Virus record (IMG/VR): IMGVR_UViG_3300021579_000016
Span: 1-43,978 of that record
Strand: one strand, 5' to 3'
Length of the DNA: 43,978 bases
Source of the DNA: a virus
The notes beneath the pieces were generated by a model. That model did no database searches. It worked only from the letters and a program-made list of their open reading frames with translations, and was not told where the DNA came from. Both the position numbers and the translations under genes were made by a program. Positions 1 through 43,978 of the stretch are shown in pieces. Every line of letters starts with the position of its first letter. Positions within the stretch are counted from its first letter, which is position 1.

Positions 1-133
1 TAATTTTTTTTAATAAACAATTCAATATCAATGATTAATATACAACAATGGGAGGCGTATTTTGCCCACCGCGACGCGTTAATCGCGGCGGAAATAAACG
101 CCATCAAGCAGGTAGAAACGCAGCATGAAACGG
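1..133. repeat. Left copy of terminal direct repeat (circular overlap)
   Basis: These 133 bases are repeated at the right end (43846-43978) with a single difference, G at 127 versus T at 43972. The simplest reading is that the sequence is circular, or circularly permuted, and the ends are the same place read twice. It includes the start of the first gene, so that gene's upstream region is the sequence before 43846. Confidence 0.95.
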
Positions 134-462
134 CATCCAACGCCGCAGAAGCCGCAACGGATGCCGAAATTGCGGCGTTGGATACGGAATATGACAATAC
201 TATTGACCACGTATTCGCGTTGCGCGAAAAGGAAAGCACGGCAGTTCAAAAAGGTGGATATGATACTTTTTTCGAGAAGTATCGCGGATGGATTCGCGCC
301 ATCCAAGCTGATGCCGTCACAAGAAGAAGTGCGATTTACGCGGCGGCAAAGGCGACGAGAAACGCGCTTTGGGAACGCAAATTGGCGAATATTAAGGCAA
401 TAGAAGCCGAATATCAGGAAAAAGCGAAAGGATTGACCTTTGAAACCTTCACAAAGAAGTAA
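31..462 (+). CDS. Alanine/glutamate-rich helical protein of unknown function
   Basis: A 143-residue protein I do not recognise. It is rich in Ala, Glu, Lys and Arg, with long amphipathic stretches suggesting an all-helical, partly coiled-coil soluble protein. There is no signal peptide or membrane segment. The ATG follows an A/T-rich leader. On the circular map it lies just downstream of the minimal tRNA-like element at 43803-43844 and upstream of the primase, so it probably belongs to the early replication unit. The second read of its start in the right terminal repeat carries GAA to TAA at codon 33, which would truncate it. The hairpin at 481-509 probably ends its transcript. Confidence 0.7.
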   Translation: MINIQQWEAYFAHRDALIAAEINAIKQVETQHETASNAAEAATDAEIAALDTEYDNTIDHVFALREKESTAVQKGGYDTFFEKYRGWIRAIQADAVTRRSAIYAAAKATRNALWERKLANIKAIEAEYQEKAKGLTFETFTKK

Positions 463-480
463 AAAATTGTATTATCGCTG

Positions 481-509
481 AATGCTCCGAACGAACCGTT
501 TGGGGCATT
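481..509 (+). terminator. Hairpin between first gene and primase
   Basis: Two 12-base arms (481-492 and 498-509) pair fully with two G-U pairs around a 5-base loop, followed shortly by TTTT. The hairpin covers the upstream ATG at 482, which argues that the primase really starts at 530. Confidence 0.6.
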
Positions 510-529
510 TGGTTTTAGATTCAATCGGC

Positions 530-1462
530 ATGGAAAGACACAATTTTAAAATCACCATTTACAAAGGCATTGATAAAATGCCCATCAAAACCACTACCAT
601 CGCTAAAGTTTTAAACCACCTTCAAACGGGCTGCACGAAACAAACGGCTCAATTATGCTACCATCGTTGGCACAATCCAACGAGATATGAGGCATTGAAA
701 GCGGATTTGTACGGGTTTGCGTCGGGTGAATGGTCGGAACGGGCGGAAGCGGGTTTGATAACCTATTCGCCGCTAATGGTTTTTGACTTGGATGGGGGCG
801 AAGATTACCGCAACCTCAATGATTTGCGCCGCGATTGGGAAATGTTCAGGGAGATTCCTGAAGTGATGTTCCTATATCCGTCGCCATCGTGCGCGGGGTT
901 GCGCATCGGCATTTTAACCGATGCAACTTACGAAACGCATCGGATGTGCTATCTGCAATGCTTGAAAATGCTTTCGGAGCATTCGAACATTGAAATCAAC
1001 GGAAACAAGGCGAAAAAGCATTTCGACTCGTCCTGTTCCAACCCGTCGCGTTTCTTTTATTTTGCACCGATGAAACCTGCTTGGGTGCATGTGAATTGGG
1101 AAAGCGAAATCTTTAAAACCGAGATAACGAATCCACAACCAGAACAAACGCATCAAAACAATTCGCAATATGATATTGTGGATTCTGATACATTGATGGG
1201 CGTGTGTTTGGAAATTATTGTGAAGAAAGATATTCAATTTTATGTTGGGTATCGAAAAAAGTTTTGTTATCGCGTGGCTAAAATCATGTGTGAGGCGGGA
1301 TTATCGGAGCATCGCATCTTGAATTACTTGGCGCAATACGAACAGATGGGTCGGGATGGATTGTCGTTGCACGAAATCGGGCGGCAAATTCGGTACGCGA
1401 TTCAAAAAACGAACAAATACTACAACTTAAATCAATTAAAATCCTATTTGCTCAAAATTTGA
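530..1462 (+). CDS. BT4734/VirE-N-type primase (prim-pol-like)
   Basis: Probable primase that makes primers for phage DNA replication. Visible motifs are FDLDG (about residues 85-89, the likely metal-binding acidic pair), SPSxxGLR (about 119-125) and a distal HFDxxxxxPSRFFYF block (about 164-178). These are the three conserved blocks of the BT4734-like / VirE N-terminal domain common in Bacteroidota mobile elements. The C-terminal 130 residues look like a helical accessory domain. I chose the ATG at 530 because the in-frame ATG at 482 lies inside a terminator-like hairpin. The helicase gene follows after 13 bases, so the two are probably co-transcribed and act together at the origin. Confidence 0.8.
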   Translation: MERHNFKITIYKGIDKMPIKTTTIAKVLNHLQTGCTKQTAQLCYHRWHNPTRYEALKADLYGFASGEWSERAEAGLITYSPLMVFDLDGGEDYRNLNDLRRDWEMFREIPEVMFLYPSPSCAGLRIGILTDATYETHRMCYLQCLKMLSEHSNIEINGNKAKKHFDSSCSNPSRFFYFAPMKPAWVHVNWESEIFKTEITNPQPEQTHQNNSQYDIVDSDTLMGVCLEIIVKKDIQFYVGYRKKFCYRVAKIMCEAGLSEHRILNYLAQYEQMGRDGLSLHEIGRQIRYAIQKTNKYYNLNQLKSYLLKI

Positions 1463-1475
1463 CGGACATATATAT

Positions 1476-3302
1476 ATGGTGAAGAATAAAAAAAAGAAGC
1501 GTGAATGGGCAGAATCGTATTTTCCGATAACCGATGAAGATCTGGAATCGGTGGACCGCTTCGGGTTTTACGAAGCCGACGGTCGGTATATTTTTCGCCG
1601 CGTGAAAAAGGATGACATTATTTATATGGGCATTTCCAATTTCACCATGCAAATCCTATTTCTTGTCAAAGGGCAAAATGCAAAACGCATCATTTGCCTC
1701 ACGAACAGCGACGGATATTCTGTTACGGCGGATTTCGGCATCGAGGAGCTAATTTCGATGGATAAGTTCAAGTTGAAAACCGAGCGTCAAGGAGATTTCT
1801 TGTTTCAAGGCAGCGCGTCGGACTTGGCACGAATCAAATCGAAACTGTTTAAAAGTGAAAAACATAGTCAAGAAATTGATTATGCGGGACACCAAAAAGG
1901 CGTTTTTGCGCTATCCAATGGCGTGTATAATTACGAAACCAACACTTTTATTGAACTCAACGAGCATGGCATGGTGTCGTTGGAGGATAAAAATTACTTT
2001 CTTTCGCTGCATTCGCCCGACGATGGCGATGCAGGATTGATGAAAATGCTGATGCACCGTCCGTCCACCGTTTCATTTGAAACTTGGTCAAGCCGATTCA
2101 TCAGCGTGTACGGCGATAACGGCAAAATTGGTTTAGCATTCGGTTTAGCAGCGGTATTTGTGGATGTGGTCAAAGAAGCCACGTCGGGCAAAATGCCGAT
2201 GCTTTTTAGTTTCGGTCAAAAAGGGTCAGGCAAAACAACGTTGACAACATCCCTTTTGTGCTTATTTGGCGAGCGGCGGGAGCCGCCCAAATTAGAAGGA
2301 CGGAGTACACCAAAGTCTTATATCCGTTTATTGGCACAAGTATCGAATTTTGTCATCGGCATAGATGAGTATAAAAATAATATTCATCCTGAATTTATCG
2401 GGATGTTAAAAGGTGTACACGATGGCGCAGGGTACGAAAGGGCTAAAATGGATAACAGCAACAAAACGATTTCAACCCCTATTCGCTCCACAATACTTGT
2501 ATCGGGGCAAGAAATTCCCAACTGTGAACCCGCTTTGTTTTCGCGGTTTTTATTGTTAGAGTTTCAAACCTTGAAAAATATACCACAGTTGCAACGAGAC
2601 GCTTATGATGCGTTGGTTTCAATGGAAAACGGCGGCATAACCAACGTTTTATTCGAGATTTTATCAAAAAGAAACCATTTCAAAGAAAAGTACAGGGATA
2701 TGTTTATTGAATCCCGCGCCGAATTACGAAAACTTTACGACGGCAGCGAAACCATTGATAGACAAATCCTGATTGGTGCAAGTATCATTGCCGCCGCCAA
2801 AACATTGGAAAGTGTTTTAAAGCTGCCGTTCCCGTCGACCGAATTGACAACGCTCGTAAGCGCCGCCATCAACCGGCAAACGGCATTGATGTCCACCGCC
2901 GACGAAACGCAACAGTTTTGGGAGACGGTTGCGATGCTACTGTCTCAAAAACAAATTTGTAACGAGAAAGAAATTCGATTCAAGGCGATTGCGTTTACGC
3001 AAAAAGGTGACGAAAAACCCATTTATAATGCGGGTTGGGTGTGCATTCGCTTGAAATACATCTACCCGCTATATCGGGAACGGTTGGTTCGGCAAAATAT
3101 GAAGCCCCTGGATTCGGGGACGTTGGAACAATACCTGAAAGCATCGGCGGCTTGGGATTTGAAAGAATCGGCTAAGAGCCAACGGTTCAAGTTGGCGGGG
3201 AATCCAACGAACGCGCTGTGCTTTTCCCAAAAAGAACTGGTTAGAAATTACGACGTAGATCTAACAGAACACGCGCCGATTGAAATTATCGAACCCGCGT
3301 AA
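1476..3302 (+). CDS. Replicative helicase, AAA+/SF3-like (DUF927/D5-like)
   Basis: A 608-residue ATPase paired with the primase. Walker A is GQKGSGKTT (247-255), Walker B is FVIGIDE (292-298), a sensor-1-like SGQE lies near 343-346, and a candidate arginine finger is in LFSRFLLLEF near 357. This arrangement resembles primase-associated SF3/D5 or DUF927-type helicases rather than DnaB. The N-terminal 200 residues contain a predicted beta-rich region without a recognised motif. Its stop codon is part of a 27-bp perfect inverted repeat that follows. The exact helicase family would need profile searches. Confidence 0.8.
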   Translation: MVKNKKKKREWAESYFPITDEDLESVDRFGFYEADGRYIFRRVKKDDIIYMGISNFTMQILFLVKGQNAKRIICLTNSDGYSVTADFGIEELISMDKFKLKTERQGDFLFQGSASDLARIKSKLFKSEKHSQEIDYAGHQKGVFALSNGVYNYETNTFIELNEHGMVSLEDKNYFLSLHSPDDGDAGLMKMLMHRPSTVSFETWSSRFISVYGDNGKIGLAFGLAAVFVDVVKEATSGKMPMLFSFGQKGSGKTTLTTSLLCLFGERREPPKLEGRSTPKSYIRLLAQVSNFVIGIDEYKNNIHPEFIGMLKGVHDGAGYERAKMDNSNKTISTPIRSTILVSGQEIPNCEPALFSRFLLLEFQTLKNIPQLQRDAYDALVSMENGGITNVLFEILSKRNHFKEKYRDMFIESRAELRKLYDGSETIDRQILIGASIIAAAKTLESVLKLPFPSTELTTLVSAAINRQTALMSTADETQQFWETVAMLLSQKQICNEKEIRFKAIAFTQKGDEKPIYNAGWVCIRLKYIYPLYRERLVRQNMKPLDSGTLEQYLKASAAWDLKESAKSQRFKLAGNPTNALCFSQKELVRNYDVDLTEHAPIEIIEPA

Positions 3303-3359
3303 GAATATTAACCAATCTTTCATTTATATTTTATGAAAGATTGGTTAATATTCTTACGC
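3297..3359. terminator. Long perfect inverted repeat after helicase
   Basis: Arms 3297-3323 and 3333-3359 are perfect 27-bp complements around a 9-base A/T loop. The left arm contains the helicase stop codon. There is no T-run, so it may be a terminator, an mRNA-stabilising hairpin or a DNA cruciform. Confidence 0.7.
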
Positions 3360-3378
3360 AACAACTGAAATAGAAAAA

Positions 3379-3627
3379 ATGGATGGTAAAAAAACGAAAG
3401 TGGTGTCAAGTACACCACTTTTTTTTGTGACCCGCAAAAAGGACTTTTACTGTTTTACGAACCTGTCTCTTATGCACCGCGTATTGGGGGAAAAGCATGC
3501 TTTTCCATCATACAGCTTGCTCACCAAGACCGTTGCGGAGAAGCGGAAAACGGAACAAGAATTTACGATGCAGTTTTCCATTTGGAAAATCCAAGTGGTT
3601 ATTGCAAATCGCCTGAAACCTATTTAA
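3379..3627 (+). CDS. Small basic protein of unknown function
   Basis: An 82-residue protein, basic and aromatic, with no recognisable domain. It lies between the large inverted repeat and a small membrane protein on the same strand and fills the gap tightly, which supports it being a real gene. Codon use resembles its neighbours only loosely, and no membrane segment or zinc motif is visible. It could also be a non-coding leader of the next gene. Confidence 0.5.
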   Translation: MDGKKTKVVSSTPLFFVTRKKDFYCFTNLSLMHRVLGEKHAFPSYSLLTKTVAEKRKTEQEFTMQFSIWKIQVVIANRLKPI

Positions 3628-3637
3628 TTTTTAGTAT

Positions 3638-3946
3638 ATGACTAAAGTAGAATTTTTGTTGGCATTGATTGTCGTTGTGCAATTCATCATTCAACGGCGC
3701 ACCATTCAACGGTTGAGCGAACAACTGGATCGCTGCTGGAATTACACCTTTGACCTGAACGACAAAATCAACGACCACGTTGAGGGGCGCGTTTCCGAAA
3801 AAAGAATAGTGATGCCAATGGTAAAAGTGAATGAGTTTCACTGGTCGAACGTGCCTGACGAAGCCGCCAAACGCAAAATGGCAGCATTGAGAGCCGAAGA
3901 TGCTGCTTACGAAGCGAAGCGGAAGGCTATCATTTTGGAAGGCTAA
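3638..3946 (+). CDS. Small single-pass membrane protein
   Basis: A 102-residue protein with an N-terminal hydrophobic helix (about residues 5-18, FLLALIVVVQFII) followed by a charged, helical cytoplasmic or periplasmic tail. It begins 10 bases after the previous gene and ends just before a GC-rich hairpin. Its architecture is like small phage membrane accessory proteins such as spanin-like or superinfection-exclusion factors, but nothing in the sequence decides between these. Confidence 0.65.
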   Translation: MTKVEFLLALIVVVQFIIQRRTIQRLSEQLDRCWNYTFDLNDKINDHVEGRVSEKRIVMPMVKVNEFHWSNVPDEAAKRKMAALRAEDAAYEAKRKAIILEG

Positions 3947-3955
3947 AACAACAAA

Positions 3956-3971
3956 CCCCGCCGTAGCGGGG
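3956..3971 (+). terminator. GC-rich hairpin before coiled-coil gene
   Basis: CCCCGC/GCGGGG arms with a CGTA loop, 10 bases after a stop codon and 18 bases before the next ATG. There is no T-run, so it may be an attenuator or an intergenic mRNA hairpin. Confidence 0.5.
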
Positions 3972-3988
3972 GTCACAACCTAAAATAC

Positions 3989-6496
3989 ATGGGGCAAAGC
4001 TACGGAGTTGCCCCATCATTTACAACTTTTATGCAAGAAAATATTGATGCGTCCCCGCTAACATGGGACGACGTAGGCAACTTGCTGGGATATGAGATAG
4101 ACTCGAATAAGCTAAAAATGAAGGTCTATCACCATAACCAAAAAGCAGGGACTAATTTTCAATGGAAAAGGGGCGGCATCGTTGCACAATCCGAAGCGGA
4201 TGCTTTTCTAATAGGCATCGGTAGGAGCGATTTGGCTACTAAATCGGAAGCGAATCCACCTGTTCAAAAGTTGAGCGATTTTGAACAGCAGATTGAGCGA
4301 TTAGAGCGAGATTTGAACGCCGAACGATACAAGTGTTCCGATTTGAACGAGGCGTTGAGCGACGAGCGTTCAAAATTGGAACGACTTGAACAGCAACGGC
4401 TTAAACTTGAACGAGATTTGAACGCATCGGTTCAAAAGTGTTCAGATTTGAACAACCAAGTTCAAAAAAGTTCAACTCTTGAACAGCAGTTGAATAAGAG
4501 TGTTCAAAAGTGTTCAGATTTTGAACGGCAGTTGAACGCTTCGGTTCAAAAGTGTTCAGATTTTGAACGGCAGTTGAACGCATCGGTTCAAAAGTGTTCA
4601 AATCTTGAACAGCAGTTGAATAAGGCTGTTCAAAATCTGAACACTTTTGAACAGCAGTTGAACGCCGAACGCTCCAAGTCGCTCAAATCTGAACAGCGCG
4701 TTCAAAGTTTGAGCAAAGATTTGAGCGATTTGAGCAACGAGCGTTCAAAGTTTGAACAGACCGTTCAAACTTTGAACGCTCACTTGAACGATTCTGAACA
4801 GCGCGTACAACGGGCAAATGACGATTTAGAAAATTTGTACAATCAATTGAAAGATGCGGAGCAGTTGAACAACGATTGCAATAACAAATTGCGAATCAAT
4901 GAATTGACAATACAAGGTTTAACGGATAAATGGAATGCTGCAAAAGAATGGAAGGAAAAAGCCGCGCAATTGCAATTGGAAAGGGATGCTTTAATGACGA
5001 AAGGCAGCGATGCCAATAGTAATTTGGTTGCGCTCTCCAAAGATAACGAATCCCTAAGAAAAGAAGTTGAACGGCATTTGAGCGATTTGAGCGATTTGAA
5101 CGCCCGTTTAGACGCATCGGTTCAAAGTGTTCAAAAGTTGAACGCCGATTTGAACAACGAGCGTTCAAATCGCTCAAATCTGAACGGCGAGTTCAAATTG
5201 GCTCAAATCGCGCTTCAAAATGCGGAACAACGGATTCAAACGTTGAACGATGCCTTGAACAAAAGTGAACAGGAAGTTCAAACGTTGAACGATGCACGGT
5301 TCAATTTGCTCTCCAAAGGCTCAAATGCCGACGTTGAATTGGCGAATTTGGGGCGTGAAAACGAACGATTGAGGGCAGATTTGGAGAAAGTGAGCAAAGA
5401 ATTGGATGGACACAGGGTTGGGGCAGCATTAAATGGTCAAAACATTCAGGAACAGGAAACTGAAATACATACCCTGCTTGATAAAAACAAGCATTTGGGT
5501 CACGAAAACCAAGTATTAAGGGAACGGAATGGACGGTTACAAGAAGAATTGGACAGATTTAAAGAGTTTAGACAAAAATACGTGGATTTAAAGGAACAAT
5601 GGGACACAATGAAAATGGACATGGCTGAAAAAGCATCCGATGTCTATGCCTTCATTGCCCGGCACGGACGGATGGTCGGCACGGCAGCCGAACTGTCAGG
5701 ATTCTTTCGGTGCATATTAGGCATTACGGAATCGGTCTTTTTCTACTTTCTTTTGGAAAAGACAGGGTTTCATTGGTTTATTTCGGGTATTTTAGCGTTG
5801 CTCTTGGCGGCGGCGTTTCAAGGAAAGCTCTTAGCGGTTTCATTGGAAGCGGCGGCGGATGTGGCGGTGAATCGGGTGATTGATTGGGCGTTGGACATAT
5901 TTGCAATCGCTTTCACGGCAATTTTGTTGGCGCTGGCGGTCAAAATCAGCCTCGAAACGCGGCTCGGCATCCACAATGCTTATCCTGTTTCGATTGTGGA
6001 TTCTGCGAAAGTGCGCGTCATCAAGGAACGATATGATGATTCCACAAACTTAGCGTTAGACCGATTTAAATTAGACACGAACGTTGCGAGAAACAATTAC
6101 AGGAAAAGCATCAGCGTCGAATCGAGAAAAATAGATAAATGGAGTACAGAAGAAGATAAAGTTTGGATTAGTAGCCAAAATGAAAAAGATAGTTTGGCGA
6201 TGGTCAAAATTTGTGACGCTGCCGACAAACGGAAATTGGGTAAAATTACCCATTTCAAAACGGCTTATGAGGATGAATGCAAAATGATACCGAACATCAT
6301 TTGCAACGATTACGGAAACATGTCTTATTTTTTAGATATGATTTCGATTGCATTTATAACGATTTCGGCGTTGGCGGTGGCAATTTACAAGAAAAAAACG
6401 GAACAAGAGCCGCGCATCGAGTCCATTCCGATGCGCATTTGGGCGAAATGGAGTAGGGAATTTTGGGAATGTATTGAAAAATGGTTTGGGATATGA
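3989..6496 (+). CDS. Large coiled-coil protein with C-terminal membrane segments
   Basis: An 835-residue protein. Residues 1-80 form a small globular domain (possible helix-turn-helix near 25-55). About residues 90-540 are coiled coil, including 14-residue units such as LNASVQKCSDFERQ repeated four to six times. Hydrophobic helices follow near 565-650, and a last one lies near 775-795. This suggests a long membrane-anchored rod. The gene is remarkable at the DNA level: at least 40 copies of TTGAAC or its complement GTTCAA lie within 1.05 kb. It overlaps the next gene by ATGA, implying translational coupling. I cannot name a family. It is not the tape measure, which is encoded at 22406. Confidence 0.75.
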   Translation: MGQSYGVAPSFTTFMQENIDASPLTWDDVGNLLGYEIDSNKLKMKVYHHNQKAGTNFQWKRGGIVAQSEADAFLIGIGRSDLATKSEANPPVQKLSDFEQQIERLERDLNAERYKCSDLNEALSDERSKLERLEQQRLKLERDLNASVQKCSDLNNQVQKSSTLEQQLNKSVQKCSDFERQLNASVQKCSDFERQLNASVQKCSNLEQQLNKAVQNLNTFEQQLNAERSKSLKSEQRVQSLSKDLSDLSNERSKFEQTVQTLNAHLNDSEQRVQRANDDLENLYNQLKDAEQLNNDCNNKLRINELTIQGLTDKWNAAKEWKEKAAQLQLERDALMTKGSDANSNLVALSKDNESLRKEVERHLSDLSDLNARLDASVQSVQKLNADLNNERSNRSNLNGEFKLAQIALQNAEQRIQTLNDALNKSEQEVQTLNDARFNLLSKGSNADVELANLGRENERLRADLEKVSKELDGHRVGAALNGQNIQEQETEIHTLLDKNKHLGHENQVLRERNGRLQEELDRFKEFRQKYVDLKEQWDTMKMDMAEKASDVYAFIARHGRMVGTAAELSGFFRCILGITESVFFYFLLEKTGFHWFISGILALLLAAAFQGKLLAVSLEAAADVAVNRVIDWALDIFAIAFTAILLALAVKISLETRLGIHNAYPVSIVDSAKVRVIKERYDDSTNLALDRFKLDTNVARNNYRKSISVESRKIDKWSTEEDKVWISSQNEKDSLAMVKICDAADKRKLGKITHFKTAYEDECKMIPNIICNDYGNMSYFLDMISIAFITISALAVAIYKKKTEQEPRIESIPMRIWAKWSREFWECIEKWFGI
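4262..5304. repeat. Dense GTTCAA/TTGAAC palindromic hexamer array inside the coiled-coil gene
   Basis: By eye I count about 26 TTGAAC and 19 GTTCAA, which are reverse complements, where about 0.5 would be expected by chance. Many form dyads: GTTCAAA-N-TTTGAAC at 4743-4757 and 4763-4777, and GTTCAAAA-N9-TTTTGAAC at 4262-4286, 4502-4526 and 4628-4652. The hexamers occur in four codon contexts (Leu-Asn, Phe/Leu-Glu, Val-Gln, Arg-Ser). TTGAGC/GCTCAA variants are also common. Confidence 0.85.
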
Positions 6497-6915
6497 ACAA
6501 AGATAGAATGGAAATTATGTACAGCAATTCCATGCGTCGGGAGCAACAAAAGAAAGAGGATACCTTATTTCAAGGAGAAATATCGGAGATTGCCTTGCAA
6601 GAAAATGAGGATTTGCTTCAACTTTACTTAGAGCGTTCTGAAGCGATGCCTGTGCAACCGTCGTATGTGGAGCGATTCAAATGGGAAGTCAAACAGCTCA
6701 TAGCCCGAAATAAAATAGCAGATGCCATTTATCGCTTAGGCGATTATCAGAAAGAACAAAAAAATGAAGAATTGTCTCATGCGATTCTTTTGGTGTCTGC
6801 ATCGTTGATGCGCTTGCAGTGGGAAGAAATGTCGGGCACGGTTACTTCCGAAAGTTTTCATATAGAAAAAAATAAGATTGCCGTAACTGTGCTACAGATT
6901 TTAAAGTTGCTATAA
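6493..6915 (+). CDS. Helical soluble protein of unknown function
   Basis: About 140 residues, charged and mostly helical (many Glu, Lys, Gln and Leu), with no membrane segment. I prefer the ATG at 6493 because it overlaps the previous stop as ATGA; an in-frame ATG lies 12 bases upstream. It sits between the coiled-coil membrane protein and a run of tiny membrane proteins, so it may be a cytoplasmic partner of those. No domain recognised. Confidence 0.65.
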   Translation: MNKDRMEIMYSNSMRREQQKKEDTLFQGEISEIALQENEDLLQLYLERSEAMPVQPSYVERFKWEVKQLIARNKIADAIYRLGDYQKEQKNEELSHAILLVSASLMRLQWEEMSGTVTSESFHIEKNKIAVTVLQILKLL

Positions 6916-6917
6916 AC

Positions 6918-6995
6918 ATGAACATCATATTGATTTGTATCATCGTCGAATTATTCATTTTTTGGATGAATCGTTCGGCACAAAAAGAGGATTGA
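6918..6995 (+). CDS. 25-residue single-helix membrane peptide
   Basis: A very short reading frame, MNIILICIIVELFIFWMN followed by seven polar residues. It is one hydrophobic helix with a charged C-terminal tail. It starts two bases after the preceding stop and ends three bases before the next start, the tight spacing of a real operon gene. Location next to the endolysin group is compatible with a small holin, antiholin or spanin component, but the function is inferred from position only. Confidence 0.5.
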   Translation: MNIILICIIVELFIFWMNRSAQKED

Positions 6996-6998
6996 AAA

Positions 6999-7331
6999 AT
7001 GATTAAAGTAACATTCGATGCGGAAAACCCAAAGATTCGGCAGGGATTCCGCATTTTATTGTGCGCCCTTATTGTTCAGGGGATTATCTTTGTGGTGGTG
7101 CAAGGCGGCGTGTGGATTTATACGCCTTTTAATCTGCTTTCTGGAATCCTGTTGGTAGGCGGTTCGTTGGGGAACTTGGTCTATCAGATTGTGGAATCGG
7201 AATCCAACCGCAAGGCGGAGCAGTATGCCGATGCGCTTGCAGAAAAATTTGAAAAAAAATTAGAAGCCAAATTCAAAGAAAAAAATGAAAGTAATCGAAG
7301 TAACAATGAATCCGACGGAACAAACGGATAA
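6999..7331 (+). CDS. Two-helix membrane protein, holin or membrane accessory candidate
   Basis: A 110-residue protein with two hydrophobic segments (about residues 18-40 and 44-65), then a charged helical tail rich in Glu, Lys, Asn and Ser. The pattern of two helices followed by a charged C-terminus, plus the endolysin two genes downstream, fits a class II-like holin or related lysis factor. The next gene starts inside its 3' end. Other holin-like proteins exist at 9878, so its role is uncertain. Confidence 0.6.
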   Translation: MIKVTFDAENPKIRQGFRILLCALIVQGIIFVVVQGGVWIYTPFNLLSGILLVGGSLGNLVYQIVESESNRKAEQYADALAEKFEKKLEAKFKEKNESNRSNNESDGTNG

Positions 7332-7584
7332 CAACAAAATTGTTCCATTGCAACCTAAATTATGCAGAATCCCGTATTCATTCGAGATTCCAAAGATTTG
7401 CAAGCTGCACGGCACGATTATACTTTTTGTATCGCCCAGAACGGAAAAGGCGATACAAGATTTTGTAGATTCCGTTGCGATGCAATCCATGTTTATTTTT
7501 TTCGGTTCTATGATAGGCATGATGAGTGTCGTTTTGCTTTTAAAATCTATTCAAATTATTAAAGCATTGTGTAATGTATTATGA
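7306..7584 (+). CDS. Small membrane protein upstream of endolysin
   Basis: About 92 residues. A polar N-terminal half is followed by a hydrophobic helix near the C-terminus (SMFIFFGSMIGMMSVVLLL), so it is probably anchored by its C-terminal end. It overlaps the previous gene by 26 bases and the endolysin by 11, indicating translational coupling. An alternative start lies at 7285. It may be a lysis regulator or spanin-like protein, but no family is recognised. Confidence 0.6.
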   Translation: MNPTEQTDNNKIVPLQPKLCRIPYSFEIPKICKLHGTIILFVSPRTEKAIQDFVDSVAMQSMFIFFGSMIGMMSVVLLLKSIQIIKALCNVL

Positions 7585-8251
7585 AAAAGTAGCGGAACAC
7601 GCCACCCGTTCCGAAAATTATGTGTTGCAAAAAATTCAATCCAATCCTGTCCATTCCGTCGTAGCGGTTGCGTTTGCAGCCGCTTTCTTTTTGGCGGTGA
7701 CAACGGACGGTTGTAAATTATCCGTTGGGAATGCAGACTCCATGACCATCGGCAACCCATCCGTCGCGCCCGCAGACCATACGACGCTCCTGCCTATGAA
7801 TATTGAGGCGTTTATTGAGCGTTTTTCTAAGATTGCGGTGGCTGAAATGGATAAATTTCAAATTCCTGCGAGTATTTCGATGGGACAGGCGATTATTGAA
7901 AGTCGGGCGGGAAAAAGCATTTTGGCGACGAAAAACAATAATATGTTTGGCATTAAGTGTTTTTTGAAACCAGGTGCGAATGCGACGTGTGGCAAAACGC
8001 ATTGTACGAATCATTTTGACGATACGGGCAAGGATTTTTTCAGAAAATACGAAAATGGTTGGGATTCTTGGCGCGAACACAGTCAATTTTTGACAAAAGA
8101 GCGTTATCAACCGTTGTTTAAAGCGGGAAAGGATTACAAAGCATGGGCAAAAGGATTAAGAGCATTAGGTTACGCGACTGACCCAGATTATGAAAAAAAA
8201 TTAATCAGCGTCATCGAACGATACAAATTGTATAAATTAGATAACTTGTAA
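7574..8251 (+). CDS. Endolysin, membrane-anchored GH73 glucosaminidase
   Basis: A 225-residue peptidoglycan hydrolase of the N-acetylglucosaminidase (GH73/FlgJ-like) family. One hydrophobic helix near residues 27-44 probably anchors it or acts as a signal-arrest-release segment. The catalytic domain follows from about residue 77. It contains the typical QAIIESRAGKS block, with E109 the probable catalytic acid, then NNNMFGIKC and a distal ALGYATDPDYEKKL block. It would degrade host cell-wall glycan during lysis after export. Several small membrane proteins precede it with overlapping ends, and a strong terminator follows, so this is a lysis-type cassette. Confidence 0.85.
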   Translation: MYYEKVAEHATRSENYVLQKIQSNPVHSVVAVAFAAAFFLAVTTDGCKLSVGNADSMTIGNPSVAPADHTTLLPMNIEAFIERFSKIAVAEMDKFQIPASISMGQAIIESRAGKSILATKNNNMFGIKCFLKPGANATCGKTHCTNHFDDTGKDFFRKYENGWDSWREHSQFLTKERYQPLFKAGKDYKAWAKGLRALGYATDPDYEKKLISVIERYKLYKLDNL

Positions 8252-8290
8252 AAAAAGTGCGAATGGTGTAAAAATCATTCGCACTTTTTT
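8251..8290 (+). terminator. Strong intrinsic terminator after endolysin
   Basis: A 15-bp perfect stem (8251-8265 with 8276-8290) with A-run and T-run arms and a 10-base loop. It starts at the last base of the endolysin stop codon and can work in both directions. Confidence 0.85.
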
Positions 8291-8310
8291 TATAAAAAAA
8301 AATTTAAAAA

Positions 8311-9063
8311 ATGGGTAAAGAATCCAACATCCAGTGGTGCGATGCCACTTGGAACATTGCTCGCGGCTGCACCAAAGTTGACGCAGATTGTGACAACTGT
8401 TACATGTTCCGCGAAAGTTTGAACGCCACGCGCTACACGCCCGAAGGTCCCGTGCGCACTAAAACGGTGTTCAACCTACCGTTGAAACTAAAAGAGCCAT
8501 CGAAAATCTTTACATCGAGTTTGACGGACGTGTTTCACGAAGCGATTGACCCGTTTCGGGATGAAGTTTGGGCGATAATCCGCAAATGTTCCCAACATCA
8601 GTTCCTAATGCTCACCAAGCGCATTGACCGCGTGGCAGCGTTACTACCGTCCGATTGGGGCAACGGATACGAAAACGTGTGGCTCGGTACGTCGGTTGGA
8701 CACCAAGACGCGGTGCATCGGTTAGAGACGCTTAAAAAAATCCCCGCTAAGATTAAATTTGTAAGTTTTGAGCCATTGTGGTCTTCCGTAACGTGTGATT
8801 TAAAGGGGATTGATTGGATTATCATCGGCGGCGAGTCGGGGAACGAAAACGGTTCATCAAAGTACCGTCCGTGCGAGTACCAATGGATTCAGCACTTGGT
8901 GGAGCAGGGACGGGATGCGGGGTGCGCCGTGTTCGTGAAACAACTCGGAACATATCTCGCGAAGGATTTGCGGGGTACGGGTTGCGACAGACACGGCGGG
9001 AATTGGGACTTTTTCCCAGAGTCGTTGAAAATTAGAGAATTTCCCAACAACTTAAAAAATTAA
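8311..9063 (+). CDS. DUF5131 (phage Gp37/Gp68) radical-SAM-like protein
   Basis: A 250-residue protein that matches the phage Gp37/Gp68 family. It begins NIQWCDATWNIARGC and has a CX6CX2C cluster (C20, C27, C30) that can bind a 4Fe-4S centre as in radical SAM enzymes. It also carries MLTKRIDR, VWLGTSV, FVSFEPLW and IIIGGESG, the conserved motifs of the family. The substrate is not known. It starts directly after the endolysin terminator with an A-rich leader and is followed at five bases by a small gene, so it heads its own short unit. Confidence 0.85.
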   Translation: MGKESNIQWCDATWNIARGCTKVDADCDNCYMFRESLNATRYTPEGPVRTKTVFNLPLKLKEPSKIFTSSLTDVFHEAIDPFRDEVWAIIRKCSQHQFLMLTKRIDRVAALLPSDWGNGYENVWLGTSVGHQDAVHRLETLKKIPAKIKFVSFEPLWSSVTCDLKGIDWIIIGGESGNENGSSKYRPCEYQWIQHLVEQGRDAGCAVFVKQLGTYLAKDLRGTGCDRHGGNWDFFPESLKIREFPNNLKN

Positions 9064-9068
9064 AAAAA

Positions 9069-9317
9069 ATGACGACAAATCATTACGGCATCGAATCCAG
9101 CAACGACCTTGTGCCCCTATCCCTTGCGGATGCAGAAACCGCGTTTCACAATTTCGCCATTTATTACACTTTGCCCGACTCGAACGTTTTGCTGGTTCGA
9201 ACATGGTGGACGCAGGTGGACGGGCGGTGGCACACGTTTCCGATGTACGACGGCGCGGTGTATTACATCGCAAAAGTGGCGCATCCGCGCTTTTTGGAGA
9301 TGTGGTATGAAAAATGA
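9069..9317 (+). CDS. Small protein of unknown function
   Basis: An 82-residue protein rich in aromatic residues (several Trp and Tyr) with a compact beta-type pattern, for example NVLLVRTWWTQVDGRWHTFPMYDGAVYYIAKV. No cysteine cluster or membrane segment. It follows the DUF5131 gene by five bases and is probably co-transcribed. The family is not recognised; it could be an accessory partner of that enzyme. Confidence 0.6.
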   Translation: MTTNHYGIESSNDLVPLSLADAETAFHNFAIYYTLPDSNVLLVRTWWTQVDGRWHTFPMYDGAVYYIAKVAHPRFLEMWYEK

Positions 9318-9358
9318 AAAAAAAGTAGTGAATGCAAAAAAACTGCACTCACAACTTT

Positions 9359-9366
9359 TAACTTTG
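9359..9366 (+). promoter_or_regulatory. -7-like box upstream of zinc-ribbon gene
   Basis: TAACTTTG followed by C matches the Bacteroidota -7 consensus TANNTTTGY exactly and lies 28 bases before the ATG at 9394. No clear TTTG -33 box is visible at the expected distance, so strength is uncertain. Confidence 0.45.
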
Positions 9367-9393
9367 CAATCATTTCAAAAATCAAAATCAAAA

Positions 9394-9693
9394 ATGGCGA
9401 AACAAAAAAAAGCGCAACCCTGCTCCTGCATTCACCTCTGCGAAAAGCATTCACAAAACGGGATGGAATATGCAGAAGACCAAGCAACCATGCGGGATTG
9501 CCCCCATTTCCAAGCACAACCGCCGCGCAACGAAGGCAGTATCACAATGATTGGTCACGACGGTCACGAAACGACCTATCCGCCTGCGGGCGTTGCGACG
9601 GTTTGCGGACGGTGTGGCAAAGATTGCCAATCCGTTGCGCACACGGATTCGGATGGATGGATTTGTAGTAGCTGTCTGCGCGAATACTTTTAG
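9394..9693 (+). CDS. Small zinc-ribbon protein
   Basis: A 99-residue protein with a C-terminal zinc ribbon formed by CGRC (71-74) and CSSC (91-94), plus an N-terminal cluster C10, C12, C16, H19. These suggest one or two structural zinc sites and possible nucleic acid or protein binding. I chose the start that follows an A/T-rich leader and a -7-like box. An in-frame ATG at 9307 would overlap the previous gene. A strong terminator follows seven bases after the stop. Possible roles include a transcription or anti-host factor, but this is only inference. Confidence 0.65.
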   Translation: MAKQKKAQPCSCIHLCEKHSQNGMEYAEDQATMRDCPHFQAQPPRNEGSITMIGHDGHETTYPPAGVATVCGRCGKDCQSVAHTDSDGWICSSCLREYF

Positions 9694-9699
9694 TTGAAT

Positions 9700-9739
9700 C
9701 GAAAAGGCGCGTTCCCTCGTTTGGGAACGCGCCTTTTCG
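9700..9739 (+). terminator. Very strong intrinsic terminator
   Basis: A 17-bp perfect GC-rich stem (9700-9716 with 9723-9739), 6-base loop, with TTTT near the end of the right arm. It separates the zinc-ribbon gene from the next operon. Confidence 0.9.
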
Positions 9740-9771
9740 CGTTTCAGGACACCCGAAACCGTGAATCTATC

Positions 9772-9795
9772 GGTATTCCGAAACACCGGAATACC
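9772..9795. other. Intergenic hairpin upstream of holin operon
   Basis: GGTATTCCG and CGGAATACC arms with a six-base loop lie between the terminator at 9700 and the promoter at 9820. It could be an operator for a dimeric regulator or a second terminator stem. Confidence 0.55.
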
Positions 9796-9819
9796 ACACT
9801 TTACAATTATCCCCTGTCC

Positions 9820-9850
9820 TTTTCACCACCGATGCGCCTTCCTACCTTTG
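9820..9850 (+). promoter_or_regulatory. Bacteroidota-type promoter for the holin operon
   Basis: TACCTTTG at 9843-9850 fits TANNTTTG exactly. A TTTT sequence at 9820-9823 lies 19 bases upstream, at the position of the -33 TTTG box. The first gene starts 27 bases downstream. This is the only good promoter between two strong terminator regions. Confidence 0.6.
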
Positions 9851-9877
9851 GACTTTAATTAACTTTATGCCTAACTA

Positions 9878-10228
9878 ATGTCTAAAATAATTCAATATGT
9901 AACTGCATTCTTAAATTCAGCCATCATCGCGCTCATGGCTTCGGTCATCCGCGCCCTCCTAAAACCGTCCGACACTATTAAACAAACACTCCTCACGATG
10001 CTCGGCAGTGTCCTATTTGGGATGCTCGTGGGACACCTGATTCGAGGGGTTGAACCGTTACAGGCGTGGAAGGATGGCATTGTGGCGGGGGTCGGTTTGT
10101 TGAGCCGCGAGCTAATTGAATTGGGGCAAGTAATCGTTCGGGACCCTATCGGATTCTGGCAACGGTTACGCGGTCACGAAGGGAATCATCAAACCGATGC
10201 GTCGGAAAAGGAGGAGAAAAAAGGATGA
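9878..10228 (+). CDS. Holin-like membrane protein
   Basis: A 116-residue protein with a hydrophobic helix near 8-26, a second near 38-57, and a weaker third near 70-85, followed by a strongly charged C-terminal tail (EGNHQTDASEKEEKKG). This topology and size are typical of phage holins of the LydA-like type that form membrane lesions to release or activate the endolysin. It is the first gene after the promoter at 9820 and overlaps the next gene by four bases. Its separation from the endolysin at 7574 is unusual. Confidence 0.65.
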   Translation: MSKIIQYVTAFLNSAIIALMASVIRALLKPSDTIKQTLLTMLGSVLFGMLVGHLIRGVEPLQAWKDGIVAGVGLLSRELIELGQVIVRDPIGFWQRLRGHEGNHQTDASEKEEKKG

Positions 10229-10557
10229 ATATGGCTACCCCTATGTTGTTTTGGTTCACGGTTATCACTTTTTTGGTCTGGTCGTATATCGCAGGACGTT
10301 TCGTAAACCTATACGAACGATTGACCACGCAAAATAAACGGATTGCATTGGCATCGTTGTTTTGCGTCCTATTTGCGAGTATGGAGCACTTTACGCGTGC
10401 TACTTGCTTGATTTTCAATGTGTTAGAGCCGCCGATGCTGCGGCTGCTTGAATTGGGGAATGGGTTCTTTCAACTGTGCTGGTTGGTTTTAACGTTGCTC
10501 GAAATGCAGGATACGCTGTTTGTGGATTTTGATAAATTTAAAAAAAAGAAATTTTAA
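10225..10557 (+). CDS. Polytopic small membrane protein
   Basis: A 110-residue protein with three hydrophobic segments (about 5-28, 42-58 and 70-92) and a Lys-rich end. It overlaps the holin-like gene by ATGA and the next peptide gene by a single A. The arrangement suggests a holin partner or another membrane protein of the lysis or exclusion system. No named family recognised. Confidence 0.6.
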   Translation: MNMATPMLFWFTVITFLVWSYIAGRFVNLYERLTTQNKRIALASLFCVLFASMEHFTRATCLIFNVLEPPMLRLLELGNGFFQLCWLVLTLLEMQDTLFVDFDKFKKKKF

Positions 10558-10652
10558 TGGAAGATTTTCATAAATGCATCGTGCTGCTCATGCTCATCTG
10601 TTTTTACGGGGCGAATGAGTGGCGTTTATACAAGGATAATCGCAAAAAATGA
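10557..10652 (+). CDS. 31-residue single-helix membrane peptide
   Basis: A tiny reading frame with one hydrophobic helix (CIVLLMLICFYGA) and a basic C-terminal tail. Its start shares one base with the previous stop and its stop overlaps the next start as ATGA. Such tight coupling on both sides supports it being translated. It is similar in design to the 25-residue peptide at 6918. Confidence 0.55.
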   Translation: MEDFHKCIVLLMLICFYGANEWRLYKDNRKK

Positions 10653-11014
10653 AAGCAATTGCAGTAGATTTTGATGGTGTGATTCACGATTACGCGAAAG
10701 GTTGGCAGGATGGCAGCATTTACGGAAACGTGGTAGAGGGTGCTTTGGAGTCATTGCACGCGCTAATGGGTAGCGGATTCGCTGTTTTTATTTGTTCGGC
10801 TCGACCTGCCGAACAAATAAAAGAATGGCTTGACAACGAAATGCCGATTCTTAAATTTGAAGTCATTGCGCCTGAAGTTTTTTTTTGGAATCATAAAGGG
10901 GTGATTGGCATCACGAATCGAAAGCTACCCGCCATTGCGTATATTGATGACAGGGCGGTTTGCTTTGAAAATTGGAAACAGGTATTTAATATTTTAGAAT
11001 CATTGAAAAAATGA
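10649..11014 (+). CDS. HAD-superfamily hydrolase-like protein
   Basis: A 121-residue protein with motif I DFDGVIHDY (D7, D9), motif II ICSAR (48-52) and motif IV IDDRA (99-103). These are the hallmarks of small phage HAD-like phosphatases with the core Rossmann-type fold. The usual motif III lysine could be the K in NRKLP near 92. Substrate unknown; nucleotide or nucleic-acid end phosphatase roles are possible. It overlaps both neighbours by ATGA and therefore belongs to the holin operon. Confidence 0.75.
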   Translation: MKAIAVDFDGVIHDYAKGWQDGSIYGNVVEGALESLHALMGSGFAVFICSARPAEQIKEWLDNEMPILKFEVIAPEVFFWNHKGVIGITNRKLPAIAYIDDRAVCFENWKQVFNILESLKK

Positions 11015-11145
11015 AAGATATAATTGTTTTCAACAACGTCGTCAAGGCGATTGAATCGGCGAAACTAACGCCCAAAGAGATTCAAACGGTGCTTCGGTTG
11101 CTGGGTGCGCAGTATCCGAAGCCAAAGCCAAAGAAGGTCGTTTAA
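11011..11145 (+). CDS. 44-residue small protein
   Basis: A short reading frame with a predicted helix-turn-helix-like middle (SAKLTPKEIQTVLRLLGAQY) and a Pro/Lys-rich end. It overlaps the preceding stop as ATGA and ends the operon, with the duplicated intergenic element beginning three bases later. The function is unknown. The length and Lys/Pro tail would fit a small nucleic-acid-binding protein. Confidence 0.5.
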   Translation: MKDIIVFNNVVKAIESAKLTPKEIQTVLRLLGAQYPKPKPKKVV

Positions 11146-11147
11146 CA

Positions 11148-11265
11148 CCCCCTATATGCCCTTTTAAAAACCGTTAATTAATCGGAAAGATAATCCGCGC
11201 TGCGCCTTTGAGCGCGAGAAAAGGCGCATATTTTGAGTTTTAAGGATTTAAAAAACACATTATCA
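11148..11265 (+). promoter_or_regulatory. Duplicated intergenic element, copy 1
   Basis: About 118 bases align without gaps to 31492-31609 at roughly 80% identity. Both start with a C-run and contain TTAATTAAT, an identical 25-base core (11190-11214, including GCGCTGCGCCTTT) and a shared TTTAAAAAAC-CATTATCA end. In this copy TGCGCCTTT (11201-11209) pairs perfectly with AAAGGCGCA (11220-11228). Each copy precedes a virion gene by about 20-35 bases. It may be a late promoter, antiterminator RNA or leader. Confidence 0.8.
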
Positions 11266-11284
11266 AAGCAGTATATATTAATAA

Positions 11285-12067
11285 ATGGTAAAAAAAGTAC
11301 GTATCCCAAAAGGAAGCCATTACATTACGCGGGACGTGCCGCAGGATTGGCAATCAGTGCATCGCAAGCCGAAACATAAACTGTTGATTTTCAAAGCTTT
11401 GCTCACGGACGACGTAGAAACCGCCATTTGTGCAGGATTTGATATTTCGACCCCTGTTTACAAGGCGATGGACAGCATGGACGCTGCCGCGCTGTACGGA
11501 TTATTGAAGCCTTTGCTGAAAGCCTCTGCTGTTCCCATTGTCGAACGGATTGATTTTCAAGGCGTTGCGTATTGGATGCCGTTAGAAGCATTCAATGATG
11601 GAACGGGGATTCAATTTGCGTTAGCGGACTCGTTTTTGAAGCAATATTTGGAAACGCAGGCAGATAGTCGGTTAGCTTGTTTAGTGGCGACGATATTGCG
11701 TCCGAAAACAACAGATTTACAATTGGAAATCCGCAGTCGGGAGCAAGTGGAAGCGGAATCCATTGCATTGTCAAAACTCCCGATGGAAGTTTCGATGATG
11801 GTGTTAACCTATTTTTTGGGGGTCAAACAGCTCGTTGCGGACTGGTACGGTGATTATGCGTTCGGCGACGAAGAAACCGAGTGTTTAGAAACGATGCACT
11901 TTCCGAAATTCGGTTGGTGGGGATTGTTTAACTCAATTGCGGAAACGGGCGTATTTGGTACTTACATTCAGGTGTTACAAACGCCATTACACCGATTGAT
12001 GATGCACACCGTCGAAACGCGGCGCAAAGCATTGGAAATCAAGGCATTAAGCAGTGTAAAAACGTAA
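11285..12067 (+). CDS. Virion-module protein of unknown function
   Basis: A 260-residue soluble protein, first gene after the first copy of the duplicated regulatory element and two bases before the next gene. It has no membrane segment or known catalytic motif. A predicted mixed alpha/beta fold ends in an acidic, Trp-rich helical part. Its place upstream of a tail-terminator-like protein and baseplate proteins suggests a role in tail assembly, possibly as a connector or chaperone. This is inferred from context only. Confidence 0.6.
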   Translation: MVKKVRIPKGSHYITRDVPQDWQSVHRKPKHKLLIFKALLTDDVETAICAGFDISTPVYKAMDSMDAAALYGLLKPLLKASAVPIVERIDFQGVAYWMPLEAFNDGTGIQFALADSFLKQYLETQADSRLACLVATILRPKTTDLQLEIRSREQVEAESIALSKLPMEVSMMVLTYFLGVKQLVADWYGDYAFGDEETECLETMHFPKFGWWGLFNSIAETGVFGTYIQVLQTPLHRLMMHTVETRRKALEIKALSSVKT

Positions 12068-12069
12068 CA

Positions 12070-12501
12070 ATGGAAATGGAAACAATATACAATAAAGTGT
12101 GGACGACCTACGATGATTTTGAGGCGTATTTTAAGGCACTCGAAGGGCATCATGGAATTGTTTCCGTCGTCGTGGGAACTATTGAGGATGTTGCATCGCT
12201 ACAAAAATCGGCGGATTCAATCCTGTATCCGATGCTCTTTGTGCACATCCCTGATTTTCCAATGGATGCGGGGCGGGGTACGGATTTTAGTTCGGATTTG
12301 GTTGTGTTGGTGGAAAAAACGGCGGCATCGCCGCGCCAAACCGCATACGAAATCACTCAACTGGTGAATGCGCAACTGTTTCACGATGCTCGAAACGGTT
12401 TATTCTCGTTCAACGGAAAGTTTCAAGTGGAGCCGAAAGGTGCCCACGTATTCTCGAACACCGTCGGTTGGTTGGCAGCATTTACGGCAGGTATCGAATA
12501 A
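12070..12501 (+). CDS. Tail-terminator-like or tail-completion protein
   Basis: A 143-residue protein with an alpha/beta pattern and the segment LYPMLFVHIPDFPMDAGRGTDFSSDLVVLVEK. A central VVLVEK strand is followed by a helix (RQTAYEITQLVNAQLF). This arrangement is seen in small phage tail-completion proteins that cap the tail tube, although I see no diagnostic motif. Close spacing to the preceding and following genes supports one operon. Confidence 0.5.
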   Translation: MEMETIYNKVWTTYDDFEAYFKALEGHHGIVSVVVGTIEDVASLQKSADSILYPMLFVHIPDFPMDAGRGTDFSSDLVVLVEKTAASPRQTAYEITQLVNAQLFHDARNGLFSFNGKFQVEPKGAHVFSNTVGWLAAFTAGIE

Positions 12502-12510
12502 TTAATAAGT

Positions 12511-13899
12511 ATGGTAACAATTCAAACAGCCCCTGTCGCCTACACGAAGGGTTTAAAAGTCACGGTTTCCCGTCCCGCGCCACTGCCAACGGCAATCATG
12601 TTGCAGGTACAAGGGGCGAATCAGGGCGCAGTTTTAAAACTCGATGCGGTCACATTGTGTTTCCAATCGGGTCTTTTGGCTACGGATATGCCTGTATGGG
12701 ATGGCAATAGTCCCTTGTTGTTATACATTGAGTTGCTGAAAGCGGCATTCATCGCATGTCCGCCCGTAGCGGATGTGTATATCGTGCAATCTAATTATGA
12801 TACAATTATTTTGACAACTCGACAGCATCCGATTCGGGAACCATCCGTGAACATTACGGGTAACGAGTTTACGCTAAGCGTTTCTCACAATCCGCTCCCG
12901 ACCGATGCCGCCTGCATTCGACTGATTCACCCTGTATCGAATCAGCTTATCGGCGTACCCATCCAGAAGCCGTTTGATGCGCAGGGCGACGCAGTGATTG
13001 ATATTGGCGACCTATTGAACTTACAAGTGGCTCTGCCGCCCGCATTGACTTTCCGCCGCCAGACCAACATTCAATTAGCCATTTTTCAAATATACAATCA
13101 ATCTGCACAATATAAAGTACTATATTCCAATGGATTGAGCAACAAATACCAAGCCTCTGACATACTCTACGCGGTACAAGGCGAAGGCGTAGCTGTACCA
13201 ACGGTGCTGCATGGGTATCCGACATTGCGGAAAATAGTTTCAGAGATGCAACCTGAATATACCTATATTTTTCCACCCGTCGATTATCCCTCAGTCATCG
13301 TGCGCGTCACGGCTTGGGCGAATACAGGAACTATTTATACGCATTACCCTTATTTGGGGACGAGCATTGATTTGGAAAAGTTTGTGGTTTATGCGTTGCC
13401 TTGCGGTTTTGCGCAATTGGGCGTAGGAGAAATCGCCATTGGGGGGCGCGAAAGCATCGTTCGCTATGATGTGAGCTTTGTTTCGACGGATATTTATCAA
13501 TCGAATCGTCCACAAACTGAAATTTGCGTCCGCCGCTACGATGTGACAGCACGGAGGGTGGGAGAGGTTTACATCTGTGTCCCCAATCCTTTGGGTGGCT
13601 TGGAATGCCTCACTTTATTCGGGGCGCGTTCTACGAAAAATGCCTTTGAGCGCACCGAATTCATTGATTACGAAGGCTTTACGCGCTTGACCAGCGTGGA
13701 ATCGAAAAAAACACACACCCTAAAAACGCCTTTATTGCCCACGAACCTCGCCCAATATTATGCCCGTATTATACACGGTGAAGCCGCTTGGCAGGTGGAA
13801 ATGGGGGCATTTGTGCCGATTCGATTCACCACGAAGGAAGTTGTTTTAGACTCGACGAAGCCCTTTAACTATTTGGAACTCGAATATCAAACTGATTGA
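12511..13899 (+). CDS. Tail/baseplate structural protein
   Basis: A 462-residue beta-rich protein with repeated short strands and many Pro and Gly, consistent with stacked beta-sandwich domains in a distal tail or baseplate component. No enzymatic motif seen. It precedes the 577-residue hub-like protein by one base. Bacteroidota siphophages often have such lineage-specific tail proteins, so the specific role (distal tail protein, fibre adaptor) remains open. Confidence 0.55.
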   Translation: MVTIQTAPVAYTKGLKVTVSRPAPLPTAIMLQVQGANQGAVLKLDAVTLCFQSGLLATDMPVWDGNSPLLLYIELLKAAFIACPPVADVYIVQSNYDTIILTTRQHPIREPSVNITGNEFTLSVSHNPLPTDAACIRLIHPVSNQLIGVPIQKPFDAQGDAVIDIGDLLNLQVALPPALTFRRQTNIQLAIFQIYNQSAQYKVLYSNGLSNKYQASDILYAVQGEGVAVPTVLHGYPTLRKIVSEMQPEYTYIFPPVDYPSVIVRVTAWANTGTIYTHYPYLGTSIDLEKFVVYALPCGFAQLGVGEIAIGGRESIVRYDVSFVSTDIYQSNRPQTEICVRRYDVTARRVGEVYICVPNPLGGLECLTLFGARSTKNAFERTEFIDYEGFTRLTSVESKKTHTLKTPLLPTNLAQYYARIIHGEAAWQVEMGAFVPIRFTTKEVVLDSTKPFNYLELEYQTD

Positions 13900-13900
13900 A

Positions 13901-15634
13901 ATGATTACCATTGAATTACAAAAAGGCTTCCTAAGCCTGTATCCTGATACCCAATTGTCGTTTCAACTCCAAAATCCTGCGTACCTTCGGGATAAACCGG
14001 ACTTTGGAACGGGCTTAATTTTTGGGTTCAAAGTGCCATTAGACCCGAACAATTTACGGCACTTAGAGCATCCCAATCAATTGGGCAGCCTGCGGGCATG
14101 GGTCACGGATGCCAAGTGTTTAGTGGCGCATTTTGGCATCCCCGTATTTAATGGTTATTTAACAGTAAAGCAAACGAGCCTTTTTGACAGGGAGCAATGG
14201 GCGGAAGTCAGTATAGCGGTGCATCCGTTAGCATCGTTAAAAGATACACCGATTGCAAACTTAGACATGGGAACGCTGCCGTCGGCGCAGCAAGACATTA
14301 TAGATGCATGTAATCGGTCGCTTGGAAATACGGGGACATATACGTGTTTTCCCGTATATAATCCCGCATACAAAGAAATCAAAGAAAATAATCCAGGTGT
14401 TGAAACCCAGTATTTTCAAAATGCTTGGGACGGTAACGGGATTAATTTTAGACCCGACAACGGATTTGGAGACCTTTATCTAAATATTGTTAACTTGACA
14501 CCGCACCTGCGGGTATCATACATTTTAGAAAAGATTTTCCAATCCGTTGATTACAAGTTAGAAAACCGCTTCCAAAACAACAGGGAGTTACAATCCCTGC
14601 ATCAAATTGGTTTTGGGAATGCGGCGCATTTTCAACAAGATGTCAACGCTTCGGGGAACGATTTACCGAATCTGGTACCCAATTTTCCCCTAAATCGCGC
14701 ATTAACAAACACGACTTGCGCCGAGTGGGTCGGTCGCTTGTGCCGCCTTTTCGCCGTTGCCCCTTACCCGAACGAAATCACGCAAACCATTGAATTAGAA
14801 TCCTTTGCGGATGTGCTTGCCAAGCCGCCTGCGCAGGATTGGACGCAGTATGTTGTGCGCGGCGGGAATATGGACACCGCTTTTGGCATTGATTTTAAAT
14901 TATCGCTCCCCAAACCGTTTATGCTCCCTGAGTTGAAGGACTTGAAACGGTTTGATTTGGGCTTTGGCGGCGTGTCTGCTAACGCGGAAAAAGGGATTTA
15001 TGTCCGCGGCGATTATCCCGACCCGACGCTTTTTTTTCACGATGACGCACCTATCCCCGTTGGCATGTGGAAAAACCCCGATTGGATGGTACAAGAAAGT
15101 TATCAAACGGTTTTTGGGAACGGAAAAAACAGTTTGGACGCGGGTTTTATCGCGTCGCCGAACATTCGGTACGATTTGCAGGGCAATTTAATGAAACACC
15201 CATTCACCAGAAACACGAAATACCCATTCGCGGCTTGTGCCGCACATCAAAAAGGGTTGCAGTCGCAGGAGGCGATGAGCGACTTTGACGGGAAAGATTG
15301 GCTCGTTTTATATCGCGGGTTGCAACACCTGAACGACTTTTCATTTCCATTAGCGACCTCGGAAGCGAATCAGGTCTTTGGCGGAAACAATGAATACAGC
15401 TTGCAATTTGTGGGCGATAAATGTATTCAGAATCATTTCTGGGCATGGGCAAAAACGTTTAAAGGGTTGCCTGTGAAAGTAAAGTTATCTTTACCTATGG
15501 ACAAATTTTTACGGTTTATGTTTAACCAAAAAATAATCATTAATGGTTTCCATTTTCTTGCGCAATCGTTTCAAGGTGTGTTGCGCCACAAGGTGCGCCG
15601 CGTCGAATGCGAAGTCGTGTTAATACAAGTATAA
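13901..15634 (+). CDS. Tail hub/baseplate structural protein
   Basis: A 577-residue protein that opens with a beta-strand-rich domain (SLYPDTQLSFQLQNPAYL, then GIPVFNGYLTVKQ). The NGYLTVKQ-type strand resembles the OB/barrel start of baseplate hub proteins. Later parts are rich in Asn, Gly and aromatic residues. It is probably the central tail-tip protein that contacts the tube, but this rests on size, composition and neighbourhood. It ends just before a promoter-like box that starts the head unit. Confidence 0.55.
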   Translation: MITIELQKGFLSLYPDTQLSFQLQNPAYLRDKPDFGTGLIFGFKVPLDPNNLRHLEHPNQLGSLRAWVTDAKCLVAHFGIPVFNGYLTVKQTSLFDREQWAEVSIAVHPLASLKDTPIANLDMGTLPSAQQDIIDACNRSLGNTGTYTCFPVYNPAYKEIKENNPGVETQYFQNAWDGNGINFRPDNGFGDLYLNIVNLTPHLRVSYILEKIFQSVDYKLENRFQNNRELQSLHQIGFGNAAHFQQDVNASGNDLPNLVPNFPLNRALTNTTCAEWVGRLCRLFAVAPYPNEITQTIELESFADVLAKPPAQDWTQYVVRGGNMDTAFGIDFKLSLPKPFMLPELKDLKRFDLGFGGVSANAEKGIYVRGDYPDPTLFFHDDAPIPVGMWKNPDWMVQESYQTVFGNGKNSLDAGFIASPNIRYDLQGNLMKHPFTRNTKYPFAACAAHQKGLQSQEAMSDFDGKDWLVLYRGLQHLNDFSFPLATSEANQVFGGNNEYSLQFVGDKCIQNHFWAWAKTFKGLPVKVKLSLPMDKFLRFMFNQKIIINGFHFLAQSFQGVLRHKVRRVECEVVLIQV

Positions 15635-15662
15635 TATATGATATTTGGGTATGTATTTTGTG

Positions 15663-15670
15663 TATTTTTG
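15663..15670 (+). promoter_or_regulatory. -7-like box upstream of head genes
   Basis: TATTTTTG followed by C matches TANNTTTGY. A TTTG occurs at 15644-15647, giving a 15-base spacer, shorter than the usual 19-20. The next ATG is at 15692. A weak internal promoter is possible. Confidence 0.4.
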
Positions 15671-15691
15671 CGCAAAATACATATCTATAAA

Positions 15692-16417
15692 ATGACCTAC
15701 TCAATACCCACAACCCATTGGGCGAAAAAAGTCCTCCTTTCTCATTTTTCGGTATGGAACGCGAAAAATTATAATACCGTGACCCTGCAACTGGATCATT
15801 TTTCCGACGCGCAGCGCGACCTATTCACTTCCAAACGGAAGGTTACACCCGTCGAGGCGCAAACGGCGTTGTTGCTGGAAACCGTGCAAATCATTGATAT
15901 TCAATCCCTTAGCAGCCGATTAGACCGCTATGCGAAACAACTGTTTTGTGAATGGATCACCCACAAAAAACAAGCACAAATGCCCACGTTTCAAGCCATC
16001 ACGCTGTTTTATGCGGCGCACCAATGTGATGAGTGGGATTGGTCGCAAGAAGCCGCGTTGAAATATTTTCAGCGTTTTGAAAAAAAAACGCCAAAATATT
16101 TGTACCCTGCTGTCCAGCAAAATACAAATATTTTGGTCTATGACTTGGCAAGCTGCGAGGCATGGGCAAGGGCTTACGAGGCGCAATATCCCTCTATTTT
16201 TAGGGGTCGGCGTTTTCGGGATGCTCGGTCTCGCCGAAAACTGCTGCGATATTGGATAGGGGTAAAGTTGTGCTGTCAAACCGCTGTGACGGTTTCTAAG
16301 TGGTACGGCGTAACACAACAAAACGTATCTGCCGCCGTGGCCTCTTTCACGTCCCTGCTCCTACGCAAAAACCGTCCCCTGCCTACTCCAATCGCACTGT
16401 CCTTGCCGCAACCGTAA
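15692..16417 (+). CDS. Basic protein with C-terminal helix-turn-helix-like region
   Basis: A 241-residue protein that I do not recognise. Residues 190-225 include TAVTVSKWYGVTQQNVSAAV, which looks like a helix-turn-helix with a recognition helix, and the tail is Arg/Pro-rich. It could be a head-module regulator, a small-terminase-like DNA-binding protein or a morphogenesis factor. I chose the ATG after the promoter-like box at 15663 over the in-frame ATG at 15638. The protease gene starts 20 bases after it ends. Confidence 0.55.
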   Translation: MTYSIPTTHWAKKVLLSHFSVWNAKNYNTVTLQLDHFSDAQRDLFTSKRKVTPVEAQTALLLETVQIIDIQSLSSRLDRYAKQLFCEWITHKKQAQMPTFQAITLFYAAHQCDEWDWSQEAALKYFQRFEKKTPKYLYPAVQQNTNILVYDLASCEAWARAYEAQYPSIFRGRRFRDARSRRKLLRYWIGVKLCCQTAVTVSKWYGVTQQNVSAAVASFTSLLLRKNRPLPTPIALSLPQP

Positions 16418-16437
16418 GAGTAACGCAATTTTGCGGC

Positions 16438-17292
16438 ATGGATACGACCTTCTTCCCCATAGGGCAATGGCATATTGAAGAATATTTTGGTTTACAGTCG
16501 CTGTTCGATTTTATAGAGTTGACCGCGCTGCACCAAAAAGGTATTCCTTACTCGAAACTCGGAGTCAAGGAGCGCAAAGCCCTTGCTATGCCTACTGAAA
16601 TTCAAGCCGTTGCGCAGTTTAATAAGTCCAAAGAACCCCAAAAAATAGCGCATTTAAAGCTCAATGGCGTGATGCGTTCCAGCGATGGACTGTGTTCGCG
16701 CGGCATTGACTCCCTGATTCGTGATTTTCGGGCAGCTTTCGCCGAGCCGACGGTTGTAGGTGTTTTATTGGAAACAGAAACGGGCGGTGGTGAATCCATC
16801 GCAGGCGACAAGCTGAACGCCTGCATTCAGGGTAAAAATAAACCTGTAATCGCTTACAGTCACTATTTAATGTCTGCTGGTGTGCTCGGCACGCTGGCTT
16901 GCGATGAAATCATTGCCTCATCAAATGCAGCACGCTTTGGAAGTATCGGGACAATGTTAAGTTTGCCGAAAAACTTCGCGGAAAGTTATAAAGCATACCA
17001 AACCGATCTATATGCAAAGGATTCATATAACAAAAATAGTGAATTCAACGCCTTTTTAGAAGGCGATGTGTCGGGTTTTCAAAAGATGTTGGATAAAACC
17101 AATGCGAACTTCTTAACTGAAGTGCGCACAAACCGTCCGCTAACGGGCAATGTGGAGACCGATAAGCATACGCTTTCGGGTGCCACCTTCGACGCGAAAG
17201 AGGCGAAGCGGCGCGGCTTGGTGGACATGATTGGGACATTTAGTTTAGCACAGCAACGGTTATTACTGCACGCCCAAAATTACAAATCGTAA
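16438..17292 (+). CDS. Prohead protease, S49 (SppA/ClpP-like fold)
   Basis: A 284-residue serine protease. Residues 69-77 are a strand (KIAHLKLNG), 109-119 carry ETETGGGES, and 138-160 contain AYSHYLMSAGVLGTLACDEIIAS with S146 as the expected nucleophile. This is followed by FGSIGTM (167-173). These are the conserved blocks of S49 peptidases, which in phages mature the capsid scaffold. It lies directly before the scaffold-like and capsid genes, the standard head order. The start was placed at the ATG beginning MDTTFFPIG; upstream residues overlap the previous gene. Confidence 0.85.
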   Translation: MDTTFFPIGQWHIEEYFGLQSLFDFIELTALHQKGIPYSKLGVKERKALAMPTEIQAVAQFNKSKEPQKIAHLKLNGVMRSSDGLCSRGIDSLIRDFRAAFAEPTVVGVLLETETGGGESIAGDKLNACIQGKNKPVIAYSHYLMSAGVLGTLACDEIIASSNAARFGSIGTMLSLPKNFAESYKAYQTDLYAKDSYNKNSEFNAFLEGDVSGFQKMLDKTNANFLTEVRTNRPLTGNVETDKHTLSGATFDAKEAKRRGLVDMIGTFSLAQQRLLLHAQNYKS

Positions 17293-17309
17293 ATTGCAAA
17301 TTAATTATA

Positions 17310-17660
17310 ATGAATTATCTCCAATATTTCAAATCAAAATTATCGGCGGTATACGGCATTCCTGCCGATAAAACCGATGCCGAAGTTCAGCAGGCAATCG
17401 TGGAGGCGGATGCAAAAGCAACACCCAATCAAACGGAACCGCCCGCCGCCGCAGTGGATTATCAGAGCCAAATTGATGGGTTAACAGAAAAGTTGAACCG
17501 CTTGCAAACGCAAGTAGATAACATGGCGGGGAAACCACAAGGCAGTGCTTCGGACGCGCACAAGCATATCGGTTCGGCGGAAAAGAAACCAATGCCATAT
17601 TGGTTGAATAATCCCGCGAATGCGCACTTGAAGGCGATTTGGGAAAAAGAAAATGGTTAG
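17310..17660 (+). CDS. Capsid scaffold-like protein
   Basis: A 116-residue protein with an Ala/Gln-rich N-terminal half, a central coiled coil (QSQIDGLTEKLNRLQTQVDNM) and a charged C-terminal tail. It sits between the prohead protease and the major capsid gene, the usual place of the scaffold. Its small size and coiled coil fit an assembly scaffold that the protease would remove. No family signature visible beyond that. Confidence 0.6.
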   Translation: MNYLQYFKSKLSAVYGIPADKTDAEVQQAIVEADAKATPNQTEPPAAAVDYQSQIDGLTEKLNRLQTQVDNMAGKPQGSASDAHKHIGSAEKKPMPYWLNNPANAHLKAIWEKENG

Positions 17661-17719
17661 CAAAAAAAGATTCGCAATCAATTGATTTGCAATGCATTCC
17701 GAATCGTAAAAAATCAAAA

Positions 17720-18706
17720 ATGGCAAGAGTAACGGAAAATAACAGCAGTGTAAACTATGACATTGTAAAAGGTTTTATGAGTTACATCCTCACACAACGG
17801 GATGATTTGACCATAGAATCCTTTACGGATTTTAACGCTGCCAATTTCGCCATCGGCATCGAGGGCGTTAAAGGAAAACAAATCCTACCCAAATTGTGGG
17901 TCGGACAGCTCTCAAAACGGTGGACACGCGCCTTCACGCCTGATGCGGACACGTTGAAGTTCGGCTACGATATGATTGAAACCCACAAAGCGAAGGTGGA
18001 ACTCATCATTTATCCGCAGGATTTTGAATCTTCTGCAATTACAGGTCGGTGGTCTCCAAAGGGACAGAAAACGGCAGTCATTCCGCAGGAAGAACGGATG
18101 TTTTCGCAAGTCAAAGCGCGGTTAAAACAAGAAATCGGGGACGCGTTCTGGAACGGTAAGGAAACCGCTACGCCACTCGTTACCGACGACCTTGACCAGC
18201 TTTTTAACGGACAACGGGAACTATTCAAAGCGAAAGGCGCGGCGGGACAAATCAATGTGGTGCCAATTCCAACAGGTAATTATACAGCTTCCAATGTTGC
18301 ACAGCATTTGAAGGCAATGCGCAATACAGGGATGGGCAAAGCGTATAAAAACGACCCAAACAACGCTTACATCGCTTCGCCGTCGGTCGTTTCCACGTAT
18401 GAGGATTTGATTCTCACGCCAGGATTGAGTTATAAATTAGTCACGGAAACCGTGAACGGAGTCAAACGGATTCGGGACATCTTTAATTCATCGTGGATTT
18501 ACGAAATGCCTGAATTGGAAGGCACGGATTTTTGTGCTTATTTGAATCCCAATCGCATGTTTTACGCTTTCGATGCGTTCAGCGATACCAACACCTTTGA
18601 TTGTTTACCTGTGCCGCGCGGCATGAGTTTCTGGATGGACTATATGTTTGGGGTGCAGTGTGTCACGCCGAAACCCGAAGCCATCGTGTGGAATGGCAAA
18701 GCATAA
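17720..18706 (+). CDS. Major capsid protein
   Basis: A 328-residue protein in the position of the major capsid gene after protease and scaffold. It has an N-terminal helical arm, mixed alpha/beta body, and segments such as NNAYIASPSVVSTYEDLILTP that resemble the P- and A-domain parts of HK97-fold capsids. No catalytic motif. The ATG at 17720 follows an A-rich leader; an in-frame upstream ATG at 17639 would overlap the scaffold gene. Capsid assignment is based on context, length and fold-like pattern, not on a sequence match. Confidence 0.75.
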   Translation: MARVTENNSSVNYDIVKGFMSYILTQRDDLTIESFTDFNAANFAIGIEGVKGKQILPKLWVGQLSKRWTRAFTPDADTLKFGYDMIETHKAKVELIIYPQDFESSAITGRWSPKGQKTAVIPQEERMFSQVKARLKQEIGDAFWNGKETATPLVTDDLDQLFNGQRELFKAKGAAGQINVVPIPTGNYTASNVAQHLKAMRNTGMGKAYKNDPNNAYIASPSVVSTYEDLILTPGLSYKLVTETVNGVKRIRDIFNSSWIYEMPELEGTDFCAYLNPNRMFYAFDAFSDTNTFDCLPVPRGMSFWMDYMFGVQCVTPKPEAIVWNGKA

Positions 18707-18727
18707 TCATTTAAAACATTGAAAATC

Positions 18728-19045
18728 ATGGATTTAGCACAGCAGTTGCAAGAAGAAAAAGATAAAAACGCGGCGTTGGAAGCGGCGTTAAAAATGGCGG
18801 GAGAAACGATTGCGCGGTTGGAAAAGAATGCCTCGAAAAGTCGGGATATTTCTTCTGTTGCCGTTAGCACCGAACCCAAGCAGTTGACCGTCGGTTTTTT
18901 TGAACGGCAAGGCAAACGGTATCAAACCCTGTATCCGATGTTCATTATCGATGGCGTGTGCATCGTCGCATCCGAAGTAGAAAATGATAGCGAGATATGG
19001 GATGTGGTATTGAAGGATTATAACTATATCGTCAAACCGGTTTAA
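18728..19045 (+). CDS. Small protein with N-terminal coiled coil
   Basis: A 105-residue protein. Residues 1-38 form a coiled coil (QQLQEEKDKNAALEAALKMA), and the rest is a compact alpha/beta domain. It follows the capsid gene by 21 bases, the place where head decoration or connector proteins are often encoded. No family recognised. Confidence 0.6.
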   Translation: MDLAQQLQEEKDKNAALEAALKMAGETIARLEKNASKSRDISSVAVSTEPKQLTVGFFERQGKRYQTLYPMFIIDGVCIVASEVENDSEIWDVVLKDYNYIVKPV

Positions 19046-19057
19046 AACGAATTTTGA

Positions 19058-19585
19058 ATGCCAGATTTCATAGAAAAAGATATACGGATCAACCTCGACG
19101 GTAAAACGAATCCCAGTGGCTTGAAACCCGATATGTTTTGGTGCATGGAGGACAGCGTGATTGCCATTCCGCCCCGTCAGGAGGATTCAAACCAATTATC
19201 CGCCGCGCTCACGATGCGTACTGCTGTGGCAGCCGCCGCAGGCGTAACCGCAGTGGCGGCGGGCAAATTCGCCCGTTTAAGGGCTTCGGACGTGAAGTCC
19301 AAGTACAAAGCAGAAGCAATTATCAAAGATAACTGCCACTGCGGGTTCAAGGTAAGCGTCGAGCTGCATTTTCACGGGCGCGATGCAGTTGCTTCGGCGG
19401 ACTTTCAGAAGTTAGCGAATCGCAACATTCGGCTCCTCATTCCAGAACGGGCGGGTACGATGGTGTTCATCGAATGGATTCGGTTGGCGCATTCGCACGA
19501 AGACGAGCCAAGAGGCTATGTGTTAAAGGGCGAAGTCGAAGTGGCTAATGAACCGCCGTATTACACGTTTCCAATTCCCGTTTAA
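19058..19585 (+). CDS. Head-tail connector or tail protein candidate
   Basis: A 175-residue protein of mixed alpha/beta type with an Ala-rich helical segment near 45-75. The C-terminal half includes strands CGFKVSVELHFHG and GYVLKGEVEVANEP. It lies between the capsid and several small connector-like genes with short intergenic gaps. A tail-tube or connector role is likely from position, but no diagnostic motif is visible. Confidence 0.55.
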   Translation: MPDFIEKDIRINLDGKTNPSGLKPDMFWCMEDSVIAIPPRQEDSNQLSAALTMRTAVAAAAGVTAVAAGKFARLRASDVKSKYKAEAIIKDNCHCGFKVSVELHFHGRDAVASADFQKLANRNIRLLIPERAGTMVFIEWIRLAHSHEDEPRGYVLKGEVEVANEPPYYTFPIPV

Positions 19586-19595
19586 TTGATTGACT

Positions 19596-20009
19596 ATGCT
19601 AACGTATGTAGGTCCGAAAGTAGATACAGGGCTTCGGCTCTCCGATGGCTCCTTGGTGATGCCAGAAAGTATGACGCAGGCGGAAATCGGCGAAATGATA
19701 GCGAAGTATCCCGAATTGGGGGCTTTTTATCGTCGATTTTCAACTACATCGTCCAACGCACTGCAATTGGGGTCAGAAATGGTGAGCCACGTGATCCAAA
19801 ATGAAGCCATTGCACCGCTGTTAAAGTTACCTTATGGAAAAAACGTTTTCAAAATATGGAAGCGGCTCGCGCTGAAAAATGGGCAGGTGGATACGAATGT
19901 CCGCTTCTTAGCGGAAGCGGATGGCTGCATTGTGATAGATACAGCAAGTTTAGTGGATTATGCAGAACAGGATGTTTTAGAGATAATATATGATTATTTT
20001 GTAATTTAA
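19596..20009 (+). CDS. Small head-tail joining protein candidate
   Basis: A 137-residue soluble protein with no recognised motif. I used the ATG at 19596; an in-frame TTG lies six bases upstream. It follows the previous gene by 10 bases and precedes a 108-residue gene by 12. Small proteins in this slot of siphophage genomes commonly complete the head-tail interface. Confidence 0.55.
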   Translation: MLTYVGPKVDTGLRLSDGSLVMPESMTQAEIGEMIAKYPELGAFYRRFSTTSSNALQLGSEMVSHVIQNEAIAPLLKLPYGKNVFKIWKRLALKNGQVDTNVRFLAEADGCIVIDTASLVDYAEQDVLEIIYDYFVI

Positions 20010-20021
20010 AATATAAAAAAA

Positions 20022-20348
20022 ATGCCAGCAGTAACTGCACCCAGCTTCAAAAAACTAAATGCGAAGCAGACGACGGGACTCATCGTCGAAGTCGTCACGC
20101 CCGTAGAATGGGTCATCGCCCAAGCGGACATCACCGCCAATGCCATCACCATTGCCGTCCCCCGCCGCGCTGTTGGGGCATTGAGCCGTGTAAAAGTGAA
20201 GTGGAACGGCTTAGAGGAAACATCGCTTACGCCACCCGCTGCCAATATCACGGAGGATACCGTGAACACGAACATCAAAATCAGTGGTTTTGCGGGAATT
20301 GCGATGATTGGCGACATCGTCACCTGCGATTTAGCATACCGAAACTGA
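20022..20348 (+). CDS. Small beta-rich virion protein
   Basis: A 108-residue protein with alternating strands and a Thr/Val-rich composition (KVKWNGLEETSLTPPAANITEDTVNTNIKISG). This suggests a beta-sandwich such as a decoration or tail-tube protein. It overlaps the next start by one base. The fold prediction is by eye. Confidence 0.55.
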   Translation: MPAVTAPSFKKLNAKQTTGLIVEVVTPVEWVIAQADITANAITIAVPRRAVGALSRVKVKWNGLEETSLTPPAANITEDTVNTNIKISGFAGIAMIGDIVTCDLAYRN

Positions 20349-21085
20349 TGCTGAACGAGCTGCAACTTATCAACGCCCGTTTACGGGTTCGGACGCAAAA
20401 TATAGGGATTTCTGACCTGCTTGACCCTACGATGCGTCCGCACACGATTACGGGAAGTGAGTGGGAAAACTGCTTTTTGTTGATGCAGAACGGGCAATTC
20501 ATTACTTTGGGTGACAATCCCCCGCAAAAAGGGATTGTCACCATTATAAAATGCGATGTGCCGTCCGCAACCGTCGTATCCTCACAAAGTGGAGAATTAG
20601 CATCGCTTTCTTTGAAGGCGGGCGATTGCCTCACGGTTTTTGTGGTCGAAGGGCGATGGGATGCCGTAAAGAGGCAGTATATCAATTTGTGGAAGATTTG
20701 GGCGTTATATCGCGCTAATCCAGTCATTGTACCGCCGAAAAATCAGGACTTTGGGCGCGTTCCGAATGGAAATCCGAACATGATTTTTGACTGCGAAGGC
20801 TTGTTGAAAAAAGTATTCACATTTCAACTTGTGTTTGCGGTGATGGGTGACACGGGAATAATCCCCATAAACTTTGTGGATGGGGGCGAGTATATGATAA
20901 TTCATTCCGTAAAAGGGGATGGATGGGATGTGACAACGCCGTTAATTTTCTCGTACGCAAATTGTAGGTATGGAGACGGTAGTAGTGTGGGTGTTTATAC
21001 GCTCAACGAGAACGCAAAATACACCGTTTTTCGATTTCGGGGTATTGGCGGCGTGCTGGTTTTGGAGGATGTGTTTTATCACTAA
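20348..21085 (+). CDS. Virion protein of unknown function
   Basis: A 245-residue soluble protein of mixed alpha/beta type, Gly-rich in its C-terminal half, with no recognised motif. The ATG at 20348 shares its A with the previous stop. It lies between small connector-like genes and the coiled-coil protein upstream of the terminator at 21799. It may be a tail component. Confidence 0.55.
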   Translation: MLNELQLINARLRVRTQNIGISDLLDPTMRPHTITGSEWENCFLLMQNGQFITLGDNPPQKGIVTIIKCDVPSATVVSSQSGELASLSLKAGDCLTVFVVEGRWDAVKRQYINLWKIWALYRANPVIVPPKNQDFGRVPNGNPNMIFDCEGLLKKVFTFQLVFAVMGDTGIIPINFVDGGEYMIIHSVKGDGWDVTTPLIFSYANCRYGDGSSVGVYTLNENAKYTVFRFRGIGGVLVLEDVFYH

Positions 21086-21105
21086 ATTTTTAAATTTTTT
21101 ATAAC

Positions 21106-21771
21106 ATGAAGCAATTTATCGCCAACATGTTGGCATTTTTCGGCTTTTTCATGAGCCGTTCGGACGAGCAAAAGGATTTGTCACTCGACATTGTAACCCA
21201 GTTGAAGCGGCAAAAAGCCTTGAATGTGGATTTGACTGGCTCTGTCGGCGATTTGGGGGTGGCAGCGAACGACTTGTACAGCCAAGTCAATGCTACCAAT
21301 GCCCGTTTGGACTCCGTCGAAAAGCGGAAGACGAACGTAGATGAAGTGTTCTACGATTGGGGAAGCGACAACAGCTTGTATAAACCTGCTGCCAACGATG
21401 CAGACCCCGTACAAGCGGCAGTTTTATTCGACCACGTGATGGCGCGGGTAAATAAAGTAGTTGTTCCGGGCACCGTCATCAATGTTGTTTTGTCGGGCGA
21501 CGATGCAATCCCGATGATGGTGAATGGCGTGAAACAGAGTGGTGCACCCCTTGAAACGTTGCAAGCAGTGATTGCACTGGACGGCTCTCGGACGTATGAG
21601 TTTGCGAGTTCTACCGTCGATGAGGCATTGAATGCGACGGGCAAAGCGGCGGATACTGCTTCGGCGAACATCAAAGCGGCGCAACCCGTTTACGACGCAA
21701 TGAAAGTTGATATGAAGGATTTACTTTCAACTCCAATGCCTACGGCGGTCGTGAAGATTGTGAAAGCATAG
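21106..21771 (+). CDS. Coiled-coil virion-associated protein
   Basis: A 221-residue protein that starts with a hydrophobic helix (FIANMLAFFGFFMS) and continues with a long helical, partly coiled-coil region, then a more compact beta domain and an Ala-rich end. The N-terminal helix could be a membrane anchor or an amphipathic region. It is the last gene before a strong terminator, and the next gene has its own start. Possible roles are tail fibre-like or tape-measure chaperone; no match recognised. Confidence 0.5.
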   Translation: MKQFIANMLAFFGFFMSRSDEQKDLSLDIVTQLKRQKALNVDLTGSVGDLGVAANDLYSQVNATNARLDSVEKRKTNVDEVFYDWGSDNSLYKPAANDADPVQAAVLFDHVMARVNKVVVPGTVINVVLSGDDAIPMMVNGVKQSGAPLETLQAVIALDGSRTYEFASSTVDEALNATGKAADTASANIKAAQPVYDAMKVDMKDLLSTPMPTAVVKIVKA

Positions 21772-21798
21772 TGTTGTTGAATTTTTGAGTGTTTTATA

Positions 21799-21833
21799 AG
21801 CCAAATATTAATCCGTTAATATTTGGCTTTTTT
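21799..21833 (+). terminator. Intrinsic terminator within virion region
   Basis: A 13-bp perfect stem (21799-21811 with 21816-21828), TCCG loop and T6 tail. It separates the head genes from the tape-measure unit. Confidence 0.85.
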
Positions 21834-21845
21834 AAATATACAACA

Positions 21846-22376
21846 ATGTCTCCCGAAGCCCTACAAGATTGGAACACGCGCATCCACGAATGGTCGGATA
21901 GGCTTATCCAAGCGCGCATCAACCGGCTGCTCCTCACGGTAGATCAACAAAGCCAATTGGTTAAATCGATGCGCGACGAGCTTATTGATTTGACCAATGA
22001 ATTACCGCGCTACCAACTTTCGTTCCGTGATTCAGGGCGATTCGTCGATATGTTCAAACCGAACATGCGCTTTAACGCGCCTGCATTAGAGGAATGGCTG
22101 GAACGGCGGGGGATTGTCGAAGCCATGACCCCGTATTACATGGAACGGCATCATTTGAAGATAGTTCCGCCTGATATTGCCCGCCGCATCGCTTGGGGCA
22201 TTGCCAAGAATCGCTTGCGCCCTGTGGCGACGGGCAAAAAAAGTTACCATAGCTCGCGTACAAAACGCTGGTGGAATAAGGCGAAACGCCGTGCTATTTA
22301 CGAATTACAATGGATCGCGGCGGATTGGATGCGTCGGTGGTCGGTGACAGATATTCAAGAAATTTTAAGGAGTTAA
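21846..22376 (+). CDS. Basic protein upstream of tape measure
   Basis: A 176-residue strongly basic, helical protein with a Trp/Arg-rich C-terminal part (TKRWWNKAKRRAIYELQW). Position just before the tape measure matches genes for tail assembly or tail-terminator proteins. An HK97 gp10-like role is possible but not shown by motif. It starts 13 bases after the terminator's T-run, so it may use read-through or an internal promoter. Confidence 0.55.
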   Translation: MSPEALQDWNTRIHEWSDRLIQARINRLLLTVDQQSQLVKSMRDELIDLTNELPRYQLSFRDSGRFVDMFKPNMRFNAPALEEWLERRGIVEAMTPYYMERHHLKIVPPDIARRIAWGIAKNRLRPVATGKKSYHSSRTKRWWNKAKRRAIYELQWIAADWMRRWSVTDIQEILRS

Positions 22377-22405
22377 AATAAATCATTCACTCAAAAAGTG
22401 TTTCA

Positions 22406-25400
22406 ATGCCCGAAACGACATCCGTGCAGATGCGGCTTGACTTCATCACGGATGAAAGTCAAGCCTTGAAAAAAACCATTGACCAATCGAATCAATTGAC
22501 CGATTCGATTGGTAAAACCCGTAAGGAAATCGCCCAATTGGAACGGGCGTTAAAGGATGCTGCCCAAACGGAATCGGCTCGGGCGCAACAGAAAATAGGG
22601 GTGCAAGCCCAATTAGAAACGGCGCAAAAGAAGCTCACGGAGGCAAATCAGGCGGATGCCAAAGCGGTCAAGGCAGCGCAAAAGGAAGTGGACACGCTGA
22701 CCAAAGCCCTCCACGATTTAGAAAATCAAAGTCAGAAAAATGCCGAAAAAACGGCGCAATTGGCATCGGCGCAGCACAAATTGGCGGAAGAAACGGCACA
22801 ATTGGCGGTGCAAGGGGCAAAAACGGCGCAATTGAACTTTAACAACGTCGCACCCGCCCAACTCTATGACAGACTAAAGCAAATCAAACAACAAATCAAC
22901 GAGATTCCACCCGCTCTGCGCACCAGTTCGCAAACGGCGATTCAACTCACATCGGAAGCGAATGCCATCAAACGCGCTTTATCGGATGCGGAAAAAGAGG
23001 CAAAAAAGTTACAACAAAATCTGGAGCGACCCGCGAGTAACTCGTGGATTGACTTTACGGCTAAATTAGCGTTGGCGTTTCAAATGTTGCAACGGCTTTG
23101 GTCGGCAATCTGGTCGCCATCGGAGCAAGCGGCAGCGTTAGAACAAGCAACAACTGCTTTTACTACTTTTTTGAAATCACCGTTTGCCGCAGAGGAAATG
23201 ATGACGACCCTGCGCCAAAAAGCGTCATTATCTCCCTTTACCACAGAAGATTATGTGGTGGCGGCGCGGAAACTACTAGCCTATAATTTTTCTGCCAAAC
23301 AAACAATTGACACGCTTGGAAAATTAGAGGATGTCGCGGCGGGTGCAAAAGTACCGTTAGGCGATTTAGCGGCGATTTACGGGAAAGCGAAACTGGGCGG
23401 ATTGATACAGGCGCAAGATTTGAACCAGCTTTCTGATAGGGGGATTCCAATTATTTCAGAATTAGCGAAAGTTCTAAAAGTCAGCGAAGACCGCGTGAAA
23501 AAATTGGGCGAAGAAGGCAAGATTCAATTCGCCCACCTCGAAAAAGCGTTTGTGAACCTTACTTCCGCTTCGGGACTCTTTTTCGGTGCCAGCGCAGACC
23601 AATCCCGCACGATGACGGGACTGCTTTCTACGCTAAAAGATAATGTGGACAATGCGAAAATCGCGTTTGGACAAGGTTTTAACGAGATTTGGAAGCAAGT
23701 GATTCAAAATTCCGTTGCTTTTTCAAACGCTTTAGATACGGAAAAATTAAAGGATTGGGGGCGTTCCGTGGGTCAATTGGTGCGCTTTTTCATTGATTGG
23801 GTGCCCGTTTTAGCCCGCGTAATAGTGATTTGGGGCGCGTATTCGGCAGCCGTATCCGCTGCCGCAACTGTAACCCGTTTAATGTCCGCCACTTTTACGG
23901 CTTCGCCGATAGGCATGTGGGCGGCATTGGTCATGGGTGCGGTTCAAGCCGTTCAATATTTCGCCGCGAAAACGGGGGAAATGACTGCTTATCAAAAGGA
24001 TTTAAACGATGCGACCCAGCAGGCGACCCGTTTAGCGGCGGAAAATAGAGTCCAATCCGATGCCCTTTTCGCCGTTTTAAGGGACGGCACGGCGACGATG
24101 GAGCAGCAGAAGAAGGCGAAAGAGAAGATTTTAGCCCTTTATCCGCAACACTTAGGGAATATTAAAACCCATACAGATTTGGCGAATCGCCTCGACGAAG
24201 CGCAAAAACGCGTGAATCAGGGGATTATTGAGGAGGCTTTAGCGCGCATCAAAGCCGAGAAAATGCAGCAAAAGACTTCCGAAATCATGGAATTGCGGTT
24301 ACAAAAGACCGAAATGGAGCGAAAACGGTTATCAGCGTTGTCGAGTGGCGAAGGGAATTATGATTTCACGGACGAAAATACGGGTGAACGGAAGACAGGC
24401 AATGCGAAAGCGGAGGCGATACAAGCGGATATGGCGGTGTTGGATGCGAAAATCGCGCAATCGGGCGCGAATTTAGAGCAGTTTGGGAAGGATTTTAACA
24501 AGGCGGGGGCGGAAATGGCGAATACGCTAAAAGCGACGGTAATGACTCCCTTCAAAATCATAGATACCGAAATCGCGGAAGTGAGTGACCAAATTGCCAA
24601 AACGACGGATAAAATCGCCAAAAAAGCATTGCAAGATAGACTAGAACACTTGAAGGCAGAGCGAAGCCGTGAAATTGATAGGACGGTAGACAACGCCAAG
24701 ACGACGACAGAAATCAAAGCGACGATTGATAAAAAAGCGATAAAAGAGCAGGAGCATCGGGAAAAGGAACACCATGAGTTACAATTGAAGGAAGCGGAGA
24801 TTCAATATCGCAAGTTAACGTTAATTAACGATCGAGATTTTGCGCAAAAAAAAGTAGGCAAATCGAAAGATGCGCGAGAAGCGTTGGACTTAGAGCACGA
24901 TGGAGCCGAATTGGTTTTGACTCAAAAATTTTACGATGATAAAGCTGTTATTCATCAGGCGTACAAAGGCAAATTAAAGAAAACCGATGCCGATTACGCG
25001 GCATTGGAAGTGAAAATATTAGAAGATGAAAATAAAATACAGGCAGAAAAGGAGAAATTAGACGAGAAAACGGTTAAAGCGAAGGAGGATGCGGAAAAAA
25101 AGCGCGAGGAGATTGAGCGAAAGGCGTTGCAAGATAAAAAATTAGCTTTTGAAACCGAACAAAAAATTGCAACAGAAACCTATCAAAAAATCAGCTTAGA
25201 CAACGAAAAGGCTTTGTTTGAACAAAGCATTTCTCAAAGCCAATATGAAAAAGCGGATTTGACGGCGAAAGTTGCTTGGTACGAGGCGCAAATCAAGCAA
25301 CATAAAGATTACAATGAAAAATTAAAAGGCAATGACAAGGAGCGATTGGACAATGAAATCGCCCTGTTTGAAAAAGAAAAGAAGCTCGCCGAAACCCGCA

Positions 25401-26485
25401 ACGCATTGAAAACCAATCAGTTGATGGCGAAAAACAGCCACATCCAATTGGATGCGGAAGTAGATGTGGCGATGGCAATGCCGAAGCAATTGAATGTATT
25501 GAGCGACGATAAGGCGATTCGAGAGCAACAGTTACAAGAGCAAAAGTTCAAGCATTTATTAACGTTGGAACATGCCTATCAGATTGAAAAGGCAAGAATT
25601 CAAAATGACGCGTATCAACGGCAGTTAGACGCATTGAAAGCGGCGGGTTTGAACGAAACGAAGGAATATGCCGAACTCCTAAAACTTAAACACGCGGCAG
25701 ATAAAAATTACACGCAATCCAAAAAGGATTTAGCGGCGTTGGAAAAACAAATTGATGCCGCGAAAGTAGATACCCTCCGCGACTCTTTTGCATTGGGATT
25801 GGAGCTTATGAATATGGACGCGACCGCCAAGCGCAAGAACGCTGACGGCATCAAAGCGTTTCAAATTGCTCAAATTATTACGAATGGAGTCCTCGAAGTG
25901 CAGAAAATATGGGCGCAGGTGGCAGAATACGGACCTTGGGGCGTACCGATTGGGGCAGCAATGACCGCGTTTTCCGTCGTTCGGTCGGCGATGGCAATTA
26001 AGAAGGTCGAATCGGCGAAGATGGAACGCGGCGGCACGATTCAGTTCTTGGGCGGGAATAGTCACGCAACGGGCGGTACACAGGGCTTTTTTTCCGACGG
26101 GACGCAGATTGAAGCAGAAAAGGATGAAGCGGTGGTGGTGGTGAATAAGAAAAATGCGCCGATGTTACAAGCCTTATCGAATATTAATGGTTACAACGGA
26201 CATGGCAAACGGTTCTTTCAATATGGCGGGTTTGCGATACCCAACACAACGCCTTCTGCGTCGTTGTACAACGCGTATCAATACACGACGCATTCAACTA
26301 CCTATCAACCATCGAATGACATGACGCAAGTTTTTTACATGCTGTTGGCGCAATCCGAACGGCAACATCAGGAATTAAAGTCAGCAGTGGAAAAAGGGCG
26401 CGAAGTGAAGTTTTATCGAAATCAGTTAGAAGATTTGCAAGCCGCCGATGCGTCGGATATTGCGCGGTCGAATTGGCAATTATAA
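22406..26485 (+). CDS. Tail tape measure protein
   Basis: A 1359-residue protein, the largest in the genome. Residues 20-150 are an Ala/Lys/Gln coiled coil. About 245-430 carry the tape-measure domain (FSAKQTIDTLGKLEDVAAG, then GRLL-type turns and QDLNQLSDRGIPI). Hydrophobic helices near 455-515 are typical of the membrane-penetrating region. Long charged coiled coils follow to about 1150. The C-terminal end is Gly/Tyr-rich. It determines tail length and is extruded during DNA injection. Its length predicts a long, siphovirus-like tail of about 200 nm by the usual residue-to-length ratio. Confidence 0.9.
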   Translation: MPETTSVQMRLDFITDESQALKKTIDQSNQLTDSIGKTRKEIAQLERALKDAAQTESARAQQKIGVQAQLETAQKKLTEANQADAKAVKAAQKEVDTLTKALHDLENQSQKNAEKTAQLASAQHKLAEETAQLAVQGAKTAQLNFNNVAPAQLYDRLKQIKQQINEIPPALRTSSQTAIQLTSEANAIKRALSDAEKEAKKLQQNLERPASNSWIDFTAKLALAFQMLQRLWSAIWSPSEQAAALEQATTAFTTFLKSPFAAEEMMTTLRQKASLSPFTTEDYVVAARKLLAYNFSAKQTIDTLGKLEDVAAGAKVPLGDLAAIYGKAKLGGLIQAQDLNQLSDRGIPIISELAKVLKVSEDRVKKLGEEGKIQFAHLEKAFVNLTSASGLFFGASADQSRTMTGLLSTLKDNVDNAKIAFGQGFNEIWKQVIQNSVAFSNALDTEKLKDWGRSVGQLVRFFIDWVPVLARVIVIWGAYSAAVSAAATVTRLMSATFTASPIGMWAALVMGAVQAVQYFAAKTGEMTAYQKDLNDATQQATRLAAENRVQSDALFAVLRDGTATMEQQKKAKEKILALYPQHLGNIKTHTDLANRLDEAQKRVNQGIIEEALARIKAEKMQQKTSEIMELRLQKTEMERKRLSALSSGEGNYDFTDENTGERKTGNAKAEAIQADMAVLDAKIAQSGANLEQFGKDFNKAGAEMANTLKATVMTPFKIIDTEIAEVSDQIAKTTDKIAKKALQDRLEHLKAERSREIDRTVDNAKTTTEIKATIDKKAIKEQEHREKEHHELQLKEAEIQYRKLTLINDRDFAQKKVGKSKDAREALDLEHDGAELVLTQKFYDDKAVIHQAYKGKLKKTDADYAALEVKILEDENKIQAEKEKLDEKTVKAKEDAEKKREEIERKALQDKKLAFETEQKIATETYQKISLDNEKALFEQSISQSQYEKADLTAKVAWYEAQIKQHKDYNEKLKGNDKERLDNEIALFEKEKKLAETRNALKTNQLMAKNSHIQLDAEVDVAMAMPKQLNVLSDDKAIREQQLQEQKFKHLLTLEHAYQIEKARIQNDAYQRQLDALKAAGLNETKEYAELLKLKHAADKNYTQSKKDLAALEKQIDAAKVDTLRDSFALGLELMNMDATAKRKNADGIKAFQIAQIITNGVLEVQKIWAQVAEYGPWGVPIGAAMTAFSVVRSAMAIKKVESAKMERGGTIQFLGGNSHATGGTQGFFSDGTQIEAEKDEAVVVVNKKNAPMLQALSNINGYNGHGKRFFQYGGFAIPNTTPSASLYNAYQYTTHSTTYQPSNDMTQVFYMLLAQSERQHQELKSAVEKGREVKFYRNQLEDLQAADASDIARSNWQL

Positions 26486-26519
26486 AAAATAAGGGTTTTA
26501 ACTTTTTGATGTTCCATTG

Positions 26520-26548
26520 CCACACCATATATATATGGTGTGGTTTTT
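26520..26548 (+). terminator. Intrinsic terminator after tape measure
   Basis: A perfect 24-bp palindrome (26520-26543) centred on TATA, followed by TTTTT. It isolates the following secreted-protein gene from the tape-measure transcript. Confidence 0.85.
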
Positions 26549-26634
26549 CATTTCATGGCATGTCCTTTCATCTGTTAGAAGGTTTCCTGACCTTTGTAAC
26601 TCAATCAGTTTATTATTCATTAATCCGTAAAGTC

Positions 26635-26991
26635 ATGTTAAAAATCTTTTATACTTTTTTTTGTATCGCATTTTGCGCCACCGCCTTTGCCCAAACCCAA
26701 ATCCAGGATTACGACGCGTACTTGTGTAAACGCGAAACCGAATTGAAGGCAGAATTAGAAAAGACGCGGTGGGAACGGGAAAAACGGGCAGCGGACGCGG
26801 CAAAAGTGGAAACAGAAGCTGTTTTAAAGTTACAGGCGGAAAAAATCGCACAAATCAATAAGCAACGCGCCGATGCGAAGGCGAAGCTGGATTTGGAATA
26901 CGATTTACAAATCGCTGCCTTAGAAACCCAAATGAAGTTAAAGTTAACTTTTAAACCCGTTCCGCCCCTACCCGCATGCCCATCACAATAG
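26635..26991 (+). CDS. Secreted coiled-coil protein with signal peptide
   Basis: A 118-residue protein with a clear Sec signal peptide, MLKIFYTFFCIAFCATAFA, cleaved before QTQ. A mature charged coiled coil of about 80 residues follows, then a Pro-rich end. It would act in the periplasm. The gene lies between tape measure and portal, after a terminator, with a near-match to the -7 box (GACCTTTG at about 26589). It is therefore a candidate independently expressed cargo gene, possibly a spanin-like or exclusion factor. Confidence 0.65.
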   Translation: MLKIFYTFFCIAFCATAFAQTQIQDYDAYLCKRETELKAELEKTRWEREKRAADAAKVETEAVLKLQAEKIAQINKQRADAKAKLDLEYDLQIAALETQMKLKLTFKPVPPLPACPSQ

Positions 26992-27272
26992 ACCAAGCCC
27001 TCCACGATATGCAGGAAATGTCGTTGCAGGGACAATCTTTTTCGTTGGTTTTTTTTGGGATGGATGGGGACGAAAGGACGTATGCGCGGGCGCGTTGGGG
27101 GGCATTAGAGCCGAAAACAATGCGTATCGGCGGTGCATCCGCGCCGAATCCACATCCCAAAAAAGGTTTTCGTTCCGATGGAACGATACCCATTACGAAT
27201 CTTGAAACAAACGAATTTAAAACGCCAAAATGGTTTTCCATTAAACTATTGAACGGCGAAAAAATAATGTAA
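26976..27272 (+). CDS. Small protein before portal gene
   Basis: A 98-residue protein whose start overlaps the end of the secreted protein by 16 bases and whose stop is directly followed by the portal start. It has no recognised motif; the middle is Gly/Pro/Asn-rich. Tight packing with the portal suggests a head-assembly role, but the composition could also fit a regulatory peptide. Confidence 0.55.
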   Translation: MPITIDQALHDMQEMSLQGQSFSLVFFGMDGDERTYARARWGALEPKTMRIGGASAPNPHPKKGFRSDGTIPITNLETNEFKTPKWFSIKLLNGEKIM

Positions 27273-28733
27273 ATGGCAGTCATCGAAACGGATATAGGGG
27301 CAATTATCGCTAACGGTACGGTCGTCGTGACGTATGATGACCGCGTGACCGTCGGCGGCGTTTTAACTGCCGCCACCACCATTGAAACCGACGTGCGCGG
27401 TCGGGCAGCATCTGACGCATCCACAGGGATGGTTCGGGCGGTGTCTGTTGTTGGAAATCGGTCGGAGCAAATGATGACTTGGGGACGACGGAATACATTT
27501 CCGTTACAGCTCCAATCCGCCGTATCTCAATCATACCTGATACCGTCCCTGCTCGATACGAAAAAAAAGATTCTGGTCGGCACGAACTCGAAAGCCTTGT
27601 GTTTTGGATACGAACGGTTTGTGTGGGAAAATGATAAACAAGTCGTTAAACGGGACCGTTATCCGTTGCCATTAGAAATTAAACAGTTGCTTGCCCGAAG
27701 TGGCGGGCATCGGTTTTGGTTGGAAATTGCAGCAGAATGGTGTGATAACGGCAATGTAATCGTGGAATTGGTGCGGCAGACGGCGGCAAAAAGCGCGGAT
27801 AACCTGTCCATCATACAAATGCGGGCGCAAAAAGCCCGATTTTGGAGAAAATCGGTGCAAAATAACATGGGCATAACCCCTTTCGCTTTTTTTCGCGGCG
27901 ACGCTTGGCAATTGAGTAGCGCGCATCAGGTTAACTTTGAAACGCGGACGACGAACTTGTATCCGAATGTCGAAGCCGATAAAAACTTCCTTTATTGGAC
28001 AGGTGACCCGCAGTTTTACGCGAATGATTATTATTACGATGTAGTTTACACGGGCGGATTACCTTGGTCGGCACTTTCCGACGGCACTCCGATTTTTCAC
28101 GATGCCCAGCGCAAACGGGGTGCCTTCCCGTGTGCGCATATCCGGATGCGGAAAGGAATGTTTCTAAACCCCAATTATCACACCACGCACGATGCAAAAC
28201 TCAAAGCGCAATATTTAGCAGAAGAAAAAGCGGAACGGAGTAAATGGCTTGCTGCTGCGAACGCCGCGATTACGGGCATTGACAAGGCGGGTTCTATCAT
28301 CTGGAACGAAGAAGAATTCACGAAAGGCATCGAAAAACGAATGCCAGATATTGAAATCGTCCCACTACAACTCAACGGCAATGACGAAGCCATGCTAAGG
28401 GTTCACCAAATCAGTGAAGCCGCCACTATTGCTTCGACCCAGATTCCCGCGCCCTTAGCCTGTATTGAAACCACCGCCAACGGCGAGATAAAGTCATCTT
28501 ATGCCGAAGCGTTGAGAATGGTACAGGCGGTTCATTGTCCCACGCCCAGAGAAATCTTGTTAGAACCGCTTTACTTGGCGATGGAAATGAACGGCTGGAA
28601 CGAAAAATATGCGTATCAATCGCATCCTTCCGCCCCTGAGCTAGTGGGCTTTGTAGAGCCAACGCCTGTTTTCTGGTTTCAAGACATGGAAATTACGGAT
28701 TTGCATCAAACCGCGAATGTAAAAAAGCAATGA
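27273..28733 (+). CDS. Portal protein
   Basis: A 486-residue protein consistent with a phage portal. There is an N-terminal flexible region, a wing-like alpha/beta domain, and a C-terminal helical stem and crown (IASTQIPAPLACIETTANGEIKSSYAEALRMVQAVHCPTP). The combination of an adjacent terminase and the TQIPAPL...SYAEALRM block is typical of portals, which form the dodecameric DNA channel at one capsid vertex. The gene overlaps the next by four bases. The family assignment is by size, pattern and context. Confidence 0.7.
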   Translation: MAVIETDIGAIIANGTVVVTYDDRVTVGGVLTAATTIETDVRGRAASDASTGMVRAVSVVGNRSEQMMTWGRRNTFPLQLQSAVSQSYLIPSLLDTKKKILVGTNSKALCFGYERFVWENDKQVVKRDRYPLPLEIKQLLARSGGHRFWLEIAAEWCDNGNVIVELVRQTAAKSADNLSIIQMRAQKARFWRKSVQNNMGITPFAFFRGDAWQLSSAHQVNFETRTTNLYPNVEADKNFLYWTGDPQFYANDYYYDVVYTGGLPWSALSDGTPIFHDAQRKRGAFPCAHIRMRKGMFLNPNYHTTHDAKLKAQYLAEEKAERSKWLAAANAAITGIDKAGSIIWNEEEFTKGIEKRMPDIEIVPLQLNGNDEAMLRVHQISEAATIASTQIPAPLACIETTANGEIKSSYAEALRMVQAVHCPTPREILLEPLYLAMEMNGWNEKYAYQSHPSAPELVGFVEPTPVFWFQDMEITDLHQTANVKKQ

Positions 28734-29392
28734 CAGTAGAGCGATTTACGGCAGAAGTGAACGAGGTGCGGCGGTTAGATCCGCAATCGCCGTACCTCTC
28801 GAAATTGATGACGCATTCGTTTGTGGCAGAGGCATATTTGGCGGCGGCATGGAAACGAATTCATGCACAACCGATTGTTGTTCAAGGGGTTAAGGCGGTG
28901 CCAATAGTGGAAAAAGACGATACATTTGACCGTTTAACCCGTGCAAAATCACATATCCGCAACCAAATGCGCACGTATCGAATCCATGTTTTATTAGCGG
29001 CGAAAACCGATTCGGAGCGTAAAACCGCTATGGAAGCATTGGATGCGATGCAAGTCGAATGGAGTCAAGCGGATGAAAAAGTGCAGTATTATTTGAAAAC
29101 GGGCAAAGAAAAACCAGTGGAAAGGGAAGTTGTATCGGAATCGGAACAAGAAACTTTTACACCTGGTGCGCTGACAGATTTAGAGCTTGCCGCCCAACTC
29201 AACGTTTGTCGCGCCTCGATTTCGCGGTTGGAACGGAAAATCGTCGAACGGACGAAAGCCGATGCTGCGCTGTTGAGCAACCCAAAGCATCCATTGGTAC
29301 AACGATGGCAGCAGTGGGAAGCCAGTTTGAAGCTGTATCGGCATCGCAAAGGATTGATTGAAAACGAGTTACAAATGCGTAAGAAAAAATGA
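28730..29392 (+). CDS. Protein with helix-turn-helix-like region between portal and TerL
   Basis: A 220-residue helical protein. Residues about 145-168 (LTDLELAAQLNVCRASISRLERKI) look like a helix-turn-helix, followed by a coiled coil. This could be a DNA-recognising small terminase subunit, or a head accessory. It overlaps both neighbours by ATGA, so portal, this gene, the next one and TerL are translationally coupled. Confidence 0.6.
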   Translation: MTVERFTAEVNEVRRLDPQSPYLSKLMTHSFVAEAYLAAAWKRIHAQPIVVQGVKAVPIVEKDDTFDRLTRAKSHIRNQMRTYRIHVLLAAKTDSERKTAMEALDAMQVEWSQADEKVQYYLKTGKEKPVEREVVSESEQETFTPGALTDLELAAQLNVCRASISRLERKIVERTKADAALLSNPKHPLVQRWQQWEASLKLYRHRKGLIENELQMRKKK

Positions 29393-29922
29393 ATAAAGTA
29401 TTCACCGAAAAAGACCTTAAAAATGCAGACCGTGTGGGCAAAATGCGCATGGCGGTGCTGCAATCCAATCTCGAAGCCGCGCTTTCTGATAGGGATTATC
29501 AGTATTTGCAAATATTAAAAGAAGCTCGAAAGATATTGCTGAGTGGCAAACCGCCTTTTGAGTGCATTACGCTGATTCGGACGCTCGATGAAGGAATGTG
29601 GCGACCCAAAGCCGCCCAAATTTATAAGGATGTTCAAGATGTGTATGCGACGATAGACGGGACGCATCCGAAGGTAATGCGCGGCATTTTAAGGGATTTG
29701 GCAACGGAAAACCTTTATTTTCTAACGCAATTGCGGGATTCGGCTGCCGAATTATCCGATAAATTGAAATGCGCAGAAGCCGTCGCGAAGCAATTAAAGC
29801 AGTTAAATGATATGCTTCCCGAAATCGTCGAAACGCAGGAAGTCGAACCGTTTGCGGATTTTGAGCAACCCGAATTGATAGAAACGACTGAATTGAACGA
29901 AATCAAAGCCCTGCTAACATGA
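29389..29922 (+). CDS. Possible small terminase subunit or TerL partner
   Basis: A 177-residue helical protein with a charged N-terminal half and an acidic C-terminal tail. It precedes TerL with an ATGA overlap, the usual place of TerS. The small-terminase function is more strongly supported by position than by motif, and the preceding gene is the alternative candidate. Confidence 0.5.
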   Translation: MNKVFTEKDLKNADRVGKMRMAVLQSNLEAALSDRDYQYLQILKEARKILLSGKPPFECITLIRTLDEGMWRPKAAQIYKDVQDVYATIDGTHPKVMRGILRDLATENLYFLTQLRDSAAELSDKLKCAEAVAKQLKQLNDMLPEIVETQEVEPFADFEQPELIETTELNEIKALLT

Positions 29923-31490
29923 GTTTTCAACCCATCACGCCCAATATCCGATTTACGCACCAGTTACTTCCCGCCGAGTGTAAAAAGTACAACGAAAAGT
30001 TTGCCCGCGACATTCGGCAACGATTGCGCCCAAAAATGTTGTTTCTAAACGAAAAGCAATCCAAATTTCTGTTCGCGCCGCAAAAAACCAAATTAATGTT
30101 GGGCGGTCGTGGGTCGGCAAAAACCCGTTCGGGTATTGGATACGGGTCGGCGGTGCGGGTGCAAAAGTTACCGCGTACACGGTTGTTTTTGGCATCCATG
30201 ACGTTTGGACATATTTTAAAGAACCTCATGGGCGAAATATCCGATGCTTGGGCGGCGATTGGATGGGAAGAAGGGCGCGATTACGTCAAATGGGTTAAAC
30301 CGCCGAAACACTTTGCGTTGCCGTTAAAGAAACCAGAATTGTGGAAATACTCTATTAGTTTTAGAAACGGCACCGTCATCGATTTGCTGTCGCTGGATCG
30401 TCCCGAACTCATTCGAGGAATGAGTTATGACGGTGGCGATTGGGATGAATTTGCCCAATCTGATGTAACGGATTGGCAAGATGTCGTACTGCCGACGCTG
30501 CGCGGCAATATTGACCTCTTTCACGGGCATCTATGGCATCAAAATGTAAACCTATTCACGTCCATTCCCCGCACCCCGAAGGGATTCCACATCTTTGACC
30601 TTGAAAAGTTAGCGCAATCTGACCCTAACGAGTTTTTCTTTATCGAGACCAATGTGTATGATAATATTCACTTCTGGGGCGAAAAAGGGATTGAAAGACT
30701 CAAAAAGTCTATGTCTTTTCTTCGATTTCGGATTGAGGTGCTGAATGAACGGATACGAAAGGTGGAAAAGGCATTTTATCACGCTTTCGACCCGAATCGC
30801 TCTGTCACTACGTTCCGCCTGGAATATGGCTTTGATGCGACGGGGCACCTCGTAAAAGGTTTTAAAGACCTGAATCGAAAGTTGCCGTTATTGGTTTCTT
30901 ACGATTTTGGGGGTTGGTTTACGGGCTGCATCGTAGCGCAGTACGATGGTGCTACGAATATCTTGCGGATATTCAAGGAGTTTTTCAGAAACGGTAGCGA
31001 TTTATTGTCCAATTTAATCGCGGAAATGTGTCAATTTTTCAACGGATACGGGCATATTTTCAAACGGATGTGCGTCTATGGCGAACCTGCGGGGTGGAAT
31101 CCGCGCACTGATGCACCGCCGACCTTTCAAAAAGTGATAGAATATACCCACTTGCAGGGTTGGGAAGCGGCAGTAATGATTCCGCCAGGATACAGGGTGA
31201 TGGATCATTTAATCCGACATGAAGTGATGAATGAAGTATTTGCAGGACAAAAAGTATCGTTGCCGACTATCCTGATTAATGAAGAAGGTTGCCCGAATCT
31301 GGTGTTGGCGTTACAAAACAGCGAAATCACACCCGAAGGCAAGGGGTATAAAGGATACGAAAAAAATCGGGACATGGATCAAGCCATCTTTGGTCGGCAT
31401 CTACCTGATTGTTTAGATTACTTAGTGGAGCAAGGTTTCACGAACGAGCAGACCCATGTGCACCGAGCATCGTCTGCGGGTACGTTATAG
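29919..31490 (+). CDS. terL: Terminase large subunit (TerL)
   Basis: A 523-residue packaging motor and nuclease. Walker A is GGRGSAKT (62-69), Walker B is in YDGGDWDEF (170-178), and the RNase H-like nuclease begins with SYDFGG (327-332, D329 metal ligand). A distal acidic pair lies in LPDCLDYL (about 497-500). These are the standard TerL elements. It packages DNA through the portal and cuts concatemers or circles. The length is close to the usual 450-550. Copy 2 of the duplicated element begins two bases after its stop. Confidence 0.9.
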   Translation: MSFQPITPNIRFTHQLLPAECKKYNEKFARDIRQRLRPKMLFLNEKQSKFLFAPQKTKLMLGGRGSAKTRSGIGYGSAVRVQKLPRTRLFLASMTFGHILKNLMGEISDAWAAIGWEEGRDYVKWVKPPKHFALPLKKPELWKYSISFRNGTVIDLLSLDRPELIRGMSYDGGDWDEFAQSDVTDWQDVVLPTLRGNIDLFHGHLWHQNVNLFTSIPRTPKGFHIFDLEKLAQSDPNEFFFIETNVYDNIHFWGEKGIERLKKSMSFLRFRIEVLNERIRKVEKAFYHAFDPNRSVTTFRLEYGFDATGHLVKGFKDLNRKLPLLVSYDFGGWFTGCIVAQYDGATNILRIFKEFFRNGSDLLSNLIAEMCQFFNGYGHIFKRMCVYGEPAGWNPRTDAPPTFQKVIEYTHLQGWEAAVMIPPGYRVMDHLIRHEVMNEVFAGQKVSLPTILINEEGCPNLVLALQNSEITPEGKGYKGYEKNRDMDQAIFGRHLPDCLDYLVEQGFTNEQTHVHRASSAGTL

Positions 31491-31491
31491 T

Positions 31492-31609
31492 CCCCCCATA
31501 TACCAATTTCAAAAGCGTTAATTAATTCGAAAAATAATCCGCGCTGCGCCTTTGAGCGTGATAAAAAGGGCTAATTACTGGTTTAAACGGTTTAAAAAAC
31601 GCATTATCA
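31492..31609 (+). promoter_or_regulatory. Duplicated intergenic element, copy 2
   Basis: Counterpart of 11148-11265, aligned with no gaps at about 80% identity, with an identical 25-base core at 31534-31558. Changes in the right hairpin arm (AAAAGGGCTA instead of AAAGGCGCA) remove two pairs, so the stem seen in copy 1 is weaker here. It ends 33 bases before the next ATG. Confidence 0.8.
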
Positions 31610-31642
31610 CATAAATATATATAAGTTAACGATTCCTAAACG

Positions 31643-32515
31643 ATGACAGACCTTTTTCAAAAAAATACGGGCGTGACCACCGATAAGCCGCTCATCGGTC
31701 AGACAAATTTCAAAGACCACTACCCACACGTCGCGGGCGACCTGCCCTTCAGCGACCTAAAACCCGACATCCGTAAAGCCATCAAAGCGCAAATATTACC
31801 CTTTATCGGTTTGGCGGAGTATGAACGCATTGTAACGGAGAACGGAGAAGCGTTAGAAACGATGCGGGATTGCGTCGCTTATTATGCCATCTATCTGGTA
31901 TTGCCATTCAAGCCACATATCATCTCGAATGCGGGTGTCAATCGGTTACAACCAGAAGGCGCAAGTCAATCGAATTTATCGGATGTCAAATATATGCGGT
32001 ATGCAGCGCATTTAGAATCGGATAAGCAGTTAGATAATTTACTCTCAATGCTACCTATATCGTTGTCCATTCAGAACCCCTTTTTCAAGTCGGGCAACGA
32101 CATTCGCCCCTATTTTAACACGGATGCCGTCCGCGTTTTATATGGATTAGATATTCATTTTTCTAATGCGTATCGGGATTTAAGGCAATGGTTTAATTCA
32201 ACAAATAATTTGGACATCCAAAAACAGTATGTCGCCTACGCCGCTTTCGCCGACGCGATACCCTTTCTCACCCTCGTCATGGACGGTGCGGGTTTCTCGG
32301 TGCTGTCGAAAGGGGATGGCATTGAGGAAAAAAATAGCTTAAAATCAAAGGAGCATTTACAAGCCATTGCAAATTTAAAGCGGGCGGCAGAAGATAAACG
32401 AGATGCGGCGCGAGGCGAGTTGGAATCGGTTTTACGGGCGATGTCGGTAGAAACGCCCCTACTCTTTCAGCCAAAAACGGTAGAAACGTTTGGCGAAGGC
32501 GGCGTGTTTTTATAA
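31643..32515 (+). CDS. DUF6712-like head or connector protein
   Basis: A 290-residue helical protein beginning with a domain similar to DUF6712 proteins of Bacteroidota phages (FSDLKPDIRKAIKAQILPFIGLAEYERI, then YYAIYLVLPF and NTDAVRVLYGLD). These are usually in head-tail connector modules. It is the last rightward virion gene and is controlled separately by the second copy of the duplicated element. The C-terminal 60 residues form a charged coiled coil. Confidence 0.6.
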   Translation: MTDLFQKNTGVTTDKPLIGQTNFKDHYPHVAGDLPFSDLKPDIRKAIKAQILPFIGLAEYERIVTENGEALETMRDCVAYYAIYLVLPFKPHIISNAGVNRLQPEGASQSNLSDVKYMRYAAHLESDKQLDNLLSMLPISLSIQNPFFKSGNDIRPYFNTDAVRVLYGLDIHFSNAYRDLRQWFNSTNNLDIQKQYVAYAAFADAIPFLTLVMDGAGFSVLSKGDGIEEKNSLKSKEHLQAIANLKRAAEDKRDAARGELESVLRAMSVETPLLFQPKTVETFGEGGVFL

Positions 32516-32617
32516 TTTTCCGATAATTTTAGTTATGTTAAATAGGAAAATTTAATTTTATAATTCATTGATAATAAATGAATTATAAATGATTATATCT
32601 ATTAATTTCAAAGGATC

Positions 32618-32664
32618 TTTTTTTACAAAATACACCTATATAATAGGTGTATTTTGTAAAAAAA
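32618..32664. terminator. Bidirectional terminator between convergent units
   Basis: A 22-bp perfect stem (32618-32639 with 32643-32664), three-base loop, with T-run and A-run arms usable from both sides. It lies between the rightward virion genes and the leftward repressor gene. Confidence 0.9.
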
Positions 32665-32677
32665 AGAGCCTTTCAAT

Positions 32678-32935
32678 TTAACTTTTCTTCCGTTCAATGA
32701 TGCGCGGAACATCCGCATCTACCTTCGCCACGAAGATAGATTCGGAGAATTGTATCCCGTAAAGATCCATCATCGCTGTAAGCAATTGCAACCCGCCATC
32801 CTGCCCCAACTCAAACTGTGAAACGGAATGTTTGGTAAAGCCGAGTAGCGTAGCGGCTTGTAATTGCGTGAAGCCTGCGGCTTTGCGGGCGGCGGCGATT
32901 TGGGTGCCGAGCGTGCGGCGTTGATTTTTGTCCAT
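32678..32935 (-). CDS. XRE-family repressor (Cro/C1-type HTH)
   Basis: An 85-residue DNA-binding protein made of one HTH_3 domain: TLGTQIAAARKAAGFTQLQAATLLGFTKHSVSQFELGQDGGLQLLTAMM, with helices 2-3 near residues 22-45. It has no protease or dimerisation tail. Start chosen at the ATG that follows the promoter at 32961-32968. The palindrome overlapping this promoter is nearly identical to one at 35075, suggesting that this protein represses itself and the leftward operon. It resembles toxin-antitoxin-like HTH proteins too, but no toxin is adjacent. Confidence 0.8.
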   Translation of the reverse strand: MDKNQRRTLGTQIAAARKAAGFTQLQAATLLGFTKHSVSQFELGQDGGLQLLTAMMDLYGIQFSESIFVAKVDADVPRIIERKKS

Positions 32936-32960
32936 TGTTGATGATTTTAATTTTGAACCG

Positions 32961-32986
32961 CAAATGTATAGGTTATTTCTATACAT
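32961..32986 (-). promoter_or_regulatory. Repressor promoter and operator
   Basis: On the minus strand TACATTTGC matches the -7 consensus. It overlaps a palindrome with 8-bp arms ATGTATAG/CTATACAT (32964-32971 and 32979-32986) and a 7-base spacer. Eighteen of 19 core bases match the operator at 35077-35095. Confidence 0.75.
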
Positions 32987-33026
32987 TGCCACTTTTTTTT
33001 GAAAAATATGTGATAGCTTCCAAGAC

Positions 33027-33105
33027 GCGCTGCCGACAACGCCCCGCAAACCCCAACGCGCAACCCCCAACTGCGGGGCGATGCGTCAGCGCGAGGTTGT
33101 CAACC
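33027..33105. repeat. REP-like element, copy X
   Basis: Nested inverted repeats: GCGCTG/CAGCGC (33027-33032, 33087-33092), GCCCCGC/GCGGGGC (33041-33047, 33073-33079) and GACAAC/GTTGTC (33035-33040, 33096-33101). It has ATGCGTCAGCGC at the right, shared in form with copy Y at 35205. C-rich spacer between inner arms. Confidence 0.6.
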
Positions 33106-33216
33106 ATTTTTTATATATAAATAATATTTAATTTTCTCATTGTTAATGCGTTGTGGTGGCATTGTGGATTGTAGCGGTGGTTCGGTTCGATTTGTCCGAA
33201 TGGGATTTTAAAGCGA

Positions 33217-33244
33217 CACCGCGCCCCTTCTTGGGTGCGCGGTG
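33217..33244 (-). terminator. Terminator-like hairpin for the leftward operon
   Basis: CACCGCGC/GCGCGGTG arms with CCC/GGG extension. Read leftward it is followed by a short TTTAAAA. It lies about 245 bases after the last leftward gene of the operon. Confidence 0.5.
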
Positions 33245-33489
33245 CGATGATTAGAAAACTATTTTGCAGGGTAGCACTTGCACCATATCATTTTATCGTT
33301 CACGTAATCGCAAAACGACAAAACATTGAACTTTTTGGTGCGGACGCTCCAATTGTGGAATGCCGAAATAAGCATTTTATTCGGCATATTGGTTTTTATT
33401 TTGAATACCTTTTTCACCTTTTTACGCGAAAAAGATATTTCCTTTTTTTTGAAGCTCATCTTTTAATGATTTTTTTTGTAAAAAAATGG

Positions 33490-33872
33490 TTATGGCAGCC
33501 AATTGGCAGGATTATCCTCGTCCCGCATCGTATTCGCGGTGTTCATTTCCGCCCAAGTATCCTTCATTCGGCGCGGCGGTTCAAACTTCGGATGCTCCAA
33601 GACCCGCCAAGCATCCATAGATACGTAAGCCTTAAATGCTCTGCCAGGATTGTCGTAAATGGTGGTTTTCATATCATAATAAACCGTAATCCGCGTATCC
33701 TGCGCAACCCCTTGGCACAGTGATCCTCCCACATCGTGAAAGCGTGAATACTATTCTTTTCGACTTCCGTATCCAATATCAGGTAGCGCATCCGCTTCTT
33801 CCCTTTCTTGGTTTCAATGGTTTCATAGGGCGTAACTCTTTTGAGCAGCCCTGTCATTGTCAGTTTTGCCAT
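33490..33872 (-). pseudogene. OB-fold/DUF3127-like gene split by a frameshift
   Basis: Two overlapping leftward frames join into one protein of about 127 residues. The first gives MAKLTMTGLLKRVTPYETIE through HAFTMWEDHCAKG. The second continues VAQDTRITVYYDMKTTIYD to DAWRVLEH. The shared pattern resembles DUF3127-like ssDNA-binding OB folds (FTMWEDHCAKG...KAYVSMDAW). The frames meet at GGGG near 33708-33711 and would fuse if one G were added. So this is a real frameshift, a homopolymer error, or less likely a programmed -1 shift. It is the last gene of the leftward operon. Confidence 0.6.
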
Positions 33873-33874
33873 TT

Positions 33875-34330
33875 TTATTTGGTTTTAAAAGATACTTCAA
33901 TCCGTCTTCTGGTCTGCGAGGTCGGCAGTAATATCTGCACACCTTCCTCGTCATAGAATGGCAGTGTTGCCGCGCACAAAAACTCTTTTCGCGCTTTTAC
34001 TTTTGCGTCCATTTCTTTTTGCGCGGTTTCGAGAGCTGATAAAGTACCATCGCCGCAAGGACCGTAATCGAAATAGCGGCGATACGTCACGGAAATCAAT
34101 CCGTGCTTATCTTTTCCGAATTTTCGCAATCCGTTTTCCACCATGTCCAGAAAGGCAACAGACTTTTTCAGGCGTTCATAGACCTCGAATTTCTGCCGAT
34201 AGTATAAAACCGTGTCTAACGGACACACGGAGCCGTGCGATAGGGATTCGAGAACGGCAGCATATTCCGTTTCGATTTCATTTTCCAGATTCATAGCAGC
34301 GATTTGGAGGGCTTCTCGATAGGAAGCCAA
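33875..34330 (-). CDS. Helical protein of unknown function
   Basis: A 151-residue, mostly helical charged protein with a central KFEVYERLKKSVAFLDMVENGLRKFGKD segment and a beta-like C-terminal end. It sits two bases upstream of the OB-like gene and 14 bases downstream of the 226-residue gene in the leftward direction. Co-expression with an ssDNA-binding-like protein hints at a role in DNA metabolism or host takeover, but no motif was recognised. Confidence 0.6.
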   Translation of the reverse strand: MASYREALQIAAMNLENEIETEYAAVLESLSHGSVCPLDTVLYYRQKFEVYERLKKSVAFLDMVENGLRKFGKDKHGLISVTYRRYFDYGPCGDGTLSALETAQKEMDAKVKARKEFLCAATLPFYDEEGVQILLPTSQTRRRIEVSFKTK

Positions 34331-34344
34331 GTGAATTTGATTAA

Positions 34345-35025
34345 TTAATTTTTTTTTGGGATGGCGGTTTCTACTGGTACCGCTTGCGGCATCGGTGCGA
34401 CCGCCGCAGGTAAGGCTTTCATGTCCCGCGAGCCAATAACGCTTCGTCCAATCGGTGTATCTTTCAACCCGTGCCAGTTTTTACTGGCAATTTCGGTCAC
34501 GCCTTCCAAATTCAACGTGTACGCCCGATAAAATTGGTGGTCGCCGCGAATGGTTTCATGGAAGATTCTGGTTTTCTCGTCCAACGCTTCATGTGCAAAT
34601 TCGAGCAAATAATACTTTTGCGTCGTTTTCCCAACGATTCGCGTTTTTTCGGTGGGCGTGATGGTCCATGCGACATCGCATGCGTCGTAACCGTCATAAG
34701 TCAGGACGATTTGCGCCCGTAAAAAGTTTTCTACCGAATGTTGGTGGAACATCAAGTGACTGATGTTGCCTAATTGGTTTATGAACATGAGTTCTAACCA
34801 CCTTGAGTTGTCCCGTTGAAACAGCGTTTCTGCATGAAACAGCCTGAAAGCCAACGGAATAATCAGAAATGGTTGTTTTGAATTCGTTATCGGGCGACCA
34901 TCTTCCCTTGTAAAGAGTCCATCGGACGCATTGTACCGATATTGTCTTGGGTCTCCCACGAAACCTGTTACGTCGCGGATTGGTAATTGACCCATGCCCA
35001 AAGGCATTAAATTAGCTGGATTCAT
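34345..35025 (-). CDS. First gene of leftward operon, unknown function
   Basis: A 226-residue soluble protein without a recognised domain. Predicted mixed alpha/beta with an Ala/Pro-rich C-terminal tail. The chosen ATG follows an A-run leader; an in-frame ATG ten codons upstream would leave almost no leader after the promoter at 35072. The palindrome overlapping that promoter should place this operon under the XRE repressor, so it may be expressed only after induction or only in some lysogenic states. Confidence 0.65.
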   Translation of the reverse strand: MNPANLMPLGMGQLPIRDVTGFVGDPRQYRYNASDGLFTREDGRPITNSKQPFLIIPLAFRLFHAETLFQRDNSRWLELMFINQLGNISHLMFHQHSVENFLRAQIVLTYDGYDACDVAWTITPTEKTRIVGKTTQKYYLLEFAHEALDEKTRIFHETIRGDHQFYRAYTLNLEGVTEIASKNWHGLKDTPIGRSVIGSRDMKALPAAVAPMPQAVPVETAIPKKN

Positions 35026-35046
35026 ATTGTTTTTTTTTTTTGTAAA

Positions 35047-35066
35047 GAAAGCCAATATCGGCTTTC
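35047..35066 (-). other. Hairpin at the start of the leftward operon transcript
   Basis: GAAAGCC/GGCTTTC arms with a six-base loop, located at the expected 5' end of the transcript from the promoter at 35072. It could stabilise the mRNA. Confidence 0.5.
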
Positions 35067-35071
35067 GAGTA

Positions 35072-35097
35072 CAAAAGTATAGGCTATTTCTATACTT
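35072..35097 (-). promoter_or_regulatory. Leftward operon promoter with repressor-type operator
   Basis: TACTTTTG on the minus strand (35072-35079) fits TANNTTTG. It overlaps a palindrome AAGTATAG-N7-CTATACTT (35075-35097). The core GTATAGAAATARCCTATAC is shared with the repressor's own operator. Confidence 0.75.
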
Positions 35098-35204
35098 GTA
35101 AATACCCTATTTAGGGTATATTTCAGAAAAAAATAAACAAAATGTGTAAAGATTGGAGCAAATCGTTCCGTTTACATTGGAGTAAATAATAATATTTAAA
35201 AAAA

Positions 35205-35286
35205 CGGTTGACAACAAAGCACTGCCGCCAACCCCGCGCCGCAACCCCAACGCAAAGGCTCGACGGCGCGGGGTATGCGTCAGTGC
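35205..35286. repeat. REP-like element, copy Y
   Basis: GCACTG/CAGTGC (35219-35224 with 35281-35286) encloses CCCCGCGCC/GGCGCGGGG (35232-35240 with 35265-35273). It has the same ATGCGTCAGYGC ending and orientation as copy X, and a GGTTGACAAC at its left edge. Confidence 0.6.
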
Positions 35287-35355
35287 CAGTGTTGGAAGCA
35301 ACGAATTTTATTTTGAATTTTGGATTATTCAGCAAACAAAGATTCGTTTAAACGC

Positions 35356-35396
35356 AAAAAAGCGATAATGCAACTTTTCTGCATTATCGCTTTTTT
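35356..35396. terminator. Bidirectional terminator-like hairpin
   Basis: A 17-bp perfect stem (35356-35372 with 35380-35396) with A6 and T6 ends. Read leftward it terminates the integrase transcript after the attP-like region. Confidence 0.8.
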
Positions 35397-35515
35397 ATTT
35401 GACGGTTGTTTGACGCAACAAGGTTTGCACGCATACAACTAATTGATAGTCAATGTGTTTTTATTTGACGGTTATTTGACACCAATTTGTTGAGACTAAC
35501 AAATTGGTTGTCAAA
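35392..35515. other. Candidate attP: arm-type repeats and core site
   Basis: A 23-base direct repeat with one mismatch (35392-35414, 35458-35480) contains paired TTTGAC half-sites 11 bp apart. Immediately beside it lies ACCAATTTGTT-GAGACT-AACAAATTGGT (35481-35508), perfect 11-bp arms around a 6-bp spacer, the geometry of a tyrosine recombinase core. GTCAAA at 35510-35515 mirrors the half-site. The site touches the 3' end of the integrase gene. Confidence 0.6.
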
Positions 35516-36641
35516 TGCCCGCCATCTTCCGAATTGCCGTAAAATCTTCCAACCCCAGTTTCCGCAGGTACGCGAAAGATTGTTCGGGGCTACTGTGTCC
35601 TGCCTGTTTCATTAATTCCAGGATACCGATGCCCGTATCCTTCCCCTCCAAATACTGAATTGAAAAACCCGTATGCTTCCAACTATATAAGTGGTATTTG
35701 CCCTGAATACCCAATGCTTGTATCGCTGCTAAATTCGCATTATACCACCAATGTTCGCTCACGCGCTCGGTGGATGGCAGTCCATCGCGCCCGACAACAT
35801 AAAAATCGCTGCTATAGTCCCGTAGATTCAGGGTTTGTAACACCGATTGGAACGCCGTCGGAATCGCCACGTAATAGAATTTTGCATTTTTGGTATTGGC
35901 GGAGCGTAAGCGTATTTGCCAACGGTCAAAGTCAATGTCTCCGATTTTGAGGTTGCGCAAAGAAGCTGGACGCATCAAACAATAGAAAATCCATTGAATT
36001 GCAATCCACAAATAGGGACGGTTTTCGAGTATCCATTCTTTCATGCGCACGACATCATCGCGGCGATACCAGTCTGCGGATTCCGATTCGCCGTCCAATG
36101 TTTCCGTGAGTTTAAACGGATTGGTTTTTAAAAGTTTAAATTTGACGGCTCGGTTAAGCAAACAATTAAACGTTGCGCGGTAATTGTTCACTGTGACGGG
36201 ATTCAAGCCATCATTTCTCAGGGAATCTAAGAATCGTTCCGCTGTGGATTCGTCTATTCGTTGAATTTTATTCAACACGCACCAATCATTGAGGCAAAGC
36301 AACTGCGATTCAAACTGTTGAAACGTTTTTTGATTCTTGAAAACGCTTTTCCGATTGTCCAACACTTCAAATGCCTTTTTAACAACGTCGGCTTTTACTG
36401 TCGGACGCGCCGATGTGGGCGGCGGCATGAAGGCAGCTTTTTCAATCGCTATAATAATGGATTCGGCAGCCGCTAAACGGGCTTTGGATGTGGAAAGGTT
36501 CGGGACGCGCATTTTCATTTTGCGCGGTGGCGATTCGGCAGAATAATATTGCACGAACCATTGAACCGACAAGGAAAGGGATTTGGGGTAGATGCCTACA
36601 ATTCTACCTGCGGTTTGGATAGGCAAATTTTTTTTATCCAT
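35511..36641 (-). CDS. int: Tyrosine integrase
   Basis: A 376-residue site-specific recombinase. The N-terminal 80 residues probably bind arm sites, about 95-185 are the SAM-like core-binding domain, and the catalytic domain follows. Visible catalytic positions are R224 (LMRPASLRNL), a beta-hairpin lysine near 251-254, the YSWKHTG motif (319-325, with Lys in place of the usual second Arg and Tyr in place of the His), H349 in GHSS, and nucleophile Y358 (AYLRKL). The Lys variant is common in Bacteroidota integrases. It would recombine the circular phage at the attP-like site beside its 3' end. Confidence 0.9.
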   Translation of the reverse strand: MDKKNLPIQTAGRIVGIYPKSLSLSVQWFVQYYSAESPPRKMKMRVPNLSTSKARLAAAESIIIAIEKAAFMPPPTSARPTVKADVVKKAFEVLDNRKSVFKNQKTFQQFESQLLCLNDWCVLNKIQRIDESTAERFLDSLRNDGLNPVTVNNYRATFNCLLNRAVKFKLLKTNPFKLTETLDGESESADWYRRDDVVRMKEWILENRPYLWIAIQWIFYCLMRPASLRNLKIGDIDFDRWQIRLRSANTKNAKFYYVAIPTAFQSVLQTLNLRDYSSDFYVVGRDGLPSTERVSEHWWYNANLAAIQALGIQGKYHLYSWKHTGFSIQYLEGKDTGIGILELMKQAGHSSPEQSFAYLRKLGLEDFTAIRKMAGI

Positions 36642-36698
36642 GTTACCAATTTTTTTGGCGAAACATGGTAGATGAGACCTTTGGGTGCGACCGAATTG

Positions 36699-36741
36699 AA
36701 ACGCCGTAAAACATTGATTTTCAATATTTTACGGCGTTTTT
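36699..36741. other. Stem-loop in the integrase upstream region
   Basis: A 13-bp perfect stem (36699-36711 with 36727-36739), the right arm continuing into T5, with ATTGA/TCAAT in the loop. Read rightward it could be a terminator; read leftward it lies in the integrase leader. Confidence 0.5.
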
Positions 36742-37270
36742 AAACAATTTGTAGCAAGGACAGGACTTTCTACCATGTGCGTAACTAATTGTTTCTCAAT
36801 GCTTTAAAACGGTCGCAGTTGGTTTTTATTGCGCGGCTGTGACCGACCACTTGCCTCGCGGCGCAAAGGCTGTGCCAAATAAGATTCCAGCGAAACGCAG
36901 AATCCACAAACAATATATGCCTATCCCCTTTTCCATTACCAAACAGCCTTTTCATTTTTCATCCCCGCCCTTTTTTGACCCTTGAAAAATGTAAGCACGT
37001 TGCATTTGCTATTTTTCAGCAATTTTACCAAAGACATGTTTTAGTACATCGCACATCAAAATAAGCGAAATTTGAGCCGTTTTTGTGCGAAATAAGGCTA
37101 TTTTTCGTTGCACTTTAAATTAATAAGCCAAATTAAATTTGGCATCAATTGTTACGTTTTTGGTAGCCAAATTATATTTTGCGCCTATTTTGAGGTGTTT
37201 TAGCCGTAAATTACAGATAATTACACTACTCTAAACAATGAATCCATATAAAAGTATGTAAAAATATAAT

Positions 37271-37293
37271 TTATCCATATATTATATGGATAA
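37271..37293. repeat. 23-bp palindrome with two DnaA-box-like motifs
   Basis: TTATCCATATA-T-TATATGGATAA is a perfect palindrome. Each arm starts with TTATCCATA, one base from the DnaA box TTATCCACA. Confidence 0.6.
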
Positions 37294-37577
37294 GCAGTAA
37301 CGCAAAGCGTCCATAAGGAGCAATTTGCAGTACAAAAGCGCAAAACAATACAAATACATGCCAAATAATATATTGAATTATATTAAAATTACCAAATTGC
37401 CAAAATGCGCAAATTAGTTATATTTGTTTTTGCAATATTTTCAATATTTAATTTGGCAAACAAATTGTTTTGAATTTACAAAAAACAAACAAAAACAGCC
37501 GTATTTAAAACAATTTTCAAATACGAATAAGAAAATAAAAAATATGTTTTGGGGTTGCGCGGTTTCAAAAAGCATTG

Positions 37578-37585
37578 TATTTTTG
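37578..37585 (+). promoter_or_regulatory. -7 box of the initiator tRNA gene
   Basis: TATTTTTG followed by C, an exact TANNTTTGY match ending 9 bases before the tRNA's first base. This places the transcription start almost at the tRNA 5' end. Confidence 0.6.
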
Positions 37586-37594
37586 CGGCACAAT

Positions 37595-37665
37595 AGCGCG
37601 ATGGAGTAAAGGCAACTTACGGGGCTCATAACCCCGTGTTCCGAGTTCGAGTCTCGGTTGCGCCA
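37595..37665 (+). tRNA. Initiator tRNA-fMet (anticodon CAT)
   Basis: A 71-base cloverleaf with all arms. The acceptor stem has A1-C72 unpaired, then six pairs. The D-stem GAGT/ACTT contains A11-U24, and the D-loop is AAAGGCA. Anticodon stem CGGGG/CCCCG with loop CTCATAA (anticodon 37627-37629). T-stem CCGAG/CTCGG with loop TTCGAGT. Three features mark initiators: the 1-72 mismatch, purine 11-pyrimidine 24, and three consecutive G-C pairs next to the anticodon loop. Discriminator A; CCA not encoded. The small D-loop and the G6-U67 wobble differ from typical host initiators, so this looks phage-owned. Confidence 0.85.
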
Positions 37666-37677
37666 CAAGAAAAACAC

Positions 37678-37830
37678 AGGGATTCTTTTTTGGAGTGCTT
37701 CGCGCTGATGGAATCCCTCAAGAGAAATACAGGCGTTCCGATGGGTGAACGCAGAACAAGGCAAGGATGCGCGGAAACTAAATAAGCCGCGTTTCGTGGA
37801 TTTCGGTTTACTCCTTGCCTTTATTTTTTC
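37678..37830 (+). ncRNA. Candidate structured RNA downstream of the initiator tRNA
   Basis: Three stems follow the tRNA without a coding frame. They are GGGATTC/GAATCCC (37679-37685, 37711-37717), GCGTTC/GAACGC (37733-37738, 37747-37752) and AAGGCAAGGA/TCCTTGCCTT (37758-37767, 37812-37821). The last is followed by TTATTTTTT, a terminator shape. A small RNA co-transcribed with the tRNA and released by RNase P/Z processing is possible. Confidence 0.5.
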
Positions 37831-37966
37831 GTCATGCTCCAATAAAACGAGGATTGAAACATATTAGGATTTTTCCTAATTTCTTTTTCGCGGTCTTCCC
37901 TTATCACAAGGCATCCGACCGCAAATTGCTAACAGCCGTGTCCGACAAAACGAGGTTCGACGGTCT

Positions 37967-38000
37967 CGAAAAGCCATTCCGTAACAGGGATGGCTTTTCG
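37967..38000 (+). terminator. Hairpin upstream of the iteron array
   Basis: CGAAAAGCCAT/ATGGCTTTTCG arms (37967-37977 with 37990-38000), followed by CGTTTC. Its end resembles the end of the terminator at 9739. An additional GCGGTC/GACCGC stem lies just upstream (37890-37922). Confidence 0.6.
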
Positions 38001-38052
38001 CGTTTCTAATACCCTGCGATTCGGGGGAATTAGAAACGCGGATTGTGGACTC

Positions 38053-38780
38053 CCTACAACCGCCTACAAAATGCCCTACATCCGACAAATCTCCCTACAA
38101 AACCCGCGATAAAACGCTACATTTTCAACATCCCCAAAACACCCCGTAACACATTGAAAATCAATGAATTACAACTAAAATTATAAAAATACTGATTTTC
38201 CTATGAAAAACACCATCCTACAAGCCCTACAAACCCTACAAAAATGTAAATGATTGATTATTAATGATTTATCTTATTATTTCTTGTAGGGAGTTGTTGT
38301 TTTTTGTAGGGAGTTGTAGGGACTTGTAGGGAGTTGTAGGGGATGTAGGGCGTGTAGGGAGGCAAAACAGCGATGCCAGAAAAAAGTGTTTTTTGATATA
38401 AAAGATTGATAATCAATGCTTTAAGTGCATTTTTACAAAAATACATTATTTATAATTTATTGATTATCAATGATTTGTAAAAATGTATTTTGATATTTTC
38501 GTTAACTTCGTTAACTTCGTAAACTAAAAAGACGGGATTCTGCACAAATGTAAAGAATGCCGTCTTTTTGAACGGCGCGTCCTACACATCCTACAAAATG
38601 GGGGCATCCTACAAATCACTCCCTACAAGGCACTACAAAAACGGCATTTGTAGGGCGCAAATCCTACAAGCGTCCTACAAAACCACATCGCATAAATAAT
38701 TGATTTACAATGATTTACACCATGTAAAAAGATTTAATATGCCATTTTGTAGGGTCTGTAGGGTTTGTAGGGACTGTAGG
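38053..38780. repeat. Iteron-like TGTAGG/CCTACA array, candidate replication origin
   Basis: About 25 copies of one hexamer in 730 bases, in five clusters with alternating orientation: CCTACA at 38053-38099 (4) and 38217-38240 (3); TGTAGG at 38285-38358 (7); mainly CCTACA at 38581-38679 (6 plus one inverted); TGTAGG at 38748-38780 (4). Inside clusters, spacing is mostly 9 or 10 bp, close to one helical turn. Full units are often TTGTAGGGA. Together with A/T-rich spacers and dyads this resembles plasmid or phage iterons bound by an initiator protein, but an operator array or partition site is also possible. No gene covers it. Confidence 0.75.
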
Positions 38781-38906
38781 GAGCGTTTTTTGACTTGGGC
38801 AAAAAGTGTGAAAAAAGTGTAAAAACACCTTGTAACTCATTGATTATCAATACTTTATGTTGTTTTTATTTTGAAAAGTGTTATTTGTATCTTATTGATA
38901 ATCAAT
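38405..38906. repeat. Four copies of the dyad ATTGATWATCAAT
   Basis: Exact 13-base copies at 38405-38417, 38459-38471, 38839-38851 and 38894-38906, with weaker relatives near 38153 and 38248. They lie among and beside the TGTAGG clusters and form near-perfect palindromes, so they may bind a second dimeric protein. Confidence 0.7.
38526..38569. other. Hairpin between iteron clusters
   Basis: AAAAAGACGG/CCGTCTTTTT arms with an inner ATTCT/AGAAT pairing. A terminator-like hairpin that could stop transcription through the origin-like region. Confidence 0.6.
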
Positions 38907-38970
38907 GATTTGCGTGATTTATTTTTGATTTTTTTGTTAATATAGTTAACTATTTTTGGGACAAAATGAA

Positions 38971-39005
38971 AATGCCCTGATGAATTCACAATTCATCAGG
39001 GCATT
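38971..39005. terminator. Bidirectional terminator
   Basis: A 16-bp perfect stem (38971-38986 with 38990-39005), 3-base loop, A-run and T-run flanks. It shields the iteron region from the leftward gene that ends at 39024. Confidence 0.9.
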
Positions 39006-39023
39006 TTTATAAAATAAGTCAAT

Positions 39024-39461
39024 TTAGTCAATGGAGAGTTCCGTAGGTATGCCCTCCCAGCAATTTGGGTAGGCAACGAACAATTTTGAATAGCCATTTT
39101 TTGAGCAATAATCATAATGCGATTTGATGTGTTTTTTAACGCTGCCATCCGAACCGTAAAAACCCGTGAACGGCGTTTTGGGAAAATCTGCATTCTTTTT
39201 GGAGTCGAACACCACAAGATACGAAAAAAAGTTTTTTTCAAAAGTGGTTTTCCGCGATTTGCACAATGCTTTCAACGCATCCAAATGAATTGAATCCGAT
39301 TTTGGAGCATACAATTCCATTGTATTGGTGCGCTCCCCAACTTTTTCCGATTTTGTATTGATCAGCTCGAAATAATCCATCGGGTTGATCGGGGGTTTGG
39401 TGGGCGGATTCGCGCATCGAAAAAGGGAACACGCCAAACAGAATAAATATAGGTACCGCAT
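39024..39461 (-). CDS. Exported small protein, possible lysogenic conversion factor
   Basis: A 145-residue protein with a signal peptide-like N-terminus, MRYLYLFCLACSLFRC, followed by ANPPTKPPINP. It may be a lipoprotein attached through C11 or C16, though the lipobox is imperfect. The mature part is a compact alpha/beta domain with two Cys near the end (HYDYCSKNGY, YPNCWEG) that could form a disulphide. It lies beside the cI-like gene, where superinfection exclusion and other lysogenic conversion genes often sit. No family recognised. Confidence 0.6.
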   Translation of the reverse strand: MRYLYLFCLACSLFRCANPPTKPPINPMDYFELINTKSEKVGERTNTMELYAPKSDSIHLDALKALCKSRKTTFEKNFFSYLVVFDSKKNADFPKTPFTGFYGSDGSVKKHIKSHYDYCSKNGYSKLFVAYPNCWEGIPTELSID

Positions 39462-39543
39462 GTTAAGGTATTTTAATACGAGTAATTAACGGGTTAACTG
39501 TTGCAATCCAACTATTTGCATCGGTTTCGTTGCAGATGATAAA

Positions 39544-39921
39544 TTATTTTTGACCTCCGCAATCTTTTAATTTTAATTTCATTTCTTGTATTGTCTCTTT
39601 TGCCTCTTGCAACTGACGCTCCAGCGATTCGATGCGTGCCTGTTTTTCTCCCAAGAGCCGTTCATATAAATCGCCTGTTATATTTTGGCTCACCATTCCA
39701 TTATGCTGATTGATCTGGAATGGAGCGGTGTTGCGCAGATCAAATACACTTGCTGGTATATCTAATTCCGCGCAAATTTTTTTTATAAATTTTTCCGTAT
39801 AAAAATCTGCGTTCATAGTTTTTGTGTAATTGTTTATGGTAAATCCCAACCGAACCGCAAAAGTCGTTTTCGCAATCCCTTTTTCTTTTAAAATTTTTTC
39901 TAAAATATCTTTATGCGTCAT
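39544..39921 (-). CDS. cI-like HTH repressor with C-terminal coiled coil
   Basis: About 125 residues: an N-terminal XRE-type domain (THKDILEKILKEKGIAKTTFAVRLGFTINNYTKTMN) and a C-terminal coiled coil (EKQARIESLERQLQEAKETIQEMKLKLK) that probably dimerises it. It has no autoprotease domain. Divergent to the cro-like gene across an operator-rich region, so it most likely maintains lysogeny. The start could also be the ATG at 39939. The zincin at 41314 may relate to its inactivation, as ImmA does for ImmR-type repressors. Confidence 0.75.
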   Translation of the reverse strand: MTHKDILEKILKEKGIAKTTFAVRLGFTINNYTKTMNADFYTEKFIKKICAELDIPASVFDLRNTAPFQINQHNGMVSQNITGDLYERLLGEKQARIESLERQLQEAKETIQEMKLKLKDCGGQK

Positions 39922-40026
39922 AATTTCTAAGTCTCTCATAATCAATTAGTTATAAAAATGGCTAAAAAACAAATTGTTAACAAAATGTTAAAGTAGTAAT
40001 TTTTGTAGTAAAAAGAACGATAAAAA

Positions 40027-40057
40027 TTTGTTATTACTATAAATATTACTACCTTTG
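40027..40057 (+). promoter_or_regulatory. Early rightward promoter (PR-like)
   Basis: TTTG (40027-40030), a 19-base spacer and TACCTTTG (40050-40057): an exact fit to the Bacteroidota housekeeping promoter. GTAGTAAT (39995-40002) and ATTACTAC (40045-40052) form an inverted repeat over it, a likely operator. Confidence 0.8.
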
Positions 40058-40070
40058 TTTCATCAAATTT

Positions 40071-40145
40071 AAGGCTTAAATCAAGGCTTAAATCAAGGCT
40101 TATTTTAAGCCTTAAATTAAGACTTGATTTAATACTTAAATCAAG
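40071..40145. promoter_or_regulatory. Operator array in the cro-like gene leader
   Basis: AAGGCTTAAATC at 40071-40082 and 40083-40094, AAGGCTTA at 40095-40102, inverted TAAGCCTT at 40106-40113, and the dyad CTTGATTTAA-TAC-TTAAATCAAG at 40123-40145. The 12-base period is close to one helical turn, as expected for cooperative repressor sites downstream of a promoter. Confidence 0.75.
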
Positions 40146-40174
40146 CCACAAATATAAAAATTAATAAAAACAAT

Positions 40175-40429
40175 ATGACAAAAAAAAGAGAAAACGAGCG
40201 TCAAACGCTCAAAAAATTATTACGAGGGCATTTGAAAGGCATTGCCACGAGTTGCGGAAAGCACTACGAAACCGTCCGAGAATCATTGAACGGATACGTT
40301 GAAACAGGGATTTGGACAATCCCAAGTGTGGGAATCGCAGTGACAGAAAAAGTTGCCCAATTGAAAAAACAACAACAGGAACAACAAGAGGCATTAGAAG
40401 CTCAATTAAAAGAAAAAGAATTAGTGTAG
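40175..40429 (+). CDS. Cro-like small DNA-binding protein
   Basis: An 84-residue basic protein with an HTH-like segment (IATSCGKHYETVRESLNGYVETG) and a Gln/Glu/Lys-rich helical tail. It is the first gene behind the strong promoter at 40027 and divergent from the cI-like gene, the position of cro. It would favour the lytic route by competing at the operator array. A gene-free, RNA-rich stretch follows. Confidence 0.65.
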   Translation: MTKKRENERQTLKKLLRGHLKGIATSCGKHYETVRESLNGYVETGIWTIPSVGIAVTEKVAQLKKQQQEQQEALEAQLKEKELV

Positions 40430-40512
40430 GAAGAAGGCAGCATCGTGAGAAACAGTTTAGGTAAAATTATAAGATTCGTATTTATCGGGCGGCAGCCTTA
40501 AAAAAAGCCAAC

Positions 40513-40580
40513 GCATCCTTCGGCTAACGGTAAGCCAACCCCGAAAGGGGGAAACAGGGGTTCGACACCTCTAAGATGCG
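40513..40580 (+). ncRNA. tRNA-like element B, anticodon arm replaced by a GAAA hairpin
   Basis: Acceptor GCATCCT (40513-40519) pairs with AAGATGC (40573-40579) except one C-A. D-like arm GGCT-AACGGTA-AGCC (40522-40536) keeps the loop GG. Where the anticodon arm belongs lies CCCC-GAAA-GGGG (40539-40550), a GNRA tetraloop with no anticodon. T-arm AGGGG-TTCGACA-CCTCT (40556-40572) is canonical. The set would fold as a tRNA-like elbow that cannot decode. Confidence 0.65.
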
Positions 40581-41130
40581 CAAAAATAGATAAGGCGGTA
40601 AAAGTAGAGATGTGGATTCTTCACGTCCAGCCACTTTTTTGCCTTGTCGAAAAGTTCTTTGAAAATGCGTCACTTTTGATACAGGAATTTGGGATACGGA
40701 CAGACAAATCAGCATTCCCCGTACCCAAGCGGCTATGGCAGCCCAAAATTGAAAAAAGTGCGAGCAGATGGATAGAGTTTTTAGGTAAAACTCCACAGCT
40801 TTTTGCAGGACTGGCGAACATCGGGGTTGCCAATGTGATGACTGCGTAAATGCTGCCTTGTGTTTTGGTTATGCAAGGTGGGGCGGTGTGTAGTCTGAAA
40901 ATGGAGTCCATCACAACAGATAATTTTGGAGAAACGCCCTTTGGGAATAAAGGGGATAAAAAAGGTAAACGTCCGACGCGATTTTGTGTAACAGCGCGTC
41001 CTGACTGCCTTGATTTGCGAAGGGTCGTTGCGCGATGAGGCACGGTGGTACCGTGTGGAGCATTGCAATGTAATGAGTGAATCAAAATAAAAACAACAAA
41101 TATTAAACAGGCTTATTCAGGGTAAGCCGA
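40581..41130 (+). ncRNA. Candidate large structured RNA between tRNA-like elements
   Basis: Several local helices: CCTTG/CAAGG (40856-40878), CCCTTT/AAAGGG (40937-40954), GACGCG/CGCGTC (40975-41000), CACGG-TGGTA-CCGTG (41041-41055) and GGCTTA/TAAGCC (41110-41128). Composition is more GC-rich than other non-coding parts of this genome. Large ornate phage RNAs such as ROOL and GOLLD typically lie near tRNAs, which makes that class worth testing. I cannot confirm a match by eye. Confidence 0.4.
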
Positions 41131-41135
41131 AAAAA

Positions 41136-41199
41136 CCGCCCGAATGGAGATTAGTGGCGATTGAATGAGGGTTCGGGGTTCGATTCCCCGACGGGCGGC
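41136..41199 (+). ncRNA. tRNA-like element C, shortened
   Basis: CCGCCCG (41136-41142) pairs perfectly with CGGGCGG (41192-41198). T-arm CGGGG-TTCGATT-CCCCG (41174-41190) is canonical. The intervening 31 bases are about ten shorter than in a tRNA and contain no anticodon hairpin; a GG is present in AGTGGCGA. It lies directly upstream of two terminator hairpins and the zincin gene. Confidence 0.55.
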
Positions 41200-41202
41200 G
41201 AG

Positions 41203-41234
41203 ATTCTAAACCTATTTTTTAATCTGTTTAGAAT
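41203..41234 (+). terminator. Hairpin after tRNA-like element C
   Basis: ATTCTAAAC/GTTTAGAAT perfect 9-bp stem with a 14-base T-rich loop, beginning four bases after the element's end. It may define its 3' boundary. Confidence 0.55.
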
Positions 41235-41261
41235 ATTGTGTTTACTTAGTTTTCCTTGCCT

Positions 41262-41289
41262 ACCCCGCCAAAAGCGGGGTAAGTTTTTT
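41262..41289 (+). terminator. Intrinsic terminator before zincin gene
   Basis: ACCCCGC/GCGGGGT stem with CAAAA loop (41262-41280), then AAG and T6. It should end the RNA-rich transcript ahead of the zincin, unless antiterminated. Confidence 0.8.
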
Positions 41290-41313
41290 AAAAAACCATA
41301 AAAAATAAATATA

Positions 41314-41979
41314 ATGAATAAAATTTTCAATAACAGCACCTTTCAAAAGGAATATGCCAAAAAAGTGCGGGGACACTTCCCGCCAGAATCGGTAGATTTT
41401 AAAATCGAATACACGCTGGCTAATTGGACGGCAAAAGAGTTTTCGATTTTAGAGTTCTGCCAACGCAACGGCATTCAACTCGTCATCAATCCAAAATTAG
41501 AGGCACTCGGCACGTATGGACTTGCCACCGATACCATCACAGTGCGAGAATTGGATACCATAAGGGGCAAATGCGTGTTTTTACACGAATTGGGTCACCG
41601 TTGGTACAAGCATGGCGGCTATAAATCATTCAAAGACTATGTGCGAAAAGAAGTCGAGGCAGACGGATTCATGTATCAGGTATGTGATTCCTTGTCGTCG
41701 GACTATCAATCAGGGGCGGAGTATATGATTCAATACTCAGGCGTTTCGAGAAAAAACTACGATAAATGGCGCAAATCGAATCAAAAGCGCAAAAAATTCA
41801 AACCCGCGTTCGCAGCAAAACTCAAAACGTGGTACGATGCCGCGCAAGCGAAGGTGGACGCGTTGCAAAAGCGTTTTGAGAAAAACGGTAATTTGACCGT
41901 GGGCAAGTGGCTGGAAGCAGCGAAGGAAAGAGCAGAAAAAGCGAAAAAAAGACATGCCGATTATGTGGGCAAGGATTGA
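41314..41979 (+). CDS. Zincin metallopeptidase, ImmA/IrrE-like
   Basis: A 221-residue protein with the zinc protease motif HELGH (91-95) in FLHELGHRWYKH and a downstream EVEADGF (113-119) that supplies the third ligand. This matches the ImmA/IrrE/DUF955 or related zincin group. The C-terminal 70 residues are a charged coiled coil. In integrative elements and phages such enzymes cleave the resident repressor or alter host regulators. Its position in the early unit just after the cI/cro region supports a repressor-cleaving role. An ArdC-like antirestriction function is the main alternative. Confidence 0.75.
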   Translation: MNKIFNNSTFQKEYAKKVRGHFPPESVDFKIEYTLANWTAKEFSILEFCQRNGIQLVINPKLEALGTYGLATDTITVRELDTIRGKCVFLHELGHRWYKHGGYKSFKDYVRKEVEADGFMYQVCDSLSSDYQSGAEYMIQYSGVSRKNYDKWRKSNQKRKKFKPAFAAKLKTWYDAAQAKVDALQKRFEKNGNLTVGKWLEAAKERAEKAKKRHADYVGKD

Positions 41980-42008
41980 AGATATTTTTGTGTTTATTTT
42001 TTATGGTT

Positions 42009-42047
42009 GCACAATTCATTGAATTTCAATGGGTTGTGCTTTTTTTT
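42009..42047 (+). terminator. Intrinsic terminator after zincin
   Basis: About 13 pairs (42009-42021 with 42027-42039, two G-T) with a GCACAA/TTGTGC base, then T8. It separates the zincin from the next operon. Confidence 0.8.
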
Positions 42048-42087
42048 AGGAAATTTAATTTTTAACTATATAAACGACTCCTCTTCA

Positions 42088-42411
42088 ATGGCAACGACAA
42101 CAGCCAAATTAAAGACCTCCTATCAATTAGATAGTGACGGCAAAACGATTCACCAAATCAAAACCGATGCGAACGGTTGCAGCGAATACACGGATAGCTT
42201 GACGCTGACGGATTTGCGCAAAACGCCCGTAGGTGAATATTTCAAAAAATACCGCCTCGACAAAAACGGTAAAATAGTAATCGGTTCGACAATATACGTC
42301 AAGGATAAGGGAGACCGTCATGGTTTCCGATTCTACGATAACAAGGATTACAACCGCGCATTTCACTCGGAACCCAATAGAATGGTCGTCATTGGCTGGT
42401 ACATGGGATGA
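42088..42411 (+). CDS. Small early protein of unknown function
   Basis: A 107-residue basic protein, likely beta-rich, with an N-terminal Thr/Lys/Asp segment and a compact C-terminal part (YVKDKGDRHGFRFYDNKDYNRAF). Start placed at the ATG after the terminator and an A/T-rich leader; the upstream in-frame codons lie inside the terminator. It overlaps the next gene as ATGA. Confidence 0.6.
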   Translation: MATTTAKLKTSYQLDSDGKTIHQIKTDANGCSEYTDSLTLTDLRKTPVGEYFKKYRLDKNGKIVIGSTIYVKDKGDRHGFRFYDNKDYNRAFHSEPNRMVVIGWYMG

Positions 42412-42659
42412 ATGAAGCGAAAATAATGGTCATCGTTTGCAAATGTGGTTCTCACCTGCGGTTTCAAGACTGCGAAACCGCGTTTGCAGATGGTAACTTC
42501 TTAATTGAATGTGGCAACGCTTATTTACAGCCTTGCCACATCGCATTCCTAACTTTTAAAGATGTTCACGTCCAAAAATGCCGATGCCGCAAGTTGGGGA
42601 TTAAGGATGAGGCGTTTTTGATAGACATTTTGCCAACCACAAATTTCACCCTGATATGA
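42408..42659 (+). CDS. Small cysteine-rich protein
   Basis: An 83-residue protein with CKCGSHLRFQDC near residues 11-22 and KCRCRKLG near 57-64, plus further Cys and His between. It may bind one or two zinc ions. It overlaps both neighbours by ATGA, so it is part of a coupled early operon. Function unknown; a small transcription or host-takeover factor is possible. Confidence 0.6.
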   Translation: MNEAKIMVIVCKCGSHLRFQDCETAFADGNFLIECGNAYLQPCHIAFLTFKDVHVQKCRCRKLGIKDEAFLIDILPTTNFTLI

Positions 42660-43189
42660 AGGAAAAAGTATCTGAAAAAACAAAGAAAACGCTTCTTAAA
42701 GTGTTCGAGCTTTCCCAAAAGGGTATCAGCGGCGAAAAAGAAGCCGCCGCGAAGACGCTGGAACGGCTGCTCAAAAAGCACCAAATGACGATCGGTGACC
42801 TGACAGACCAACCCAAACGTCACAAAATCAAATATGCCGATGAGATGGAACGCAGAGTGGCGGTACAGACTATCGCATCATTTGATTTAACGGCTTACAA
42901 ACTCAGTGGTGTCAGTGGAAAGGAAGTGTACGTAGATTGCACCTAATGCGCATTCCTCGAAATTACAGCAAAATACCAATTCTATCTATCAGCGTGGCGC
43001 GAAAAAGTATCCATTTTCATGGATGCCTTCATCGCACAAAATGAATTGTGGCGACCATCCAACGATGATGCCTGTGATTACGTGCCAACGGAAGCGGACA
43101 TGGAGCGATACAGGAAACAACAGCGGCTACAAAAAGGCATGAAGGCGGACATCTTTTACAAAACCATTTCAAAAAAAGCTAAAAAATGA
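42656..43189 (+). pseudogene. DUF2786-like gene with an in-frame TAA
   Basis: Residues 1-96 show a DUF2786-type start (KTLLKVFELSQKGISGEKEAAAKTLERLLKKHQM). A TAA at 42944-42946 interrupts the frame. The same frame then stays open for 80 more codons and ends with TGA overlapping the next ATG. The downstream part (CAFLEITAKYQFYLSAWREK) has normal protein composition and the coupling of its end to the next gene matches the other genes here, so the original protein was about 177 residues. One G to T change (GAA to TAA) would explain it. Confidence 0.65.
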
Positions 43190-43380
43190 AAGCGCAACGC
43201 GAATTTGACAACATCGAACGCTTGCTTGCCGAAATCAGAGTACTCTCCGAAAAAATCAATTCCATTGACGCGCAAAACATCACCCGAAAAGTGATTTGCG
43301 TGGCAGTGGAATTGCCCAAATTGCGAACGGAATTTGAAGCATGGGAGAAGCGGTTAAACGAAAAAGAAAAGAAAAAATAA
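43186..43380 (+). CDS. Short helical protein
   Basis: A 64-residue helical protein rich in Glu, Lys and Arg with coiled-coil periodicity and a Lys-rich end. It overlaps the previous frame as ATGA and precedes the ArsR-like gene by 30 bases. No function recognised. Confidence 0.55.
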   Translation: MKAQREFDNIERLLAEIRVLSEKINSIDAQNITRKVICVAVELPKLRTEFEAWEKRLNEKEKKK

Positions 43381-43410
43381 TTTATAACAAATTTCAATTC
43401 AAATAAAAAT

Positions 43411-43698
43411 ATGTTAACATTTTCAGATAGCGGTCATAAAAATTTGTACCTGCTGATTCGCGCCATCAACCACAAGCAGCGACGTGAAATTATCACGCAT
43501 TTGTCGGATAAAAAAACAGCTTGCGTAACGTCCATTTATTACGAGCTAAAATGCGACCAAAGCATCGCGTTGCAGCACCTCAAAATCCTACGGGATGCTG
43601 GGGTTGTGAGCCGTGAAAGGGTCGGAAGGTTCATCCATTATACCCTCAATGAGGGGAAATTGGATGAACTGAACACATTGGTAGGCTTGCTCGAATAA
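43411..43698 (+). CDS. ArsR-family winged-helix regulator
   Basis: A 95-residue winged-helix protein of the ArsR/SmtB type. The recognition region is ACVTSIYYELKCDQSIALQHLKILRDAGVVSRERVGRFIHYTLNEGKLDELNTL, with the second HTH helix and beta-wing clearly visible. It lacks a strong metal-binding cluster, so it may be a non-metal repressor or activator. It ends the early unit before a strong terminator and could control middle genes on the circular map. Confidence 0.8.
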   Translation: MLTFSDSGHKNLYLLIRAINHKQRREIITHLSDKKTACVTSIYYELKCDQSIALQHLKILRDAGVVSRERVGRFIHYTLNEGKLDELNTLVGLLE

Positions 43699-43767
43699 GA
43701 AAATCACACCCGACTTTAATATAAGCAATTCAGTTGTTCAAGCTGTTGAGTTGTTTATAAATCACGC

Positions 43768-43798
43768 GGCGGTCACAAGGAAGTGACCGCCGTTTTTT
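43768..43798 (+). terminator. Intrinsic terminator after ArsR-type gene
   Basis: GGCGGTCAC/GTGACCGCC perfect 9-bp stem (43768-43776 with 43783-43791), AAGGAA loop, then GT6. It is followed five bases later by tRNA-like element D. Confidence 0.9.
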
Positions 43799-43802
43799 CA
43801 AT

Positions 43803-43844
43803 GGCAAAACGGTTCGCGGCTCGGTTCGATTCCGAGTGTTGCCC
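43803..43844 (+). ncRNA. tRNA-like element D, acceptor plus T-arm only
   Basis: GGCAAAA (43803-43809) pairs with TGTTGCC (43837-43843) at six of seven positions. T-arm CTCGG-TTCGATT-CCGAG (43820-43836) is canonical. Only ten bases (CGGTTCGCGG) connect them, so D and anticodon arms are missing. C43844 is the discriminator position, followed by CTAA. The resulting 12-bp minihelix would be a possible substrate for tRNA-processing enzymes. It lies right at the circle junction, upstream of the first gene. Confidence 0.6.
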
Positions 43845-43845
43845 C

Positions 43846-43978
43846 TAATTTTTTTTAATAAACAATTCAATATCAATGATTAATATACAACAATGGGAGG
43901 CGTATTTTGCCCACCGCGACGCGTTAATCGCGGCGGAAATAAACGCCATCAAGCAGGTAGAAACGCAGCATTAAACGG
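43846..43978. repeat. Right copy of terminal direct repeat
   Basis: Same as 1-133 except T at 43972 instead of G. It contains the second read of the first gene's start (ATG at 43876), where the change makes codon 33 TAA. Confidence 0.95.
43876..43978 (+). CDS. Partial second read of the first gene
   Basis: The first 33 codons of the gene annotated at 31, cut by the end of the sequence. Because of the G to T difference it stops at codon 33. It is most simply an artefact of circle overlap plus a variant or error, not a separate gene. Confidence 0.8.

Follow-up and report, generated by a model that had tools for sequence, protein, structure and literature searches.

Initiator tRNAs are charged with methionine by MetRS, which recognises the CAU anticodon and A73, formylated by virtue of an unpaired 1-72 position and the pairs at 2-4, and selected at the ribosomal P site through a GGG/CCC anticodon stem. 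Among six phage tRNAs that we checked, all three initiator hallmarks (an unpaired 1-72, A11-U24 and the GGG/CCC stem) are found in Mycobacterium phage Phox (MF919527; A·C at 1-72), Prevotella phage Lak-B1 (U·U), Bacteroides phage LoVEphage (C·A) and Pseudomonas phage D3 (C·U). The annotated tRNA-fMet of Harbringer and the tRNA of CcrColossus have A11-U24, but their stems are altered and their 1-72 pairs are weak. A search of the accessible literature returned no study dedicated to phage initiator tRNAs. Phages are reported generally to avoid tRNA-fMet where a host VapC targets tRNA-fMet, and evasion through the anticodon loop has been proposed for phage tRNAs (PMC10264068).

The stretch analysed here (the window) is a virus record that looks complete, with a length of 43,978 bases. 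It carries 133-base direct terminal repeats that are 99% alike, and is therefore the genome of a phage and not a prophage flanked by host DNA. To place its host, we made an alignment of the primase (1476-3302) and four homologues from phages, and used it to search species genomes. All 80 of the 80 loci kept belong to Bacteroidota, including Bacteroidales, Sphingobacteriaceae, Runella and Arcicella, and the phage thus probably infects a member of this phylum. The initial annotation had proposed a host without Shine-Dalgarno use. This agrees with the descent of the primase relatives and with the phage starts, which showed no Shine-Dalgarno enrichment (3 of 36 starts versus 2.3 expected at random positions); the sequence upstream of these starts is A/T-rich (71% versus 56% overall). 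The window also encodes, at 6481-6915 on the plus strand, a protein that matches Pfam PF19964 (E 7e-14), the effector-associated domain EAD11, which is usual in bacterial conflict systems. A short-repeat array based on TTGAAC/GTTCAA with a spacing of ~42 nt lies at 4300-5200, within an ORF for an 835-residue coiled-coil-like protein.

ARAGORN called a single tRNA in the whole window, a tRNA-Met(cat) at 37595-37666 on the plus strand, and the Rfam tRNA family (RF00005) matched the same gene at 37595-37665 with 52.6 bits (gathering threshold 29, E 1.3e-8). It is the sole tRNA in the window for both programs. Its parts are as follows:

37595 to 37665, plus strand: tRNA-Met(CAU) of initiator type, 71 nt up to base 73, CCA not encoded (ARAGORN; Rfam RF00005)
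37604 to 37618, plus strand: D arm with A11-U24 (37605 and 37617) and a 7-nt D loop (sequence; Rfam alignment)
37620 to 37636, plus strand: anticodon arm CGGGG-CUCAUAA-CCCCG with G-C pairs 29-41, 30-40 and 31-39 (sequence; host comparison)
37627 to 37629, plus strand: anticodon CAU within the loop CUCAUAA (ARAGORN; sequence)

The tRNA reads AGCGCGA UG GAGU AAAGGCA ACUU A CGGGG CUCAUAA CCCCG UGUU CCGAG UUCGAGU CUCGG UUGCGCC A. Position 1-72 is an unpaired A-C, 11-24 is A-U, and 29-31/39-41 are GGG/CCC, so that the hallmarks claimed in the initial annotation can all be read directly. The acceptor pairs are G-C at 2-71, C-G at 3-70 and G-C at 4-69, base 73 is A, the anticodon stem has five perfect pairs and the T stem is fully paired. 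The gene is intact, and all initiator identity elements are present.

Among the isolates, Phox has a tRNA-Met that shares A1-C72, A11-U24, GGG/CCC and CUCAUAA with the window tRNA and is likewise phage-encoded. Unlike the window gene, it belongs to a cluster of tRNAs, in a phage of 155 kb that infects Actinobacteria, and has an ordinary bacterial initiator-type body. Lak-B1 and LoVEphage are Bacteroidota phages with all three hallmarks and U-U or C-A at 1-72, but their tRNAs have host-like bodies and their genomes are larger. The tRNA-Met of D3, a phage of similar size (56 kb), has C-U at 1-72, A11-U24 and GGG/CCC; it differs in its loop, CCCAUAA, in a tRNA Gly close by and in having no integrase neighbour in the stretch shown. 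The loop of LoVEphage is also changed (AUCAUAG), whereas that of the window tRNA is the unchanged CUCAUAA and gives no sign of anticodon-loop evasion. The tRNA-fMet of Bacteroidota hosts has A11-U24, GGG/CCC, CUCAUAA, an unpaired 1-72 and A73 as well, but carries C or U at position 1, a GAGC...GCUC D arm and a 5-nt variable loop of the AGGUC type, in contrast to the A1, 7-nt D loop and 4-nt UGUU variable loop of the window tRNA.

The initial annotation had considered phage tRNAs to be elongators as a rule and an initiator to be exceptional. This view was not supported, as several isolates carry all hallmarks and ~17% of sampled viral CAU tRNAs combine A11-U24 with an unpaired 1-72. An initiator query matched 376 annotated phage records at E <= 0.001, some of which may not be initiators, and a scan of viral contigs for GGGCTCATAACCC plus a T arm gave at least 120 matches. 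The nearest of 1,266 collected tRNAs is of the viral initiator type (L142), with 83% identity over 71 positions. As judged from its sequence, the window tRNA is thus a divergent new example within a common group of phage initiator-type tRNAs. Within the sample of viral CAU tRNAs, the GGG/CCC stem was lost in 14 of the 18 that keep A11-U24 and an unpaired 1-72 (e.g. L377, L382, L384, L473 and L494).

To judge identity against the likely hosts, we compiled 28 distinct initiators, 19 elongator Met and 18 Ile2 tRNAs from Bacteroidota. A11-U24, GGG/CCC and a 1-72 mismatch of variable type occur in 28 of 28 distinct host initiators, a uniformity that is partly by construction, since this set was collected largely through its GGG/CCC pattern, and A11-U24 together with the 1-72 mismatch then served to sort it. 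Less by construction, neither A11-U24 nor the GGG/CCC stem occurs in any of the 37 elongator Met and Ile2 tRNAs. A position profile, which made no leave-one-out errors, gave the window tRNA a score of 9.6 for initiator, 2.3 for elongator Met and -23.2 for Ile2, compared to 84-103 for those host initiators whose scores were listed. Once the hallmark positions were removed, the scores changed to -3.4 for initiator and 2.6 for elongator Met. The initiator signal is carried by the hallmark positions only, while the remainder of the tRNA is of phage type; since the body without the hallmarks does no better as initiator than as elongator Met, few positions decide the identity. The A1-C72 mismatch itself is absent from the 28 host initiators, all of which have a pyrimidine at position 1.

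These scores bear on whether the window tRNA might function as an elongator Met, or as a lysidine-modified Ile2, despite its hallmarks. Such a function would fit the slight preference of the non-hallmark positions for elongator Met and the 2-4/69-71 pairs, which the window tRNA and host elongator Met have in common. Moreover, A11-U24 together with GGGG/CCCC is seen in phage tRNA-Gln that have a similar body and an identical D arm (L393, L408 and L421), and these two features alone are therefore not diagnostic in phages. However, the full profile prefers initiator and places Ile2 at -23, 1-72 is unpaired, and host elongators lack both A11-U24 and GGG/CCC. Across 103 viral CAU tRNAs, sampled almost without selection, A11-U24 and an unpaired 1-72 were strongly linked (18 of 23 versus 19 of 80; Fisher p = 3e-6). 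The hallmarks co-occur in viral CAU tRNAs and are therefore not independent chance features; this linkage is as expected if selection keeps initiator identity. We consider an elongator function very unlikely, and the assignment as initiator made in the initial annotation agrees with the identity elements of the likely hosts. An origin from tRNA-Gln is not our main reading, since the nearer neighbours are viral initiators.

Upstream of the gene lies a promoter-like box:

37578 to 37585, plus strand: TATTTTTG, matching the Bacteroidota -7 box TANNTTTG and ending 9 nt before base 1 of the tRNA

We identified this box by TANNTTTG, which we take to be the consensus of the Bacteroidota -7 box. The initial annotation had placed it at the expected distance, which is roughly right, although 9 nt is slightly short compared to host tRNA genes with a box, where the distance is mostly 11-25 nt. 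The motif is not enriched across the whole window (47 seen versus 42 expected), and from five plus-strand copies in the 2.4-kb non-coding stretch we estimate a chance of ~4% for a box within a 21-nt window at the right place. TATTTTTG is a plausible promoter element of Bacteroidota type, but as evidence it is weak. The non-coding stretch itself (36641-39024) lies between the integrase and repressor-side genes and contains many TGTAGGG/CCCTACA repeats and ATTGATNATCAAT inverted repeats, which are possibly integrase arm or origin sites.

The neighbouring integrase raises the question of whether the tRNA belongs to the phage or to an attachment site:

35511 to 36641, minus strand: tyrosine integrase (Pfam PF00589 and PF13102), with 0.95 kb between its start codon and the 5' end of the tRNA; the two genes diverge

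If the tRNA were part of the attachment site, the integrase would recombine within it and the carried copy would keep the host initiator gene whole. The short distance to the integrase start codon speaks for this arrangement, as does the GGG/CCC anticodon arm, which is found in 97 of 99 Bacteroidota genomes, mostly as a single copy. In three related prophage records the integrase also adjoins a tRNA (Pro in G043 and G037, Ser in G009). In these three, however, the 3' end of the tRNA points towards the integrase on the same strand, whereas the window tRNA turns its 5' end to the integrase and lies on the opposite strand. The gene is also whole and has its own promoter-like box, and recombination with the host initiators encountered would yield hybrids whose acceptor stems mispair. 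An exact match to the 32-nt 3' half of the tRNA was found in 0 of 84,980 species genomes, and the whole tRNA gave nothing at E <= 0.001 in 395 Bacteroidota genomes, where the strongest matches were local and ~20 nt long. The host copy named in the initial annotation as an alternative source was thus not encountered in either set. As the true host is possibly unsampled, the missing match weakens an attachment-site role without closing the question, and we regard this role as unlikely. Other viral records likewise have an initiator tRNA that is lone and internal. Initiator-type tRNAs in 28 viral records are mostly lone, and a tyrosine integrase was not seen in 18 of these 28, some of which are fragments; such genes therefore exist apart from integration. 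T-arm matches (21 nt, 95%) in dozens of host genomes were considered as an att core and rejected, as they lie in Pro, Arg, His and Glu tRNA clusters and end before the acceptor stem.

The sequence comparisons support a phage-owned tRNA that is no recent copy of a sampled host tRNA. The integrase had no match in the 395 Bacteroidota genomes at E <= 1e-20, a result that is uninformative for want of a positive control, and viral contigs held no close relatives of the integrase or of a 462-residue protein from the structural region. An exact 37-nt stretch of the tRNA was likewise absent from viral contigs, and blastn of the tRNA region against phage records gave no match. With no close relative carrying the tRNA gene, selection on it is not measurable.

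We favour the reading that 37595-37665 is a phage-owned initiator tRNA gene which is expressed, used and of benefit to the phage, and hold it to be somewhat more probable than its negation. Its own Bacteroidota-type promoter would transcribe the gene, host RNase P and RNase Z would trim the transcript, and a host enzyme would add CCA. Host MetRS could then charge the tRNA with methionine via the CAU anticodon, to which A73 is also suited, and host Fmt would be expected to formylate it on account of the unpaired 1-72 and the G-C, C-G and G-C pairs at 2-4/69-71. IF2 would then carry the tRNA to the P site of the ribosome, which should accept its GGG/CCC stem. The likely benefit would be an initiator pool that is topped up or replaced, either during infection or after an attack on host tRNA. 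The initiator arm is mostly single-copy in Bacteroidota genomes, and an extra copy could therefore matter for dose or replacement. Manipulation of translation start by the phage initiator tRNA, as suggested in the initial annotation, is conjecture. If functional, the gene would mean that a Bacteroidota phage supplies its own start tRNA to hosts in which a single initiator gene is the rule and Shine-Dalgarno signals are little used, and it would make it easy to test for protection or enhancement of initiation by phages.

A scan for T arms within acceptor stems revealed three more plus-strand elements in the window, versus ~0.1 in shuffled sequences:

40513 to 40579, plus strand: tRNA-shaped element with acceptor, D arm, CCCC-GAAA-GGGG replacing the anticodon arm, and T arm (scan; missed by ARAGORN and Rfam)
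41136 to 41198, plus strand: T arm on which the acceptor stem CCGCCCG/CGGGCGG is stacked; the interior is short and irregular, and an anticodon arm is missing (scan)
43803 to 43843, plus strand: acceptor/T-arm minihelix with 10 nt replacing the D and anticodon arms, flanked by a terminator-like hairpin and a run of T (scan)

Thermodynamic folding supported the T-arm stems of 41136-41198 and 43803-43843, although neither fold is exceptional (z -0.2 and 0.5). A low-threshold Rfam search of the 34-44 kb region gave only low-complexity noise besides the tRNA and a short T-arm match. The window thus holds four tRNA-shaped elements on one strand, and decoding is possible for the initiator alone.

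The initiator tRNA could be a passenger, namely the one tRNA still intact in a phage set that is decaying, with no present benefit. The three anticodon-less elements in this genome would fit, and so would the frequency of tRNA relics in viral contigs (74 versus ~6 expected); as other viral contigs with tRNAs also commonly contain relic-like elements, we take decay as the default for them. Against a mere passenger, the anticodon-stem pairs, the T stem, the hallmarks and the promoter-like box have all been kept, despite a body that has diverged from every host tRNA seen, and we judge this explanation to be unlikely as well. Less likely still, the three elements may form a functional set of tRNA mimics, which would either mark sites between genes for processing by RNase P/Z or divert defences that target tRNA, while the initiator tRNA would serve as a replacement.

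The count of 74 T-arm/acceptor elements, versus ~6 in shuffles, refers to viral contigs L054-L173 and L344-L556 outside called tRNAs; 22 of the 74 have <25 nt inside. These T-arm/acceptor elements are either relics or functional minihelices. A further tRNA-like RNA of ~105 nt, without a match in Rfam, is conserved in Porphyromonas-type phages (L042:742-875, L043:5398-5525 and L048:245-378, also L049 and L050). It consists of a GGCAAG...CTTGCC acceptor, a hairpin with the conserved loop GTATTWGGGTCG, a second hairpin and a T arm, the stem of which varies by compensatory changes across the five loci.
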